Shown: positions 1 through 56,737 of the stretch, piece by piece
How the letters are laid out: the number at the start of each line of letters is the position of its first letter
Numbering within the stretch: position 1 is the stretch's first letter
Notes under the pieces: generated by a model
What the model saw: the letters and a program-made list of their open reading frames with translations, nothing else
Told to the model about the DNA's origin: nothing
Database searches by the model: none
DNA from: a virus
IMG/VR virus record: IMGVR_UViG_3300042934_000724
Coordinates: 1-56,737 of that record
Direction: 5' to 3' (one strand)
Length of the DNA stretch: 56,737 nt
Translations under genes and position numbers: made by a program

Positions 1-27
1 CCCTACAAAGCAATCAAGGAGAAGACC

Positions 28-222
28 ATGCTGATACTCACCCGCAAAGTCGGTGAAAGCATAAACATTGGTGATGACATCACGATCACCATCCTCGGAG
101 TCAGCGGCCAACAGGTTCGCATCGGCATCAACGCTCCGAAAAACGTGGCAGTGCACCGTGAAGAAATTTACCAACGCATCCAGGCTGGCCTGACCGCTCC
201 GGACAAGCCGCAAACGCCCTGA
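28..222 (+). CDS. rsmA: Carbon storage regulator CsrA/RsmA
   Basis: Small homodimeric RNA-binding protein that binds GGA motifs in mRNA leaders and represses translation; in pseudomonads it works in the Gac/Rsm pathway. The 64-aa protein starts [11 protein letters not shown] and has the conserved [12 protein letters not shown] stretch near the C-terminus with the RNA-contacting arginine, the usual full length for the family. An AAGGAG ribosome binding site sits just ahead of the ATG. It is host chromosome, outside the left attachment repeat. The sequence is nearly that of fluorescent-pseudomonad RsmA, which is the main basis for the host call. Confidence 0.97.
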
Positions 223-240
223 GCCACACTGCATCACGTA

Positions 241-296
241 GCCAGTCCCTTTGCCGCCGCGCAAGACTGGCTAAAGATTCACGCGCCGTTTAGCCA
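241..296 (+). other. Two mutually exclusive hairpins downstream of rsmA
   Basis: GCCAGTC (241-247) can pair with GACTGGC (265-271), and TGGCTAAA (268-275) can pair with TTTAGCCA (289-296). The two stems share bases 268-271, so they cannot both form. No T-run follows either, so neither is a standard intrinsic terminator. They may be an mRNA 3' structure of rsmA. Nothing else is seen between 223 and 441. Confidence 0.3.
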
Positions 297-441
297 TCCG
301 CATTTCCCCCCGCTGGGCACGGCGCCTGAAGCATGCTGACTGTCTTGATTTGCCCCCTCTAACTCCCTTGCGCCGATATTACCTTTCACTCCTGGAGCTG
401 GCTGTCGGACGTTTCCGATACAGAGCGGAGAATTTCGCCCT

Positions 442-897
442 CTAAGCGAATATCACCCCACGAGCCATGCCTGTGGCCGCGACCATCATCAAAACCAGAA
501 GCAGCGCTTCAACGTGACTGATTCGCGCGTATAACCTCGCCCTTCCGGTATCAAGCGCTGCACCGCGCGAGGATGCGATGCGCCATTTGATCAGGGTGAT
601 CATCGGTGCAAGCTCCATGAGAAGGATCAGCACAAACAGCGTCATCTTCAGATGAAACAGCGGCTGATGCAGGTAATAGTCAGAGCCCTTCTCGTAACCG
701 CCAAACGCACGCATCCCGCCCGTGACCAGCAGTGTCAAAGCCGCAAGTCCCCACAGGTTATCCGCGAGCAGAACCCGCTTGACGTGTTCATGACCCGCCG
801 CGAGCTGGCTGAACGCTCTGCCGCGCGTCAGCACCGCCCAGACAGCCAGGGCAAACGCGAATAGATGAACAGCCGCAAGAACCCACTGACTCAGCAT
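442..897 (-). CDS. DUF2214-type four-helix integral membrane protein
   Basis: A 151-aa protein with about four hydrophobic helices (roughly residues 5-22, 46-63, 82-104 and 129-148) and little soluble sequence. The pattern with a short helix-flanking GGxRAFGGYEKGxxYY loop resembles the DUF2214 family of predicted inner-membrane proteins, whose function is unknown. The ATG is preceded by AAGGGAG with 8-bp spacing. It is a host gene lying between rsmA and the prophage. It could instead be called only a conserved membrane protein. Confidence 0.75.
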   Translation of the reverse strand: MLSQWVLAAVHLFAFALAVWAVLTRGRAFSQLAAGHEHVKRVLLADNLWGLAALTLLVTGGMRAFGGYEKGSDYYLHQPLFHLKMTLFVLILLMELAPMITLIKWRIASSRGAALDTGRARLYARISHVEALLLVLMMVAATGMARGVIFA

Positions 898-1007
898 CGA
901 CGCACTCCCTTACAAAGAGTTGAATATCGGCAAGTCAGTAGTAGACGAAAAAGCGGGGCCTCGCCTGGAGGTCAGGGAGGGACAGGAGCCAAATGCCAAA
1001 TCGCAGG

Positions 1008-1046
1008 CAAAAAAAATCCCAAGCAGCTGATGGAAGCTTGGGATTT
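1008..1046 (-). terminator. Intrinsic terminator, host flank
   Basis: An 11-bp stem (1014-1024 with 1036-1046) is followed on the minus strand by a run of seven to eight T. It lies downstream of the interrupted tRNA-Val locus. The stretch 898-1294 otherwise holds no gene I can support; an open frame on the minus strand there (1086-1454) runs through the attachment repeat and is probably not real. Confidence 0.7.
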
Positions 1047-1302
1047 AAAAATGCATAAACCGTGGTGGTGAACGCGGGATGGATGTTACTTAAATTCACA
1101 ATCACCAACAAGGTTTTTTCGATAGCCGGTTGGGGGAAAAAAGCTGTAAGCCTTTAAATATGCAGGCGTTTTCCACGACGGATCGGAAGCGAAGCGCACC
1201 AGAATGGCGCTTGATCGTTTTGCAGAAACACTAATGAGTGCATAACTGAACAAAGCGGGGCGAAAATTACCAGGAAGAAGCGTTGCGCAAATCGCAGACA
1301 AC

Positions 1303-1330
1303 AAAAAAGGGCTCACCTTTCGGTGAGCCC
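1303..1330 (-). terminator. tRNA-Val terminator, displaced host copy
   Basis: A perfect 9-bp hairpin (GGGCTCACC, tetraloop-like TTTC, GGTGAGCCC) is followed on the minus strand by TTTTTT. It sits 32 bp beyond the tRNA 3' end. It now follows only a tRNA fragment; the working copy is at the right end. Confidence 0.85.
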
Positions 1331-1361
1331 TTCCAGACCGCCCAGCAGAGCGGATTTTGTT

Positions 1362-1410
1362 TGGTAGGCGCGATTGGACTCGAACCAACGACCCCCACCA
1401 TGTCAAGGTG
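1362..1410 (-). pseudogene. tRNA-Val 3' fragment left of the prophage
   Basis: The 49 bp are identical to the CCA end, acceptor 3' strand, T-arm, variable loop and anticodon arm of the intact tRNA at 55255-55331. The sequence departs from tRNA at 1411, where phage DNA begins. It lacks the D-arm and 5' acceptor strand and cannot give a tRNA. Confidence 0.93.
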
Positions 1411-1602
1411 ACCCCGAAACACGCGCAACCTATTGATGGACAAAGGAAACACACCTAAATTTGCAGGTTCGAAAACTGACGTTACCCGCTATAAGAATCA
1501 ATAACTTAGCGCTGTATTTTCCTACAGTACTCTGCCATTCCCCGGCGTTCTGCCGATCAAATCTCCCTCTGCTATTCTGGGTTCTTCCATGGAGGACACC
1601 CA

Positions 1603-1812
1603 ATGCCGAACTCAGATCTACTCCCTTCCCTGCTCGCCAAGATCAACGAAAACCAACTTGCCCTTGAAGCCGCCATCATGGAGCTCACCCTTTGGGTAGA
1701 GCAGCGCGGATCAGCCGATGTCGCCGAAAATGTCCGAAGCTCTCTGGCCGCGCTAGATCGGAATGAAGAATTCATCAAAATGACCTTGGCTGTTTTGATG
1801 ACGCCCGACTGA
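1603..1812 (+). CDS. Hypothetical small phage protein
   Basis: A 69-aa acidic, mostly helical protein beginning MPNSDLLPSLLAKINENQ, with GGAGGA 8 bp before the ATG. It has one tryptophan and no membrane segment or recognisable domain. It is the first gene inside the left end of the prophage, on the strand opposite to the late genes. The short non-coding stretch 1411-1602 ahead of it could hold its promoter. I do not recognise a function. Confidence 0.65.
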   Translation: MPNSDLLPSLLAKINENQLALEAAIMELTLWVEQRGSADVAENVRSSLAALDRNEEFIKMTLAVLMTPD

Positions 1813-1884
1813 CAGCTCGTCGCCCCACCCTCGCCCGCCGGCACAGCCTCGATTACTGTATATGCAAACAGTATTCAGTAAGGC

Positions 1885-2256
1885 GTGCCCGTGGACCCCC
1901 TTTATATAGAAGACACCGACGATTGGCTCGGTAACCCGACCCCACTCGAAACCTGCCGGCATCAGCTGCGGATGTATGAGAACGAATTTGAAGCTCTCAC
2001 CCTCAAGCTCGATCGCGCGCTGGCGAATATCGAAGGCCTGGTCAGAGACAATGACGCGCTCACGGAGGAGAGAAACTCTCTCAGGGCAAAGCTTCAGTAC
2101 GCCGAAGGGGCTTTGTTGAGCGAAAAGCGAAGATTCGCCGACGTCGAGCACAACAGAAACCATCTTTTCAATGAAAACCAGCGCCTGTTCAGAGAAGCTC
2201 GAGATCGGGAGGAATTCGCAGGTCATTGCGAATGCTGCACTGAAAAAGGTTTGTGA
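1885..2256 (+). CDS. Hypothetical coiled-coil protein
   Basis: A 123-aa protein starting at GTG (a second GTG lies six bases later), with AGTAAGG upstream. Residues about 25-115 form a heptad-like helical stretch rich in Glu, Arg and Leu. The C-terminus has ECCTEK with two adjacent cysteines. No family is recognised. It precedes the SOS-type gene on the same strand, and the three plus-strand genes 1603-3009 may form one left-end operon. Confidence 0.6.
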   Translation: MPVDPLYIEDTDDWLGNPTPLETCRHQLRMYENEFEALTLKLDRALANIEGLVRDNDALTEERNSLRAKLQYAEGALLSEKRRFADVEHNRNHLFNENQRLFREARDREEFAGHCECCTEKGL

Positions 2257-2310
2257 CGAGTCCAGCCCTGGCGGGTCTACGCTGAATCAGATCCAGCCGA
2301 GGACATGGCA

Positions 2311-3009
2311 ATGTGCGGACGACTTTCACAGTACAGCGGAATTCACGACTTTGTGGCGGCGCTGAGCATGCCGAACGCGCTCATCAACTCGACCGGCGAG
2401 CAGCCCTTCGAGCGGTACAACGCCGCGCCAACCACTCAACTGGCTCTCTTCCACCAAGAAGGCCAGTTCCTGCACGCCGACATGGTTCGCTGGGGGTGGC
2501 GCCCGCATTGGGCGAAAGACCGAGCAGCGCCAATCAACGCCCGCGTGGAGAAAGTCGCCCATGGCCCGTTCTTCCGCGCGATCTGGCCGCACCGGGCAAT
2601 CATCGCGATCAACAACTGGTTCGAGTGGGTCGATGAAGGGGAACCGAAGAAGCAGCCCTACCTGATCAGGCACCGGGACCAATCCCCAATCCTGTGCGCA
2701 GCGATCGGCCAATACCCGAACGAGGAGCACGGCCCCGGCGAGCACGACGGCTTTGTGATCATCACCGCCGACAGCGCCGGCGGCATGGTCGATGTTCACG
2801 ACCGGCGCCCTGTTGTTCTGCCGCCAGAGCTTGCCCGCGAATGGCTCGACCAGGCCACGCCAAAAGAACGCGCCGAGCAGATGGTTCTGCATGAGGGCGA
2901 GCCATCGGAGGCGTTCGAATGGTTCAAGGTCGACCGCGCCGTGGGAAATGTCCGCAATCAACAAAGTGGATTGATTAATCCGATCGATGAAAACAGCCGC
3001 ATGAATTAA
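2311..3009 (+). CDS. SOS response-associated (HMCES/YedK-type) protein
   Basis: A 232-aa SRAP-domain protein. The family covalently crosslinks to abasic sites in single-stranded DNA through the catalytic Cys2 and so protects them. Starting at 2311 gives MCGRLSQ, placing the needed cysteine at position 2; the upstream in-frame ATG at 2305 would bury it and is too close to the GAGG site. The INARVEK motif and the later VHDRRPVVLP motif match the family active site. It is the third gene of the left-end plus-strand group and converges with the next gene, their stop codons overlapping by 4 bp. Confidence 0.9.
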   Translation: MCGRLSQYSGIHDFVAALSMPNALINSTGEQPFERYNAAPTTQLALFHQEGQFLHADMVRWGWRPHWAKDRAAPINARVEKVAHGPFFRAIWPHRAIIAINNWFEWVDEGEPKKQPYLIRHRDQSPILCAAIGQYPNEEHGPGEHDGFVIITADSAGGMVDVHDRRPVVLPPELAREWLDQATPKERAEQMVLHEGEPSEAFEWFKVDRAVGNVRNQQSGLINPIDENSRMN

Positions 3010-3221
3010 TGCTGCGAGAGTGTTTTCAGGTGCTCCACCAGCGCAGATTCGAAAATGATATAGAGCCTTTCAGCATCGCCAGCGCGCAGGGCGCCGGCGG
3101 TTTCCAGCCCAAGCACGAAGCCTTCTGCCCGTGCGCCCGCCTTTACCGCCGTGATCATCGAATCCGTCCGGACGATCTGCGCCAGCAGGCGATCGGCCTC
3201 TCGCTGCGTTCTGTCGCCCAT
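3006..3221 (-). CDS. Hypothetical phage protein
   Basis: A 71-aa protein starting MGDRTQREADRLLAQ. I prefer the ATG at 3221, which has GGAAGG 7 bp ahead; a GTG at 3236 would add five residues. It is soluble and helical with no recognised domain. It is the last gene of the long leftward late operon, behind the lysis genes, and its 3' end overlaps that of the SRAP gene. Confidence 0.6.
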   Translation of the reverse strand: MGDRTQREADRLLAQIVRTDSMITAVKAGARAEGFVLGLETAGALRAGDAERLYIIFESALVEHLKTLSQH

Positions 3222-3255
3222 CACTACGCCTTCCACAACGATTCACCCTTTGTAT

Positions 3256-3345
3256 TCACTGCGACATCCAATACATCACTGCCAAGACGACCGTGATCCA
3301 AGCGAGGGTCATCAAAAAAGAAAGCCCTGCGAGTCGTTTGTCCAC
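3256..3345 (-). CDS. Possible 29-aa membrane miniprotein
   Basis: A short frame beginning GTG (MDKRLAGLS) and ending MSQ encodes one hydrophobic helix of about 20 residues. It sits between the Rz-like spanin gene and the last late gene, a place where small holin-like or lysis-associated proteins can occur. No good ribosome binding site is visible and the frame stays open back to the spanin stop, so the start is uncertain. Confidence 0.3.
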   Translation of the reverse strand: MDKRLAGLSFLMTLAWITVVLAVMYWMSQ

Positions 3346-3417
3346 GTAAATAATGCCATCATCAAAAAGGAATGATGGTTCAGGAGCTGCGCCTTCGCAA
3401 GGCGTGGCGGAGGGCCA

Positions 3418-3921
3418 TCAATGTTGCAAGTTTCGCACATAGTCCTGGCACGCCTGTAGCGCGATCAGTCCACGGTCGCCGGTGTCGGTGATGGCGATAA
3501 TTCTTTGAGCATGCGCCGGGTCAAGTCGGGCTCGTACGGTTGCATGATCCACGCCGCCGGCGCCGGTGGCTTTTGGCACGTCACAGCCACCGGCTGAATC
3601 CGCGTCGATGAGGACTGACAGCCGCAGATCAGCAGTGGCAAGGCGATCGCGCAGGCGATCTTGGTCACGTTGTGCATCGCTCAATTTCCTGTAATGGGTT
3701 TGCTCACTGGCCGCCAGCTTCTGCTCGAGCACCAGACGCTTGTCCTGCTCGGCCTTCTGCGCCTCGGCGCCGGCGGTTGCGAGCTGGTTCAGCGTTTCGC
3801 CGTGCAATCTGGTTTGCTCCGCGAGCTGCCGGCCGTAGCGCCAGTCCTGGAACTGCCAGGCACTGCCGAAGCCGGCAAGCACCAGCACCACCACGCCGAC
3901 CAACCGCCACGGCACAGTCAC
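3418..3921 (-). CDS. Rz-like inner-membrane spanin (first pair)
   Basis: A 167-aa i-spanin that joins with its Rz1 partner to fuse inner and outer membranes at the last step of lysis. It starts at GTG 3921, whose GTGA overlaps the endolysin stop, giving MTVPWRLVGVVVLV. Residues 4-24 form a signal-anchor helix, followed by a long periplasmic coiled coil (about 30-120) rich in Gln, Glu and Arg. The C-terminal ACQDYVRNL ending is typical of Rz proteins of pseudomonad phages. A complete Rz1 frame lies inside it. Confidence 0.85.
   Translation of the reverse strand: MTVPWRLVGVVVLVLAGFGSAWQFQDWRYGRQLAEQTRLHGETLNQLATAGAEAQKAEQDKRLVLEQKLAASEQTHYRKLSDAQRDQDRLRDRLATADLRLSVLIDADSAGGCDVPKATGAGGVDHATVRARLDPAHAQRIIAITDTGDRGLIALQACQDYVRNLQH
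3465..3677 (-). CDS. Rz1-like outer-membrane lipoprotein spanin, nested
   Basis: A 70-aa o-spanin encoded wholly within the Rz gene in another frame, the lambda Rz/Rz1 arrangement. It has a signal peptide (MHNVTKIACAIALPLL) and a lipobox ending LICGC, with lipidation expected at Cys19. The mature part is proline-rich (QKPPAPAAW), as in other Rz1 proteins, and ends close to the Rz stop. It is small and would be easy to miss without its partner. Confidence 0.82.
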   Translation of the reverse strand: MHNVTKIACAIALPLLICGCQSSSTRIQPVAVTCQKPPAPAAWIMQPYEPDLTRRMLKELSPSPTPATVD

Positions 3922-4451
3922 GCCAGCACCGCCCGCGCCTTCTTCCACAGCGCCAGCCGATCCGCCAAGCCGTTCAGGCCGCCGTTAATCCTCCGAGTGA
4001 TGGTGTTGAACTCGTCTCGGTCGGCAAAATCGTTCAGGCCCTTCTGTTTCCAGAACCACGCCGCCGACATCGCGGCATGCTGAGGCAGTTCGAGCAGCTC
4101 AGGGTGATTGATCAGGTCAAGGCCCAGCGCCTCGCCGCACTTGGCGTAGTTCGCCCGCCCGGTAATCTGGAGCAGGCCGCGCCCGCAATACTTCCGGCCG
4201 TCACCGGGCACGGTGTTGCCCAGGTCATCGCGACCCTCGTACCCGCGCTGGGCAGCGGTCGGCCCCCAGATCTCGCGGACGTAACGCAGATGGCCGGACT
4301 CATACCCGATTTGTGCGAGGAATGCGGCGGCGCGCTTCGGACCGACAATCTGGTAATGCTGCATGGCGGTGTTCAAAGCGGAAACAAAAACGCCCGCTTG
4401 GGTGCGGGCGTTCGGGAGGATCTGCAGCAGCTGCTGCTGGGTGATCGGCAT
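3918..4451 (-). CDS. Endolysin, glycoside hydrolase family 19 (chitinase-like)
   Basis: A 177-aa peptidoglycan hydrolase. The start MPITQQQLLQIL is chosen because GGAGA lies 7 bp before it; four more upstream codons are open. The GH19 signature is clear: AAFLAQIGYESGHL with the catalytic glutamate near residue 51, then KYCGRGLLQITGRANYAKCGEALG, and the late INGGLNGLADRLALWKKA. There is no signal peptide, so a holin should be needed for release. It starts the endolysin-Rz-Rz1 block and follows a terminator. Confidence 0.92.
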   Translation of the reverse strand: MPITQQQLLQILPNARTQAGVFVSALNTAMQHYQIVGPKRAAAFLAQIGYESGHLRYVREIWGPTAAQRGYEGRDDLGNTVPGDGRKYCGRGLLQITGRANYAKCGEALGLDLINHPELLELPQHAAMSAAWFWKQKGLNDFADRDEFNTITRRINGGLNGLADRLALWKKARAVLA

Positions 4452-4463
4452 GGCTTTCTCCAA

Positions 4464-4490
4464 GCAAAAAAATACCCGCTAGATGGCGGG
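4464..4490 (-). terminator. Intrinsic terminator between tail and lysis genes
   Basis: On the minus strand CCCGC, six-base loop, GCGGG is followed by TA and seven T. It lies between the tail-fibre chaperone stop and the endolysin start, so late transcription must read through it to reach the lysis genes. Confidence 0.8.
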
Positions 4491-4508
4491 CGGGATTCCG
4501 TGACGATG

Positions 4509-4931
4509 TCAGATTGAAGGCGCGGCGCGCGCCACAGTTGTCTCTTCGTTGTATGGCTCCGGCTGTTCAGGCCATGCCGGCTGCGTTGGCCAGACCGGAA
4601 GACCGGTCACGCGCCCGAGCAGAACTCGGTACTTCTTCCATTCGGCGAGCGCTGATACCCGCACCGGTTTTTCTTCGACTTCTTCCGGAAGCGCGTAATC
4701 GCCCTCGATGGCATCGTTGATCGCATCGATCCGGCTTTGCAGTGCGGATATTTGCGCGGTTGCCAGACGGGTGCGTGAGTTGAGCATGGCGGATGTTTCA
4801 CGCAAAAAATCTTGCGCGACGATCGCGTCAATCAGCTCCTGCGGAATCTCGTCGACGTAAGTCTCGCCAACCATCAAATCCATATCGGGATTGATGGCCC
4901 GCCAGCCTGTTGCAGTAATCGCGTAGGGCAT
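4509..4931 (-). CDS. Tail fibre assembly protein
   Basis: A 140-aa protein located directly downstream of the tail fibre gene (3-bp gap), the usual place for a fibre assembly chaperone. It starts MPYAITATGW, has a central helical part (about residues 45-80), then the WKKYRVLLGRV stretch and a proline/tryptophan-rich tail (PVWPTQPAWPEQP). The WKKYR...L.V....WP.Q pattern is characteristic of tail fibre assembly proteins of pseudomonad and enteric phages. It is not expected to be in the virion. Confidence 0.75.
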   Translation of the reverse strand: MPYAITATGWRAINPDMDLMVGETYVDEIPQELIDAIVAQDFLRETSAMLNSRTRLATAQISALQSRIDAINDAIEGDYALPEEVEEKPVRVSALAEWKKYRVLLGRVTGLPVWPTQPAWPEQPEPYNEETTVARAAPSI

Positions 4932-4934
4932 ATT

Positions 4935-6197
4935 TCACCTATCAAAGTAGTAACCAAGGCCATAACAATTGGCGTTCCCGCCACCGTTTCCCTTGTAGGT
5001 AATCGTGCCATCGCTAGCGATTGGGCATCGGCCGTTGAAAATCGTGTTTGGCCCAACGAATACCATCCAGCCCGTGTTGATGTTCGTTCCTGCATCCGAG
5101 GGCGTGAACTGAACCGCAGCAGTGCCAACGTTCTGCCAGGCGCCTTCCAGCGTATGAGCAGTGACTGGCGCTATCGGCCGAATGGTGAATGCGGCAATTG
5201 AGGTTCCAGCACTCAGCAGTCGGAAGGGGGCTCCCTGCGGGTTGGCCACTGTGTACATCATCGAACCATCCAGCGGACGGTGTACAAACTGGTAAGCCCC
5301 CAGGGCATTTGTATTTATCAGAATGGAACCGATGTATCTGCGAGTGTTATCACCGGTCTTTTGAAAGGCCTGGTTGTAATAGCGCACTGGGGCGTCTAGC
5401 GATTGGTCAATGGTTCCAGCATCCGTCAGATAAAGATGCACAAAGGAATTCACTTCTACCACCCCTCTCGGAGTGATATTGGCGCCGGGGTAGGTGACCA
5501 CCTTTCCTACGGACGGGACGTATGCACTGCCCGCGCGGATAGCGATGCTTGTGCCTGAAGACCAGACGAGCGTCAGGCCTTCGATGAAACCGAACGCGCC
5601 ACCTATCCCGCCCTGCTCGCGCGCGAGAGGAGTGGTCAGGCCAGTGATAGAAGTGATGTCGCTGTTCGCGCCCTTCGCCGCCTTCGATGTTGCCTGAGAC
5701 TGCAGCTTGCCCAACGCAGTAAGGACTGTGTCAGCAGCCGCAATCGCAGCCGGGGTGCCGGGAATGGAAAGCCCGGTCAAGGCAGCCAAGCGAACACGGG
5801 CATCGGTGAAATACTTGTTGGTCGCCCCCTCCGCCAGGCCATCCGTATTTGTCAGCCCCAATGAGGCGCGGACACCAGCAAGGGTTGGGTCTTCGCCCAA
5901 GACAGCCAACACACCTCCGAACTGATTCTTCAAACCGTTGAAAGCGTCGGCCAGTAGTTTCGGATAGCCCTGCACCGGCATGATCGCGTACGCAGATCCG
6001 CTTACGGTAGCGCCTTTATATGCGGGGATGATCGATAGCTGGGTCGGACTGGCGATGTTGCCGATCTCATAATTGAGTCCATCAGGCCCGACGAACGCGT
6101 CGCCCACCCGAGCATTGGCCACAAAATCGGCGTTCGTCCCTACGACAGTCGTTGATCCGCTGGTGACGGCGACTGTTCCCCCTCGGAGCCAAGGCAT
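4935..6197 (-). CDS. Tail fibre / receptor-binding tail protein
   Basis: A 420-aa virion protein. The N-terminal domain (about 1-75) is beta-rich and begins MPWLRGGTVAVTSGSTTVVG, a motif of fibre-tip proteins that attach to the tail. The middle has the GLTNTDGLAEGATNKYFTDARVR collagen-free linker common in fibres, then a beta-rich C-terminal half that likely forms the receptor-binding trimer. It lies between two tail proteins and the assembly chaperone. A terminator lies just upstream of its start. Confidence 0.75.
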   Translation of the reverse strand: MPWLRGGTVAVTSGSTTVVGTNADFVANARVGDAFVGPDGLNYEIGNIASPTQLSIIPAYKGATVSGSAYAIMPVQGYPKLLADAFNGLKNQFGGVLAVLGEDPTLAGVRASLGLTNTDGLAEGATNKYFTDARVRLAALTGLSIPGTPAAIAAADTVLTALGKLQSQATSKAAKGANSDITSITGLTTPLAREQGGIGGAFGFIEGLTLVWSSGTSIAIRAGSAYVPSVGKVVTYPGANITPRGVVEVNSFVHLYLTDAGTIDQSLDAPVRYYNQAFQKTGDNTRRYIGSILINTNALGAYQFVHRPLDGSMMYTVANPQGAPFRLLSAGTSIAAFTIRPIAPVTAHTLEGAWQNVGTAAVQFTPSDAGTNINTGWMVFVGPNTIFNGRCPIASDGTITYKGNGGGNANCYGLGYYFDR

Positions 6198-6216
6198 GGT
6201 GTGTCCTTTTTTGGTC

Positions 6217-6241
6217 GAAAAAAAACCCGCTCATCGGCGGG
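6217..6241 (-). terminator. Intrinsic terminator upstream of the tail fibre gene
   Basis: CCCGC, six-base loop, GCGGG, then nine T on the minus strand. The design is nearly the same as the hairpins at 4464 and 10905. Confidence 0.8.
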
Positions 6242-6253
6242 CTGTGTGTTGGT

Positions 6254-6979
6254 TTAAAGCGCGCGCATCGGCCTGGCGGCAAACGTGGTCCTGCCGTTCT
6301 TGGCAGTGCCACCCTCGGAACTGACCATCGCCCCCACATAACCGTTGAGTGTTGAGCGCACACCCGCATGAAAGCCGCAGGGAGTCTCGAGGATTGTGTT
6401 GCCGTTATTGATCTTCCCGCCCAGCAAAGTGGAGGCGAGAAAATAATCCTCGTAGGACCCGGTCCACGGCATCTGGCACCCACTCCAGTAGATGCCCGAC
6501 ACTTCGCCTCCCCTGTTGTCCAGCGACCAGCCCTCGTTGATCGGGAATCCTGTCAGGACCAGAAGGTTGTCCGCTCCCACGAAGATTTGCTCATTGGCTG
6601 CGTTGCGCAGCCGCAAATCATATTCATTCGGGGGCGAGGTCGAGCGGAAAGTCGCAACCAGCCACTTACCGCTGCAGTCCGTGCTGTTGAACGGCGCCAT
6701 CAAGTGAAGCTTGAAAGCAAACCCCGTCCAGTTCCCCGGGCCACCCGAGTGAATCAGCGAGTGGTACATGCCGTGATTCGTCGGGTTGAGGAAAACATGT
6801 GGCGCTTCGGCGGTGGTGATCGGCGACGAATACGTGATGACGGCAGTAGTGATCGTTGTCGGCGAAGCGGGTGTTTTACCTATTGCGTAGTTACCTGATG
6901 CCGCGACGTTCAAAACCTTGTTTTCGCTATCGATCTGAAAAAAGTTCGACCCGTTTCGCGACCGGAACCCGTAGTCCAT
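6254..6979 (-). CDS. Phage tail-tip or fibre-associated protein
   Basis: A 241-aa beta-rich protein starting MDYGFRSRNGSNFFQIDSENK. No signal peptide or enzyme motif is seen. The opening resembles that of the neighbouring 98-aa protein (MDYYGARTKDAMGRV) and of other proteins found after J in pseudomonad siphophages, which suggests related N-terminal attachment segments. The two genes are separated by 8 bp and are translated together with J. Binding or decoration of the tail tip is inferred from position only. Confidence 0.6.
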   Translation of the reverse strand: MDYGFRSRNGSNFFQIDSENKVLNVAASGNYAIGKTPASPTTITTAVITYSSPITTAEAPHVFLNPTNHGMYHSLIHSGGPGNWTGFAFKLHLMAPFNSTDCSGKWLVATFRSTSPPNEYDLRLRNAANEQIFVGADNLLVLTGFPINEGWSLDNRGGEVSGIYWSGCQMPWTGSYEDYFLASTLLGGKINNGNTILETPCGFHAGVRSTLNGYVGAMVSSEGGTAKNGRTTFAARPMRAL

Positions 6980-6987
6980 GCTCGCTC

Positions 6988-7284
6988 CTATTGGTATGTC
7001 AGGATGAAAACGTTGAGTACCACCCCCGGCCCACGCCGCACCCTTAACTGCCCCGTCGACCAGAAAACGGCAGGCAAGGCCGCGAATTCATTGGTCGGAT
7101 TGGGCAAAGTTACGCAGACGAACGACTTCGCGGTGATCTCCGGCATGCTGATAAAGCTGGTGAAGTCGCTGGTGATCGGAGGAACGGTGACCTGTTTTGT
7201 CACGACTGATCGAACGGTCATCGTCGATGACTCCAGCGTCACCCTTCCCATGGCGTCCTTCGTCCTCGCGCCGTAGTAATCCAT
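6988..7284 (-). CDS. Small tail protein following J
   Basis: A 98-aa beta-rich protein (MDYYGARTKDAMGRVTLESS), whose ATG overlaps the end of the J-like gene. It appears to be a single-domain relative of the next protein downstream. The spacing and overlap suggest translational coupling in the tail-tip operon. Function is unknown beyond a probable tail role. Confidence 0.6.
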   Translation of the reverse strand: MDYYGARTKDAMGRVTLESSTMTVRSVVTKQVTVPPITSDFTSFISMPEITAKSFVCVTLPNPTNEFAALPAVFWSTGQLRVRRGPGVVLNVFILTYQ

Positions 7285-10200
7285 TACGTCATCTTCCCGA
7301 GCGCTGCGCGCTCGATGTAGTTGAGGTCGTAGACGTAGATACCGTTGTTGTTGAGCAGCGTATAGCCGCTGTCGGACTGACCACGTAGCGTGAACGTCCC
7401 TGCCGGAATGTTGATCTCCAGAAGCGGCAGGCCCTGATTGTTCAGCGCTGCTGACCGCAGCGTCATGCCGAGCACCAACTCCTTGATGAAGGCCTGGCTG
7501 ATGATTGCCGTATTCATGAATACCTGGCCGCCCTGAACCACGAACGGCGCGATCATCTGCCCGCTGACCTCATCCAGAATCGCAAAGCGCTGCGCGAACG
7601 CGAGGATCTGCGACTCCTGCAGCTCGCCATCTACGCCAATGGCCAAGCCAGCCATGACGGTTCTTCCGCCCACCGTGGTGGATGTCTTGATCGTTGTCAG
7701 CGCCGAAACCTTACCGTTCAAGCCAGCAACAACGGTGCTGGCAGTCTCGGCTTTCGCTGTGGCATCGCTGGTTTTGGCGGTCAAGGTGTCGATTTTCTGG
7801 GCTGTCGCCTCCTTGTCGGTCGCTACAGCCGTCGCCAGAGAAGTGACATTGGCAGCGTTGGTTTCCACGGCCGCATCAAGCGTCGTGATTCTGGTAGCAG
7901 ACGCTCGGTTTTCCTCCGCCCTCACCTTGTCATTGGTCACGATACTGGCTGTGTTTTCCCAGCCGTGAAGCGCATCGGCCATTGCACCGGTTCCATCATC
8001 TTCACGCCAGGCAGCCTGCAGCGCTTGCATCGTCGATGCCTGCGCCGAGACCTTGCCATCGAGGGTTTCGATCTGTGTGCTGTGTTGCTGAACCTGCAAG
8101 GCCAAAGCATTGGTGGTCTCAGCAATCGTCCCCATGTCATACCAGAACTCGGGGTTCGGAGGTGCCGTGCCGGCCGGTACAGCCTTGATCGCCGAAAACA
8201 GGCGACCATCGAGCCTAACCACTTCACCTTTGCCATACGGCTTCGCCGGGTCATAAACCATGGCATCGGTAATTTCACCGATCAGCTCTTCCAGTTCCTG
8301 CTTGGCCTGTTCGATCCGGTCGTTGACCGAGCCCTCCCCATCACCCGAGATCTTCCCGATTTCCTCCAGCAATTTCTGGCCGAGCGCGGACTCCTGGATC
8401 TTGCCGAGGAAGTACAGCTCGTACTCGGCCTGGTCAATACTCACCTGCCCATTGACCCCGTTCACCGCTGGAAACCACGGACCAACGTTGCCGGTTCGGT
8501 CGACCAGACGCGCCCAGAAAAACAGGCTGGTACCGGGGACGACGTTCTGCATTTCGTGGTTTGCCTGTGGGTAGGCAAAGTCTGCCAACTTCACGGCAGC
8601 GGCGAGGTCGTTGGTCTTGCTGTTCCAAATCTCGGTGCGCTGAGTATCTTCCGCACCAGGTGGAAAACCCCACTCAAGGCCGATACCGTAGACCTTGCTG
8701 ACGGTACGCAGGAATGAGACCGCCGGTGGCAAGCCCTCCTTGCCTTTCAGGTTTGTCAGGATCGAGTTGCGCCAGATCGACGAGATGTCGAACGCGCTCA
8801 CCGCACGAACTCGAGCCACATAGGCGCCTGCGTAGATGCCGACCACGTCCACGTTGGTCATGCCAGTGCGTTGCAGCTTGATCCAGTTGCCGCTGTCCTT
8901 GCGCCATTCGACGTCGTAGCCGACCGCGCCATCTACGGCTGGCCAGCTGATGGTCATGGTGGCCACGGCCAGACCCTGCACCACCGATGAAGTCGACGAC
9001 AGCGTAACGCTAGCCGGCGCCGGAACAACGGTGATTGGGATAACGCTGATTGGGCGTTCTTCCAGACGTGCGCCAGTGTCGATGAAAGCAAACTTGCTCG
9101 GCTCGAACTGAAGCGCGCTGATTTCATAGTCACCCTCGGTGGTGCGCTTGGTGCGCAGCACGCGATACAGCGGGATTGCTAGATCGTCCGCGTCGAGCGC
9201 CCATTGCAACTGCGCCACCGGCGGTTCGCTGTAGGCAACTGTGACGGTCACGGATCGGCCGTTGACGCTCTGCACGGTCCGACCTTCGGCGCGGCCGCCC
9301 GGCAGGTTGATGATCAATCGATCCCCGGCCTTGGCCAGGGTGTCTCGATCGAGCGTTACCACCTTCCCTGCAACTGCCGAGATCCGTCCGCCCACCTCAC
9401 GACCAGCCAACAGCGAATCAGCCACTGGGATGATATGCCCAGGCAGCGGGATCACGCCTTCCATGCCTGTCTTGAACGAGACGGTGCGGTCTTGGTTGTT
9501 GCTGAGGATCGCCCACTTGCCACGGCGCTGAGCCTCGGAGGCGCGGGTGCAGCCAATGGCGCTCAGCTCAGTCGGCCGGTCGCCGTATCGGCGTTGCAGA
9601 TCCAGGTCGGCGAATGGGATAACGTCGGTGTCGTAGTTGTTCGCCGGGTTGTCGTAGCTGACCAGCGCCCGGGTGTAACGGGTCTTCGCCGAGGCACTGC
9701 CGTAGGAGAACTTGCCGTCGATCACGTTGGACCGGGTGAAGACATAATCGAAGTCCTGCGCGCGCGGCATGTCCGCCTGCATCACCAGCTGGCCCTGCGC
9801 CCAGTACGTCATGCCCCGGTAAATGGCCGAGATATCACGCAGCAGCGACCAGGCATCAGCCTTGCCCTGCAGGTTCATGTCGCAGAGAAAGCGCGGTTCC
9901 TGCCCGCCCAGGCCGTTCGGTACCAGCTGATCGCAGTACTGGGCGATGCGGTACAGCTCCCACTTGTCGACCATGAACGGCTTGATACGCTTGCCCAGGC
10001 CGAACCGGTCTTCGGTGCAGATGCCGTAGGTGATCCACGCTGGGTTATTGGTCCAGGCCGATTTCATCGAGCCATCCCACGTCCCGGTGTAGGTGCGGGC
10101 GATCGGGTCGTAGTTGCTCGGGACCATCCAGCGGCGGGCCTTGCACTTTACGGTAACCGCTGGAATGTTGGTGAACTGCTCGGCGTCGAATTCGATGTAG

Positions 10201-10889
10201 AGCAGCGCGGTGTTCGGGTAGCGCAGCTTGGCGTCAATGACTTCGGTGTAACCGGCCACCAGCATGGTGTCGGCGATCTTGTTGGTGTTCTGGTTCGGCG
10301 TCAGGCGGCGCACGCGGATCTGCCACCCAGTGGTGGCGTCCGGCAAATCGATGCGGCGCGAGCGCTCGTAGCGCGTGGTGGTCTTGCCGTCGACGGCGTC
10401 CACGAGCACCTGCTGATAGGCGCCGCCATCGGTGGCCACGTCGATCGCGTATTCGATCCGGTAGCCGCCGACATTGCCCTGGTCATCGGAGCGTTGCAGC
10501 GCCGGCCACGCCAGACGCATACGCACGGCGGAAAGCTGGGTGTTGGTGATTGACCGAACCCACGGTGAATCGCTGCGCAGCTCAATGTTCAGCGACGTCT
10601 CGTTCTCGACGGACGGAATGCCTGGGATGTAGGTCTGATCCACCGAACCCGGGCGCCAGTCCCACTTCACGTTCGGGAAGTTGTAGTTGCCGCTGGCATC
10701 GCGGATCGGCGTGTTGTCCAGGTAGATGTCGTAATCGGTCGGGACGCTGTCGAACTCGCCCTCACCCACGGCGATCAGCAGTTTTGCCAGGTTGGTCGAG
10801 CGCAGGCTGTCGCTGGCTTCGGTCGGCGACTTCGGCTTGCTGCTGCCGCCCTTCTCGCCGTGGATATCGATCTGTGCTGCTGCGCCCAT
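7284..10889 (-). CDS. Central tail hub / host specificity protein J
   Basis: A 1201-aa lambda gpJ-like protein, the tail tip that contacts the host receptor. The N-terminus has the J hallmark SPTEASDSLRSTNLAKLL and GEGEF...DYDIYLDNTPI. The first 550 residues match the hub domains; about 630-720 looks like a fibronectin type III domain (WPAVDGAVGYDVEWRKD); about 880-1090 is coiled coil with the DUF1983-type region, followed by a beta-rich tip. Length is close to lambda J (1132 aa). It starts the distal tail operon after a terminator. Confidence 0.93.
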   Translation of the reverse strand: MGAAAQIDIHGEKGGSSKPKSPTEASDSLRSTNLAKLLIAVGEGEFDSVPTDYDIYLDNTPIRDASGNYNFPNVKWDWRPGSVDQTYIPGIPSVENETSLNIELRSDSPWVRSITNTQLSAVRMRLAWPALQRSDDQGNVGGYRIEYAIDVATDGGAYQQVLVDAVDGKTTTRYERSRRIDLPDATTGWQIRVRRLTPNQNTNKIADTMLVAGYTEVIDAKLRYPNTALLYIEFDAEQFTNIPAVTVKCKARRWMVPSNYDPIARTYTGTWDGSMKSAWTNNPAWITYGICTEDRFGLGKRIKPFMVDKWELYRIAQYCDQLVPNGLGGQEPRFLCDMNLQGKADAWSLLRDISAIYRGMTYWAQGQLVMQADMPRAQDFDYVFTRSNVIDGKFSYGSASAKTRYTRALVSYDNPANNYDTDVIPFADLDLQRRYGDRPTELSAIGCTRASEAQRRGKWAILSNNQDRTVSFKTGMEGVIPLPGHIIPVADSLLAGREVGGRISAVAGKVVTLDRDTLAKAGDRLIINLPGGRAEGRTVQSVNGRSVTVTVAYSEPPVAQLQWALDADDLAIPLYRVLRTKRTTEGDYEISALQFEPSKFAFIDTGARLEERPISVIPITVVPAPASVTLSSTSSVVQGLAVATMTISWPAVDGAVGYDVEWRKDSGNWIKLQRTGMTNVDVVGIYAGAYVARVRAVSAFDISSIWRNSILTNLKGKEGLPPAVSFLRTVSKVYGIGLEWGFPPGAEDTQRTEIWNSKTNDLAAAVKLADFAYPQANHEMQNVVPGTSLFFWARLVDRTGNVGPWFPAVNGVNGQVSIDQAEYELYFLGKIQESALGQKLLEEIGKISGDGEGSVNDRIEQAKQELEELIGEITDAMVYDPAKPYGKGEVVRLDGRLFSAIKAVPAGTAPPNPEFWYDMGTIAETTNALALQVQQHSTQIETLDGKVSAQASTMQALQAAWREDDGTGAMADALHGWENTASIVTNDKVRAEENRASATRITTLDAAVETNAANVTSLATAVATDKEATAQKIDTLTAKTSDATAKAETASTVVAGLNGKVSALTTIKTSTTVGGRTVMAGLAIGVDGELQESQILAFAQRFAILDEVSGQMIAPFVVQGGQVFMNTAIISQAFIKELVLGMTLRSAALNNQGLPLLEINIPAGTFTLRGQSDSGYTLLNNNGIYVYDLNYIERAALGKMT

Positions 10890-10904
10890 GCTTTCCTCCA
10901 GGCA

Positions 10905-10927
10905 TAAAAAAACCCGCCGAAGCGGGT
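10905..10927 (-). terminator. Intrinsic terminator upstream of J
   Basis: ACCCGC, TTCG tetraloop, GCGGGT and a run of seven T on the minus strand. It stands between the lipoprotein gene and the J start. Confidence 0.85.
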
Positions 10928-10981
10928 TAGGTGGTGATCTGTGCGGTGGAGCTTATGAAACTGCTGGCAGATGGAGAAACT

Positions 10982-11335
10982 CTAAAGACAGGTCTTGGCG
11001 CTCGCGACGCGGCGATCGATTATCCATCCCATGCTGCCGCTAGTGTAGAACCGAACTACGGTTTGCCCTTTTTCGCCGATAACGTCCGCCATCTCTCTGT
11101 TTCCGGCGTTAACCACAGACTTTCCACCACCTGGGCGAGGCTGAAGGCTTACCGCGTAGTGAACCCCAGCCAAGGACTGGTTTTGCCAGGCATAAAGGAT
11201 GCATTCTGCGACCTGCTGCTCCGGCTTCTGGGTTGTGAAAGTCTTCTCAGGTCCCTCTGCCCGCATATCTTGGAGTGATGTGGTACAGCCGCCAAGAGCA
11301 ACAACACAACAAAATGCCGCGATAATCCTTTGCAT
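10982..11335 (-). CDS. Putative lipoprotein inserted between I and J
   Basis: A 117-aa protein with a signal peptide (MQRIIAAFCCVVAL) and lipobox ending ALGGC, so lipidation is expected at Cys17. The mature part has two further cysteines near the ends of the domain. Tail-tip operons of siphophages often carry such lipoproteins, and some block superinfection at the receptor, as does the T5 Llp or lambda Bor type. No specific family is recognised. It is followed by its own terminator before J. Confidence 0.65.
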   Translation of the reverse strand: MQRIIAAFCCVVALGGCTTSLQDMRAEGPEKTFTTQKPEQQVAECILYAWQNQSLAGVHYAVSLQPRPGGGKSVVNAGNREMADVIGEKGQTVVRFYTSGSMGWIIDRRVASAKTCL

Positions 11336-11384
11336 CGTCTTCCCTCCGAAAATGGCGACTGTATCACCGGCCGGTCCTAGGCCG

Positions 11385-11987
11385 TTAAGCTTTGTCTTCA
11401 GCCAAGATTGACGCAGAGATGATCATCCCGCCCCACCGGCGTTCGCCGATGCAGATCGGTACCGGGTTGCCGCTGGCCGTGGTGTTCTTCGCGCTGCCGA
11501 AAGCGTAGGAAGGAGAGTTCTCGGGGGAGGCGCTCTGCTTTAGGCCTGAGGCCTGCGGACTGAGCATTTGAATTACGCCGCCGGCGACCAAGCCAATACC
11601 TGCACCGATCAGAGGCGCGCCGAACGGGGTGGTGGAAAGGAACGTACCTGCAACGATCAAGACCGCTCCAATAATCGTCTGGATGAGGCCGGCTTTTTTG
11701 CTCCCCTGGATGATCGGCACAATGCGAATATCAGTTGCTCCACCCAATCCAAATTCCGCCTCGCCGACGTTTTTCCGATTGCGAAACACGGCGAAGCGCA
11801 TGCCCAGCCGGTCGAGGCGTTGAATTTCTTCCTTGAACCCTACAAGCGTTGCCTTCAGCGCTCTGAATGCCTCCCATGCTTGGCCGGAGTCCAAGACTCG
11901 ACGGTGAACCCTGCCAAACTTCGCCGCCAAGGACCCTGACAATTTGATCGTAGTCATTGGCTGATAATGAGCAACGGTGGAATGCAT
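11385..11987 (-). CDS. Tail assembly protein I
   Basis: A 200-aa lambda gpI-like tail-tip assembly protein. The start MHSTVAHYQPMTTIKLSG has GGAGA 7 bp upstream; the longer open frame is ignored. A ubiquitin-like N-terminal domain (about 10-90) is followed by a hydrophobic glycine-rich helix pair (IIGAVLIVAGTFLSTTPFGAPLIGAG, about 108-140) and a C-terminal stretch ending VPICIGERRWGGMIISASILAEDKA, which is typical of gpI. It belongs to the K-I-J tail-tip set. Confidence 0.88.
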   Translation of the reverse strand: MHSTVAHYQPMTTIKLSGSLAAKFGRVHRRVLDSGQAWEAFRALKATLVGFKEEIQRLDRLGMRFAVFRNRKNVGEAEFGLGGATDIRIVPIIQGSKKAGLIQTIIGAVLIVAGTFLSTTPFGAPLIGAGIGLVAGGVIQMLSPQASGLKQSASPENSPSYAFGSAKNTTASGNPVPICIGERRWGGMIISASILAEDKA

Positions 11988-12003
11988 GCTTTTCTCCGGA
12001 CAT

Positions 12004-12026
12004 AAAAAAACCGCCCGAAGGCGGCT
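12004..12026 (-). terminator. Intrinsic terminator upstream of gpI
   Basis: GCCGCC, TTCG, GGCGGT followed by seven T on the minus strand. Confidence 0.85.
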
Positions 12027-12040
12027 GATTGAAAATTTAC

Positions 12041-12463
12041 TTACTGATAATCGACGTATGGGCCAATAAAAAATCCGCTCATGTCCCCGCTGATTCGGTA
12101 GAGGCTTTCTTTGCCGCTTTTCACATTGGCAGAGATCGTACGGATGGCTGCCCCGCCACAAAGCCCAGAGCCGGCAAGACCAGCTCCGATACTTGGATTA
12201 CCCGGCGGAAGGTAAAAGGATGCGCGCTGCCCGGTGCCGATTTTAGCGGCCTTCCGGCCATCGACATACACGACTATGTCACAACCAGATCCCACCATTC
12301 CCGAGTCCCGGACGACGGTGACCTTGCCGCTTTCGCCGGCCGGCTTATTTTGAAACGCGTACAGCTCATCACGCGGCACCGGATCAGCCTGGCTAACCGG
12401 AATGGCGGAAGATGCACACCCCGCCAACATCGCTACCGCCAGCGCTCCTACGATCAATTTCAT
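12041..12463 (-). CDS. Putative lipoprotein (DUF2846-like)
   Basis: A 140-aa protein starting MKLIVGALAVAMLAGC; the lipobox LAGC predicts lipidation at Cys16. AGGAG lies 8 bp before this ATG. The VYVDGRKAAKIGTGQRASFYLPPG stretch resembles DUF2846-type lipoproteins that carry a PEGA-like beta domain. It lies among tail genes with terminators on both sides, so it is probably an accessory (moron) gene exposed at the cell surface or periplasm of the lysogen. Confidence 0.65.
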   Translation of the reverse strand: MKLIVGALAVAMLAGCASSAIPVSQADPVPRDELYAFQNKPAGESGKVTVVRDSGMVGSGCDIVVYVDGRKAAKIGTGQRASFYLPPGNPSIGAGLAGSGLCGGAAIRTISANVKSGKESLYRISGDMSGFFIGPYVDYQ

Positions 12464-12517
12464 GCAGGTCACTCCTGTGGGAAAGGGTGAACAATATCAC
12501 TGGGGCGGACGGAAATG

Positions 12518-12548
12518 AAAAAGCCCGGCAGATACCGGGCTCTTTTTT
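12518..12548. terminator. Bidirectional intrinsic terminator
   Basis: AGCCCGG and CCGGGCT form a 7-bp stem with a 6-base loop, flanked by five A on the left and CTTTTTT on the right, so it can work on both strands. It separates the two accessory genes 12041-12463 and 12557-13048. Confidence 0.8.
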
Positions 12549-12556
12549 AGAGTTAC

Positions 12557-13048
12557 TTATTTCTTAGCGGAAATCGAAATGTGTACCTGTGAAGAATCTA
12601 CGCGGTAACTGTCACCCAATTGTTTTGCGGCCTCATCTAAGGATAAAAAGCCGCGCCGATGCAAGTCAGGCTTCAATTGAACAATTTCACCAGCGCTGAA
12701 AAAATCATCTTCCGTAAATTCGAAAAGCTCAGGCCTCATTCTGTCAAATGAATGATAACGATAGGCACGCGGAACCTCGGGATTACGCCATGATAATGAG
12801 CGCAATTCAGCAGCCCTTACGGTTACCAAACCACCTTCTTCTTGAGGCAACAACACCTCTCGCACCTTCACAACCCAGCTAGGAGTATTGTTAAAAACCC
12901 CAATCACATATTGCAGCCCGACGAGCTTGAATAAATTAATCTCCCCCAATGGGAGCTTGAATTCATGGGCTTCCAACATTTTCTTGTAGTCATCATCACT
13001 AAAGTATACGGAAACCGCTTTGATCTTTTTTACTTCGTCCGTTGACAT
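12557..13048 (-). CDS. Hypothetical accessory protein (moron)
   Basis: A 163-aa soluble protein starting MSTDEVKKIKAVSVYFSDDDYKK, with GGGAGA upstream. It is noticeably AT-richer than the tail genes around it. No catalytic motif or membrane helix is seen. It has a private terminator downstream and a 214-bp divergent intergenic region upstream, so it is probably expressed from its own promoter in the lysogen. Function unknown. Confidence 0.6.
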   Translation of the reverse strand: MSTDEVKKIKAVSVYFSDDDYKKMLEAHEFKLPLGEINLFKLVGLQYVIGVFNNTPSWVVKVREVLLPQEEGGLVTVRAAELRSLSWRNPEVPRAYRYHSFDRMRPELFEFTEDDFFSAGEIVQLKPDLHRRGFLSLDEAAKQLGDSYRVDSSQVHISISAKK

Positions 13049-13190
13049 TACAGCTCTCCCTATTGATATCAGATAGACATCAATTTTTAGCACGAATACG
13101 AGCTGAAATAAACTCCAAATTTACTGTACAAATCCACAATATCGCGCCGCCCCGTCACATAGTAGCCTCGCGCCCTAACGCAACGGATTC

Positions 13191-13260
13191 CCCAGTCCTT
13201 TGCCTGCAAGCCCAAGGACTGGGATTGCGCCACTTCGGCGCGCTTATGACCTGGAGGTCA
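13191..13260 (+). promoter_or_regulatory. Three tandem hairpins ahead of a plus-strand accessory gene
   Basis: First, a perfect 10-bp stem (13191-13200 with 13214-13223). Second, GCGCC/GGCGC with a 5-base loop (13227-13241). Third, a palindrome TGACCT-GG-AGGTCA (13247-13260) that contains the GGAGG ribosome binding site of the next gene. The last structure could hide the site and control translation. The divergent region 13049-13262 otherwise shows only AT-rich DNA near the minus-strand gene. Confidence 0.5.
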
Positions 13261-13262
13261 AT

Positions 13263-13526
13263 GTGAGTAACGGACAGAAAATTTTCCCGTATTTACTGAT
13301 TACACCAAACCAAGAGGTAGGGATCACGGCAGCTTTGTTTGCCGAAGGTCAGTTTTTCCAGACCGACGATAATAATCTTTACTCATTCCTCAGCACAAAG
13401 TCCTTTGAAGAGATAGACGGCGAGCTGAAAAAGGCCGGTAAGCCGTACGCATTGGTGTTAGCTGAACAATACGGATACGGTGGAGCGGACGGAAAGCTTG
13501 CCCGGGTGTTTGACCACATCAAATAG
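13263..13526 (+). CDS. Hypothetical accessory protein, divergent to its neighbour
   Basis: An 87-aa protein starting at GTG (MSNGQKIFPYLLITPNQ) with GGAGG 5 bp ahead. It is the only plus-strand gene inside the minus-strand tail operon, so it is transcribed against the late genes and is most likely a moron expressed in lysogens. It is soluble and acidic; no domain is recognised. Its end overlaps the convergent 68-aa gene by 8 bp. Confidence 0.6.
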   Translation: MSNGQKIFPYLLITPNQEVGITAALFAEGQFFQTDDNNLYSFLSTKSFEEIDGELKKAGKPYALVLAEQYGYGGADGKLARVFDHIK

Positions 13527-13725
13527 GCCGAGAGCGTCCACCAGACCACCGCAATTTGCCGTCGACCACCTCAATTTTTGAGTTTTCGGTCATTCGATAC
13601 GGGCCGCTGAGCAAATACTCGGCGCGCCCATCGTGCACATCAACCTCGACCGGAGAGCGGTCTGGCTGATGCTCCAGCCCTTGCCTCCAAGCGATTATCG
13701 GCTCGTACGGATCTTTGTTTTTCAT
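13519..13725 (-). CDS. Hypothetical small protein
   Basis: A 68-aa protein starting MKNKDPYEPIIAWRQGLEHQPD, with AAGGAA before the ATG. It is soluble, with no recognised domain. It lies directly after the gpK-like gene (24-bp gap) on the same strand and is probably co-transcribed with the tail genes. Confidence 0.5.
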   Translation of the reverse strand: MKNKDPYEPIIAWRQGLEHQPDRSPVEVDVHDGRAEYLLSGPYRMTENSKIEVVDGKLRWSGGRSRPI

Positions 13726-13749
13726 AATTTTTCCTTCGGCTCTGCCGCG

Positions 13750-14514
13750 TCATTTGGTCGGGTGTGAGTTTCTGTGTCTGAGAATCAGACGTGTCCGGTC
13801 GAGCCACGGCCCACCGAAAACGACAACCTCGGATGGCCTGCCGTACAGGTGGTGAAGCAGGAACGGTCCAGGGCCGAACGTCGCGGCATCCTCGCCGGGC
13901 AAAGCCGGATCGGCGCCGAGGAAGATCCCGGCATGGTTCGGATAAACTGTCCGCCCCACCTCCATCACAATCATGTCGCCGCGCTGCGGCTGGTCGACGC
14001 GGCAGAAGCCGGCTGCCTCGTAGTTCGCTTCGTACAGACTGGTGTTGTCCTTGCTCTCCCACCAGCCGTCGGCGCGCTTGAAGGCTTCGAACTCCAGCCC
14101 CCACTCGCGCTTGTACCAATCGGCGCACACCTGCCAGCAGTCCCACGCCCCGTGCACAAATGGCCGTTTCAGCAGCGGCACCTCGCCGGTAGGCACGATG
14201 GTGCGCAGGTCACCTTCCGGCCAGCTCAGGATATGCCAAGGCATCGCGGTCGCTTCGCACATGGCGAGGTCACGCGGTGACGGCCTGCTGGTGGCGTCCG
14301 GATGAGAATGCACCACGCCGATCACCTCACCGATGTCCTCGGCTGCTGCGTACTGCTCAGGGTCGATTCGGAATTCTTCGTTCGGCTCGATCGAGACGTT
14401 GATGCAGGGGAAGTATTGCTGCTTGCGCCCAATTGCCAGCAGCAGCCCGCAGCACTCTTTCGGGTACTCGGCCGCCGCGTGCGCTTGGATCGCGTTCAAT
14501 ATGTGCTTTCGCAT
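13750..14514 (-). CDS. Tail tip assembly protein K (JAMM/NlpC-P60)
   Basis: A 254-aa two-domain protein like lambda gpK. Residues about 1-115 are a JAB/MPN metallopeptidase-like domain with the VVHSHPDATSRPSPRD motif (two histidines and an aspartate). Residues about 120-250 are an NlpC/P60 domain with the cysteine in HGAWDCWQVC and a histidine in PNHAGIFLG. It acts in tail-tip maturation and perhaps cell-wall penetration. It overlaps or abuts L on one side, giving the conserved order M-L-K-I-J. Confidence 0.92.
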   Translation of the reverse strand: MRKHILNAIQAHAAAEYPKECCGLLLAIGRKQQYFPCINVSIEPNEEFRIDPEQYAAAEDIGEVIGVVHSHPDATSRPSPRDLAMCEATAMPWHILSWPEGDLRTIVPTGEVPLLKRPFVHGAWDCWQVCADWYKREWGLEFEAFKRADGWWESKDNTSLYEANYEAAGFCRVDQPQRGDMIVMEVGRTVYPNHAGIFLGADPALPGEDAATFGPGPFLLHHLYGRPSEVVVFGGPWLDRTRLILRHRNSHPTK

Positions 14515-14515
14515 G

Positions 14516-15265
14516 TCAGCTCCGTGCGATCAGAGAAACGGCCGGGAAGCCACCGAACGGCAGCGGATTCCCTTCGCCGAAGCGTGGAATGCAACCCTTG
14601 CCCAGCGTGGCGTCGCATTGGTCGAGTTCAGGGTTATCGGTGATGACGCCGTCCTTCGTGACGTACGGCCCGGTGTAACCGCAGTTCGGCCCGCGATAGC
14701 CACCGGTGAGACACCAATGGCAAAGAGTCGTGGCTTGGCGTCCGATCGACTCATTCCCCACGTCGCCCGGGCTCGCCAACTCCCAACTGACCGTCTCCCC
14801 GTCCTCGTTCGTCTTCTGGTCGATGTACCAAACCTCGATCGTCTCTTGGGTTGGGTCGGCGGTTGGGTTGCCTGCCGGGAAGTTCGCAGCGTCGAGGTAG
14901 CTGCCGAGCGTGTGCCGCATCGTCAGTTTGAACTCGAGCAAATCCTCGAACGCAAGACAGAGCGCAGTGATGCGCCCGTTTACGTTGCCCACCGACAATG
15001 TCGGCCGGACCGCTGTACCGTCGCCGTTCGCCTCGATGCCGTCGATCTGCATCGGCCAGGCGCTGTACTCGTTTCCCTGCCAGTAGATCGCCTTCGCCGG
15101 CAGCTGGTCAGCATCAGCGCCAGCGGCGATCAACTCGGCTGGCGTGTGCGGTATCGCGTGCCCATGGAAGCGCAGTACATCCGCGCCGTAATCCGTGCCG
15201 TCCAATTCAAAGAGCAGCACTTCGCTGCCAGGCTCAAGCACCTGGATGTCACCGATCAGCGGCAT
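14516..15265 (-). CDS. Minor tail protein L
   Basis: A 249-aa lambda gpL-like tail-tip protein starting MPLIGDIQVLEPGSEVLLFELDGTDYGAD. The C-terminal third carries the cysteine set (CHWCLTGGYRGPNCGYTG, then QCDATLGKGC) that binds an iron-sulfur cluster in the family. It lies one base from gpK and 9 bp from gpM, in the standard order. Confidence 0.9.
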   Translation of the reverse strand: MPLIGDIQVLEPGSEVLLFELDGTDYGADVLRFHGHAIPHTPAELIAAGADADQLPAKAIYWQGNEYSAWPMQIDGIEANGDGTAVRPTLSVGNVNGRITALCLAFEDLLEFKLTMRHTLGSYLDAANFPAGNPTADPTQETIEVWYIDQKTNEDGETVSWELASPGDVGNESIGRQATTLCHWCLTGGYRGPNCGYTGPYVTKDGVITDNPELDQCDATLGKGCIPRFGEGNPLPFGGFPAVSLIARS

Positions 15266-15274
15266 GGTTGCCCC

Positions 15275-15613
15275 TTATGGTTGGAATGCCCGCTCGAACG
15301 TGGCGGTGAGTTTAAAGACCCCGCCGCCCATTGGGGTAGGAGCGGGATTTTTGCAGGTGAACAGCCCGAGCTCGCCGAGCGGCGTTGTCCACAGAAACGC
15401 CTTCGCGCCGGCGTGCCGATCAAGGAACCCCATGATCTCCAGCACCTTGGCCTTTCGACCGGAGCAAGTGATCGGATAGGAATCCTCCTTGTTGTTCGGA
15501 CCGTCGCCAACGTTCTGCGCGTAGCCGCCGCCGAACTTAGAGGTGCGCACCCGATAGGTGATTTCGGGTGCCTCACCGCGCTCGGTTGGCCAGGTGAATT
15601 TCTCGATGGCCAT
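15275..15613 (-). CDS. Minor tail protein M
   Basis: A 112-aa gpM-like tail-tip protein starting MAIEKFTWPTERGEAPEITYRVRTSKFGGGYAQ. The ATG overlaps the tape measure stop (TGATG), which suggests translational coupling, with GGGAGGG upstream. The WP...G...KFGGGY.Q.vG.G.N motif is typical of this family. Confidence 0.9.
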   Translation of the reverse strand: MAIEKFTWPTERGEAPEITYRVRTSKFGGGYAQNVGDGPNNKEDSYPITCSGRKAKVLEIMGFLDRHAGAKAFLWTTPLGELGLFTCKNPAPTPMGGGVFKLTATFERAFQP

Positions 15614-18600
15614 CAGGCCCTCCCATTGGCATTTCGAAAGCTGGTGCCGCCAGCGCGCCAAGAATCAGCGACGGCCTTTTCCGCTACCGCCTGCATTTGC
15701 GATTGAAGATTTTTCGAGAGCGCTTGCTGGTCGATCTGCATGCCTTCAGACCCACGGTCCTCAGTTACCACCGTGACCGGCGCGCTGATGCTGATCGTTG
15801 TCCCGGAACCGCCACCAGCAGCAAGAACGCCGAGTTTGCCGCTGGAAGTTCTGGTCAAAGGCATGATCGCCTCAGGCCCTGCCTCGCCCATTACACCCGC
15901 CCTGCCGCCGGCCATCCCGAAAGCTGTCGGCGTGCTGACGATGTTGTTGGTGAAGGCGCCGCCGTTGGCAAACATCTGCACACCCGACGACCAGGCACCG
16001 CCGAGCGCCTGCGGAAAGTAGGCGCTGGAATAGCCCGCCGAGGATGCGCCGAGATTGGAGGACGTCGCGCCCGCAGACCCAGCCGCCAGCCCATTGCCGC
16101 CACTACCGCCGGTGAAGTAACTGGTGGCAGCACCGACGAGGCTGCTCAGCAATGCCGAACTGGCCTGACGCGTCGCGATGCGCGCCATATCCGCCAGAAT
16201 CGACTTGGTGAAGTCAGCAAACGACAGCTTCCCGGTCATAGCGAAGTTGACGACTGCGTCCTCCATGGAGCTGAAGGCGTTGCCGAACAGGGTTTTCGTC
16301 TGGCCGGCGATGTTGCTCGCCGAATCCAAATAGTTGGCCCAGGCCGATGTCGCGCCCTTCGTCCAATCACCCTGCGCCGCCTCCACATCCGCGTAGTTCT
16401 GGCGAATCTGGTCGGTAGCCGCCTTGTTCGCATCCGCGAGAGCCTGCGATTTTCGAGCGAACTCTTCCTCCGACATATTCCGCGACGGGTCGGTTTTCTG
16501 ATTTTCCAGCTCGAGCGATTGCTGAGCGAACCGATCTTGCTGGCTGTTCAGTTCACCGTTCAGGGCGTTCTGCCGATCCCCTTGGCCAACGCCGACTACC
16601 GCCCGCTGCCCTGCCAGTTCCAATGCTCGCTGCTGCTGGCTCAAGGCCTGAACGTAGGAGGAAATCGCTCGCTCCTGCTTCGCCAGCCTTCCGGTTTCGC
16701 TGGTAGCGAGCACTTCGAGCTGGCTGTCAGCTTCCTTTTGCGCCTTGAACATGGCGGCGCGAGCATCGGCAATTTTCTGGTCCAGCTGAATGCTTTGCGC
16801 GGCAGAGGTGGTCTTTTTGGCTTTCGCGGCTACCAGCGCAGCGATCTCAGCCTTGTAGGTTGCGGTCACTTCGTCGCGCTCGTTGCCGATCAGCGCTTCA
16901 CGCTTCAGGACGTAGTCGGCCTGAGAAACAAGTCCAGCCTTCTGCGCTGCGTCCAGTTCCTTCTGAGCGTTTTTGTACTCAGCGCTGATAGCTGCCAGGT
17001 CGTTCTTGGCATTGTTGAAGCCGGTCATATCGACCTGAGTGGCTGCCGTTTTCGCGTCCTTGAACTGGTCGTTGATGTTCGCCAGGTTCTTGTCGATCGC
17101 CGCCTGATTCAGGCGAGGATCGTTCGGGGCGACCTTGCGGATGTCTTCGAGCTGACGCTTGTACTCCTTGATCGCCTCGGTGCGCTTCTGCTCGTTCGTC
17201 CATGCCGACTTGGTGAGAGCGTCGATCTTCGCCATCGACGAGACGGCATCGCCTTGTGCCTTCGCCTGCTCACCCTGCCACTTGGCGATATCGGCTTCTG
17301 CGGCCTGCTGGTCCTCCAGCATGTTGAGGCGATTTTGATAGAGATCGATCATCTCCTGCTTATTCTGGAACAGGCCTACGTCACCCGCCTGAGCGCCCGC
17401 CAAGTCACGGCGGGCCTGCTCGATATCAGCGCCGATATCGCTACGCCCGATGTTCTTCAACCCATCAGCAGCGCGAGCAACGGCGTTGTAGCCCTTCTCC
17501 CAGAAACTCAGGTTCTCGAGGATTCGCGGCGTGCGCTCGTTGATTGCATCAGCGAACGACTCGGTCGCCAGCTTCACGGCGCCGGCATGGTCGCCCTGCT
17601 TCTCCAGTGCCGTGATCTGCGAGTAAACCGACGCAGTGAGATAGTGGTACTGCTCATTCAGCGCGGCAGATGACTTGACCGGGTCGTCGGCGAGCTTGGC
17701 GAACTCCGCGACAGTCTCGCTCACGGCCTTGCCGGTCGCTTCCTGCATCGACACCGCGGCTTGAGTGATGCCCGTAAAGCTCTCGCCAGCAATCTTTCCA
17801 TTACCGGCCAGCAGCGCTAGAACCTCAGCGGCTTGCCCAGTTGTGCCGACAGTCGCGCTCACCTGATGCGCCATATCGCCGAGCTGTCCAGCACTCACAC
17901 CGGCGTAATTGCCGGTCAGGATCAGCGATTTGTTGTAGCTGTCTTGCTCCTCGCTCCCCTTGTAGAAAGCGTATGCCAATCCACCCACCGCGGCAGTGGC
18001 CAGCGCCAGCGGGCCGAGAATCGCCAGCAGGCCCGCCGCGCCCTCACCCGCCCCGGCGCCCAACTGAGCAACAGCACGAACGCCGCTTCCCCAGTCGCCC
18101 GACGACAGCGCATTCCCCAGCTGCACCACGTTTTCCTGCGCCTGGCGCGAGCCGAGCCGCAGCTTTTCGAAGCCGGTCGCAGTTTTGTTGAGCTTGTCGT
18201 AGTCCTTGTCGATCTTGCCCAGGGCGGTGTTGTACTCGCCCTGGCTGATCCGGCCGGCATCCAAGTGTTTGCCCAGTTGCTCGACCTGAGTATCCAGCTT
18301 CGCCAGTGCAGCGCGGGCCGGGTCAATGGCGCCCAGCAGGCTATTCAGTGCCTTCTGCTCATCCATCGTCGACTTGGCTAGCGCCACCTGCTGCTTGTCG
18401 AGCTGCGCAGAAATCTTGGCGGCCTCAGCCTCGCCATAGGCGCCGGTCTTGGTCAGCTTCGCCAATGCTTCCCGCTGTTTTGCGAGATCCTGCGTGGTCT
18501 TGGCGTTGGTAGAGAGCGATTTCTCCAGCGCCTGCATTTCGTTCATCAACGAAACGGCGGACTGCTCGGCCCGGCCGCCGGCCTTAGCCATTTCATCTAG

Positions 18601-18663
18601 GCTGGTTTTGGCCTGAATAGCGTCGGCAGAGTCGATCTTGACGCCGAGTTCTGCAATGTTCAT
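15613..18663 (-). CDS. Tape measure protein
   Basis: A 1016-aa tail length tape measure protein (lambda gpH type). It begins MNIAELGVKIDSADAIQAKTSLDEM, is largely helical with long coiled-coil stretches, and has a hydrophobic glycine/alanine-rich region (about 185-240) that could act in DNA passage. The C-terminal part has the phage tape-measure motif TGKLSFADFTKSILADMARIATRQA. At about 0.15 nm per residue it implies a tail near 150 nm. It follows the chaperone pair, as expected, with AAGGTGAG before the ATG. Confidence 0.93.
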   Translation of the reverse strand: MNIAELGVKIDSADAIQAKTSLDEMAKAGGRAEQSAVSLMNEMQALEKSLSTNAKTTQDLAKQREALAKLTKTGAYGEAEAAKISAQLDKQQVALAKSTMDEQKALNSLLGAIDPARAALAKLDTQVEQLGKHLDAGRISQGEYNTALGKIDKDYDKLNKTATGFEKLRLGSRQAQENVVQLGNALSSGDWGSGVRAVAQLGAGAGEGAAGLLAILGPLALATAAVGGLAYAFYKGSEEQDSYNKSLILTGNYAGVSAGQLGDMAHQVSATVGTTGQAAEVLALLAGNGKIAGESFTGITQAAVSMQEATGKAVSETVAEFAKLADDPVKSSAALNEQYHYLTASVYSQITALEKQGDHAGAVKLATESFADAINERTPRILENLSFWEKGYNAVARAADGLKNIGRSDIGADIEQARRDLAGAQAGDVGLFQNKQEMIDLYQNRLNMLEDQQAAEADIAKWQGEQAKAQGDAVSSMAKIDALTKSAWTNEQKRTEAIKEYKRQLEDIRKVAPNDPRLNQAAIDKNLANINDQFKDAKTAATQVDMTGFNNAKNDLAAISAEYKNAQKELDAAQKAGLVSQADYVLKREALIGNERDEVTATYKAEIAALVAAKAKKTTSAAQSIQLDQKIADARAAMFKAQKEADSQLEVLATSETGRLAKQERAISSYVQALSQQQRALELAGQRAVVGVGQGDRQNALNGELNSQQDRFAQQSLELENQKTDPSRNMSEEEFARKSQALADANKAATDQIRQNYADVEAAQGDWTKGATSAWANYLDSASNIAGQTKTLFGNAFSSMEDAVVNFAMTGKLSFADFTKSILADMARIATRQASSALLSSLVGAATSYFTGGSGGNGLAAGSAGATSSNLGASSAGYSSAYFPQALGGAWSSGVQMFANGGAFTNNIVSTPTAFGMAGGRAGVMGEAGPEAIMPLTRTSSGKLGVLAAGGGSGTTISISAPVTVVTEDRGSEGMQIDQQALSKNLQSQMQAVAEKAVADSWRAGGTSFRNANGRA

Positions 18664-18690
18664 CGACTCACCTTGAATAGATGCCCGCGT

Positions 18691-19391
18691 TTACGGGCTG
18701 TTTTCCCTTTCCTCTGCCATGACGCGCAGGGCTTCGCCTTCCAGCACCTGAAGGTCTGGGAAGATTTCAGCGAGTTTCTTTTTCTTGATGCCGAGGAAAC
18801 CGGCCACGTCGCGGATGCTGCTGTAGTCGAGACCAATTGCGCCGCCGGCGCCGACACGCCACTGAGTGGACATCCTGTTGAACAGAAGGAAAGCAGGCCA
18901 AAGGCACGGCCAAACTTCGAATTCCTCTTCGATGTCCTCAGCGTCCAACCCGAATGCGGCAAGTTGCTCCGCATTCGGAGGAGGCTCATACATGGCGCGG
19001 GCGGCGCGAATCAGTTTCCCGTACGGGCCTTGGCGTAGGCAGCCTGATAAGCATCCACCACGGCCTCGGTTGCTCCGTGGCATGAGGTCACCAGCGCCTT
19101 GATGCCCTCATCGTCGAACTTGTCGTCGAACTCCCAGCTAACAACCAGATCCTTGATCTGCTGAACTTGGTTTTCGGTATCGACCGCAACGATTTGAGAC
19201 ATCGTAGGCTTGTCGCCGAACTGCTCAAGAGCTTCCTTGTGCCGTAGGTTCCAGCCATCAAACAGCGCCGCCAGCTCGATCCGGTCCCGATACTTGAAAA
19301 TGAATTCCACTTTCACCGGATCCTGGCCAACTACCGGGACCATCACTGCACCGGGGAAAGTTGGCGCTTGCGCAATTTTGAACTTCGCCAT
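18691..19391 (-). CDS. Tail assembly chaperone G-T fusion made by -1 frameshift
   Basis: The G frame (from 19391) stops at 19011, but the preceding codons read ACG GGA AAC TGA, an ideal GGGAAAC slippery heptamer at 19014-19020. A -1 slip continues as CTG ATT CGC into the second frame, which ends at 18691. The fused product would be 233 aa. The downstream frame (MYEPPPNAEQLAAFGLDAEDIEEEFEVWP) resembles DUF1799, the T part of such proteins, and has no ribosome binding site of its own. This is the lambda gpG/gpGT arrangement; the fusion recruits the tape measure during tail assembly. Confidence 0.85.
19011..19391 (-). CDS. Tail assembly chaperone G
   Basis: A 126-aa protein starting MAKFKIAQAPTFPGAVMVPVVGQDPVKVEFIFKYRDRIEL. 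The N-terminal beta part and helical C-terminus fit the tail assembly chaperone family that sits between the tail tube and tape measure genes. It is the unshifted product of the frameshifting pair and should be made in excess over the fusion. Confidence 0.85.
   Translation of the reverse strand: MAKFKIAQAPTFPGAVMVPVVGQDPVKVEFIFKYRDRIELAALFDGWNLRHKEALEQFGDKPTMSQIVAVDTENQVQQIKDLVVSWEFDDKFDDEGIKALVTSCHGATEAVVDAYQAAYAKARTGN
19014..19020 (-). promoter_or_regulatory. Programmed -1 ribosomal frameshift slippery site
   Basis: GGGAAAC in phase with the G frame, directly followed by the TGA stop. Lambda uses GGGAAAG at the same place in its G/T overlap. After the shift the new frame continues for 107 residues with good family resemblance. 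Confidence 0.85.
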
Positions 19392-19393
19392 GA

Positions 19394-20065
19394 TTAAGCC
19401 CCGCCGCCAGCAGCAACCGGCGCGCGATACGCGGTGATTTCAGCGTTGATGGTGAAGCCAAAGGAAACGGCCGCACCTTCGTTGCGCACCAGCGTCGGAG
19501 TTTTGTTGAAGGATGCATAACCGGCGTAATAGATCGTTTTGCCGTTGGGCAGCGACATACGCAAGATGCGCACTTCCTTCTCTCGATCGGCTTTATCCAG
19601 TTCTTCATACCAGGCCAGGCTGTCATCGTCAGCCAGCTGGAAAGCGAACGCCTGCGCATTTTTGGTGGTCGGGATCTGCTTGTCACGGCGCGCTTCGAGC
19701 GGCGCGTAAGTCCAGTATTGCTGCTCGCCGCCGGACATGGAGTTGCCGATCACCTGGTTGACGGCTACCCAGCCGGTCACTTTCTTGGCGGTACCGCCGC
19801 TGATTCCATCGGGAAAGAAAGCCACGTTGGACGTGTCGATGCCTTCCAGTGTGAATGCGCCCGCCGCCGCGTTGGCTACACGCACGGCGCGCTCGTTGAT
19901 GTCCTCCCAGCCCGAGGTGATCAGAAGGATGTCGCCATTGGCAAAGCCGTTTGCGGCGCTGGTGGCAACACCTGGGTTGGCGTTGCTGATTGCCGAAATC
20001 AGCTTGGCGGCGGCGAATCCGCTGGAAATCGAAAGCGTCGCCCCGTTGGGGAAGTAAACAGACAT
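19394..20065 (-). CDS. Major tail (tube) protein
   Basis: A 223-aa tail tube protein starting MSVYFPNGATLSIS, with GAGGA before the ATG; nine codons of open frame upstream are ignored. It has the beta-rich pattern of tube proteins, with WVAVNQVIGNSMSGGEQQYWTYAPLE and a late YYAGYASFNKTPTLVRNEGAAVSFGFTINAEI stretch that matches siphophage major tail proteins. It lies just before the chaperone genes and after the tail terminator, the conserved order. Confidence 0.88.
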   Translation of the reverse strand: MSVYFPNGATLSISSGFAAAKLISAISNANPGVATSAANGFANGDILLITSGWEDINERAVRVANAAAGAFTLEGIDTSNVAFFPDGISGGTAKKVTGWVAVNQVIGNSMSGGEQQYWTYAPLEARRDKQIPTTKNAQAFAFQLADDDSLAWYEELDKADREKEVRILRMSLPNGKTIYYAGYASFNKTPTLVRNEGAAVSFGFTINAEITAYRAPVAAGGGA

Positions 20066-20087
20066 GGGTTTTCCTCTTTGCAGAAAT

Positions 20088-20112
20088 GACAAAACCCGCT
20101 CAGAGGCGGGTT
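20088..20112 (-). terminator. Weak intrinsic terminator upstream of the tail tube gene
   Basis: AACCCGC, six-base loop, GCGGGTT, then TTG on the minus strand. The short T-run suggests partial termination or an mRNA processing site. Confidence 0.55.
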
Positions 20113-20134
20113 CAGGATTTGCCCAACGGGCGGG

Positions 20135-20554
20135 TTATGGCGTGGTGTCGGATCGGTATGAGAACGACAGCGGGACGGTGTAAGTTGAATCGCCAGTTAT
20201 GCCTGGGCCGACATCTACAGGCGTCATCGGCGTAACTACGAAACCGTTCTTCACGTCGCGCACATAAAGCGGGAATAACGCGATTATCTCGGCGGCGATG
20301 GGGTTGGTTTTTGCCTTACCGGTGCCAGCCGGAGAAATAATGCTCACCTGAAACACGCCGGTATACAGCCGGTGCTCTCCGTCGAGCGTGTTGCTGGCCG
20401 TGTCGCCCGGGATGGTGAACGCACGCAGATAGGTCTCGCCTGCCGCCGGGGTGTAAGCCATGTTCTCAAAAACGACTTTTAGCTTTTCCAACCTGGCATT
20501 GTTCCAGGCGATCAGCTTTGCCTCGTAGATCGAGGCGATGATGGCGTGACTCAT
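20135..20554 (-). CDS. Tail terminator protein
   Basis: A 139-aa protein starting MSHAIIASIYEAKLIAWNNA. It matches the DUF4128/lambda gpU-type terminator: helical N-terminus, RAFTIPGDTASNTLDGEHRLYTGVFQVSI core, and PVDVGPGITGDSTYTVPLSFSYRSD end. It caps the tail tube and docks it to the head. Its ATG overlaps the stop of the next upstream gene. Confidence 0.8.
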   Translation of the reverse strand: MSHAIIASIYEAKLIAWNNARLEKLKVVFENMAYTPAAGETYLRAFTIPGDTASNTLDGEHRLYTGVFQVSIISPAGTGKAKTNPIAAEIIALFPLYVRDVKNGFVVTPMTPVDVGPGITGDSTYTVPLSFSYRSDTTP

Positions 20555-21147
20555 ACCTGGTTGTTCCTGATGGCCTCCAACACGATTTGCTGGAAGCGAG
20601 CCACGGTCACCCGAACCATTCCGCCGGGGGCCTGGGTCGAATGGCCGAACTCCAGCGGAATCGCATAGGGCAAATTGTTAATGATGTAAGCCATCTGGCC
20701 GGCGGTGAAGTCGCTCATTGCCGCGACCAATGCCGCCGTGGTTTCAGCACCGCTCGGGTCTACCTCGTCGAAGGTGACGCTTTCGACCACGCCGAGAGAG
20801 ATGTGCCAGTTCGCTCGGAACCGGCCGCCGACGTAGCCTTCCGGTGCGACGATGTCCATGCCATCGTTGAGCTTGCGGCCTTTCTTGAGCCTGCCACCCT
20901 TGGTCAAGTTGGCCGGGTCGCTGCGCAGCGCAGTGTTGTGTTCGTCGACAGCCCTGTTGTACTCGGAGGCCACTGCGTTCTGCGCCCAGATCTCCGGATT
21001 GCCCACGGGAGACATGCGGATCAGGCTGCTACCGACCTCGATAATGATCTCGCGCACACTGGCATCGATCGCTTCGCTGGTCTGAGCTGCAAACTCGGCC
21101 AGGCTCAAGGCGAAGCTGCCGGATTGGCCGGCACCCGCGCGACTCAC
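20551..21147 (-). CDS. HK97 gp10 / minor tail Z-like protein
   Basis: A 198-aa protein starting MSRAGAGQSGSFALSLAEFAAQTSEAIDASVREIIIEVGSSLIRMSPVGNPEIWAQN. The phrase VGSSLI..SPVG.p..W with a long helix before it is typical of gp10/gpZ-like connector-tail completion proteins. It overlaps neighbours by 4 bp at both ends, indicating a tightly coupled head-tail joining block. Confidence 0.8.
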   Translation of the reverse strand: MSRAGAGQSGSFALSLAEFAAQTSEAIDASVREIIIEVGSSLIRMSPVGNPEIWAQNAVASEYNRAVDEHNTALRSDPANLTKGGRLKKGRKLNDGMDIVAPEGYVGGRFRANWHISLGVVESVTFDEVDPSGAETTAALVAAMSDFTAGQMAYIINNLPYAIPLEFGHSTQAPGGMVRVTVARFQQIVLEAIRNNQV

Positions 21148-21512
21148 GACCGCACCTGCAGCTCATAAAGAATCGCCGTGCCGGCGGGATTCACCTCTTT
21201 CAACGGCGGCACAATTGCCCAGGTGCGCCCCTGAATGATCACCTTGTTCAGCAGATCCGGAACCCACTCCAGCCCCTGCGCGGCAATCTTCAGCTTCTTG
21301 TCGCCCTGCTTGATGAGGCTGTTGTTCTGGAACTCCTGACCCGTGAAGTCGAGCAGGATGCCTTGGGCGGTCTTTTCAATGGTGGCGCCCGGCGCCTCGC
21401 CGCCCGTCTCCGGGTCGTACTCGCCGGGCTCAGTCTTGCTGATGGTCACGGGCTGGCCGAACTCTGTGATCATTTCCAGAGCCATCACGGCCATTTCGTC
21501 GTAGAAGGCCAT
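21144..21512 (-). CDS. Head-tail joining / minor head protein
   Basis: A 122-aa protein starting MAFYDEMAVMALEMITEFGQPVTISKTEPGEYDPETG, with GGAG 6 bp ahead. The order helical N-terminus, QPVTI, then short beta strands resembles head closure proteins of siphophages. Position between the connector-type gene (21789-22292) and the gp10-like gene supports this. No sharper family call is possible. Confidence 0.7.
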   Translation of the reverse strand: MAFYDEMAVMALEMITEFGQPVTISKTEPGEYDPETGGEAPGATIEKTAQGILLDFTGQEFQNNSLIKQGDKKLKIAAQGLEWVPDLLNKVIIQGRTWAIVPPLKEVNPAGTAILYELQVRS

Positions 21513-21531
21513 GGTGGCTCCAGATTTGAAA

Positions 21532-21753
21532 TTAATCGTTGAACATACCGATGTGGTACTCAGGCAATGGCTTCCGTTTCCTGCGCTCCTCAACCATGTT
21601 GTCAGCAATGCCCGCAGCCTGCTTAAGCACCTCGGTCCAAGATCCATCAACCTTGCTACCCGTAGCTTCGCCCTCGGCTTTTGCAAGAGGTAGCGCTGCG
21701 GAAAAGTAAAGGTCCCACGCTTGCTGTTCTTCGTCGGTGTATTTATCAGCCAT
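21532..21753 (-). CDS. Hypothetical small protein in the connector block
   Basis: A 73-aa protein starting MADKYTDEEQQAWDLYFSAALPLAKAEG, with AGGAG before the ATG. It is helical and charged, ends YHIGMFND, and has no recognised domain. The gene is tightly packed between two connector genes and is probably part of the head-tail operon. Confidence 0.6.
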   Translation of the reverse strand: MADKYTDEEQQAWDLYFSAALPLAKAEGEATGSKVDGSWTEVLKQAAGIADNMVEERRKRKPLPEYHIGMFND

Positions 21754-21788
21754 GGTAGAGCTCCTGTGATTGAGCCCTAACGCTACCA

Positions 21789-22292
21789 CTACGCGCGCAC
21801 AGCAAACAGTCCGCGCCTTTGTAAGTAGTCAGCAAACTGCGTTGCGCTCGGCCGGTCCGGCGCCGCGGGCATCAGTCGGCCGCTCGTGTTCGGAATGGTC
21901 GCGTATTCGCGAGTTACCGCGCCTTCAACACGCTCCAGCGTTACTGCGCCTTTGCGCTTCTCGATCGGGTCGACGTCGTCAGTGTGGATCTCGGCAGCCA
22001 GCGCCATCTGGCCGTACTGGATCCGCGCCGGCAGGTAGTTGTCGGGCTTGATCTCGTAATCCAGTTCGACGTCGCGGCGCGGCCAGGACAGGGCCTGTTC
22101 GCTGTTGGACTTTCGCCCTTTCCACGTCATGCCATCCATTGCCAGCGCGGACCGGCGCAGCAGCGCTTCCTGTGCTGGCACTTCTGCCGGGATGGTCACG
22201 CCGAATTTCACGGCGTACATGGCCAGATCTTCTGCGGACGCGTAGCTCTCGGCGTTAGGTTTGCCGGTACCGTCCTCGATGATGAGAGTCAT
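21789..22292 (-). CDS. Head-tail connector protein (DnaT-like domain)
   Basis: A 167-aa protein starting MTLIIEDGTGKPNAESYASAEDLAMYA. The sequence GKPNAESYAS...D..., LRRSALAMDG..WKGRKSNSEQALSWPR is highly typical of a pseudomonad-phage protein family with a DnaT-like domain found in the connector position. It probably forms the adaptor ring below the portal. The ribosome binding site is weak. Confidence 0.78.
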   Translation of the reverse strand: MTLIIEDGTGKPNAESYASAEDLAMYAVKFGVTIPAEVPAQEALLRRSALAMDGMTWKGRKSNSEQALSWPRRDVELDYEIKPDNYLPARIQYGQMALAAEIHTDDVDPIEKRKGAVTLERVEGAVTREYATIPNTSGRLMPAAPDRPSATQFADYLQRRGLFAVRA

Positions 22293-22348
22293 GAATCAGC
22301 TCGCTATGGTGTGCTGGATCGGGCGCCGCGTTGTAAGCGCCCGGATGG

Positions 22349-22924
22349 TTACGCCTGGTGTAGATCAGCAACTGCCTTTTCCAGCGATTCTACCGAAGCA
22401 TTCGCCCGATACGTCACATTGGCGGCGTCGAGTTGCGCTTTGAGGCTAGCGATCTTCTCAGCATTGTCGACGGGCTCCGCTGCTGCCTTGAGCCGTGCAA
22501 CTTCGCCACGTAGCGATTCAACCTCGCCCGCCAAGTTGTCGCGTTCACCCGTGAGGGTTTCGAAACCTTCGTGAATGGATTTCAGCGCACCGAACAAGCG
22601 GATCGGCAATTCGCCGGCGCCCGGGTGTTCCAGTTCGGTCAGTCCTTCTGCGGCTTCGATCAACAGCACGATGCCATCGCGCTCGGCATTCAACTCGTCG
22701 ATCAGCTCCTGCAGCGCGGTGTGATCGCCACTATCTGCGATCAGCAGCACCGGCGCCGGTTCAACCTTCCGCACCGTCACCTCCGGCACATCATCGGCCT
22801 CTCCATCGCGACTTTCGGTGATGTTCGCGTCGATGATGCGCAGCCCGTGTTCCTTCGCCAGCGCCTTTACGTCTTCCCGGTACTGGTGAAACGGTCCGGG
22901 TAGATACCAGATTTTGTTACTCAT
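22349..22924 (-). CDS. Head-block protein with HeH/LEM-like C-terminus
   Basis: A 191-aa protein starting MSNKIWYLPGPFHQYREDVKALAKEHGLRIID. Residues about 100-155 form a coiled coil. The end, LKAQLDAANVTYRANASVESLEKAVAD, is the HeH/LEM-like helical motif often found at the end of phage head-associated proteins. It lies between the major capsid gene and the connectors. Its role in the head is unknown. Confidence 0.65.
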   Translation of the reverse strand: MSNKIWYLPGPFHQYREDVKALAKEHGLRIIDANITESRDGEADDVPEVTVRKVEPAPVLLIADSGDHTALQELIDELNAERDGIVLLIEAAEGLTELEHPGAGELPIRLFGALKSIHEGFETLTGERDNLAGEVESLRGEVARLKAAAEPVDNAEKIASLKAQLDAANVTYRANASVESLEKAVADLHQA

Positions 22925-22937
22925 GATTGCATCTCCG

Positions 22938-22964
22938 CCAAGCCGGGCACACGTCCCGGCTTGG
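22938..22964 (-). other. Strong hairpin after the major capsid gene
   Basis: A perfect 10-bp stem (22938-22947 with 22955-22964) with a 7-base loop, 12 bp beyond the capsid stop. There is no T-run, so a role in mRNA stability or processing that favours capsid expression is more likely than termination. Confidence 0.55.
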
Positions 22965-22975
22965 ACATCACGGGG

Positions 22976-23944
22976 TTACTTAGAGGCGTCACCGATCAGA
23001 GCGACACCGGCGGTGTGCTTGATGCTGGTAGCGGTCTTGTCCCAGTTGGTACCGGTCGCCAGTTCAGCGTCGGTTGGCGACTTGCCGCCGGTGGTGGTGT
23101 CCCAGGTGTAACCCTTCAGACCCAGGCCGAAGGTGTAGTCGGTCTGCAGAGTGGTTTCGATACGCTCCTTACCGTTGGTGGTCTGGACGTTGCTGATGAT
23201 GTCGCGACCGTCGTGGACCAGCGCAGCGCCTTGCACCAGGGACAGGATGATTTCCTTGTTCGGGGTGCCGGCCTGCATCAGCGCAGGGGCATCCGTTACA
23301 ACGGAGATCTTGCCGAGGATGTCCACCACGCGAACGTTGCCTGCCTGGAACAGCTGCTGCTGGTTCGCCAGGTTCTGGCCGACCAGCTTGTGGTAGGTGG
23401 TGCCTTGCATCACCTGGGTTACCAGGTTCTGGCTGGCGTCGCCGAACTTCGCGTGGGCGTTGTTCAGACCGGCGTAGGTGATGCCTGCGGTCGCCGACAC
23501 ATCGTTGACTGCGGCGGCTTGGGCGGTGATCGCTGCAACCAGAGCGGCGATCGCGGTGTTCAGTTGATCCTTGAGGAGGATTTCAGCGAACGCGCGGCTC
23601 GCGACTTCGATACCTTGCGCGGTTGGGCGCTCCAGCCAGGTCATCTGCGAGGGCTCATAGCGGATCGGGCCGAAGCCACCGGCGACTTTTACCGAAGTGT
23701 TCTTCAGCTCGGTCAGGTCGGTGGCAGCAACAGCGGCGTTGGCGCTGTAGCGGTCAACGCGGCGCTGGGCGGCAGCCAGTGTTTGGAAGAACGACTCTTG
23801 GAGGAAATCGCCAGTGAAGCCGTCCGGGGACAGCACAATAGCGCCCCGGCTCGCAGCGTTGAACGCGGCGAGATATTGATCCAGCGTCTCGAGAGTCGCC
23901 GGCATGATGTATTCGTTGAAAACCTGCATTTGCGACAGGGACAT
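22976..23944 (-). CDS. Major capsid protein
   Basis: A 322-aa coat protein starting MSLSQMQVFNEYIMPATLETLDQYLAAFNAASRGAI. It matches the major capsid family found in many pseudomonad siphophages (segments WLERPTAQGIEVASRAFAEILLKDQLN, and KISVVTDAPALMQAGTPNKEIILSLVQGAA, and ETTLQTDYTFGLGLKGYTWD). It follows the scaffold gene by 11 bp. It assembles the procapsid with that protein. Confidence 0.9.
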   Translation of the reverse strand: MSLSQMQVFNEYIMPATLETLDQYLAAFNAASRGAIVLSPDGFTGDFLQESFFQTLAAAQRRVDRYSANAAVAATDLTELKNTSVKVAGGFGPIRYEPSQMTWLERPTAQGIEVASRAFAEILLKDQLNTAIAALVAAITAQAAAVNDVSATAGITYAGLNNAHAKFGDASQNLVTQVMQGTTYHKLVGQNLANQQQLFQAGNVRVVDILGKISVVTDAPALMQAGTPNKEIILSLVQGAALVHDGRDIISNVQTTNGKERIETTLQTDYTFGLGLKGYTWDTTTGGKSPTDAELATGTNWDKTATSIKHTAGVALIGDASK

Positions 23945-23955
23945 GAGTTATTTCC

Positions 23956-24663
23956 TTACGATTGAGGGAGATCTGGGAACCAGCTTGCGATTGCAGCCGT
24001 GCGTTCCTCTTTGGTACCGCCGATTTTTCCTTTCGGGGCCCCGCCCCCACCACCTGCACCGCCGGCCCCGCCGCCAGATGCCTTGCTACCCGCGATCAAC
24101 GGCGCGAACGCCGCGTCATTCGCGATTTCTGCTTTCAGTTCATCCAGCGTTGCCGCCGAGAGCTTGCCCTGAGCGTCGAGGACGACGACAACAGGCTTCC
24201 CGTCGCGTTGCTCGACGCTCAGACGGCGTTCGATATGCGGCAACAGGGCTTTTGCGCTGCCTTGAACAGCCAGGGCAGATGCGATATCAGTAGCGGTACG
24301 GCCAACAGTCAGATCCCGGATCTGCCCGCTCAGCGTTCCACGCTCCTGTTCCAACATGCCGTTCAGCTCAGCTTCGCGGCGGGTAAATTTTTCAGTCCAG
24401 GAGCGTTCGAGCTCTTCGACGTTGCCGGACTTGCGAGCGGCTTCTTCGCGCTCCAGGCGAGCGGCTTCTTCAGCTTCACGCGCCTTCTTCTCGGCCAGCT
24501 TTTTCTCGCCGAGCAGCTCATCAACTTTGGCCTTCAGCCCGGATACATCTTCTTGCTGCGGCAGACCTTCAATGCCGAGTACGAACTTGCCGTCCTTCTC
24601 GGTGTAAAGAGCGCGCACGGCTTCATCTACCCCTTCCAGGGTATCCAGTTGGAATTTCAGCAT
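23956..24663 (-). CDS. Capsid scaffolding protein
   Basis: A 235-aa protein starting MLKFQLDTLEGVDEAVRALYTEKDGKFVLGIEGLPQQEDV, the usual opening of siphophage scaffold proteins, with GGGAGA upstream. The middle (about 40-110) is a highly charged coiled coil rich in Lys, Glu and Ala, and a glycine-rich linker (about 200-215) precedes a short C-terminal helix expected to bind the coat protein. It sits directly upstream of the major capsid gene. Confidence 0.9.
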   Translation of the reverse strand: MLKFQLDTLEGVDEAVRALYTEKDGKFVLGIEGLPQQEDVSGLKAKVDELLGEKKLAEKKAREAEEAARLEREEAARKSGNVEELERSWTEKFTRREAELNGMLEQERGTLSGQIRDLTVGRTATDIASALAVQGSAKALLPHIERRLSVEQRDGKPVVVVLDAQGKLSAATLDELKAEIANDAAFAPLIAGSKASGGGAGGAGGGGGAPKGKIGGTKEERTAAIASWFPDLPQS

Positions 24664-24708
24664 TGTGTGTCTCCCAGAGACGATTTGCAGGCCCAGCCCG
24701 CGGATATG

Positions 24709-24732
24709 AAAAAGCCCCGTCATTGACGAGGC
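24709..24732 (-). terminator. Intrinsic terminator upstream of scaffold
   Basis: An 8-bp stem (24714-24721 with 24725-24732, one G-T) with a 3-base loop, followed by five T on the minus strand. It is the second of two terminators after the accessory membrane gene. Confidence 0.75.
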
Positions 24733-24749
24733 CGGTGTAAATCGTGTGC

Positions 24750-24777
24750 AAAAAAAACCCTGACGGATGCCAGGGTT
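24750..24777 (-). terminator. Intrinsic terminator after the SLATT-like gene
   Basis: AACCCTG and CAGGGTT form a 7-bp stem with an 8-base loop, followed by about eight T on the minus strand. It lies 48 bp beyond the stop of the 24825-25289 gene. Confidence 0.85.
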
Positions 24778-24824
24778 GAGTTACTGCGAAAACTTTAAGT
24801 TAAAGGTGACTACGCTGCATTAGC

Positions 24825-25289
24825 TCAGGCTTCTCCCCCCTTGCTAGCTACAGCAATGCCTTTCCCTTTGGGAGCCTGTTGAGCAGATTTCAGTCTTAAC
24901 CCTTGATATTCATTGAAGGCATCTTTGAACTCTTGCTCGCTCGTAACCAGGTAACGGAGTCGGTCACGAAGCGCTTTTCCCTCTGCGTGTATTCCAGCAT
25001 AGAAATTCGCTTTTTCAGAAAAATTGAATGCGTCATTAAGGCCGATCAATACCGTCATGGCGATGCCCAGTACTCCAGCAACCTTCGAGTAATCAAAGAA
25101 CCCGGCAGCAGTCACCGCTGCCCCTAGCAAAACCCCAAGCACGGTAAATGCGATGGATAGATAAGCCGCGCTTTTGTGTTTTCGCCACTGGTTTACTTGA
25201 AAGCTATCAACCTGTTTCCGTAACTCCTCAGTGTTCGCACTAACCAGCTCTGTCATCGACTTTGGACCGCAATGATATGGGGTAGCCAT
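24825..25289 (-). CDS. Two-helix membrane protein, SLATT-like
   Basis: A 154-aa protein with a basic amphipathic N-terminus (QVNQWRKHKSAAYL), two membrane helices (about 43-66 and 72-90) and a charged helical tail (FYAGIHAEGKALRDRLRYLVTSEQEF). This layout resembles SLATT-domain 2-TM effectors, which are found with nucleotide-sensing defence systems and are predicted to form pores. The gene interrupts the head operon between scaffold and minor head genes, is AT-richer than both, and is followed by two terminators. Superinfection exclusion or abortive infection is inferred. No sensor gene is adjacent. The start is uncertain; MTELVSANTEE at the twelfth codon is an alternative. Confidence 0.6.
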   Translation of the reverse strand: MATPYHCGPKSMTELVSANTEELRKQVDSFQVNQWRKHKSAAYLSIAFTVLGVLLGAAVTAAGFFDYSKVAGVLGIAMTVLIGLNDAFNFSEKANFYAGIHAEGKALRDRLRYLVTSEQEFKDAFNEYQGLRLKSAQQAPKGKGIAVASKGGEA

Positions 25290-25309
25290 ACTGAATTAGT
25301 CGTGGCGAG

Positions 25310-26398
25310 TTAAGCAATACCCGCCCTTTCGAACGCCAGAGGCTCAAGAGCCTTCATCTGCACGAGGGTCAGAGGTGAAAAGTTACGATCAAGCTGCAGT
25401 TCTGCAAAGCGCTCGACACTCAACCCACCTTCGCGGAACAACTTCGCCCGCATCGGGCCGATGGCTTTGTCTTGGAACGCTGCTGGCTGCTGCCTGAGCC
25501 AGTCGTAGTAGCTGAGGCCTGCTCTTACCTGTTGGGCACCGCCGTCGCCGATGGATGCGCGAGTGGCATCCTTAGCGAACAGATCACTGAAGCGAGTCAC
25601 CGCCACCACCGTCGAGCGGCAGTTGATGTGAATCGGTGGCCTCGGCCCCTCGGTCAGCTTGAACCGACGCTTATCGAGCGTCCGGCACTGGCTGGTCGTC
25701 TTCGAATCCAGCGTGCTGACCCACTCCACCGACGGCACGACATCGGAGTTCGCTTTCAGCGTCTCCATACGCGCCTGGGTGGCGACGTGCTGCACCGCCG
25801 TCCGCACGATGGCGCCAGCGTTGCGATTGGTCGTGGCCAGGATGCCGTCGTTGTATTTGAGCGCCTTGGTACCGCGGATGTTCTTGATGATCTGGAAGTT
25901 GGTTTGGCCTTCGAAGAAGCCCTGCCGGATCGCGCCAGTGAGGCGTTGCCGCTCTGTACTGGTGAAGCCATCAATGAACGACTTGAGCAGTTTGCCGCCA
26001 TCCGCGCCGCGCACACTGAGCGGGTTGGCGAGGATTGCCGCACGAATCGCAGCGGCACCAGGCACCGCCGCGTCGAACGACACGCCTACCGGCGCCGCTC
26101 GGGTCAGGCTGGTCGCTTCAAACTCAGCCTCGTAGTTGGCGATATCCACCAGGTCGAGGTTCAGCTTCTCGCTGTACCGGTCGAAGATGCCCAGCAGCAG
26201 ACTATCGACTTCGCTGAGGAGTCGCTCCAAACGCACAACGGTGTAATCCGTCAGATCGGCCCGGGTCAGCCGCTCGCGGATCGAACGGTCGATCTCCTTC
26301 AGGAAGGGTGCGAACTTCGCCACCTCCCCCGACTTCAGCTGCTCAAGGAAGACGGCGTGCCGGATCGTGGCATCAAGGATTGCTTGGTTTGCCGCCAT
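25310..26398 (-). CDS. Minor head protein (phage Mu gpF / SPP1 gp7 family)
   Basis: A 362-aa head morphogenesis protein. The C-terminal half has the family motif VEWVSTLDSKTTSQCRTLDKRRFKL followed by PPIHINCRSTVV, with the paired cysteines and histidine. The first half is helical. It overlaps the portal gene by 26 bp, the standard portal-minor head order. It is thought to enter the head with the portal during assembly. Confidence 0.9.
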   Translation of the reverse strand: MAANQAILDATIRHAVFLEQLKSGEVAKFAPFLKEIDRSIRERLTRADLTDYTVVRLERLLSEVDSLLLGIFDRYSEKLNLDLVDIANYEAEFEATSLTRAAPVGVSFDAAVPGAAAIRAAILANPLSVRGADGGKLLKSFIDGFTSTERQRLTGAIRQGFFEGQTNFQIIKNIRGTKALKYNDGILATTNRNAGAIVRTAVQHVATQARMETLKANSDVVPSVEWVSTLDSKTTSQCRTLDKRRFKLTEGPRPPIHINCRSTVVAVTRFSDLFAKDATRASIGDGGAQQVRAGLSYYDWLRQQPAAFQDKAIGPMRAKLFREGGLSVERFAELQLDRNFSPLTLVQMKALEPLAFERAGIA

Positions 26399-27833
26399 TT
26401 ACGTTTGCCTCGTCGTCATCCAGGTCAGGGCCAGTGCTTTGCGCTTCCAGCTCTCCCCGGATTTCATCGTCCGTTTTCTCCGGGTTGATCACGCCTCGAT
26501 CGCGCAGGTACTGCCAGAAGTCGCCCTCCGGCAGCTTGCCGCCCTGCACTGCGTTGAACAATGCCGCCAGAATCGTCGCATCCAGGGTTATCTGGCTGAA
26601 GTCCTGATTGAGTTTGTAGATCGCTTCGCCCGGCGCGTTGACGAACTCGGCCATCCACGCCAGGCATTGGCTGTAGGCCTCGCTGACGTTGCTCACCACC
26701 AAGGAGAGAACGCTGTGCTCGGCGGCGCTGTCGTTGTCAGCCTGGGTGGCTGTCTTCACTGCACTGCCGCGCTCGATCAGTCGGGCGCCGAGCGACACCA
26801 TGTCTTGTTTCTTGGCATCCATCGCTTCCTTCACGAGGGTATTCGGCTCGGGCTGAGCGAATCCGCACGATCCATTGGCAGGAAGCGTCAGCGGTGCCCT
26901 GGAGCCGACGTAAATACCGTTGTCTTCCAGATGGTCGCGCCATGCTTCGTCCAGCCCAGAGATCCAGAACTGCGGCTGGCCAGAGAACCAGACAGAGTCC
27001 TCATAGTCCGCGCTGTTGCAGTAGTGACCGATGTTTAGCACCGCCATGTCGTACAGCGGCGCGTCGTCGATGCTGGTGTCGTTGTTTTCGCTGCCAAGGA
27101 AGTGGAACGGGATGATCCGCCAAGGTTGCCCTGCGCCATTCAGCGGCGTGAACGGCGGGATGATCATCGCCGTCTGGCTTGCCCCTTCTTCCCACACCTC
27201 CTGGGTGTACACGCCCGTGTCGTCCAAGCGCAGCACTCGGTATTGAGTAACCTTTTCGCTACCGAAGCCATCATCGGTGTCGACATCCACGGATTCCTGC
27301 AGCACGACCAAGCTCAGCAGGTGCTGCCCGCCAACTTTGCGGGTCTTCCAATTCCTGATCGACTCAGCGGGGTAGCTCGCAACACTCGCTCGAGCGCGTC
27401 CGGCCTGCTCGTCCGCTTTGCTCACCGTGCCCGCCTGCACCGCGGCGTAATCCACCAGCAATCCGTGTCGGCCAACTTCGAGCAGGTGCCCAATGACCGA
27501 TTGAGACTGCTGGTAAACGCTTACGCCCTGCCCGTCGATATCCGTAGACACGTAATCGAGTGCGCCAGGGACAGTGAGGGTTGGCCAAGTGCGGAACACC
27601 GCGCCGACCAAGCTGTGTTTCGTACGCCCCGTAGCGTTGTAAAACACTGCCCGCTGCTTGTAGGACTTGTACCGTTCGATGTTTTCCCGGCTGGTGTCGT
27701 GATGGTTGGGCTTCGGCAGATACACATCGCCGCGAGCCTTGACAGTCTCGGACCCCTTGCACACGTCGCGCACCAGCCGCCAACGGGACTGTGCCGCGTC
27801 GTATTCCGGGCGGGTATAGGTGACGTCTGCCAT
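26373..27833 (-). CDS. Portal protein (DUF4055 type)
   Basis: A 486-aa protein starting MADVTYTRPEYDAAQSRWRLVRDVCKGSETVKARGDVYLPKP, the opening of the DUF4055 portal family. It carries the family segments YNATGRTKHSLVGAVFRTWPTL, QSVIGHLLEVGRHGLLVDYA and PLYDMAVLNIGHYCNSADYEDSVWFSGQPQFWI. Twelve copies would form the DNA-entry vertex. Its ATG overlaps the terminase stop. Confidence 0.92.
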   Translation of the reverse strand: MADVTYTRPEYDAAQSRWRLVRDVCKGSETVKARGDVYLPKPNHHDTSRENIERYKSYKQRAVFYNATGRTKHSLVGAVFRTWPTLTVPGALDYVSTDIDGQGVSVYQQSQSVIGHLLEVGRHGLLVDYAAVQAGTVSKADEQAGRARASVASYPAESIRNWKTRKVGGQHLLSLVVLQESVDVDTDDGFGSEKVTQYRVLRLDDTGVYTQEVWEEGASQTAMIIPPFTPLNGAGQPWRIIPFHFLGSENNDTSIDDAPLYDMAVLNIGHYCNSADYEDSVWFSGQPQFWISGLDEAWRDHLEDNGIYVGSRAPLTLPANGSCGFAQPEPNTLVKEAMDAKKQDMVSLGARLIERGSAVKTATQADNDSAAEHSVLSLVVSNVSEAYSQCLAWMAEFVNAPGEAIYKLNQDFSQITLDATILAALFNAVQGGKLPEGDFWQYLRDRGVINPEKTDDEIRGELEAQSTGPDLDDDEANVNGGKPSNP

Positions 27834-29320
27834 TAGCGTGCGAATCCCATTTTGATTGATTTGACCGGCTTCCTTGCGCTCTTGGCGACAGCGAAGTACC
27901 GGAATGCATCGGACGGGTGAGACGCCCAGTCATGAAGAGGCTTGTCTTTCCAGCAGCCCTTCTTGTCGTCCCACTCTTTGCGGTAGTTCTCCAGCGCGGT
28001 GATGCCCTCTTCGCACTTCGCCTCGTCAAAGGCACAGTGAGCGAGAATCTCGCGCGCCTGATCGATACCGTCGTCTACGCCGATTTTCGGCACGACCTGG
28101 AACGTCATGCGGTAGTGCTGGCCGTCGATCTCGTAGCCTTCGCGCGCCATTTCCCGGCGTGTCTTGGCATCGCTGCCGAACTCGCGGTTGTCGATGTCGT
28201 GCGGCCCCCAGTGCTCGGAGTAGGTGTAGCCCTTGTCCTTGAGCACCTTCATGTAGTGCCGCAGGCCTTCCCCGCTGTTCTGGTAGAAGTTGATGACGTG
28301 GTACTCGTTGCCGACCTGACGCACGAACCAGATGGCCGTGGAGTCGCCGACGCCGATGTCCCAGAAGGTCATCACCGGCAAGTGGCTGTTGTCTGGCAGC
28401 GTGCCGATGCGCTGAGCGGCGTAAAGCTTGGTGAATTGCTGGGCGTAGTAGGCGCCCTCGATCGACTGCTGGAAGGCTTCAGCCGGGATCGACGGGTATT
28501 CCCGCTTCATGTCGTCGCCGAGGGTCTTCTCCTTGGCGGCGTACCAGGCGCGCTGACCGGGGTTGGTGTCGATACCATGCTTGGCGAACAGTTCGTTGAA
28601 GTAGTCGGTCAGGCGCTGCGGAATGATCGCTTCGGACGGATCGAGCCAATAGGCCTTGTTCTTCCACCAGCTGAAGAAGAAGAACTTCCAGTCCAGCTTG
28701 CCGAGCGGCGTGCCGGATAGGAGTTGCTTCTCTGCGCTCTGCGAGTAGTCGAAGAAGTAGCCCGCCCGCCCTTCCGCCGTCGATTCAATCGTGACGAAGC
28801 AATCGGTGGCGACAGCCTCGAAGGCGCCGGTGACGATCTCTCTGGCCTTGTGGGGAAACTTGGCGCAGATCTTCCCGAACTCGGATACGTGCAGGTAACG
28901 CAGCGTGCCGCCCCGGAACGAGGTGCTGACGTAGAGCGAGCCGCCCTTGCTGAACACCAGTTCGCCGGCGGCATCGTTGCTCGCCGGGTTGGCGGCGCGG
29001 ATCTCTTTCGGCAGGTTGTCGTAGGCGTACTTCACCTTCTCCCGGAACAGGCGCTTGGCGTCGTTCAGGGTGTGGGCGATCAGCGCGCACTTCGCCGACT
29101 CGAATAGAGCCGCGTCCAGCTGGATGATGCAGCACTCGGTTGTGAAGCCGAGCTGCCGAGCCTTCAGGATGATGTTGCGGGTATGCATCCCGTCGAAGTA
29201 TTCAATCTGCTCGTCGGTCATCCTGAAGCGGGTTTTCTTCCCCTGCTTGTCAGTGATGAAGTAGAGATTGTTCAACCGCCAACGCTTATCCCGGAGCAGC
29301 TTCATGTGCTCGGGCTTCAT
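27833..29320 (-). CDS. Terminase large subunit
   Basis: A 495-aa DNA-packaging motor. The ATPase domain has the deviant Walker A ILKARQLGFTT (about residues 52-62), a Walker B-type LHVSEFGKI, and the coupling motif FVTIESTAEG. The nuclease domain begins at VMTFWDIGVGDSTAIWFV, where the first catalytic aspartate lies, and ends with DWASHPSDAFRYFAVA, which carries late acidic residues. It begins 1 bp after the small subunit stop. Confidence 0.95.
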   Translation of the reverse strand: MKPEHMKLLRDKRWRLNNLYFITDKQGKKTRFRMTDEQIEYFDGMHTRNIILKARQLGFTTECCIIQLDAALFESAKCALIAHTLNDAKRLFREKVKYAYDNLPKEIRAANPASNDAAGELVFSKGGSLYVSTSFRGGTLRYLHVSEFGKICAKFPHKAREIVTGAFEAVATDCFVTIESTAEGRAGYFFDYSQSAEKQLLSGTPLGKLDWKFFFFSWWKNKAYWLDPSEAIIPQRLTDYFNELFAKHGIDTNPGQRAWYAAKEKTLGDDMKREYPSIPAEAFQQSIEGAYYAQQFTKLYAAQRIGTLPDNSHLPVMTFWDIGVGDSTAIWFVRQVGNEYHVINFYQNSGEGLRHYMKVLKDKGYTYSEHWGPHDIDNREFGSDAKTRREMAREGYEIDGQHYRMTFQVVPKIGVDDGIDQAREILAHCAFDEAKCEEGITALENYRKEWDDKKGCWKDKPLHDWASHPSDAFRYFAVAKSARKPVKSIKMGFAR

Positions 29321-29321
29321 G

Positions 29322-29843
29322 TCAGGCGTCCTTCGATAGTTCGTCCATCATCGCGGCCAGGGTATCGACTGTCTTGTCACCCTCTTCCGTGTCGAGATTG
29401 TAGGCCTGGCGCTCGCCCTTGATGACCTTGAGCTGGGCATCGACGCCTGCGTTGAGCGATCGGGAGAAGTCGCCGATGTTGTCTTCGTTGACCGTCATGG
29501 CCTGAAGCGCGGCGCTGAGCTTGTTCGCAATGCCTCGCCACTGAGCCAGATCAACCCGATGCGCGAGAACTACAGAGGCAACCTTGTCGGAAGCCTCCTC
29601 AATGATCTGTTCTTCGGTTACCAGTGGGTCTTGGTAACTTTCAGTGGTAACCGCGTTGGTAACCTTTCGTTTGGCTGCGGCTCTGACCTTATCCGTCAGG
29701 TCGCGCACCCAACCTTCCTTCTTCGCTCGCTTGGCAATCGCTACGTGAGAGATGTTGCTCTCTTCGGCGATTGCTCGAACTGAAAGCGACCCAGCCCGGT
29801 AGGCTCGCTCGATCGCCTCCCAGTCGGGTTGCATGGTTGTCAT
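29322..29843 (-). CDS. Terminase small subunit
   Basis: A 173-aa protein with an N-terminal helix-turn-helix (WEAIERAYRAGSLSVRAIAEESNISHVAIAKRAKKEGWVRDL, about 7-48), then a helical oligomerisation region. This HTH pattern with KxGWVRDL is common in small terminases of pseudomonad and enteric phages. It should bind the packaging site, probably near its own gene. It is followed at once by the large subunit. Confidence 0.88.
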   Translation of the reverse strand: MTTMQPDWEAIERAYRAGSLSVRAIAEESNISHVAIAKRAKKEGWVRDLTDKVRAAAKRKVTNAVTTESYQDPLVTEEQIIEEASDKVASVVLAHRVDLAQWRGIANKLSAALQAMTVNEDNIGDFSRSLNAGVDAQLKVIKGERQAYNLDTEEGDKTVDTLAAMMDELSKDA

Positions 29844-29917
29844 AAATTTACTCTGGCACTTGAAATGATGGCCTGATGCCGGTATTGGTTAAGTTCACTC
29901 AATGCAAGGAAGTAGAT

Positions 29918-30109
29918 ATGTCTGAAACATTTAAGTTAATCGCAAACACGAACGTCTCGGGCACAGATCGCGAATCTATTCGTCGTGCAGCGGCGGTGGC
30001 CAGCGCGCTGGAGTTGATACTTGCTAGCGTGGCGAAAAGCGGCGGCTTAGAGGGCGAACTGGAAAACCTCAGCGCCTATGCGGACAAGATCGAAGCGGCA
30101 CTCAAATAG
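29918..30109 (+). CDS. Hypothetical small plus-strand protein
   Basis: A 63-aa helical protein starting MSETFKLIANTNVSGTDRESIRRAAAVASALELIL, with AAGGA 8 bp before the ATG. It runs against the surrounding late genes, from a short divergent gap at 29844-29917. It could be a moron or lysogen-expressed regulator. A GTGCCGC/GCGGCAC hairpin follows its stop. Confidence 0.6.
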   Translation: MSETFKLIANTNVSGTDRESIRRAAAVASALELILASVAKSGGLEGELENLSAYADKIEAALK

Positions 30110-30119
30110 TAAGCCTTAG

Positions 30120-30141
30120 TGCCGCACTCACCTGCGGCACA
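30120..30141. other. Hairpin between convergent genes
   Basis: GTGCCGC pairs with GCGGCAC over an 8-base loop, lying exactly between the ends of two convergent genes. No T-run is present, so this may be a weak bidirectional terminator. Confidence 0.4.
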
Positions 30142-30142
30142 C

Positions 30143-30397
30143 TTACCCTTCCCCGCCGTCCAGCAGCACATCAATCAGCTTCTGCTCACCCAGGCGCACC
30201 GCACCCAAGCATTGGAGGTCGTCGCACTTGGGGCCAAGCCCGAACACAGTCACCTGCCCTTTCGGGCCAATCAGGGTCAAGGCGCCTACGGTGCATTCAG
30301 GATGAACACCGCCATCAAGGTCATCGGCGATCTTGCGCAGTGTCTTCGCAGCGTCTCGCCATCCCTCTCGCTTGAAGTCAATCAGCTTGGCGGTCAT
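30143..30397 (-). CDS. Hypothetical phage protein
   Basis: An 84-aa protein starting MTAKLIDFKREGWRDAAKTLRKIADDLDGG, with a C-terminal half that looks beta-rich and has two cysteines. Its ATG overlaps the stop of the upstream gene (ATGA). It is the last gene before terminase in the minus-strand block that starts at the holin. Function unknown. Confidence 0.65.
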   Translation of the reverse strand: MTAKLIDFKREGWRDAAKTLRKIADDLDGGVHPECTVGALTLIGPKGQVTVFGLGPKCDDLQCLGAVRLGEQKLIDVLLDGGEG

Positions 30398-30585
30398 GCC
30401 TTCACCATGTTGTGAGTCTGTGCGTGGGCGTGTCCGTGCAGCTCGGCGACGATCAGACCCTGTGGAAGTCCGGCAGCCTTGGCCGCGTCGATGGCCTTGG
30501 CGATCGCGCTATCCAGCTCGGTCAGCGCCTTGTTGATGTCGGCGCTCAATGGAAGCGCATGACGCAGTCGCGTAACGTTGCTCAT
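30394..30585 (-). CDS. Hypothetical phage protein
   Basis: A 63-aa helical protein starting MSNVTRLRHALPLSADINKALTELDSAI, with a histidine-rich end (ELHGHAHAQTHN). It touches the Acb2-like gene at base 30585 and overlaps the next gene by 4 bp, so the three genes are likely translated together. No family is recognised. Confidence 0.6.
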   Translation of the reverse strand: MSNVTRLRHALPLSADINKALTELDSAIAKAIDAAKAAGLPQGLIVAELHGHAHAQTHNMVKA

Positions 30586-30815
30586 CAGCTAAATGGATCA
30601 GCAGGCTTGGCGATCGAGCGAACGAACCACATGAAGCCCTGCTGGAGATTGGTCTTTGCCAACGCCAGCAGTCGTGGGTCAACGCCTTCAATCTGGCCGA
30701 TCTGCTTGAACAGCTCACCGGCGTCAGCCTCAAGCGACTTGATGGAGTTCATGCCGTCGATTTCAGACTGGGTCAGGTCTCTGTAGCCGGTGATCTTCTT
30801 GTGCTGGTTATCCAT
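30585..30815 (-). CDS. acb2: Anti-CBASS protein Acb2-like (cyclic oligonucleotide sponge)
   Basis: A 76-aa protein starting MDNQHKKITGYRDLTQSEIDGMNSIKSLEAD, with GAGGAG upstream. The order GYRDL.q.EId.MN.IK, then VDPRLLALAKTNLQQGFMWFVRSIAKP, matches my recollection of the Acb2/Tad1-type helical hairpin family of pseudomonad phages. Family members bind cyclic di- and trinucleotide signals made by CBASS and so block the defence effector. Its place in the late cluster next to holin and terminase is the usual one. The call is from motif memory, not a search; binding residues are not individually assigned. Confidence 0.78.
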   Translation of the reverse strand: MDNQHKKITGYRDLTQSEIDGMNSIKSLEADAGELFKQIGQIEGVDPRLLALAKTNLQQGFMWFVRSIAKPADPFS

Positions 30816-30874
30816 TCTGCTCTCCTCGTCGCGTGTCGCGACACAATTTGCACTCTCGCGAAACGTGTCGCGAC

Positions 30875-31141
30875 CTACTTGCTCTGACTGCGCTTGATCT
30901 GCGCGTCCACCTGGTCTGCACAGGTGTCGAGCAGGTTGATGGCTTGGTTCTTCAGTTCCCACAACTGGCCGTTGTCGGCAAGGTCTTCATCAGCCACCCG
31001 CTCACACGGCACCAGCTCAGGGGGCTCGACTCTTACCGCCGCTGTCTTTGTTACCACCGCCGGCTTTCCCGCGCAGGCCGTCAGGCAGAGGCTGAGCAGC
31101 CCAATCACGAACAGGCTTGCTGTTGCGTTTGAGTTCTTCAA
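30875..31141 (-). CDS. Rz1-like lipoprotein spanin (second pair)
   Basis: An 88-aa outer-membrane lipoprotein starting MKNSNATASLFVIGLLSLCLTAC; lipobox LTAC puts the lipidated cysteine at 23. The short mature domain is soluble with two further cysteines. It starts inside the second Rz-like gene and extends past its end, an overlapping rather than nested architecture, in contrast to the 3465-3677 copy. Confidence 0.72.
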   Translation of the reverse strand: MKNSNATASLFVIGLLSLCLTACAGKPAVVTKTAAVRVEPPELVPCERVADEDLADNGQLWELKNQAINLLDTCADQVDAQIKRSQSK

Positions 31142-31403
31142 AGTTCTTCTCCGCCTTTCTGGCTTTGGCCTGGCTGACCTGTAATCGCTTGTTCAGGTCT
31201 TTCTGGTAATCGGCGTTGCGCTGGGCTTCGGCGCGCAGAGTGGTGATTGTGGCCTGGCTTTCGAGGTTGGCGTCGACCGCCTTCTTCTTCTCGCTGGCTT
31301 CGAATGCCACCTCCCCGCGAAGAGCGACGACGCGCGACTGCTGGATCCCTATGAGGAGCAGACCGACCAGGGCGATTATGATTGCAGCAGCGAAGGCCTT
31401 CAT
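31017..31403 (-). CDS. Rz-like inner-membrane spanin (second pair)
   Basis: A 128-aa protein starting MKAFAAAIIIALVGLLLIGIQQSRV, with an N-terminal anchor helix (about 3-20) and then a coiled coil (about 25-100) rich in Ala, Glu, Lys and Arg. This matches i-spanin layout. It overlaps the holin stop by 4 bp (ATGA) and an Rz1-like gene overlaps its end in another frame. The prophage thus has two spanin pairs 27 kb apart. Confidence 0.75.
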   Translation of the reverse strand: MKAFAAAIIIALVGLLLIGIQQSRVVALRGEVAFEASEKKKAVDANLESQATITTLRAEAQRNADYQKDLNKRLQVSQAKARKAEKNFEELKRNSKPVRDWAAQPLPDGLRGKAGGGNKDSGGKSRAP

Positions 31404-31723
31404 GGGGCATCCGCCTTGCGACCGAGGAAGCGGGTCACCAGCTCGCGAATGGCTGTCACGCCAAGGAACCCAATAGTCCCTCCCGCAGCAACCGACAGAC
31501 TGGAAGGCCAGGCCATCCACTCGATAATGCTGGACGCGACCAAGCTCAGCGATCCGCAGATCAGCGCCTCGAATACGATACGGCGCTTACTGGTTTCCTT
31601 CGCGTCGTACATGACTCGAAGCAACGATACGGTGATGGACATGATCACGCCCTGCCAGAGCGGATTGCTCAACGCCAGCCAGATCTTGGCCCATGTGTCT
31701 GGCTTGTCGGGCATGTTTGGCAT
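31400..31723 (-). CDS. Holin
   Basis: A 107-aa membrane protein starting MPNMPDKPDTWAKIWLALSNPLWQGVIMSITVSLLRVMYD, with GGAGG upstream. It has about three hydrophobic segments (20-36, 50-66, 74-92) and a short charged C-terminus (FLGRKADAP), the layout of lambda-type or phage 21-type holins. It opens the second lysis block and is the first gene after the two late-region terminators, as S is in lambda. The second Met (MPDKPD) may give an antiholin-like short form. Confidence 0.75.
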   Translation of the reverse strand: MPNMPDKPDTWAKIWLALSNPLWQGVIMSITVSLLRVMYDAKETSKRRIVFEALICGSLSLVASSIIEWMAWPSSLSVAAGGTIGFLGVTAIRELVTRFLGRKADAP

Positions 31724-31810
31724 CCGGGTTGCCTCCCCCTTGGGGAGATTGATAAATCCGGCGTCCGCTGCACTCCCAGCTCGGGGCAATGGGTGTGGGG
31801 AGCCGAAAAC

Positions 31811-31838
31811 GAAAAAGACCCCTGCGAATGCAGAGGCC
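31811..31838 (-). terminator. Late-region terminator (second of two)
   Basis: A 9-bp stem (two wobbles) with a GAAT/ATTC loop, followed by five T on the minus strand. It is the nearer of two terminators ahead of the holin, in the place of lambda tR'. Confidence 0.8.
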
Positions 31839-31880
31839 CTGAATAGGTACGCGGCGACCGAAACCCGGCAGCGCATAAAC

Positions 31881-31905
31881 AAAAAGCCCCGCACGTTGGC
31901 GAGGC
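31881..31905 (-). terminator. Late-region terminator (first of two)
   Basis: GCCTCGC, six-base loop, GCGGGGC, then TTTTTG on the minus strand. It lies 78 bp after the Q-position gene. Confidence 0.8.
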
Positions 31906-31982
31906 TCTGAAGTGGTCGTGCGCTGGAGGTAAGTTGCGCAGTGTGGGAAAAGTACATCAAATCCCCCACCATGACAACACTT
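31906..31982 (-). promoter_or_regulatory. Candidate late promoter region (pR' position)
   Basis: Between the Q-position gene and the first terminator. On the minus strand TTGTCA is followed, 17 bp on, by TACTTT, a fair -35 and a poor -10. By analogy with lambda a late promoter whose transcripts are antiterminated is expected here. Position is the main support. Confidence 0.35.
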
Positions 31983-32660
31983 TTATGCCGCATCCTCTGA
32001 ATTTTCTGCGTGAATAACCTGCCACACCGGTTGCTGAGCCTGAATATCCACTTCCTCAATAGCATTTCGCAGGAAATTCCAGATGTCGAGCCAATCGCGA
32101 TCCCAGTGCTTGGGCTGGATAGCGATCCCGTACAGCTTCATCATGGCGTCAGACACTCGTGCAGGGCCCCACGCGTCACCGCCGTTCGCCTCGGCCTTGT
32201 AGGACTGCAGGGCGCAGGTAATCAGGCAATGCACCTTCGCCGCCTTGGCATCCGTCAGCGCACTAAAGTCGGTATCCGACCAGATCAGCTTCTCGGCGTT
32301 GAGCATGTGAACGACCGTCATGCACGGGTGGTAGAGATAGTGCCCCAGCTGCTGCACCTGGAACGGCAACGACTCGATCGCCTTCTGGACCTTCCCCATG
32401 GTCACCAGGTGGGCAGCTCGATGTGTCGACCGACCAATCGGCGTGCGGCGCGTCTCGGCGATGTGGATCTTCTGTCGCACGGCCTTGATGCGCTCTTCTT
32501 TGTCGTCGCCCTGGGCGGCGAAGATGATCTCTCGAAGCGCGGCCTTTTCCTTCCGGACGACAGTTGCGGATTTTGCCCGGTCAGCCGCTGCCGCACTGAT
32601 TGAGGCGTTCGACTCATGCTGTGCGTCTGTCCACGCTTGACGTGCGTTGATCAATTTCAT
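31983..32660 (-). CDS. Q-position late regulator candidate
   Basis: A 225-aa protein starting MKLINARQAWTDAQHESNASISAAAADRAKSATVVRKEK. The first part is a charged helix; the second half has a GRSTHRAAHLVTMGKVQKAIE helix and a compact C-terminal domain with three scattered cysteines. It is located exactly where lambda has Q: after NinG, before the late terminators and holin. I do not recognise the family, so antitermination is an inference from position. It overlaps NinG by 4 bp. Confidence 0.5.
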   Translation of the reverse strand: MKLINARQAWTDAQHESNASISAAAADRAKSATVVRKEKAALREIIFAAQGDDKEERIKAVRQKIHIAETRRTPIGRSTHRAAHLVTMGKVQKAIESLPFQVQQLGHYLYHPCMTVVHMLNAEKLIWSDTDFSALTDAKAAKVHCLITCALQSYKAEANGGDAWGPARVSDAMMKLYGIAIQPKHWDRDWLDIWNFLRNAIEEVDIQAQQPVWQVIHAENSEDAA

Positions 32661-33262
32661 GCTGCCTGCCCCTTCTTCAGTTCTCGGGTCTTGGCCCGGT
32701 ATTCGGTCTTGATGGTTTTGATTTCTTCGACGGTGTACTTGCGGGGCTCATGAGGCCCTTCCAGCCAAGCAACGGTTTCGGCGCCGATGCGCTGCACCAA
32801 CCGGATGCGGTACTCGACCGCGTTACCGGACAGGTTGCGGTTGCATTTCACGCACTGACGGTGGATGTTCAGCGGTTCGAATCGCAGCTCCGGACAAGCA
32901 CCGACGGATCGGTAGTGGCCGGCGTCCCAGCGGCTGCCCGTCATGAGGCCGTTGTCGTTCGGCATCGAGTCGCAGCTGATGCACGGCAGGTGTGCGTCAC
33001 GCAGGCGGACGTACTCGTTCACGGCGGCCTGTGCTTCTCGCAGGTGATCCGCCCTGCTCTTCAGCTTCTCCTTTCGCACCTGGATCTCGCGGCGGTCGCG
33101 CTGGGCGATTGCCTTGCGGGCTTTCTCCATGTGGCGCGGTGCATCAATGGCCGCGCAGGCCGGGCTGCAAACCGCCTGCCCAATCCGCGACGGGACGAAT
33201 GAGGCCCTGCAAGTAGCGACTCGGCATTTCTTCGGTTTTGGCTGCTTCCGTTCAATCGTCAT
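32657..33262 (-). CDS. ninG: Recombination protein NinG (Rap)
   Basis: A 201-aa NinG/Rap structure-specific endonuclease, which cleaves Holliday junctions and D-loops in phage recombination. The N-terminal zinc-binding part (KCRVATCRASFVPSRIGQAVCSPAC) and the HNH-like core (CISCDSMPND...WDAGHYRSVGACPELRFEPLNIHRQCVKCNRNLSGN) are intact with paired cysteines and the histidines. It overlaps both neighbours by 4 bp. The order NinB-NinG-Q is that of lambdoid phages. Confidence 0.92.
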   Translation of the reverse strand: MTIERKQPKPKKCRVATCRASFVPSRIGQAVCSPACAAIDAPRHMEKARKAIAQRDRREIQVRKEKLKSRADHLREAQAAVNEYVRLRDAHLPCISCDSMPNDNGLMTGSRWDAGHYRSVGACPELRFEPLNIHRQCVKCNRNLSGNAVEYRIRLVQRIGAETVAWLEGPHEPRKYTVEEIKTIKTEYRAKTRELKKGQAA

Positions 33263-33729
33263 GCGGCCTCCTGGCTCAGCAAATCATCGAAGTACACGCC
33301 CTGCGGTGCGAAGCGCGCGACAATGCGATCGGTGTAGGCAATGCCCTGGGAACGATTAAACAGACTGGTCACCGGGAAACCGTCCGGGCCGAACAAATGG
33401 CACTCGCCCATCATGTCGAGCTTGGTTTCGTACGGGAGGTGCCGCATGACCCGGTACCACTCAGCCTGAAACCCGGCATCCTCGTTCAGCAGGATCTGCA
33501 CGCCGATGTGCAGCTTGCAGTAGCGACGGGCTTCAGCCTCATCGCCGATCTGGGTCATTTCCGCGATGCGCTTGTACATCGCGAACCACAGCCGGTTCTG
33601 GTCTAGCGTGCGGTCCTTGCCCGGGCGCAGGGATACCACGACGAACTTCTTGTCGCGGAACATGGCACTAAGACGGGTGATGGCCTCGGAGAGCTTGGCC
33701 TGGCAGTTGACGCTGATTTTGTCGGTCAT
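33259..33729 (-). CDS. NinB-like recombination protein
   Basis: A 156-aa protein starting MTDKISVNCQAKLSEAITRLSAMFRDKKFVVVSLRPGKDRTLDQNRLWFAMY. The RTLDQNRLW motif is shared with NinB-type proteins, which bind single-stranded DNA and act in phage recombination. The C-terminal half is longer than in lambda and carries YRVMRHLPYETKLDMMGE. It precedes NinG, as in lambda. Confidence 0.75.
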   Translation of the reverse strand: MTDKISVNCQAKLSEAITRLSAMFRDKKFVVVSLRPGKDRTLDQNRLWFAMYKRIAEMTQIGDEAEARRYCKLHIGVQILLNEDAGFQAEWYRVMRHLPYETKLDMMGECHLFGPDGFPVTSLFNRSQGIAYTDRIVARFAPQGVYFDDLLSQEAA

Positions 33730-33953
33730 GACTTCACCCCCGTCGACCTGCTCACCTTCACTTCCGCCTCAAGCTGGCGCATCGTCTTGCGCAGTGTCTT
33801 CAGGTCCCAGTGAAATCGCAGGTACTTCCCGATCAGGTTGACCTTCGCGGACAGAACCAGGCTGATCACCAGAAGCATCGCCGCCACCAACAGGGCGCCA
33901 CCGACCAGCATCACGCCGTACCCCAGCCACAAAGCAATTGCGTTCAGGGTCAT
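33726..33953 (-). CDS. Small membrane protein
   Basis: A 75-aa protein starting MTLNAIALWLGYGVMLVGGALLVAAMLLVISLVLSAKV: one or two hydrophobic helices (about 5-36), then a basic amphipathic tail (KTLRKTMRQLEAEVKVSRS). GGGGGTG lies upstream. It overlaps both neighbours by 4 bp, so it is a fixed part of this operon. Function unknown. Confidence 0.65.
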   Translation of the reverse strand: MTLNAIALWLGYGVMLVGGALLVAAMLLVISLVLSAKVNLIGKYLRFHWDLKTLRKTMRQLEAEVKVSRSTGVKS

Positions 33954-34408
33954 GGCTGCACCCCCTTGGCCATGGCGCCGTCCACAAGTGCGTCGAGGTC
34001 TTCGCCGATCATCCCGGTAGCGTGCGGTCCGATCCACTCGACGACTTCGATGTAGCCACTGTGACCGTGCTGAAGCCAGCGGTAGCGCTCGGCATCCTTG
34101 CGCAGCGCCTCGTTCTCGGCCTTGAGTTGCTCAATCTCCTTGAGCGTCCCAGCCTTGGCATCCGCCGCTGCGGCATCGGCGATCCCCTTGACCGCTTCGG
34201 TTACAGCGGCGCGGATGATCTGGCGCTCCGGCGATGCGGAAAGGCGGTCGTTCTCTGCCAGCAGCTCCAGCGCCACCTCCTCCACGGTCTTCTCGCCAAG
34301 GAATTCCTGCAGCGCCTCGGTGTTGCGCTTCCAGTCTGCGCAGTCGGCACGGAATGACGCGGCTTCGGCCCACAGCAGCTTCTGGAGTTTTTGTTTATCA
34401 ATGCTCAT
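33950..34408 (-). CDS. Ead/Ea22-like protein
   Basis: A 152-aa helical protein. The middle (about 85-110) is a coiled coil, LKEIEQLKAENEALRKDAERYRWLQHG, and the end is IGEDLDALVDGAMAKGVQ. The signature DAERYRWLR followed by LDaaiDaAM is that of Ead/Ea22-like accessory proteins of lambdoid phages, whose role is not known. Overlaps of 4 bp join it to both neighbours. Confidence 0.75.
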   Translation of the reverse strand: MSIDKQKLQKLLWAEAASFRADCADWKRNTEALQEFLGEKTVEEVALELLAENDRLSASPERQIIRAAVTEAVKGIADAAAADAKAGTLKEIEQLKAENEALRKDAERYRWLQHGHSGYIEVVEWIGPHATGMIGEDLDALVDGAMAKGVQP

Positions 34409-35202
34409 TGAGCCGCACTCCTTGCTTCCAGTTGTTCGGCCTGCTGAATGAGCAGCGCCCGGCGATCCGCCAGCTCATTGGCTGCCTGAATTCGCATTTC
34501 TGTTTTTTCCTCGGCTGATGCTTGGCGCATGGAAAGCATGGAATCCTTCACCGCGGCGAGCCTCTCGCGCAGCTTTGGCGAAGGCCGCGCAACCTTACCG
34601 GTGAGCAGCGCTACGACGGCCCGACCGTCTTCAGTGACCGGCACGACACTCAAGTCGGCCAGGTACTGCTGAGCGCGCTCCTGAGGGATTCGCTGCATCT
34701 GCACGGCCTTGGTGATCGCCTGTGTGCGGCGGTTGGCGTCGAAGCCGACGGACACATGCCAATTGACATGCTTGTTGTCCTCCCGCGCTTGGCCGACCAA
34801 ACGCTCGTAGGCGCTATTGAACGCCATGCGCGCACCGACCTTGTCGCCGGCATCGAGGACAGATTTCGCCGCTGCGAGTGCGAGCTGGATCTCGTCGGTC
34901 AGCACCACGGTTTCGAATTCATCGTTGGTGGTCATCGCGATCGCCCAGGCTTCGTCCTTGCACGGCCGGCCGTCAGCAACCTGAACGCGCTGAAGAATGT
35001 CGGCCATTGCCAATTTGCCCTTCACCTCAAAGCGGCAGGCCTTAAGCGCGGCTTTGACAACCGGTACCGGGTAAGCACAGAGGTCTTCGGCCATGATCGC
35101 CGCAGTGCCTGGGTTCATTTCCTGACCCATGGCCTCGGCGGTGGCGCAGATCGCAGCAGCGAGCCCGGCAACTTGCTGGTCGTTCATTTCAAAGGTACTC
35201 AT
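34405..35202 (-). CDS. Replication gene in the P (helicase loader) position
   Basis: A 265-aa soluble protein starting MSTFEMNDQQVAGLAAAICATAEAMGQEMNPGTAAIMAEDL. It has no Walker motif. The N-terminal part (about 10-75) resembles the helical domain seen in lambda P-like and DnaB-loader-like phage proteins, and the rest is helical with charged stretches. It overlaps the end of the O-like gene by 14 bp, which fits an O-P pair. The loader role is inferred from order. Confidence 0.5.
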   Translation of the reverse strand: MSTFEMNDQQVAGLAAAICATAEAMGQEMNPGTAAIMAEDLCAYPVPVVKAALKACRFEVKGKLAMADILQRVQVADGRPCKDEAWAIAMTTNDEFETVVLTDEIQLALAAAKSVLDAGDKVGARMAFNSAYERLVGQAREDNKHVNWHVSVGFDANRRTQAITKAVQMQRIPQERAQQYLADLSVVPVTEDGRAVVALLTGKVARPSPKLRERLAAVKDSMLSMRQASAEEKTEMRIQAANELADRRALLIQQAEQLEARSAAQ

Positions 35203-36160
35203 TGCGCTCTCCCGCTTGGCGCTTGGCCAAGACCATTTGCGCGGCCTGCTCCGCGGCGGAGACGTTCGCTTCGGTGCGTTCCATCTGGCGCGCGGTTGTT
35301 CCGTTGATGCGCTGCCCGGTCACCCACTGGGTGTGGTAGCTCTCGGCATTGGCCAGCAGCTCGTTGAGGCTGTGGCACTTGCGGAGCACAGCGGCATCGC
35401 TGGTTTTCAGGAAGTGAGCCGCGACGTGATGAGCGACATCGGCGCCGAGGCGGTCGACCAGTTGGCCGAGCTGGCCACCGACCTTGGCGTTCCACACAGG
35501 CCAAGTGCTGTAGCGCTTGCGGTAGGCCATGGCGTAGTTCGCCCAAACCTTGAAGGTTTTGCAGGACTGGTCTTTGGGGCCCGGCATGTCAGCGGGAATC
35601 TCAACCCGTGGCGCATCGGTGCGATCAACCACCAAAACCAGATTGCGGGCCGGCTTGTCCGGGCTGCCTTGCAAGTCCTGACTGGTATCCTGATTGGTAC
35701 CCTGATGATTGGTATCCTGATTTGTCGGAGATTTTTCCGACCCTGACTCGGATTTTTCTCCGACCTTGATCGGATTTTTTTCCGAGGTAGATCGGATTTT
35801 TTTCCGACCTTCGTTCTTTGGTGGGGTCGGATATTTTTCCGACCCATCCAGTTTCTGATTCCACTCGATCGCCTTCTCGGTCAGACGAAACAGGGTGATG
35901 TTCGAAGTGCTGGAAAGCTCAATCAGACCGGCCTCTTCCAGGGCCTTCAGCATGCGATAAGCAGTGTCCGGCTTGTCGGTGAGCAGCGGCAGCTCCTCAA
36001 TGATCTTGGCCTTGCTCAGCGCGAAGAAGATCCCGTCGTCAGTCTTGATTGGCTTGGTCCAGCTCGGGCAGCCGTAGACGAAGGCGAACAGCAGGGCTTG
36101 CTGAGAATTCAGCCCCCACTCCAACGCCTTCACCTGATTGATCGTGACGGTGAATTGCAT
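35189..36160 (-). CDS. Replication initiator, lambda O-like, with internal origin
   Basis: A 323-aa protein starting MQFTVTINQVKALEWGLNSQQALLFAFVY, with GAGG before the ATG. Residues about 5-100 form a winged helix-turn-helix expected to bind the iterons. Residues about 105-165 are a low-complexity linker (GRKKIRSTSEKNPIKVGEKSE) encoded by the iteron DNA itself. The C-terminal domain (about 200-300) would contact the loader or helicase. The internal origin, the wHTH and the following P-position gene match lambda O. Confidence 0.82.
   Translation of the reverse strand: MQFTVTINQVKALEWGLNSQQALLFAFVYGCPSWTKPIKTDDGIFFALSKAKIIEELPLLTDKPDTAYRMLKALEEAGLIELSSTSNITLFRLTEKAIEWNQKLDGSEKYPTPPKNEGRKKIRSTSEKNPIKVGEKSESGSEKSPTNQDTNHQGTNQDTSQDLQGSPDKPARNLVLVVDRTDAPRVEIPADMPGPKDQSCKTFKVWANYAMAYRKRYSTWPVWNAKVGGQLGQLVDRLGADVAHHVAAHFLKTSDAAVLRKCHSLNELLANAESYHTQWVTGQRINGTTARQMERTEANVSAAEQAAQMVLAKRQAGERNEYL
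35683..35721. repeat. Three 12-bp direct repeats beside the iterons
   Basis: TGGTATCCTGAT at 35683-35694 and 35710-35721 and TGGTACCCTGAT at 35695-35706. They encode the NQDT/NQGT/NQDT repeats of the protein linker. They directly adjoin the iteron block and may be part of the origin. Confidence 0.65.
35725..35842. repeat. Phage replication origin: five palindromic iterons
   Basis: Five 16-bp copies of TCGGA-N6-TCCGA with a T-rich centre start at 35725, 35748, 35770, 35792 and 35827. The first four are spaced 22-23 bp, two helical turns apart; the fifth is 35 bp further. Each copy is an inverted repeat. They lie inside the initiator gene as in lambda ori. Confidence 0.88.
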
Positions 36161-36161
36161 A

Positions 36162-36911
36162 TCAGGCCTCGGCCAGCTTGTACTGAGCCCAAAGGCCGGC
36201 AATCCAGTTGACGCCCTTGGGAGTGAATTTGGATTGGTTGTAGGCGTGGCCGCTGTCGCTGGTGCCGGCTTTTACTTCGAAACGGCCGGCGTCGACGTGA
36301 GGCTGGTAGGCCTGCCACTCGCCGCCCATGCGGTACATGATCTTTTTGTCGAGCAGGAACTCGCGGAAACGCGCTTCATTGGCCTTGAGCAGTTTGGCGA
36401 CCTGGCGGAAGCCTTTCAGACCGGTAGACTCAACATATTTTTCGACAAAGGCGATCTTCGGCGCAGCTTCAATAAGCGCCTGATTGGCAGCCTGCTGAAG
36501 CTCGAACTGCTCAGCCCAAGCGCGAGCGGCGGCGGCAGGATTGGAGAAGTCAGGAAGCGTTGCCAGGACGCGTGGGCGAACCTGCTCTTCGAGTTCGGTC
36601 CAGCGGCGCACCACCGCCCTTCTCATTTTGGAGCTGTAACCAGTCAGAAGGGTCTCGGTCAGCTCTTTATCCAGCAAATACTCAGTCTGCTCACGATTCA
36701 TGCTGTCCAAATAGATGTGAGCAAAATCGCTCACATCTTCTTCGAGCTCAGACGCCATTGCTTGGATGTCGCGCTTTACATCGGGATGACGCTTCCCCGT
36801 GAGTTCAGCAATTTCGCGAGACGACATGGTGGTACGCGACACGTTTTCAGAATTCGAAAAACGTGTCGCGACATTCGCGGGGGTATTGACGAGAGAAGAT
36901 TGTGTATTCAT
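36162..36911 (-). CDS. Rha-family regulator with KilAC-type antirepressor domain
   Basis: A 249-aa phage regulatory protein starting MNTQSSLVNTPANVATRF. Residues about 28-100 form a Rha domain (TTMSSREIAELTGKRHPDVKRDIQAM), and about 155-245 a KilAC-type DNA-binding domain (FRQVAKLLKANEARFREFLLDKKIMYR, then YNQSKFTPKGVNWIAGLW). Such proteins act as antirepressors or regulators of lytic growth. It precedes the initiator gene by 1 bp in the PR-type operon. GAGGCAATA lies before the ATG. Confidence 0.88.
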   Translation of the reverse strand: MNTQSSLVNTPANVATRFSNSENVSRTTMSSREIAELTGKRHPDVKRDIQAMASELEEDVSDFAHIYLDSMNREQTEYLLDKELTETLLTGYSSKMRRAVVRRWTELEEQVRPRVLATLPDFSNPAAAARAWAEQFELQQAANQALIEAAPKIAFVEKYVESTGLKGFRQVAKLLKANEARFREFLLDKKIMYRMGGEWQAYQPHVDAGRFEVKAGTSDSGHAYNQSKFTPKGVNWIAGLWAQYKLAEA

Positions 36912-36972
36912 TATTGCCTCGCTGAAGTAGCAATGAGCCAGGCCACGAACCTGGTTTTTTTGTGCCTGCGAT

Positions 36973-37440
36973 TTATGCGCGGGCTTTGTGCAACTCAATC
37001 ACCGCCCCGATAGCCTCAAGGCTCGCCGACATGTACTTGGCGTGCAGGGCGCGGATCTTCTTTGCTTCGTTCGAATCGATTTCGCCGTCTTCCAGGGCGG
37101 AAGCCACCATCTGGTCAAGCGCACCACGCTGTGCGGATGCAGCCAGTGAGCGCTGATACAGATCGACGTTGTCCAACTCCCCCGCTTCCGGGATCTTCAC
37201 GAACACGCCGCCGTACATCGCGCAGATGTAGTCCGGCAGGTGCTCGGTCTTCGTTTCGCTTTCCAGCACGAAGATCTCGGCATCGCTCAGCGGCTTACAC
37301 CCGGCGGTTTCATAGATCTGGTTCTCCAGGCGCTTGTCCTTGATGCCAAGGCGAGCAGCTGCGCAATCCATCCCGCCAGGAAAAGCGTTGGACACGGCCG
37401 CCATGACTTGGCGGCGGGTCTCTAGTACGGGCGTTTTCAT
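36973..37440 (-). CDS. YmfL-family putative regulator (CII position)
   Basis: A 155-aa protein starting MKTPVLETRRQVMAAVSNAFPGGMDCAAARLGIKDKRLENQIYETAGCKPLSDAEIFVLESETKTEHLPDYIC, the opening of YmfL-type proteins of lambdoid and Rac/e14-like prophages. The N-terminal 60 residues form a helix-turn-helix. It is the second gene of the PR-type operon, where lambda has cII, so a role in the lysis-lysogeny choice is plausible. Confidence 0.82.
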   Translation of the reverse strand: MKTPVLETRRQVMAAVSNAFPGGMDCAAARLGIKDKRLENQIYETAGCKPLSDAEIFVLESETKTEHLPDYICAMYGGVFVKIPEAGELDNVDLYQRSLAASAQRGALDQMVASALEDGEIDSNEAKKIRALHAKYMSASLEAIGAVIELHKARA

Positions 37441-37504
37441 GTCCTAGTTTTTCCTTGGGTCGGTTGCGGTCAAGATTGCTTCGTCGCTGGAATGGCTTGG
37501 GGGC

Positions 37505-37523
37505 GCTCATATCTGGTATGAGC
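37505..37523. other. Inverted repeat between Cro-like and YmfL-like genes
   Basis: GCTCATA, TCTGG, TATGAGC: a perfect 7-bp inverted repeat in the 118-bp gap after the Cro-like gene. It could be a regulator binding site or a tR1-like pause hairpin. On the plus strand it is followed by AAAATT; no T-run follows on the minus strand. Confidence 0.4.
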
Positions 37524-37558
37524 AAAATTCCGGACCTTTTAAGGGCGGAAGAAATGCG

Positions 37559-37762
37559 TTAAGCGGCGATCGGGTAAATATCTGGACGAAGCTCATGGCG
37601 TGGAATACCGGTGGCTTGCTCTACTGGAATAACTCGCTCAGCTGGGATGCGACCTGTTGCGCACCACTTCTGAACGTTTTGAGGCGTACAGCCAAGAACG
37701 CGAGCAAGGGCGGACTGGCTTCCTGCTGCTTCAGCTGCACGCACGGCTGCGTTCTGGTTCAT
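37559..37762 (-). CDS. Cro/YdaS-like transcriptional regulator
   Basis: A 67-aa helix-turn-helix protein starting MNQNAAVRAAEAAGSQSALARVLGCTPQNVQKWCATGRIPAERVIPVEQATGIPRHELRPDIYP. The HTH is about residues 16-37, and the late IPRHELRPDIYP is typical of Cro/YdaS-like phage proteins. AGAGG lies before the ATG. It is the first gene of the PR-type operon and faces the repressor gene across the operators, so it is the expected lytic Cro. Confidence 0.88.
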   Translation of the reverse strand: MNQNAAVRAAEAAGSQSALARVLGCTPQNVQKWCATGRIPAERVIPVEQATGIPRHELRPDIYPIAA

Positions 37763-37868
37763 AGGCACCTCTAAAATTTGGCTTACAACGCAAAGTTACA
37801 ACCTTTGCCAAAAAACTACAACTGAGAATTGCAATGCTGGCTACAACGACTAGTTGTAAAGTGTCTCT
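37763..37868. promoter_or_regulatory. OR-type operator region with PR and PRM
   Basis: Three 17-bp sites of the form TACAAC-N5-RTTRYA: 37784-37800, 37817-37833 and 37842-37858, the last a perfect palindrome in its arms. On the minus strand TTGTAG (37821-37816) and TAACTT (37798-37793), 17 bp apart, form a PR promoter; two operators cover its -35 and -10. A PRM -10 (TTGTAA, 37854-37859) overlaps the third operator and lies 9 bp before the repressor ATG. Confidence 0.75.
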
Positions 37869-38459
37869 ATGAGCACAATCGGAAAAAGAATCGCTGCTGC
37901 ACGAGAGGCTGTCGGGCTGAACCAGTCGGAACTCGCTCGTCTATTGGGGGTTAAGCCTCAGTCCGTCCAGGCTTGGGAGGCGGACAAAAATGTTCCCCGC
38001 CCGAAGAAACTTGAAGGAATTGCAGGCGCGCTGAAGGTTTCAATCTCCCACTTGATGGGCGAATCGGGCTCATTTAGCACTCCACACTTCACTCCTCTGA
38101 CGGGCTCCGAAATCAAAGGCGCTGCGGCCAAAAACCTGAGGATCAGCTCGTCCGGCGGAGTGGAAAAAATCCTCCGTGATGTAGTGTCCCGCGCGCTTCA
38201 AAAAGGGGAGCTCGGAGAGAGTGATGTGTCACTTCTTACAGCCATGGCAAATGTCATGATTGAAAGAAACGTTTCCTCCGGGGAAAACGTGCCACATCTT
38301 CCTGATGAATTGGATGCACTCGCAGAATCCGCGTTTAAAAATGCAGACGCTGGCGGCGATTCGGGAGATATGGTGAAGATGATCGGTCATGGCCTTAAGA
38401 AGTCAGTAGCCAAGGAAAGCGGCCCTACACATGCAAAACGCAAAACCGGAACCGATTGA
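37869..38459 (+). CDS. CI-position XRE repressor without peptidase domain
   Basis: A 196-aa protein with an N-terminal XRE helix-turn-helix (MSTIGKRIAAAREAVGLNQSELARLLGVKPQSVQAWEADKNVPRPKKLEGIAGAL, about 1-55). The rest is helical and shows no S24/LexA-type peptidase Ser-Lys dyad, so it may not be inactivated by RecA-triggered self-cleavage. There is no ribosome binding site before the ATG; the PRM geometry fits a near-leaderless mRNA, as for lambda cI. It overlaps the HipA-like gene by 29 bp. Repression of both early operons is inferred from the flanking operators. Confidence 0.82.
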   Translation: MSTIGKRIAAAREAVGLNQSELARLLGVKPQSVQAWEADKNVPRPKKLEGIAGALKVSISHLMGESGSFSTPHFTPLTGSEIKGAAAKNLRISSSGGVEKILRDVVSRALQKGELGESDVSLLTAMANVMIERNVSSGENVPHLPDELDALAESAFKNADAGGDSGDMVKMIGHGLKKSVAKESGPTHAKRKTGTD

Positions 38460-39222
38460 CATTCCACTCGCCCTTTATCTCCAGGGCGAGGCTGTTGTTG
38501 ACCCAGACGTGAAGGGTCAGCACCCACTTTTCTACGGCACCATCAGCGGGCTGAAAGGCTACCGTAGAGACCTCCATGCATACATAAAGGTATTGCCTGC
38601 CGAGCGATTGTTCGCCGAAACCATGAGCGCGAGCATCGGGAGATATTTTGGCCTACCTATTCCCCTAACTGCTCTTGCGGTTGCCCGCGGAAAAGACGTT
38701 GGGCGAGGGCACGGTAAGTGCATCGTATTGGCGAGCGTGGACACCAATGCGGTGCCTATGAGCCGCGTGATCAATTTCGACAAGGTCTCACACTTACTCA
38801 ATAAGTGGTCACACCTGCATGCCGCCATTGTCTTCGACGAACTCCTAGCTAACACCGACAGGAATTTGCGCAACCTCCTTATCGGTGGCGATGGAGCTAT
38901 TTGGCTTATCGACCACGAGGAGGCGCTGTCAGCACCAAGCCTCCAAGCGAGCGAAAATATCCGGAACCATCTTCTGGGGATGGTCATCGGAGAGGTGTCT
39001 GAGTTTGAAAGACACCAGGCGTCCAAAAAGCTGAAAGATCGATCTGCCCCAGCATATACTGCTAACTTCAGGAAACATGCTGCGGCGAGTCAGCCGCATT
39101 ATTGCCAAGTCGACCAGGCACATGTCGACAAAGTGGTGGACTTCCTCGAGTCACGCGTAAAACATATGAGCGCTCTAATGGATGGGGCTCTCGGCTTCAA
39201 ACAGAAAACCATGGCGGTCTAA
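38431..39222 (+). CDS. HipA-like kinase
   Basis: A 263-aa protein with a HipA-type kinase core. The catalytic block HAAIVFDELLANTDRNLRNLLIGGDGAIWLIDHEEAL (about 130-166) has the D-x4-NxDR and ID(H)E metal-binding motif of this fold. The N-terminal half (YIKVLPAERLFAETMSASIGRYFGLPIPLTALAV) resembles the nucleotide-binding part. HipA proteins phosphorylate targets such as tRNA synthetases and cause dormancy. It lies between the repressor and a 295-aa partner, all overlapping or within 4 bp, so it should be made in lysogens. Target unknown. Confidence 0.75.
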   Translation: MQNAKPEPIDIPLALYLQGEAVVDPDVKGQHPLFYGTISGLKGYRRDLHAYIKVLPAERLFAETMSASIGRYFGLPIPLTALAVARGKDVGRGHGKCIVLASVDTNAVPMSRVINFDKVSHLLNKWSHLHAAIVFDELLANTDRNLRNLLIGGDGAIWLIDHEEALSAPSLQASENIRNHLLGMVIGEVSEFERHQASKKLKDRSAPAYTANFRKHAAASQPHYCQVDQAHVDKVVDFLESRVKHMSALMDGALGFKQKTMAV

Positions 39223-39225
39223 AGG

Positions 39226-40113
39226 ATGCTCCCAGATCTCTCTGAATTCCCCAGCTTTCCTGAATATGAGGCGGATTGGGCCCCTGTTTACCTGGAGCCC
39301 ATCGTTCAGTCCGGCGAGCGTCTAACTATTGCAGTGGTCGCAGCTTCTGGCGACGAGGTCAACGGCTGCCTCACTATTAGTGAGAAGGCCTTGAAATGCC
39401 TATACGGCAGCTCGGCGGTAGGCATGCAACGAATGATGGGGCTTGCGTTGTCCCGCGCCCTGGAATTTGCCGAAGGCGGCTTCGAGGGGCAGTTCTCATG
39501 CGGCATTCACGGAGTAGTCATCGGCAAGACCCGCAGGGGGTTGGGCAACAACATGACCCATATCCTCCAACAAGCATCCAGCCTTACCTCAAGCCTTTCC
39601 ACCGTTCATGCCTCGGCTCTGATGGAAGAGGACGATGAGTCAGACGATCCGGTAGCCTACGAGGCAAATCTTGGGCAGCTACGATCTGACATACAGGATC
39701 GAGTGCTGGGCATTCTCCCCCGCCTGAGGGATCGCTTTAACTTGCCTTTGCATACTCAAGCAATTCAGGGAGCGCGTGGCAGCCTGTTCTTTGCTGGCAA
39801 TCGCATGGCAGCCAGCCTGGCCAAGATAAAACCATCGAAGCAAATAAGTCGCCACGTAGACGGCGCCAAGAGCCGACTATGGGATCTGCATTTCGTTAAG
39901 CATAAGGTCGCCGACGCCCCGCAGAATAAATGCACGCTATTCATCTGGACGCCAAAGGAGCTAGACAGGTTTGATCCCTCGCTCATAGCGGAATACGAGC
40001 AAAGTCTTGAAGATCTCCAGCGCCAGAGTCTTGAAGACGGCATTGAGCCACACATTTTTTACGGCGCCGAAGAGGCAGCCGCTGCCATCATTGATTATGA
40101 GCGTGCTGCCTAG
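39226..40113 (+). CDS. Unknown partner of the HipA-like kinase
   Basis: A 295-aa soluble protein starting MLPDLSEFPSFPEYEADWAPVYLEPIVQSGERLTIAVVAASGDE. It begins 4 bp after the kinase stop. The opening, a strand ending in P....GERLtIaVV, faintly recalls DUF3037-type proteins that neighbour HipA-like kinases elsewhere, but the protein is much longer and the resemblance is weak. The middle is helical; the end (KCTLFIWTPKELDRFDPSLIAEYEQSLEDLQ) is charged. A terminator follows. Function unknown; third gene of the lysogen-expressed operon. Confidence 0.7.
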   Translation: MLPDLSEFPSFPEYEADWAPVYLEPIVQSGERLTIAVVAASGDEVNGCLTISEKALKCLYGSSAVGMQRMMGLALSRALEFAEGGFEGQFSCGIHGVVIGKTRRGLGNNMTHILQQASSLTSSLSTVHASALMEEDDESDDPVAYEANLGQLRSDIQDRVLGILPRLRDRFNLPLHTQAIQGARGSLFFAGNRMAASLAKIKPSKQISRHVDGAKSRLWDLHFVKHKVADAPQNKCTLFIWTPKELDRFDPSLIAEYEQSLEDLQRQSLEDGIEPHIFYGAEEAAAAIIDYERAA

Positions 40114-40158
40114 TCAGGCCTTCCCGTAACGCTCACCCCGCCATCTAAGACACCTATA

Positions 40159-40188
40159 AGCCCCTGATTCCTAAGGGGCTACAATTTT
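40159..40188 (+). terminator. Terminator of the repressor operon
   Basis: AGCCCCT and AGGGGCT form a 7-bp stem with an 8-base loop, followed by ACAATTTT. The T-run is short. It ends the repressor-kinase operon just before the OL-type operators. Confidence 0.6.
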
Positions 40189-40263
40189 CATCGCTCATAA
40201 TTACAATTTAAAGTTGCGCATTACAATTTTAGGTTGTAGATTGAACCCATCGAGTCACCCAAC
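40189..40263 (+). promoter_or_regulatory. OL-type operators and PL promoter
   Basis: TACAAT-N5-GTTGCG (40202-40218) and TACAAT-N5-GTTGTA (40222-40238) match the repressor-side operators at 37784-37858. A promoter with TTGCGC (40214-40219), 17-bp spacer and TAGATT (40237-40242) is covered by them. It would drive the plus-strand early operon toward the integrase. Confidence 0.7.
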
Positions 40264-40353
40264 ATGGACTCGCCAGGGCCTCAGGGCCCGCAGCTCTTTA
40301 GCGACGCCGTTTCACCTTGCCGGATCACCACCGGCCCAGATTCGAAGGCAGCG

Positions 40354-40578
40354 ATGAACCGGCCTCAACGGTTCAGAGGGTTGGCAACTGACCCGGGCGT
40401 GCAGCGTAAAACGTCGAAAGTAGTTATCCAGCGGGAGAACAAGCCGAAAGGTCCGCGGCTGGAGAAACAATTTGAATTGATCTGTACCGCGCCAGTCGCG
40501 CCGAAGGATCAGCGGAGATTTTCACTGATGCACCTGGTGACGGGTGCATTGGGAAAACAACCGAGGGCACCACGATGA
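40354..40578 (+). CDS. Possible short basic protein in the PL leader (N position)
   Basis: A 74-aa frame starting MNRPQRFRGLATDPGVQRKTSKVVIQRENKPKGPRLEKQF, strongly basic in its first half. Its stop overlaps the next ATG (ATGA), a pattern seen for real genes here, but the upstream AAGG site is weak. Lambda has the small basic antiterminator N in this place; there is no clear sequence resemblance. The leader 40243-40574 also folds into several hairpins (for example 40320-40336, and 40357-40373), so it may instead be a non-coding leader. Confidence 0.35.
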   Translation: MNRPQRFRGLATDPGVQRKTSKVVIQRENKPKGPRLEKQFELICTAPVAPKDQRRFSLMHLVTGALGKQPRAPR

Positions 40579-40772
40579 ATAAGGTCATCCACATCACCCT
40601 GCGCGGTGAGCTGCAGGTCTTCGCCGACGCCGACCTAAATGCCTGCATCCGAGAGGCGAACAGGCTCAACGCTGAGCGTGGACTCACCAGTGGCGTGCGC
40701 GTTGTTGAGTGCGAAGACGGCCATCGAATGACGGCGGCTGATTGCAAGGCTGCTGCCCGATCCTCTCTATGA
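40575..40772 (+). CDS. Hypothetical early protein
   Basis: A 65-aa protein starting MNKVIHITLRGELQVFADADLNACIREANRLNAERGLTSGVRVVECEDGH: a beta strand, a helix and another strand, then a short helical tail. GAGGG lies before the ATG. It is the first well-supported gene of the PL-type operon. Its stop codon is 3 bp ahead of the long stem of the tRNA-like RNA. No family recognised. Confidence 0.65.
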   Translation: MNKVIHITLRGELQVFADADLNACIREANRLNAERGLTSGVRVVECEDGHRMTAADCKAAARSSL

Positions 40773-40775
40773 GAG

Positions 40776-40913
40776 CGCATCGGGGTGTGATTTGGAGTTT
40801 GCCTCGGCGGATCAGGGGCGCCCTGCGTGCGGGGTGATGTCGACTAGGTAGCGCTGCCGAAATCGACGTAATTCTTTTGGGTTCGAATCCCTACCAAATC
40901 ACACCCCGATGCG
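40776..40913 (+). ncRNA. Structured tRNA-like RNA with 20-bp closing stem
   Basis: A perfect 20-bp inverted repeat (40776-40795 with 40894-40913) encloses a 98-nt domain. Next to the 3' strand is a T-arm-like hairpin, GGG-TTCGAAT-CCC, with the exact consensus T-loop and the exact spacing of a tRNA (7 bases to the putative discriminator at 40901). On the 5' side GCCTC/GGGGC forms a D-arm-like stem; ATGTCGA/TCGACGT with an inner GGTA/TGCC stem looks like a long extra arm. It is too long (113 nt at the tRNA boundaries) and lacks CCA, so it is not an ordinary tRNA. Confidence 0.65.
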
Positions 40914-40954
40914 GACGAAACTGCGGCCTATAACCGCCCACCTGCATCGAAACC

Positions 40955-41003
40955 AACTACCGAGGAATGCTCGGCAGTTGCCTTAAATCAGAGGAATGGC
41001 AGC
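40955..41003 (+). other. Hairpin, ribosome binding site and start-stop remnant
   Basis: A hairpin CCGAG-GAATG-CTCGG (flanked by AACT/AGTT) is followed by AGAGGA and then ATGTAG, a start codon with an immediate stop. This copies the hairpin-RBS-ATG layout of other early genes here but has no gene body. The stretch 40914-41155 otherwise holds nothing I can support. Confidence 0.4.
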
Positions 41004-41155
41004 CATGTAGCAGAGAGCGATTCACCTGCGCGGCGCGGCAAGCCTGAAGGCCGGCGCCCATCACTCATACAGGCAGCGGACAGTAGGCCGTCGATGTCAC
41101 CGCGCATCGGCCGAATGAGGTAGGCCACTCCCACGCACGTCGCCAATTTGATGCT

Positions 41156-41189
41156 AGAAACCCAGGCCGTCGCCAGTAGCGGGCCTGGG
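41156..41189 (-). terminator. Terminator of the minus-strand secreted-protein gene
   Basis: CCCAGGCC and GGCCTGGG form an 8-bp stem with a 13-base loop; the minus strand continues TTTCT. It lies 5 bp beyond the stop of the 41195 gene. Confidence 0.6.
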
Positions 41190-41194
41190 ACGGA

Positions 41195-41533
41195 TTACTT
41201 GCTAGCTTTCGGCGCATAGCTCGGGCAGAAATGTTTTGCTGCCGACGGATCCCCTGCGGCCTGCACTTGAACTGCCTTGATTTCATCCTGAAATGCCGGA
41301 TTGGTATCTACTGCAAGAATCTCCTTCTTTAGATCTGCGTTTGCCGCTATGTCTGGAAGGGAAAAGATGTTCTGCAGCGAATAATTCATTCCAGGCTCTT
41401 GTTCTGCACACATACGCCCCATAGCCACCATGGTTATAGCGATATCGTGATCCTCGGTAGCCGCTTGGGTCAGCCCCAAATTACTGAGCGCGACCAAAGC
41501 AACTAGACATACGGCCTTCGAAATAACACGCAT
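41195..41533 (-). CDS. Small secreted protein (moron)
   Basis: A 112-aa protein with a signal peptide (MRVISKAVCLVALVALSNLGLTQA, cleavage near 24) and two cysteines in the mature part that could form a disulfide. It is on the minus strand against the early operon, with AAGGA before the ATG and its own terminator, so it is probably expressed independently in the lysogen and acts in the periplasm. No family is recognised. Confidence 0.65.
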   Translation of the reverse strand: MRVISKAVCLVALVALSNLGLTQAATEDHDIAITMVAMGRMCAEQEPGMNYSLQNIFSLPDIAANADLKKEILAVDTNPAFQDEIKAVQVQAAGDPSAAKHFCPSYAPKASK

Positions 41534-41715
41534 GGGAATTCATCCTTAGAAGTTCTGTGCTTTATCGGCAGTGCAATCAAAAAATTCAACTCGCCATTTT
41601 GCAAATCGTTCGACACCACCCGAATGCACTCCCCTCCGCGCCCAACGGCAACCAGCGGAGCGGATGAGTGCATCCGAGTTTTGTTGAATCAAAACCCGCC
41701 ACCACGGAGGCGACC

Positions 41716-41952
41716 ATGGCAACCAGCTATGCAGACAGTGCGCAGGCCCGAGAGTGGGATCGGCGCTTTGATGAATGGGGGCGCCCCAAAGCGCTGAAGG
41801 TTGAAGACTTTCACGACTACGAAGCCGCAGCGCAAGAACACACACAGCGTCAGGCGCTGATGGCAGCCCAAGAGTTGGTCGACCGCAAGGCGCGGGCCAA
41901 GCGAGTCGCGGCAGCGGTGGTCGCCTATGGCGAATTCTGGGGGCTCAAATGA
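41716..41952 (+). CDS. Hypothetical early protein
   Basis: A 78-aa helical protein starting MATSYADSAQAREWDRRFDEWGRPKALKVEDFHDYEAAAQEHTQ, with GGAGG before the ATG. The WDRRFDEWG... opening and the very basic RKARAKRVAAAVVAYG part suggest a nucleic-acid or protein-binding helix bundle. Function is not known. Overlaps the next gene by 4 bp. Confidence 0.65.
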   Translation: MATSYADSAQAREWDRRFDEWGRPKALKVEDFHDYEAAAQEHTQRQALMAAQELVDRKARAKRVAAAVVAYGEFWGLK

Positions 41953-42182
41953 ACATCCAGCAGCGTGACCATCAAACGGCGGTGACCTGGATCGAGGGCG
42001 AGATCAGCAACATGATCCGCGACCTCGGCAAGCCCAACGCCAGCGCCGCCGCGACATCCTGCATCACCCTGGCCTTCATGCTTCGCGCCATTGACGACGC
42101 CGAGCACCGTCACTTCCGCGCACGCATCGACCAGATTTACGCCACCTACAACGCCTCCGCCTCGCAAGGAGCTGCAGCATGA
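41949..42182 (+). CDS. Hypothetical early protein
   Basis: A 77-aa helical protein starting MNIQQRDHQTAVTWIEGEISNMIRDLGKPNASAAATSCITLAFMLRAIDD. It overlaps both neighbours by 4 bp (ATGA), so the five genes 41716-42608 form a translationally coupled set. Function unknown. Confidence 0.65.
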   Translation: MNIQQRDHQTAVTWIEGEISNMIRDLGKPNASAAATSCITLAFMLRAIDDAEHRHFRARIDQIYATYNASASQGAAA

Positions 42183-42373
42183 CAACCCCTCTGGTGAAAA
42201 CGCTGGCCGATGAACAGCTCGAGGATATCGAGCGTCGCATTGCGATTCTCGGCTTCGGCCTGCCCTTCAATGAAGTGATCGGCCGCAAGCGCGAGGATCT
42301 GGTCGACAACCTCCCGCAGCGCCTGTCGGTGACCATGAAGGGCGGACGCATCGCGGTGAGGGCTCGGCCATGA
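42179..42373 (+). CDS. Hypothetical early protein
   Basis: A 64-aa protein starting MTTPLVKTLADEQLEDIERRIAILGFGLPFNEVIGRKREDLVDNLPQRL. It overlaps both neighbours by 4 bp. No domain is recognised. Confidence 0.6.
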   Translation: MTTPLVKTLADEQLEDIERRIAILGFGLPFNEVIGRKREDLVDNLPQRLSVTMKGGRIAVRARP

Positions 42374-42495
42374 AAACCATGTTCTGGTGTCTTGCCGCTG
42401 GCCTGCTGGTCGTTCTTGCTGCTTACAGCGCAGCACGTGAATCGTCCGGCGTGTGCCAAGTGCCCCGCACCACCACCTACAACGTGTTCCGATGA
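42370..42495 (+). CDS. 41-aa membrane or secreted miniprotein
   Basis: MKTMFWCLAAGLLVVLAAYSAARESSGVCQ opens a 41-aa protein with one hydrophobic helix (about 4-19) and a short polar tail. It overlaps the previous gene by 4 bp and the next by 4 bp. The helix may be a membrane anchor or an uncleaved signal. Confidence 0.55.
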   Translation: MKTMFWCLAAGLLVVLAAYSAARESSGVCQVPRTTTYNVFR

Positions 42496-42608
42496 CGAGC
42501 CGGCAGATGGCCCGCCGGATTCTCATCTGGCGCGGCTCGTTCCCGATCCTCGCCATCTACACCTTCCTGATGCTGCTCAGCGCCCTCGCCGACCGCATCA
42601 CTCAATAA
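42492..42608 (+). CDS. 38-aa membrane miniprotein
   Basis: MTSRQMARRILIWRGSFPILAIYTFLMLLSALADRITQ: a basic N-terminus, then one membrane helix (about 17-32). Its ATG overlaps the stop of the previous gene. The coupled overlaps favour a real gene despite the size. Confidence 0.5.
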   Translation: MTSRQMARRILIWRGSFPILAIYTFLMLLSALADRITQ

Positions 42609-42650
42609 CAACACCACTAAAAGCTGCGCTGTGCGCGGCAAGGAACCGTC

Positions 42651-43793
42651 ATGTCCGCAAAAGCCCAACACGCACCTTTGCAGGAATCCATCGAAATGAC
42701 CTCTGTAGCGCCAAAAGTAGCTGTCACCGACATCGCCGAATATCGGCCACATGAAGAACAGATCGTCCGTCTGGAAACGACCTACGCGAACCTGGTTGTC
42801 GACTGCTCTACCAGTGAGGGCTTGGCGAATGCGAAGGAAGTTCGCGTGGATATTCGCGATGTCCGCTACGCCTTGGCCAATACCACGAAAACGGCGCTGG
42901 TTCCCTATCAGCAGGCGGTTAAAGACGCCCAGGCTCGCGTCAACCAAGTGAAGGAATTTGGTGAAGCACTGAAGGAGCGCGTGCTGGCGATCGAAGCGCC
43001 TGTAGACGAGGCAATCAAGGCCGAAGAAAAGCGCGCCGCTGACGCCAAGGCCGAACGCGAGCGTGTCGAGGCTGAACGTGTCGAGGCCATCCGGAAAAAA
43101 ATTACCCGATTCAGCTCTGTAGCAGCAGCGTACGCAAGCCGCAGTGCTGCCGATGTTGCAGCCGTAATTCAAAGCGTCAAAGAGTCGGTAATCCTGCCAG
43201 ACGAATACGCCGAGTTTGAAGCTGAAGCCACCATCGCCCGCGACAACGCTATTGATCAGCTTGAAGCGCTGCACCGGGCTGCTGTTGACCGCGAAGAGGC
43301 GGCAGCCAAGCTACTGGCCCAACAAAAAGAGCTGGACGAACTGCGTGAGAAGCAACGCATCGCCGATGCTGAAGCAGAGGAGTTGCGCAAGCAGCGCGCC
43401 GAGGAAGATCGCCTGCGCTTGAAGCAGCAGCAGGATGAACTCGACCAGCAGCGCCGCGATATGGAAGCGCAACAACGCCAGCAACGTGAGCAGCAAGAAG
43501 AACAGCAGCGCCAGCAGCGCGAACGCGATGCGCAGTATCAGCGCGACCAAGAAGAGTTGGCTCGCCTGCGCGCACTGGCTGCAGCACCCGGTGCGGTTGC
43601 AGGCGTCATCACGACACCAGCCGTTACCGACACAGCGCCAGCAGATGCAGTGGGAGTTGATCCGGTTCCAGTGGCTGACGAAGTCGCTGACTCGAACATG
43701 CCGAGCGCCAACGAAGTGGTCGAGGTCGTGGCCATGGCCTTCTGCGTCACCAATGACGAGGCATCGGCCTGGCTGCGCGCCCTGTCGTTCTAA
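42651..43793 (+). CDS. DUF1351-like coiled-coil protein of the recombination operon
   Basis: A 380-aa protein starting MSAKAQHAPLQESIEMTSVAPKVAVTDIAEYRPHEEQIVRL. Residues about 45-200 match the DUF1351 helical type that accompanies RecT-exonuclease pairs (NAKEVRVDIRDVRYALANTTKTALVPYQQAVKDAQARVNQVKEFGEALKERV). Residues about 215-305 are a long Gln/Glu/Arg coiled coil. The C-terminal 50 residues form a small helical domain. A hairpin (42623-42639) and AAGGA lie just upstream. A recombination-accessory role is inferred from context. Confidence 0.7.
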   Translation: MSAKAQHAPLQESIEMTSVAPKVAVTDIAEYRPHEEQIVRLETTYANLVVDCSTSEGLANAKEVRVDIRDVRYALANTTKTALVPYQQAVKDAQARVNQVKEFGEALKERVLAIEAPVDEAIKAEEKRAADAKAERERVEAERVEAIRKKITRFSSVAAAYASRSAADVAAVIQSVKESVILPDEYAEFEAEATIARDNAIDQLEALHRAAVDREEAAAKLLAQQKELDELREKQRIADAEAEELRKQRAEEDRLRLKQQQDELDQQRRDMEAQQRQQREQQEEQQRQQRERDAQYQRDQEELARLRALAAAPGAVAGVITTPAVTDTAPADAVGVDPVPVADEVADSNMPSANEVVEVVAMAFCVTNDEASAWLRALSF

Positions 43794-43848
43794 CAAACCC
43801 TGAAATCACCCCGGAGGCCGGCCAAAGTCGTCGGCTATGGAGTTAGGA

Positions 43849-44829
43849 ATGAACGCTCAAACCCAGATTGCCACCGTACCAATGGACACAAGCCCGACGG
43901 GCCTGATCCTCAATCGCGACAGCATGCAGTCGATGACTGAACTCGCCGGCATCATGGCAGGCGGCAAAACCACCCTGCCAAAGCATTTCCACGGCAACAC
44001 TGCCGACTGCATGGCAGTGATCATGCAGTCCATGCAATGGGGCATGAATCCCTTCCAGGTGGCGCAGAAGACATTCATCGTCAACGGCGGCCAGCTCAGC
44101 TATGAAGCACAGCTCGTCAACGCGGTGATTACCACGCGAGCGCCGACCCTTGATCGAATCCATTACGAGTGGTTCGGCGACTGGGACAAGATCATTGGCA
44201 ACTTCCGCGAAATCGAAAGCAAAAAGCAAACGGATGATCACGGGCAGCCGAAGAAATACCGAGTCCCAAACTGGAATATCAACGACGAGAAGGGACTCGG
44301 CGTCCGCGTTTGGGCGACGTTCGTTGGCGAAGACGCTCCCCGCGAACTGACCACCTTGATGACTCAGGCGCGAACCCGGAACTCTACGCTATGGGCGGAC
44401 GATCCGAAGCAGCAGATCGCGTATCTGGCGCTCAAAAAATGGGCTCGTCTGTATTGCCCCGACGTGATTCTGGGCGTGTACACCCGTGACGAGCTGGACG
44501 ACGGCTACGCGCTTCCGGAAACGGATGTTACCCCACGATCTACCAACGAAAAACCAGCAGATGTGGGAGCTTCGTCGGTTCCTCAGGGCGACACCACTGA
44601 CGCAACAAGTGACCTATTCGAGCAGCTGAAAAAGATCGCTCAAGAACAAGGAATTGATGGCTACGAAAAGGCCTGGAAGGCGTTGAAGCCGCAGCAGCGC
44701 GGCGCTATTGGCGTGACACGTCACGGTGAGCTGAAGTCGATTGCACAGACAATTGAGGCAGAGTTCACAACCCTCAATGAAAGCTCAAACGGCAGTGCGA
44801 ACGACGATGTGCAAGGCGGCGAGCAATGA
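43849..44829 (+). CDS. recT: RecT-family single-strand annealing recombinase
   Basis: A 326-aa protein starting MNAQTQIATVPMDTSPTGLILNRDSMQSMTELAGIMAGGKTTLPKHFHGNTADCMAVIMQSMQWGMNPFQVAQKTFIVNGGQLSYEAQLVNAVI, a clear RecT-family opening. The core continues through GLGVRVWATFVGEDAPRELTTLMTQARTRNSTLWADDPKQQIAYLALKKWARLYCPDVILGVYTRDEL. The Start ATG has AGGA directly ahead. It anneals single strands made by the neighbouring exonuclease. Confidence 0.92.
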   Translation: MNAQTQIATVPMDTSPTGLILNRDSMQSMTELAGIMAGGKTTLPKHFHGNTADCMAVIMQSMQWGMNPFQVAQKTFIVNGGQLSYEAQLVNAVITTRAPTLDRIHYEWFGDWDKIIGNFREIESKKQTDDHGQPKKYRVPNWNINDEKGLGVRVWATFVGEDAPRELTTLMTQARTRNSTLWADDPKQQIAYLALKKWARLYCPDVILGVYTRDELDDGYALPETDVTPRSTNEKPADVGASSVPQGDTTDATSDLFEQLKKIAQEQGIDGYEKAWKALKPQQRGAIGVTRHGELKSIAQTIEAEFTTLNESSNGSANDDVQGGEQ

Positions 44830-45494
44830 ACGCCTCAGTAGACCTTCAACGCACCGAGCAGTGGCATCAGGACCGCAGCGGGCGCCTAACGGCAAGCAGG
44901 TTCAAGGATGTGATTGCTTGGGGTGATCGCGACAAGCACGGGAAGCGCAAGCCGCTCGCGGCTCGCACCACTTACATGCGCGAACTAGCTTTTGAACGTC
45001 TGGCGAACAGATCGAAACATTCGGTCAGCAGCAAGTCGATGGCTTGGGGGACTGAGGTTGAGCAGTCGAGTCACGACTTTTACGAAATCCTGACCGGCAA
45101 TACCGTCATCAAGTCGGGCTTCTTGGTTCATCCAAAATACGACTGGTTGGGCTGTTCGCCGGACGGCTTGATTGGCGAGGACGGCGGCATTGAGTCGAAG
45201 TGTCCATTCAATGAAGCCGTCCACGTCCGTACCTGGCTCGAAGGAATGCCCGACGAACACAAGCCGCAGGTTCAGGGCTGCATGTTCGTCACGGGCCGGG
45301 AATGGTGGGATTTCTTGTCGTTCGATCCGCGCCAAGACGAAGACTGCCGGCTGTACATCGAGACCATCAAGCGCGATGACGAGTACATCGCGATGCTTCA
45401 TCAAGAGCTGGTCCAGTTCAATTTGGAGCTTGGCCGGATGGTTGACGAAGTAGCGGACAGAGCGCGGGCGCAAGCCCATCGATTAGGAGCCTGA
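44826..45494 (+). CDS. YqaJ-type viral exonuclease (lambda Exo-like)
   Basis: A 222-aa double-strand 5'-3' exonuclease. It has the family blocks EQWHQDRSGRLTASRFKDVI, AWGTEVEQSSHDFYE, and the catalytic LGCSPDGLIGEDGGIESKCPF (aspartate, glutamate and lysine of the PD-(D/E)xK site), then PQVQGCMFVTGREWWDFLSFDP. It overlaps recT by 4 bp, the usual paired operon. Confidence 0.92.
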   Translation: MNASVDLQRTEQWHQDRSGRLTASRFKDVIAWGDRDKHGKRKPLAARTTYMRELAFERLANRSKHSVSSKSMAWGTEVEQSSHDFYEILTGNTVIKSGFLVHPKYDWLGCSPDGLIGEDGGIESKCPFNEAVHVRTWLEGMPDEHKPQVQGCMFVTGREWWDFLSFDPRQDEDCRLYIETIKRDDEYIAMLHQELVQFNLELGRMVDEVADRARAQAHRLGA

Positions 45495-45496
45495 GC

Positions 45497-45739
45497 ATGA
45501 TCAGCAACCACCTCAACCTCGTAGAGCAGCACCGACCGGATGCCGAGTCGATCGCTGAGCGAATCGCGCAGTACCTGGCCGCCGGCGGACGGATCGACCA
45601 ACTGAAAAGCCCGCCGCGCAATCCGCTGCCACCGCCCCGCTCGAAGAAAATAGACCCTGAAACGGTCCTAAAGCGTCGGCCGAAACCGATATCGGCGGCT
45701 GACCGCAAGGCTCTGCGCAAAATGGCGGACTCGCTATGA
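45497..45739 (+). CDS. Hypothetical early protein
   Basis: An 80-aa protein starting MISNHLNLVEQHRPDAESIAERIAQYLAAGGRIDQLKSPPRNPLPPPRSKK. Helical first half, then a proline-rich basic stretch; possibly nucleic-acid binding. It follows the exonuclease by 2 bp and overlaps the next gene. Function unknown. Confidence 0.6.
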   Translation: MISNHLNLVEQHRPDAESIAERIAQYLAAGGRIDQLKSPPRNPLPPPRSKKIDPETVLKRRPKPISAADRKALRKMADSL

Positions 45740-46200
45740 AGTCGAAACGCAAACCCAACAACGGTTTGGCCCGGGCAGAACGCAGCTGCCGGGCGCTGCT
45801 GCGCACCAACCACGTCGCAGTGGTGAACATCGACCCCAGCGGCAGCCAGATCATGGCGAACTGGAAGAGCTGCAAGCAGATCCGCAGTCTGGCGATCGCC
45901 AACGCGATATTCGATTTCTCCTACCGCTGGACGATCTACATCGCCGCCATGTGTCGAGACGAGCGCGGCGCCGAGTACATCAAGTCGGTGGAGATCTCGC
46001 CCGAGGGCATCTACAAGGTCGAGCGCTTGACCGATGCGATCGAGCATTACTACCTGGAGCTGCGCAACAGCGCGAACCCGAACCATCTGGTTGCGTCAGG
46101 CTGGATCGCCATCCCCGACGAGATATCGATGGACGAAGCCCAAGCAGCGAAGCTGTTCTACGCCGCCGGCGCCTGGCATCAGGTGAAGGTCGCAGCGTGA
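45736..46200 (+). CDS. Hypothetical early protein
   Basis: A 154-aa protein starting MKSKRKPNNGLARAERSCRALLRTNHVAVVNIDPSGSQIMANWKSCKQIRS. The sequence is mixed alpha/beta with a basic N-terminus. I recall similar proteins in pseudomonad phages but no function. It overlaps both neighbours by 4 bp. Confidence 0.65.
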   Translation: MKSKRKPNNGLARAERSCRALLRTNHVAVVNIDPSGSQIMANWKSCKQIRSLAIANAIFDFSYRWTIYIAAMCRDERGAEYIKSVEISPEGIYKVERLTDAIEHYYLELRNSANPNHLVASGWIAIPDEISMDEAQAAKLFYAAGAWHQVKVAA

Positions 46201-46316
46201 GACGTTTTTGCACCCAACAACGCAAACGACAGATCTGGCTGGAAATGCCGGCCAGCGGAATAGTAGAAATAGGCCATGCCAAAACTGGCAGCAACGGTCG
46301 GCGGACACCGCGCTGA
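46197..46316 (+). CDS. Possible 39-aa basic protein
   Basis: A GTG-started frame overlapping the previous stop (GTGA): MRRFCTQQRKRQIWLEMPASGIVEIGHAK, ending RRTPR. Very basic, no domain. The overlap pattern supports it, but nothing else does. The stretch 46317-46580 holds no gene I can support; it may be the remains of a gene cut by the minus-strand insertion that follows. Confidence 0.35.
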   Translation: MRRFCTQQRKRQIWLEMPASGIVEIGHAKTGSNGRRTPR

Positions 46317-46580
46317 AGCGGATCGAATCCGATGAGGGAGAACTGCATTACCGAGTCAGGCTAGGCACCCGGCAGAAAATTGACGACCTAATAGCTTCGA
46401 CGCGAACAAGGTCACCCAGAACATGATCCAGAATGCTGCCGTGTTCGGTCCACGGCTGTGTAACACGCCATTGGCAGTCCGCGCCGCAATGTGCAGATAA
46501 GCGAAACGTGGCGCGGATGTTTCGGAATCAGAGCCTAGCCGAGTTTAGCCATCAAGCTTCGATCAAAAAAAGATTACAGC

Positions 46581-47441
46581 CTAGGATCTGAGCCTTTTTT
46601 TGTAGTTCTTGCAAAAATAGTCATGAACAAAACCAGAAACAAAACTTTCCCGCTTTATAGAAAACGCGAGCATGTACTTTCTAAGCTTGCGACGCACAAA
46701 TGGAAATGACACAAAAATGCAACTAAGCAAATAAATTGTCTCATGCGGCTCGAGGATCTCAAACATAATTCGCATATAGTATTTTTTGCGAGAAAGAGGC
46801 TGATCTGACTCATCTATGAAATTGCAAAGCCTAACAGCACCAATACAAAATCTTTTTTCTACATCCGTTTTTACGCTTTCATCAACGATTTCGACAACCT
46901 TCTTGTAGCGGTCGCGAATATGAAGAGCATCCAAAATATCTCTATCTTTACGAAGCGCTAGAGACAATTTAGCCACGGAGCCGTCTTCAGCTGGCTTCTT
47001 TGCTCTAACGCCTTTTTCAAGTAATGTTTCAAACTTCTGAAGCATTGAATAAAATCCTGACTCGAAGCGCTCATGCTCCAAAAGCTGTTGCTGCTTTAGG
47101 AGAATTTCTGCTGTCTTTCTCGCCTCTTCAGTTTGGATAAGATTGGAGCGCAACAATACCAAAAGCGCGATAAAGCTTAAAACCGGATTAGTCAGCCCTC
47201 CGATAAAATCGCCAACCTGTCCCATGTTGTTTTTTATTTCAAAACCCACATCAACAAAAATATAAAAAAGGAACACCACAATTAAACCAAAGGTTAGAGC
47301 ACACACACCAATGAGAAATGGATTGAACGGCTGCAACTCCTTGGCCGATTTACCGCCGCGTGACAAATTATAGTAATAAAAGGCGACCCCACTCATTAAC
47401 AGAAAAGCAACAATTAATCCTATCAGTGCTAATTCGAACAT
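46581..47441 (-). CDS. AbiC-like membrane protein (putative phage abortive infection)
   Basis: A 286-aa protein with two membrane helices (about 3-23 and 41-66), a conserved membrane-proximal stretch NNMGQVGDFIGGLTNPVLSFIALLVLLRSNLIQTEEARKTAEILLKQQQLLEHERFESGFYSMLQKFETLL, and a helical cytoplasmic domain. This G.FIGG..NP..S...LL......Q..E.......L......RFES.FY..L pattern is that of putative phage abortive infection proteins (AbiC type). It is clearly AT-rich and on the minus strand in the early operon. A role against competing phages is inferred. Confidence 0.7.
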   Translation of the reverse strand: MFELALIGLIVAFLLMSGVAFYYYNLSRGGKSAKELQPFNPFLIGVCALTFGLIVVFLFYIFVDVGFEIKNNMGQVGDFIGGLTNPVLSFIALLVLLRSNLIQTEEARKTAEILLKQQQLLEHERFESGFYSMLQKFETLLEKGVRAKKPAEDGSVAKLSLALRKDRDILDALHIRDRYKKVVEIVDESVKTDVEKRFCIGAVRLCNFIDESDQPLSRKKYYMRIMFEILEPHETIYLLSCIFVSFPFVRRKLRKYMLAFSIKRESFVSGFVHDYFCKNYKKRLRS

Positions 47442-47549
47442 AGGGCTTTACCTTGAAGAAGGAGTGCGAATATAAGGTAAGCCTATGCACTTTCCAACAA
47501 AAAATCTCTCGCATGCAGTCTCGCAGGGCGGGGCATGACTGGAGAATCC

Positions 47550-47942
47550 ATGAGCCACAACTGCGATATCGAGCGAAGAGATTTGACGGATGAAGCTAAG
47601 AAGCAGCGGAGGAAGCGCGAGAAGGCAGCAGCAAAGGACGCTGCATTGGGCGTCGAGAAGTTTACGGTCGAGGTGGCCGGAGTGTTCAAGCCTGGCCTGA
47701 AGGCAGTCATGAAGGCCCACGGCATCAACAACCAGCAGGAGGTTTACCAGCTGCTGCTGATGAACCTGATCGCCGCCGATTTCGAAACGCAGGCCCAGAT
47801 GCTCAAGTGTGTCACGACACCTTTTGTTGTGACTGAAAAGGTGTCACTGGCATTTTACGAAAAGAGCATGGCTGATATTTCGGCGGATCCCGGCGATGAG
47901 ATCATTTCACCGCCATATGGTCGGAATGTTCCAGTGCTCTAA
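47550..47942 (+). CDS. Hypothetical early protein, possibly altered C-terminus
   Basis: A 130-aa protein starting MSHNCDIERRDLTDEAKKQRRKREKAAAKDAALGVEKFTVEV, with GGAG before the ATG. The basic N-terminus and the helical VFKPGLKAVMKAHGINNQQEVYQLLLMNLI part suggest a small DNA-binding or ribbon-helix-helix-like protein. Its last 36 bp overlap the 3' end of the convergent membrane-protein gene, so the true C-terminus may have been replaced by that insertion. Confidence 0.6.
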   Translation: MSHNCDIERRDLTDEAKKQRRKREKAAAKDAALGVEKFTVEVAGVFKPGLKAVMKAHGINNQQEVYQLLLMNLIAADFETQAQMLKCVTTPFVVTEKVSLAFYEKSMADISADPGDEIISPPYGRNVPVL

Positions 47943-48482
47943 CGCCAAAGCCACCGTAGCAGCTGCAACGGCAACACCCACGATGATAACGGCGCAACGA
48001 GAAATCAATTTCAGCAACACGAACGAAGGCTCGCCACGCTTCACCCGCTCCCATTCGGTCTTCAAAATCTCTTGAGTCTCGATAGCAAGATTTTCCATAT
48101 GAGCTTCCATCAAACTATCAGAGCGACCTATCCCGTCAGAATCTTTGACGAGCGCCAGCAGTGCTTTGTGTTCGTTTGGGTTGAGGCGAAGCCGAATTCT
48201 TGAGGACAGCATGGCGGTTTCCAAAAAATCCTTTTCTTTTGAAAGGATAAACTTCTGGATTTCTGGCTGAGACTGCTGCCTGACTATTGCCGATAGTGTC
48301 TTTACCACAGCGAGATGGGCGATAAGTTGAGATACATCATTTCGGAGACCATCGATCCAAGCTTGCCGAAATTCCGATGTCTTCTGATCCTTGGCAAGAA
48401 TCGAAACCACAAGCGACACCACACCCGCAATCAATGCAACAGCCAATGTAGCGGCAAGAGTCATTGAAACTTCATTATTCAT
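47907..48482 (-). CDS. Two-helix membrane protein (moron)
   Basis: A 191-aa protein starting MNNEVSMTLAATLAVALIAGVVSLVVSILAKDQKTSEFRQAWIDGLRNDVSQLIAHL. One membrane helix lies at about 10-29 and one near the C-terminus (about 160-183), with a helical cytoplasmic or periplasmic middle. GAGG lies before the ATG. The layout (TM, then DQK..EFRQAWI.GLR.D, then TM) is one seen in uncharacterised bacterial membrane proteins. A superinfection-exclusion role is possible, not shown. Confidence 0.6.
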   Translation of the reverse strand: MNNEVSMTLAATLAVALIAGVVSLVVSILAKDQKTSEFRQAWIDGLRNDVSQLIAHLAVVKTLSAIVRQQSQPEIQKFILSKEKDFLETAMLSSRIRLRLNPNEHKALLALVKDSDGIGRSDSLMEAHMENLAIETQEILKTEWERVKRGEPSFVLLKLISRCAVIIVGVAVAAATVALALEHWNIPTIWR

Positions 48483-48567
48483 TATTGCCTCGGGCAAATA
48501 GTGTGAAGCCGCCTATCAAACATCAACCACAACTAATTTGCCACCACCGGTCACGGAGGGCGGCGCC

Positions 48568-48798
48568 CTAGCCAATATCTCGATCGACCCAGTGTTTGGC
48601 GAGCCAGCTTGGAATCGACAGCGTTCGGGAGGCGTCAATTTTCTTGTCGGCATCTGGCAAATGAGCAACTTCAACACCGAAGTAAACCATCCAGCTTCCA
48701 TCCGCCTGCATTTCGAGAGCTGTTAAGTACGTCCCGACCTCTGCTTCGGTCAGACCGCTTTGCTCTGCGATCAATTTGTTGGAAGGTTTTGTGTCCAT
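48568..48798 (-). CDS. Hypothetical small protein
   Basis: A 76-aa protein starting MDTKPSNKLIAEQSGLTEAEVGTYLTALEMQADGSWMVYFGVEV, with AAGGAG before the ATG. A helical N-terminus is followed by a beta hairpin. No family recognised. It is the middle gene of a minus-strand group of three (49056-47907). Confidence 0.6.
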   Translation of the reverse strand: MDTKPSNKLIAEQSGLTEAEVGTYLTALEMQADGSWMVYFGVEVAHLPDADKKIDASRTLSIPSWLAKHWVDRDIG

Positions 48799-48867
48799 CT
48801 CAGGCTCCTTGGTCCGGCTCCATGCCGGGCCGAACACAAATACCGCAACGACGGGCAATGCGCCAGC

Positions 48868-49056
48868 TCAGACGAAACCCGGCGCTTCAACCTGCCGATG
48901 CTTCGACTCCATGTAGCTGGCCAGGTCGATCACCTCCCGAAGGAACACGACCACCTCCAGCTTCACTGCGTCGTCCGGCAGCCCTATCCGTTTCAGCATT
49001 GCCTTGGCGTCCTCTTCGATAGCCGCCAGCGCATCTACATCGCTCTGCAACCTCAT
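48868..49056 (-). CDS. Hypothetical small protein
   Basis: A 62-aa helical protein starting MRLQSDVDALAAIEEDAKAMLKRIGLPDDAVKLEVVVFLREVIDLASYMES, with AGGAGG before the ATG. No family recognised. It is the first of the three-gene minus-strand group and is divergent from the PAPS-reductase-like gene. Confidence 0.6.
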   Translation of the reverse strand: MRLQSDVDALAAIEEDAKAMLKRIGLPDDAVKLEVVVFLREVIDLASYMESKHRQVEAPGFV

Positions 49057-49147
49057 GTCGGCCTCCTGCCAGTGTGAGATTGCAGATAAATACCCCACTT
49101 CTACGAATCACGCCAGCCGGCGAGGCAATCGGCTGTCTGGAGCAATT

Positions 49148-50017
49148 ATGAATCCCTACCTGATCACCGGCCCGGCCCAGATCGGCATCAGCGGTGGTCG
49201 CACCAGCGGGCACATGGTCTACAAGATCCTCGAAGCACACGGCGGCACCCTCCCGCCTGATGTTCACCTGTTCTTCCAGAACACCGGCAAGGAGCGCGAG
49301 GAAACGCTGGTCTTCATCGATCAGATCGCGAAGCGCTGGAACGTGAACATAGTGTGGATGGAGTGGTGCCGCGAGTACGGCCAGCCAGACGACGCGCCGT
49401 GGTACAGGCTGGTGGACTTCGATACAGCCAGCCGTAACGGCGAGCCGTTCACCATGATGCTCGAGTATTACGCCGCATACCGCAAGGTAGAGAAAAACCT
49501 GCCGCCGGTGCTGCCGAACTTCTCGAACAACATGTGCACCGCTTATCTGAAGGTGAAGATCGGCGAGAAACACATGCGCGCCCTGGGATACACCGAGTGG
49601 GATTGCGTTGTCGGCATTCGCTACGACGAGCCGAAGCGGTATCACCGAATGATGGCTGCCAATGATCGCGGCGGCACCCGCTGGGACAACGTGTGCCCGT
49701 CCTACACCGCCGGCGTCACCAAGGAGGATGTCGGCGCGTTCTGGACGGCCCAACCGTTCGATCTCGGAATGGACTCGGACTTCGGCAACTGCGACCTGTG
49801 CTGGAAGAAGAACGAAGGAAAGCTGATCAAGACCATCATGGATGACCCGTCGCGGGTAATCTGGTGGTCAGGCACTGAAGAGCGGTTCGGCCAGGTGTTC
49901 AGACAGGATCGAGCAGACTACAAGACGATGGGCTGGTCTGCCGAGCAACGCTCCCGACAGACCAACTTCGATTTTGAGTATCTCGCCGAAGACATCGAAT
50001 GCTTCTGCGGCGATTGA
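49148..50017 (+). CDS. PAPS-reductase-like PP-loop protein
   Basis: A 289-aa protein starting MNPYLITGPAQIGISGGRTSGHMVYKILEAHGG, with the ATP-pyrophosphatase PP-loop ISGGRTSGHM (about 14-23). Further features are FFQNTGKEREETLVFIDQIAKRW, NNMCTAYLKVK, and a late cysteine set (NCDLCWKKNEGKLIK and CFCGD). This is the phage PAPS-reductase/sulfotransferase-like family; some relatives act in sulfur or DNA modification. It has GGAG upstream and a 6-bp hairpin before that. Substrate unknown; the neighbouring methyltransferase hints at DNA modification. Confidence 0.8.
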   Translation: MNPYLITGPAQIGISGGRTSGHMVYKILEAHGGTLPPDVHLFFQNTGKEREETLVFIDQIAKRWNVNIVWMEWCREYGQPDDAPWYRLVDFDTASRNGEPFTMMLEYYAAYRKVEKNLPPVLPNFSNNMCTAYLKVKIGEKHMRALGYTEWDCVVGIRYDEPKRYHRMMAANDRGGTRWDNVCPSYTAGVTKEDVGAFWTAQPFDLGMDSDFGNCDLCWKKNEGKLIKTIMDDPSRVIWWSGTEERFGQVFRQDRADYKTMGWSAEQRSRQTNFDFEYLAEDIECFCGD

Positions 50018-50020
50018 TTT

Positions 50021-50701
50021 TCATAATATTGGCTTCTGTGTCCCCGGGTATGCCTCATCAAGCTTCTCATACGCCTCTTTTACACCGCTTTCCAGAAACG
50101 CACGGACTTCCGCAACACTTTTAAATTCAGCAAGCGATATATCCAATGCAACTTTTGACAAGTGATCCACTGACTCACGAGCTTTGTTTCGATGATCAAT
50201 CATACCTTTGAGCTTATTATATTGCTCTTCCGTCATATTTTTTTCGAACTCTGCACGATACCTAAAAGACATGTCATGCTGCCGATCAAAGTCACGCTCA
50301 TGCATATTCATTCTCATCTCGATTAAACGAACCGCCGACTCTTGCGCAGCTGCGACTTGAATAATTAAAGCGTCCCGAGCAGAGCGTTCCACTTGCGATT
50401 GTTGGGATTCGAATGTCTTCGTCTGTAGCTCATTCATTCGATCAAACTCTTTCTGCTGAGCGCCTAACAATTCGCGCTGCAAAAATACGGTTTTCAAAAC
50501 CGCCATTAGAGTCACGAAAGAAACAAGTGGGCCGAAAACACCACCAATATAACTACCAAAATTCGACCACTCGCTAGACACACTCGAAAGCTCACCACCG
50601 AATTTTAGTCGATATAAATATACCGCTATCGCGAGCGCAACGATTAGTGGCAGCAAAGAGAACAACCAAAATCCATTTAACGAACGAAAATATTTATTCA
50701 T
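50021..50701 (-). CDS. Second AbiC-like two-helix membrane protein
   Basis: A 226-aa protein: membrane helices at about 10-29 and 48-68, the latter within SNFGSYIGGVFGPLVSFVTLMAVLKTVFLQRELLGAQQKEFDRM, then a long charged coiled coil. The FG.YIGG..GP..SF.T....L.T..LQ..EL motif is the same type as in the 46581-47441 protein, though the rest differs. It is AT-rich, on the minus strand, and lies 4 bp after the PAPS-reductase-like gene. Superinfection exclusion is inferred. Confidence 0.6.
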   Translation of the reverse strand: MNKYFRSLNGFWLFSLLPLIVALAIAVYLYRLKFGGELSSVSSEWSNFGSYIGGVFGPLVSFVTLMAVLKTVFLQRELLGAQQKEFDRMNELQTKTFESQQSQVERSARDALIIQVAAAQESAVRLIEMRMNMHERDFDRQHDMSFRYRAEFEKNMTEEQYNKLKGMIDHRNKARESVDHLSKVALDISLAEFKSVAEVRAFLESGVKEAYEKLDEAYPGTQKPIL

Positions 50702-50769
50702 GTATTGCCCTCATGCTGTTCCAATTCTTTTCTGGATGATCGCATGACGGCAATTAAGTAGAAATCCCC

Positions 50770-50805
50770 CCTCCATCGCCCGGGCATGACCCGGCATAGG
50801 ACGCC
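50770..50805 (+). repeat. 36-bp cassette-leader repeat, copy 1
   Basis: Matches 53084-53119 at 34 of 36 positions. It holds a CCGGG-CATGA-CCCGG hairpin with a 5-base loop, then an AGGA ribosome binding site. It precedes the remnant of a methyltransferase gene. Confidence 0.8.
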
Positions 50806-50807
50806 CC

Positions 50808-50909
50808 ATGCCCACTGCAATCGATTTGTTCGCCGGTCTCGGCGGATGGTCCACCTGCGCGCGCTGCATCGCCAGATTTACCGGGGGGCGGTCTGCAATC
50901 GCCACCTAG
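50808..50909 (+). pseudogene. Truncated C5-cytosine methyltransferase start
   Basis: A 33-codon frame reads MPTAIDLFAGLGGWSTCARCIARF, then stops. DLFAGLGGWS is motif I (the S-adenosylmethionine site) of a C5-cytosine DNA methyltransferase, but every later motif is missing. It has a proper leader hairpin and ribosome binding site. The frame ends inside the minus-strand gene 50878-51174, which seems to have replaced the rest. It is not derived from the intact gene at 51273, whose motif I differs. Confidence 0.7.
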
Positions 50910-51174
50910 CGGCTTGGAGCAGTTGACCACTGAACAAGGAAGCGAAGTCGGGTCTGAGCATGATCGCCTCGACTGTCAGGTGCTCCCTTCCCTCTCGCAA
51001 TAGCTTCCTGAATCCGTCTTGAAACTCGGGGGATTGAACCAGTTTGATTGATGCTTCAACCGGATGCTGCGCTCGGTTCATTGCCTCCCATTTAGATGGG
51101 TGGTATCCAAACTCGTGGCATTCCCTAATTGCATCAAAAATCGCCTCAGCAAATGCAGCTCTGACCTGCTCCAC
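50878..51174 (-). CDS. Hypothetical accessory protein (moron)
   Basis: A 98-aa helical protein starting at GTG (MEQVRAAFAEAIFDAIRECHEFGYHPSKWEAMNRAQHPVEASIKLV), with a strong AAGGAGG site 5 bp ahead. The FGYHPSKWEAMNRAQHPVEA..KLV.s....GF..L stretch is common in small bacterial proteins of unknown role. It overlaps the truncated methyltransferase start at its 3' end. Confidence 0.65.
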   Translation of the reverse strand: MEQVRAAFAEAIFDAIRECHEFGYHPSKWEAMNRAQHPVEASIKLVQSPEFQDGFRKLLREGREHLTVEAIMLRPDFASLFSGQLLQAARWRLQTAPR

Positions 51175-51272
51175 GCAAACCTCCTTGCTTATAAGGATGG
51201 CACATTGCCGTCCACAACCTCCTGAATACCCCAAATCATCAACTCACGCCACCTCAGGCGAGGCCCCCCCCT

Positions 51273-53078
51273 ATGTCCGCACAACAGATATTGCCTCATT
51301 TCATCCATGGCCAGCCGAGCATGGGCCTGCCGTTCGAAAAGGAACTTGTGGTGGACCTGTTCGCCGGCGGCGGTGGCGCCAGCACCGGCATCGCCCGGGC
51401 ATACCGGGAGCCGGACGTGGCGGTGAACCATAATCCAATTGCCCTGGCTGTGCACCGCGCCAACCATCCCACGACGGCGCATTACGTCGCCGACGTGTTC
51501 GAAGTAGATCCGCGAGAAGCCACGGGCGGCCAGCCGGTGGCGATCATCTGGGCATCGCCAGACTGCCGTCATCACAGCAAGGCAAAGGGCGGCGCGCCGC
51601 GCGATCGTGGTGTGCGAGGGTTGGCCTGGGTTGTGATCCGCTGGCTATTCGTGACGAAGTCGCGCCTGCTCTTCCTCGAAAACGTTGAAGAGTTCTGCGA
51701 CTGGGGTCCGATCGACGATGACGGTCAGCCGATCAAGTCTGAACGCGGCCGCACCTTCAAAGCGTTCATTGCCGCGATCAGCACCGGTCTGCCCGCTGAT
51801 CATCCGGACATGCCGGAGATCATCGAGGCGATCGGAGAGTTCGTGCCGGTGGAGGCTCTGGTGCGAGGGCTGGGCTACAACGCTGAGTGGCGGGAGCGCA
51901 TCGCGGCGAACGCCGGCACCCCGACCATCCGCAAGCGCCTTTACCTGGTGGCCCGCAGCGACGGGAAGCCGATCGTCTGGCCCGCGCCGAAACGTCACAA
52001 GCGGCCAGCCGCGAAACAATTGCCGTGGCGCTCGGCGGCAGAGTGCATAGACTGGAGCAACCTCGGGCGCACGATCTTCCGCGACAAACCGATGGCCGAG
52101 AACACCATGCGCCGCGTGGCCAAGGGCTGCTGGCGTCATGTCCTGACCAGTGCGAAGCCTTTCATTGTTCCAATGCGCGGCACCTCATCGGCGCACACCA
52201 GCACGCACGGTACCGACGAAGCGCTTTCCACAATCAGCGCGGGCGGCACCCATCACGCACTGGTGCAGCCGGTTGCAGCGCCCTTCCTCACCGAGTGCGC
52301 CAACGGATCAGCACAACGCAACTTCGACGTGCAGGAGCCGCTGCGCACGCAGGTCGCCCAAGTCAAAGGCGGACACTTCGCGATGGCGGCAGCGCATATG
52401 ACTGCGTTCGGGCAGAACGCAGCCGGCAGCTCGCCTGACGATCCAACTCAGACAGTTCTGGCCGGCGCCGCGCGTCACGGCATCGTCACAGCGTTCTTCG
52501 AACAGGCCAATGGCGGCTTCTACAAAGGCGACGGCCGATCGGCCTACGATCCGATATCGACCATCTGCCAGTCCGGCGCCAACCAGCGGCTGGTGAGCGC
52601 TTACCTGGTGAAATATTACGGCAACGAGAAGGACGGAATTTCGCTCAATGAGCCGATGCACACGCTGCCGACGAAAGATCGCGTCGCGGTTGTGGAGACG
52701 GTGCAGGTGCCCGACACGCTGACTCCCGAGCAGATGGAAGGCGCACGCCGCTGCGCCGCGTTCATGCACCAGTACCTGCCGGAGCACTTCAAAGACCCGG
52801 CGGAAATGGTGATGGTCGGCGGCTATGTGCTGATCGATATCACGCTGCGCATGCTGCAACCGCCTGAGCTGAAGGCCGCCCAAGGCTTCGACAAGGACTA
52901 CATCATCGATCGCGGGCTGTTCGTCGACCCGGTCACCGGTGCCGAGGAATGGCGCGACATCAAGAAAGTCGACCAAGTGCGGCTGATCGGTAACAGCGTC
53001 TGCCCCGACGAAGCTGAGGCATTGGTCGCCGCCAACGCCGCAGACATCATCGAGCTTTATCAGCGGCTCGCCGCATAA
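51273..53078 (+). CDS. C5-cytosine DNA methyltransferase
   Basis: A 601-aa phage methyltransferase. Motif I is VVDLFAGGGGASTGIA (about 28-43), motif IV reads ASPDCRHHSKAKGG (about 95-108) with the catalytic cysteine in a PDC rather than the usual PCQ context, motif VI is FLENVEEF, and motif VIII is RKRLYLVAR. The target-recognition region lies at about 290-470 and the C-terminal motifs IX-X follow (around VGGYVLIDITLRMLQPPELKAAQGF, and RLIGNSVCPDEAEAL). It probably protects phage DNA against host restriction. The start has only a weak AGGCGAGG site. Confidence 0.92.
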   Translation: MSAQQILPHFIHGQPSMGLPFEKELVVDLFAGGGGASTGIARAYREPDVAVNHNPIALAVHRANHPTTAHYVADVFEVDPREATGGQPVAIIWASPDCRHHSKAKGGAPRDRGVRGLAWVVIRWLFVTKSRLLFLENVEEFCDWGPIDDDGQPIKSERGRTFKAFIAAISTGLPADHPDMPEIIEAIGEFVPVEALVRGLGYNAEWRERIAANAGTPTIRKRLYLVARSDGKPIVWPAPKRHKRPAAKQLPWRSAAECIDWSNLGRTIFRDKPMAENTMRRVAKGCWRHVLTSAKPFIVPMRGTSSAHTSTHGTDEALSTISAGGTHHALVQPVAAPFLTECANGSAQRNFDVQEPLRTQVAQVKGGHFAMAAAHMTAFGQNAAGSSPDDPTQTVLAGAARHGIVTAFFEQANGGFYKGDGRSAYDPISTICQSGANQRLVSAYLVKYYGNEKDGISLNEPMHTLPTKDRVAVVETVQVPDTLTPEQMEGARRCAAFMHQYLPEHFKDPAEMVMVGGYVLIDITLRMLQPPELKAAQGFDKDYIIDRGLFVDPVTGAEEWRDIKKVDQVRLIGNSVCPDEAEALVAANAADIIELYQRLAA

Positions 53079-53083
53079 CCCAC

Positions 53084-53119
53084 CCTCCACCGCCCGGGCA
53101 TGCCCCGGCATAGGACGCC
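53084..53119 (+). repeat. 36-bp cassette-leader repeat, copy 2
   Basis: The second copy, with CCGGG-CATGC-CCCGG and the AGGA site. It precedes the 53124 gene. Confidence 0.8.
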
Positions 53120-53123
53120 AAAC

Positions 53124-53315
53124 GTGATCAATCTCTTCTGGCGAATCATCGCCACGGTACTCGCGCGCCCGGCCATCGCCGAATGGCTCATCGCACGCGC
53201 CAAGCTCACCCCGTACCAGCACATCATGTCCGCCGACGGCACCGAGATGTACATGGGCCGCTGGTGGTTGTTCAACCCGTACAGCCGGGAAACGCACAAG
53301 GCGGCGCTGTGGTAA
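53124..53315 (+). CDS. Hypothetical early protein
   Basis: A 63-aa protein starting at GTG (MINLFWRIIATVLARPAIAEWLIARAKLTPYQHIMSADGTEMYMGRWWLFNPYSRET). An amphipathic or membrane-associated N-terminal helix is followed by a compact beta part. Similar small proteins are common before integrase in pseudomonad prophages, without known function. Its AGGA site lies in the 36-bp repeat. Confidence 0.65.
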   Translation: MINLFWRIIATVLARPAIAEWLIARAKLTPYQHIMSADGTEMYMGRWWLFNPYSRETHKAALW

Positions 53316-53395
53316 AGGTTCCCGCCGAACTGATTCAGCAGTAACCCCTCCCCCAACTCAACAGCCTGCCGGTGTACGGCGGGCGAGGTGTACCC

Positions 53396-53725
53396 ATGAA
53401 AAAAGAACAGTTGCCAGAAGTGGTGGCAGCAGTCGCGCGTGCCATTGAAGCCGGTAAAGCCGCGGCAGCAGCTGCACCGGACGATGGCGGTACCGCGAAC
53501 CTCGATCGCGTTTATCTGCGCGTCGGCCTTCTTCGCGAGAAGACGCTCCACGATGCCGGACTTCATGGCTGGATGCAGTCAGCCAGCACCTACCACGCCC
53601 GAGCCTTTCACCTCGGCGCGCCGTTTGATGGCCAGGGTAACCGGCGCTATGCCGGCGTGCAGGCCATGCACAAGTCGCTGCAATCCGAAGGCGTCGATTG
53701 CGGCGTCTGGTACCAAATGGATTAA
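53396..53725 (+). CDS. Hypothetical early protein
   Basis: A 109-aa protein starting MKKEQLPEVVAAVARAIEAGKAAAAAAPDDGGTANLDRVYLRVGLLREKTLHDAGL. It is helical with a central alanine-rich linker and the late FDGQGNRRYAGVQAMHKSLQSEGVDCGVWYQMD. A hairpin (53365-53383) precedes its GAGG site. Function unknown. Confidence 0.65.
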   Translation: MKKEQLPEVVAAVARAIEAGKAAAAAAPDDGGTANLDRVYLRVGLLREKTLHDAGLHGWMQSASTYHARAFHLGAPFDGQGNRRYAGVQAMHKSLQSEGVDCGVWYQMD

Positions 53726-53769
53726 CCCATCACCACCTTCTGCCGCCACGCGCGGCATGGAGCATCATC

Positions 53770-54003
53770 ATGGCAAAGGTCATTGCCCAAATTACGGCTA
53801 GGCTGCCGCGCCTCATGGAGGCAGGCGAATACAGGAAGCTGCGGTACGCCGGCGGTAAGCCGAGTCTGCAGCAGTTGAAAAAATGGATTGAGGAAGGCGA
53901 AGTAGTGGGAGAGGTAAAAGGCGGGATGTATTTCGTGGATCTGCAGGCGGTTGTGCTGGGGTCGAATGATCCCCTGCTCGCCAAGATGATGGAGGTGGGC
54001 TGA
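53770..54003 (+). CDS. Excisionase-like protein
   Basis: A 77-aa protein starting MAKVIAQITARLPRLMEAGEYRKLRYAGGKPSLQQLKKWIEEGEVVGEVKGGMYFVDLQAVVL. The KKWIEEGEVVGEVKGGMYFVD motif is the winged-helix pattern of phage excisionases. It touches the integrase ATG (shared ATG/TGA overlap), as Xis-Int pairs do. A TGCCGC-CACGC-GCGGCA hairpin and GGAG site lie upstream. Confidence 0.75.
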   Translation: MAKVIAQITARLPRLMEAGEYRKLRYAGGKPSLQQLKKWIEEGEVVGEVKGGMYFVDLQAVVLGSNDPLLAKMMEVG

Positions 54004-55142
54004 TGGCTCCGCCGCGCGCCAGGACAATCAAGAACCGGGATCTGCCGGCCAACCTTTACCCGAACGGGAAATATTGGCAGTACAAGAACCCGATCACCGG
54101 CAAGAAGACCAGCATCAATAAGCCGATGGCGGAGGCCATCAAGCTGGCCAACGCCGCCAACGCGAAGTTGCTGCCCTTGCTGGCCGACGACGGCGCGCTG
54201 CTGGCAATGCTCACAGGCGAGGCCGCGCCGAAGTTCAGCGGGTGCCTCGATCGTTTCGAGAAGGAATGGCTGGGCACAAGGAACTATGCCGAGCGGACGT
54301 TGAAGGAAATCAAGTTCAAGTTGGCTCGGTACCGGGATGACCTGGGCGATTTGATGATGGGGCAACTCGACGTGCTGACAGTGGCCGAATACCTGGACGG
54401 TTTCGAAAATAACGCCTACACCAAGCATCGCGGGCTGCTCGTCCAGATCTTCGCCTTCGCCGTGGCCAAGGGCTTGTGCGAACGCAACTCGGCCGAGCTG
54501 ACACTGGTCAAGAAGGAGTCCGAGAAGAAGCGCCAGCGCCACACCGTTGAGGGATTGAATGCGATTCTGAATTACGTGGGGACGCCGATCTGGCTGAAGC
54601 GCGCGATCCGGCTGGGTTTGCTGAGTCTTCAGCGGCGGGAGGATATTGTGATGTGGCCGAAGTCAGCCGTTGACCTCGAGCAGAACACCATCAAGGTGTC
54701 GCCCGGGAAGACGCAGAACTATGGGAAGCCTGTGCACCTGGAGATTGCCATGGGACCGGCGCTGCGCGACGTGGTCGCCGAGTGCATGCGGTCGCCCGTC
54801 GTGTGCCCTTACCTCATCCACTACTCGCCGAAGGCCCGCAAACGGTCGCAGCTCGACGCCAAGCTTCACTGGAACGCCGTCACGCCCGACTACCTGACAA
54901 AGTCATTCGCCCAGGCGCGGGATGATTCCGAGGCATACAAGGACATACCCGCCGGCGAGCGCCCCACCTTCCACGAGATCCGGGCGCTGGGTGCGTGGCT
55001 GTATGAGCAGCAGGGTTTCCCGCAGGAATATATCCAAGGGCTGATGGGTCACGCGGACGTCAAAATGACTGAACACTACCAGGCGGGCCACGGCGATGAC
55101 GCCGTGGTGTACATGCGGGTGAGCGCCGACCTGAAGGTGTGA
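54003..55142 (+). CDS. Phage integrase (tyrosine recombinase)
   Basis: A 379-aa tyrosine recombinase. The N-terminal arm-binding and core-binding domains (about 1-170) are followed by the catalytic domain with the first arginine in LLSLQRREDIVMW, HEIRALGAWLYEQQG (H-x-x-R), and LMGHADVKMTEHYQ with the nucleophilic tyrosine. It lies 46 bp from the attR repeat and drives integration into tRNA-Val. It is read from the PL-type operon. Confidence 0.95.
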   Translation: MAPPRARTIKNRDLPANLYPNGKYWQYKNPITGKKTSINKPMAEAIKLANAANAKLLPLLADDGALLAMLTGEAAPKFSGCLDRFEKEWLGTRNYAERTLKEIKFKLARYRDDLGDLMMGQLDVLTVAEYLDGFENNAYTKHRGLLVQIFAFAVAKGLCERNSAELTLVKKESEKKRQRHTVEGLNAILNYVGTPIWLKRAIRLGLLSLQRREDIVMWPKSAVDLEQNTIKVSPGKTQNYGKPVHLEIAMGPALRDVVAECMRSPVVCPYLIHYSPKARKRSQLDAKLHWNAVTPDYLTKSFAQARDDSEAYKDIPAGERPTFHEIRALGAWLYEQQGFPQEYIQGLMGHADVKMTEHYQAGHGDDAVVYMRVSADLKV

Positions 55143-55187
55143 GCGGTGGTCGTTTGCCCAAAATATTCCCAAAGTTTGCCCAAAGGC

Positions 55188-55303
55188 CAGACAACAAAAA
55201 AGGGCCCACCTTTCGGTGAGCCCTTCTAGACCGCCCAGCAGAGCGGATTTTGTTTGGTAGGCGCGATTGGACTCGAACCAACGACCCCCACCATGTCAAG
55301 GTG
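55188..55303. repeat. attR: right 116-bp attachment repeat
   Basis: Right copy of the repeat described at 1295-1410. It covers the tRNA-Val terminator and the 3' 49 bp of the tRNA. The phage supplies this 3' end, so the tRNA stays whole after integration. Confidence 0.95.
55195..55223 (-). terminator. tRNA-Val terminator, functional copy
   Basis: The 9-bp hairpin has one U-G pair owing to the T1313C-equivalent change at 55206 and is followed by six T on the minus strand. It now ends tRNA-Val transcription and is phage-derived. Confidence 0.85.
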
Positions 55304-55331
55304 GTGCTCTAACCAACTGAGCTACGTGCCT
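55255..55331 (-). tRNA. tRNA-Val(GAC)
   Basis: A 77-nt tRNA with encoded CCA. Anticodon loop TTGACAT gives GAC. D-arm GCTC/GAGC, anticodon stem CCACC/GGTGG and T-arm GTTGG-TTCGAGT-CCAAT all pair. The acceptor stem is AGGCACG with CGCGCCT, which leaves an A5-C68 mismatch. The gene is host-derived in its 5' part and phage-supplied in its 3' part. The stretch 55332-55514 up to the next gene holds its probable promoter on the minus strand and nothing else that I can name. Confidence 0.95.
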
Positions 55332-55514
55332 GCTGTGAGGCGGCATTCTACGGAATTTCGGAGGGGTGTCAACACCTTTTTTTCACCTAACCCTATGAAT
55401 ATGCAAAATATTTAATTTCAGCTTAGCAACGAAGACTTTCCGGTGGCTGGCGGAGGTTTTTCAACTCGGGTAGGATCGACGCACTCGTAAAATATATTAA
55501 ACAGAGGCGGCAGG

Positions 55515-56737
55515 ATGGCGAACACCCAATACCCAGAGTCTTATTACGCCGCGTCGGCCACTGCCGTACCGCCACGTCCTGTGCTGCAGGATGATGTGGA
55601 GACGGACGTCTGTGTGATCGGTGCCGGGTATACCGGGCTGTCTTCCGCCTTGTTCCTGCTGGAGAACGGTTTTCGCGTAACCGTACTGGAAGCCGCCAAG
55701 GTCGGTTTCGGTGCCTCGGGGCGCAATGGTGGGCAGATCGTCAACAGCTACAGCCGCGACATTGATGTCATCGAGCGCAGCGTCGGCCCCAGGCAAGCGC
55801 AACTGCTCGGTGAAATGGCCTTTGAAGGCGGCCGGATCATTCGCGAGCGCGTGGCGAAATACAACATCCAGTGCGACCTCAAGGACGGAGGTGTGTTCGC
55901 CGCCCTCTCCGCCAAACAGATGGGTCACCTTGAATCGCAGAAACGCCTGTGGGAACGCTTCGGACACACGCAGCTGGAGCTGATGGACCAACGCCGCATC
56001 CGCGAAGTCGTCGGTTGCGATCAATACGTTGGTGGCATGCTCGACATGAGTGGCGGCCACATCCATCCGCTGAATCTGGCGCTCGGTGAAGCGGCGGCGG
56101 TCGAGTCTCTCGGCGGCACCATCTACGAGCAATCTCCCGCCGTGCGCATCGAGCGCGGCGCCAATCCGGTTGTGCATACGCCGCAAGGCAAGGTCAGGGC
56201 CAGGTTCATCATCGTTGCCGGCAATGCCTACCTCGGTAATCTGGTGCCGGAACTGGCGGCCAAATCGATGCCGTGTGGCACTCAGGTGATCACCACCGAG
56301 CCTTTGGGCGATGAGCTGGCGAACGCGCTTTTGCCGCAGGATTACTGCGTGGAGGACTGCAACTATCTCCTCGACTACTATCGCCTGACCGCCGACAAGC
56401 GCTTGATCTTCGGCGGCGGCGTGGTTTATGGCGCTCGCGATCCGGCAAACATCGAAGCGATCATTCGCCCGAAGATGCTCAAGGCTTTCCCTCAACTCAA
56501 GAACGTCAAGATCGATTACGCCTGGACCGGCAACTTCCTGCTGACCCTGTCCCGCCTGCCGCAGGTCGGACGCTTGGGCGACAACATCTATTACTCGCAG
56601 GGTTGCAGCGGTCACGGCGTTACCTACACGCATCTGGCGGGCAAAGTCCTCGCCGAAGCGTTGCGCGGTCAGGCCGAGCGTTTCGATGCCTTTGCCGACC
56701 TGCCGCACTACCCCTTCCCCGGCGGGCAACTGCTGCG
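55515..56737 (+). CDS. FAD-dependent gamma-glutamylputrescine oxidase-like protein (partial)
   Basis: A host flavoprotein, cut by the window end after 407 codons. It starts MANTQYPESYYAASATAVPPRPVLQDDVETDVCVIGAGYTGLSSALFLLE; the FAD dinucleotide-binding motif GAGYTG is at about 34-39. Later segments GASGRNGGQIVNSYSRDIDVIE and GCSGHGVTYTHLAGKVLAEALRG are those of the PuuB/PauB family, which oxidises gamma-glutamylputrescine in putrescine use. Pseudomonads carry several PauB copies, so the exact paralogue is not assigned. AGGCGGCAGG lies before the ATG. Confidence 0.88.
   Translation, partial: MANTQYPESYYAASATAVPPRPVLQDDVETDVCVIGAGYTGLSSALFLLENGFRVTVLEAAKVGFGASGRNGGQIVNSYSRDIDVIERSVGPRQAQLLGEMAFEGGRIIRERVAKYNIQCDLKDGGVFAALSAKQMGHLESQKRLWERFGHTQLELMDQRRIREVVGCDQYVGGMLDMSGGHIHPLNLALGEAAAVESLGGTIYEQSPAVRIERGANPVVHTPQGKVRARFIIVAGNAYLGNLVPELAAKSMPCGTQVITTEPLGDELANALLPQDYCVEDCNYLLDYYRLTADKRLIFGGGVVYGARDPANIEAIIRPKMLKAFPQLKNVKIDYAWTGNFLLTLSRLPQVGRLGDNIYYSQGCSGHGVTYTHLAGKVLAEALRGQAERFDAFADLPHYPFPGGQLL

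Follow-up and report, generated by a model that had tools for sequence, protein, structure and literature searches.

In phage lambda, the cI-rexA-rexB operon sits between the operators OR and OL. HipBST systems consist of an HTH protein, a separate antitoxin, and a kinase; HipT is the kinase, homologous to HipA, and HipS is the counterpart of the N-terminal part of HipA. The primary paper on a further system, HipAD, is reportedly that of Brenes and Laub (2025), which by its title deals with E. coli prophages. In the HipAD system DS-6, a HipA-like kinase is accompanied by a DUF3037/DUF1829 protein (PMC13092281, PMC12548924), and PDC-M66 in the PADLOC collection is a HipA-like/DUF3037 pair. The kinase of HipAD acts as the toxin, and the DUF3037 protein as its neutralizer. 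Defense is lost in a catalytic mutant of DS-6A (PMC13092281). In the Retron-Sda1 operon, defense is lost when the kinase is deleted but does not need the HTH gene, and removal of the DUF3037 gene is toxic (PMC12548924). RexAB is found also in the P. putida prophage P1 (PMC12894663), and KKP of Pf prophages controls lysogeny through phosphorylation of MvaU in addition to its role in defense (PMC11341870).

An operon in the position of cI-rexA-rexB

We analyzed the whole of the virus record IMGVR_UViG_3300042934_000724, a stretch of 56,737 bases that we refer to as the window. Relatives of this virus are Pseudomonas phages, such as Medea1, and a 99% copy of the window kinase is present in Pseudomonas weihenstephanensis (L030). 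A plasmid origin for the window was considered and rejected, there being no near match. At the left end of the window is a CsrA-like ORF (28-222), and the record possibly includes some host flank.

Three ORFs on the plus strand make up the operon: a lysogeny repressor of 196 aa (37869-38459), a kinase of 263 aa (38431-39222), and a protein of 295 aa that we call P295 (39226-40113). These coordinates agree with an earlier note on this DNA, which had described an XRE repressor without an S24 peptidase domain, a HipA-like kinase whose gene shares 29 bp with that of the repressor, and a 295-aa protein. The kinase and P295 ORFs are separated by 3 bp, and from the overlap and this spacing we infer that all three genes are co-transcribed. 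They are not chance ORFs, because all three are conserved in relatives. The repressor was also described correctly: HTH_3 covers residues 8-61, and no Pfam match to Peptidase_S24 was found in the window repressor at E<=1. Comparison with relatives further delimits a C-terminal tail at about residues 142-190. On the minus strand are a divergent Cro-like protein of 69 aa (37559-37768; YdaS_toxin PF15943, 6e-19; P22_Cro, 5e-6; phrog_35, repressor) and a CII-type activator of the YmfL/CP76 kind (36973-37440; NF041471, 1e-49; phrog_101, 5e-40), which complete a lambda-like immunity region.

Scanning the window for the 17-mer TACAAC-N5-GTTGTA yielded 27 matches against 8.5 expected; the same pattern with a 6-base spacer was not above chance. 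The sole perfect match (37842-37858) and the sole match with 1 mismatch (40222-40238) both flank the operon. The perfect palindrome, on the OR side, is accompanied by two operator-like sites with 2 mismatches each (37784-37800 and 37817-37833), and the OL-side site by one with 3 mismatches (40202-40218), with direct repeats adding to the scan as the basis for all five assignments. A scan for promoters and terminators gave results near the level of shuffled sequence. The operon is bracketed by these OR-like and OL-like sites, as is cI-rexA-rexB in lambda, and like the lambda operon it has two genes behind the lysogeny repressor. Unlike RexAB, these two encode a kinase and a DUF3037-like protein, and there were no RexA or RexB matches among the family searches of the operon proteins and their relatives. 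The earlier note knew of no three-gene switch of this kind. As regards layout this was too broad, since the arrangement is that of cI-rexA-rexB; the coupling of a repressor to a kinase, however, was not found in the literature searched.

The kinase and its constant partner

The window kinase scores 27.9 bits against Pfam HipA_2 (cut-off, 27), a family matched by 27 of 27 aligned kinase sequences, and the PADLOC family PDC-M66A was matched by 26 of 26. The proposal in the earlier note had been staked on conservation of the catalytic residues in homologs, and these are indeed conserved: K53, D136, N141, D143, R144, N148, D161, and H162 are invariant among 26-27 aligned sequences, and relatives keep the catalytic residues down to 18-25% identity. 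By these invariant residues the kinase looks active. Sequence searches for solved structures of the kinase returned none. In structure comparison, the model of the kinase (pLDDT 86) was closest to CtkA (Z 16.2), followed by PI4K II (about 14), HipT-Lp (12.0-12.2), and HipA (11.8), and the predicted fold is that of the HipA/CtkA/PI4K kinases.

P295 matches phrog_21150 across its full length (E 3e-35) and has no Pfam family, with only scattered weak matches at E<=1. Matches to solved structures by sequence all had E>0.01 and were judged to be chance. Relatives of P295, like those of the kinase, are conserved to 18-25% identity, and a kinase lies directly upstream of the P295 relative in 76 of 77 viral-contig loci, a set that includes near-duplicates. 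In L058 (4089-5843) the two are fused into one ORF of 584 aa. The kinase and P295 are thus a conserved unit.

The N-terminal part of P295 contains a DUF3037-like motif, and structure modeling predicts a PD-(D/E)XK/ERCC4-like domain for the C-terminal half (Z up to 9.5). Comparison of P295 with ten long DUF3037 proteins by hhalign gave an E value of 3e-5 and a probability of 73% over 232 collinear columns; the score of 42 compares with 26 or less for unrelated and 60 column-shuffled profiles, and with 15 for the reversed profile. The DUF3037 subset A11 alone aligned weakly, over 50 columns only and with 18% probability, and none of 28 aligned P295 relatives reached Pfam DUF3037. On these profile comparisons P295 is probably a remote relative of DUF3037 proteins, and not a member of the family.

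The window pair is like HipAD and PDC-M66 in its kinase family, in the order of a kinase followed by a partner of ~280 aa, and in its prophage setting. It is unlike HipAD in that P295 is apparently only a remote relative of DUF3037, and in that its translation is coupled to that of a lysogeny repressor which lacks the peptidase and has a dedicated tail. S24-like genes likewise precede HipA_2-DUF3037 pairs of Pseudomonas and other genomes (L099, L100, L109).

P295 is a candidate neutralizer or sensor. In three loci (L033, L057, L067) a broken kinase accompanies a P295 relative that is intact or whose frame runs on to the end of the contig, which fits a toxin-neutralizer pair; a counter-example is L138, in which the P295 relative has an internal stop and the kinase is apparently intact. 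L168 has two P295-like stretches (1576-2625 and 4992-5321), one of which is behind a kinase-like stretch.

In the earlier note it was the repressor that served as the HipB-like antitoxin of the kinase, such that loss of the prophage would free the toxin. Such a role would suit an HTH protein that adjoins a HipA-like kinase, and its tail suggests contact. The kinase, however, matches HipA_2 and not HipA_C (PF07804), the family by which HipBA is recognized; HipA_C was matched at E<=0.1 by 2 of 27 aligned kinase sequences. Nor is there a HipB-type HTH protein as constant partner: the type and domain of the upstream HTH gene vary and P295 is constant, the pair being found also with S24, Arc/Mnt, and other repressors. 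Moreover, what proved toxic in the related HipA/DUF3037 system was loss of DUF3037, and defense by that retron operon did not require its HTH gene (PMC12548924). We therefore dropped the repressor as a HipB homolog as our main reading, and regard it as very improbable. What we propose for the window instead is a DNA binder, a kinase, and a separate neutralizer, as in HipBST. The window differs from HipBST in that its HTH protein is a phage repressor and in that P295 appears to have another predicted fold than HipS, its model resembling other folds among the structures matched.

Genes upstream of the kinase

Across the same 77 viral-contig loci, near-duplicates included, the gene upstream of the kinase encodes an S24 repressor in 37, a tail repressor in 16, and an HTH-only protein in 7; in the remaining 17 there is another gene, Arc/Mnt-like in some cases, or none. 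Judging from gene order, the kinase-P295 pair appears to sit in a repressor operon in most phage loci. Co-occurrence, which the earlier note had suggested checking for all three genes, was seen for kinase and P295, and not for the repressor, whose type varies. Overlap with the kinase gene is seen in 16 of 16 loci for the tail repressors and in 0 of 37 for the S24 repressors, the distance from the end of the S24 repressor to the start of the matched kinase being at least 45 bp.

The same order of Cro, HTH, kinase, and P295 genes is present in a Marinobacter plasmid record. The pair is behind an Arc/Mnt-like gene in L028, L064, and L065. In L028 (Acinetobacter phage qsb1), it lies among tail genes and opposite a BRO-family gene, an arrangement like the P22 immI-type switch.

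A repressor tail that varies with the kinase

The nearest relatives of the window repressor in the HTH domain carry S24 (PS-1, 60% over 65 aa; Tr60_Ab31, 43%), and no kinase was found beside either repressor within the stretches read. Because S24 is present in these relatives and absent here, it appears from sequence that the S24 domain was swapped for the tail unit in the lineage of the window. The tail is common to XRE, lambda-CI-like, and at least one further HTH type. Searches with the tail returned kinase-bearing loci with a single exception, a stand-alone ORF of 59 aa in G252 (L116, 5644-5823). This ORF consists almost only of the tail and could represent a remnant or a decoy; the 13 kb of L116 that were read contain no match to the kinase or P295.

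We compared pairwise distances across the 16 tail loci by the Mantel procedure. The correlation (r) was 0.85 between tail and kinase, 0.88 between HTH and Cro, and 0.96 between kinase and P295, and it was 0.57 between the tail and its own HTH and 0.41 between the tail and Cro. One locus, L043, has the appearance of a natural recombinant. With L007 it shares an HTH at 86% identity and a nearly identical Cro, whereas its tail has 20% identity to that of L007 and 55-60% to the group of L041, L042, and L048, and its kinase has 85-86% identity to that group as opposed to 50% to L007. These patterns suggest that repressor and kinase are functionally linked through the tail, although the tail adjoins the kinase in the DNA and adjacency may explain part of their co-variation. 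Of the link between repressor and kinase that had been proposed, what held up is the tail, which varies together with the kinase and, apart from one 59-aa ORF, was found only at kinase loci; the HipB-type antitoxin role was not supported.

We think it reasonably likely that the locus is a HipAD-like defense pair in the Rex position, coupled to the repressor via the tail. The kinase and P295 would form a HipAD-like (PDC-M66-like) toxin-neutralizer pair in the position of lambda rexA-rexB, expressed in the lysogen from the repressor promoter, with P295 restraining the kinase. The kinase would be released when another phage superinfects or when P295 is lost, and would then phosphorylate a host target such that the infection is aborted. 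In the repressor, S24 would have given way to a short C-terminal tail in contact with the kinase, alone or in complex with P295, and the repressor would act as a third part, DNA-tethering and autoregulatory like HipB in HipBST, and not as the main antitoxin.

It is rather unlikely that the pair is a pure passenger, i.e., Rex-type defense cargo behind a non-cleavable repressor for which the tail is a mere dimerization domain, with the co-variation arising from DNA adjacency. Linkage does predict co-variation, in most relatives the pair comes after an S24 repressor whose gene does not overlap it, and induction of an antirepressor type is available to the phage, as described below. A passenger would nevertheless fit poorly with a tail that is recognizable across HTH types, that is found without a kinase only as the one 59-aa ORF, and whose gene overlaps that of the kinase in every tail locus. 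The locus sets a HipAD-like, presumably defensive pair within a lysogeny operon, and if the pair is coupled to the repressor as we favor, control of dormancy and defense may be joined. The apparent natural exchange of S24 for a kinase-linked tail makes the link between induction and anti-phage toxicity directly testable. Even if the tail is not a switch, the locus provides a clean Rex-position defense module with kinase chemistry.

Routes of induction

If the tail does work as a switch, there would be a route of induction other than RecA cleavage. According to one such scheme, the kinase module replaces the lost S24: a kinase gated by P295 would phosphorylate or strip the repressor via the tail, and the kinase signal would induce the prophage. 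S24 is missing where the tail is present and is carried by relatives of the same HTH type, the tail-kinase-P295 unit is found with at least 3 different HTH/Cro cassettes, and KKP sets a precedent for control of lysogeny by the kinase module of a prophage, through phosphorylation of MvaU (PMC11341870). We nonetheless consider this replacement unlikely: in 37 loci the pair follows an S24 repressor, which makes induction improbable as its basic function, and alternative routes are offered by an antirepressor candidate and LexA-like boxes. Like KKP, the window module as we propose it would have roles in both lysogeny and defense; unlike it, KKP comprises two Ser/Thr kinases and a phosphatase antitoxin, targets the host protein MvaU, and has no such coupling to a repressor. 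Also doubtful is the more far-reaching idea of a switch in which the RecA-sensing S24 has been replaced, in at least three HTH types, by the tail and a HipAD-like pair, with one kinase complex both deciding induction and aborting superinfection.

The candidate antirepressor is encoded on the minus strand (36162-36998) and combines Rha and KilAC (ANT) domains (PF03374, 1e-23; PF09669, 8e-13). LexA-like boxes number two in the window against 0.01 expected: CTGTATTTTCCTACAG (1512-1527) is upstream of an ORF of 69 aa (1603-1812), and CTGTATATGCAAACAG (1856-1871) is upstream of an ORF of 123 aa (1885-2256). Given the antirepressor candidate and these boxes, RecA-independent induction, as the earlier note had it, does not follow from the loss of S24 alone.

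The stretch of P. weihenstephanensis that was read (L176) contained no LexA-like box. Among the other tail-class contigs, 5 of 12 have LexA-like boxes; the box at 1856-1871 and its adjoining ORF recur together only in the L008 contig, and a common SOS gene across the tail class is therefore not supported. In the window, the ORFs behind the LexA-like boxes are followed by a gene with an SRAP domain (2305-3009).
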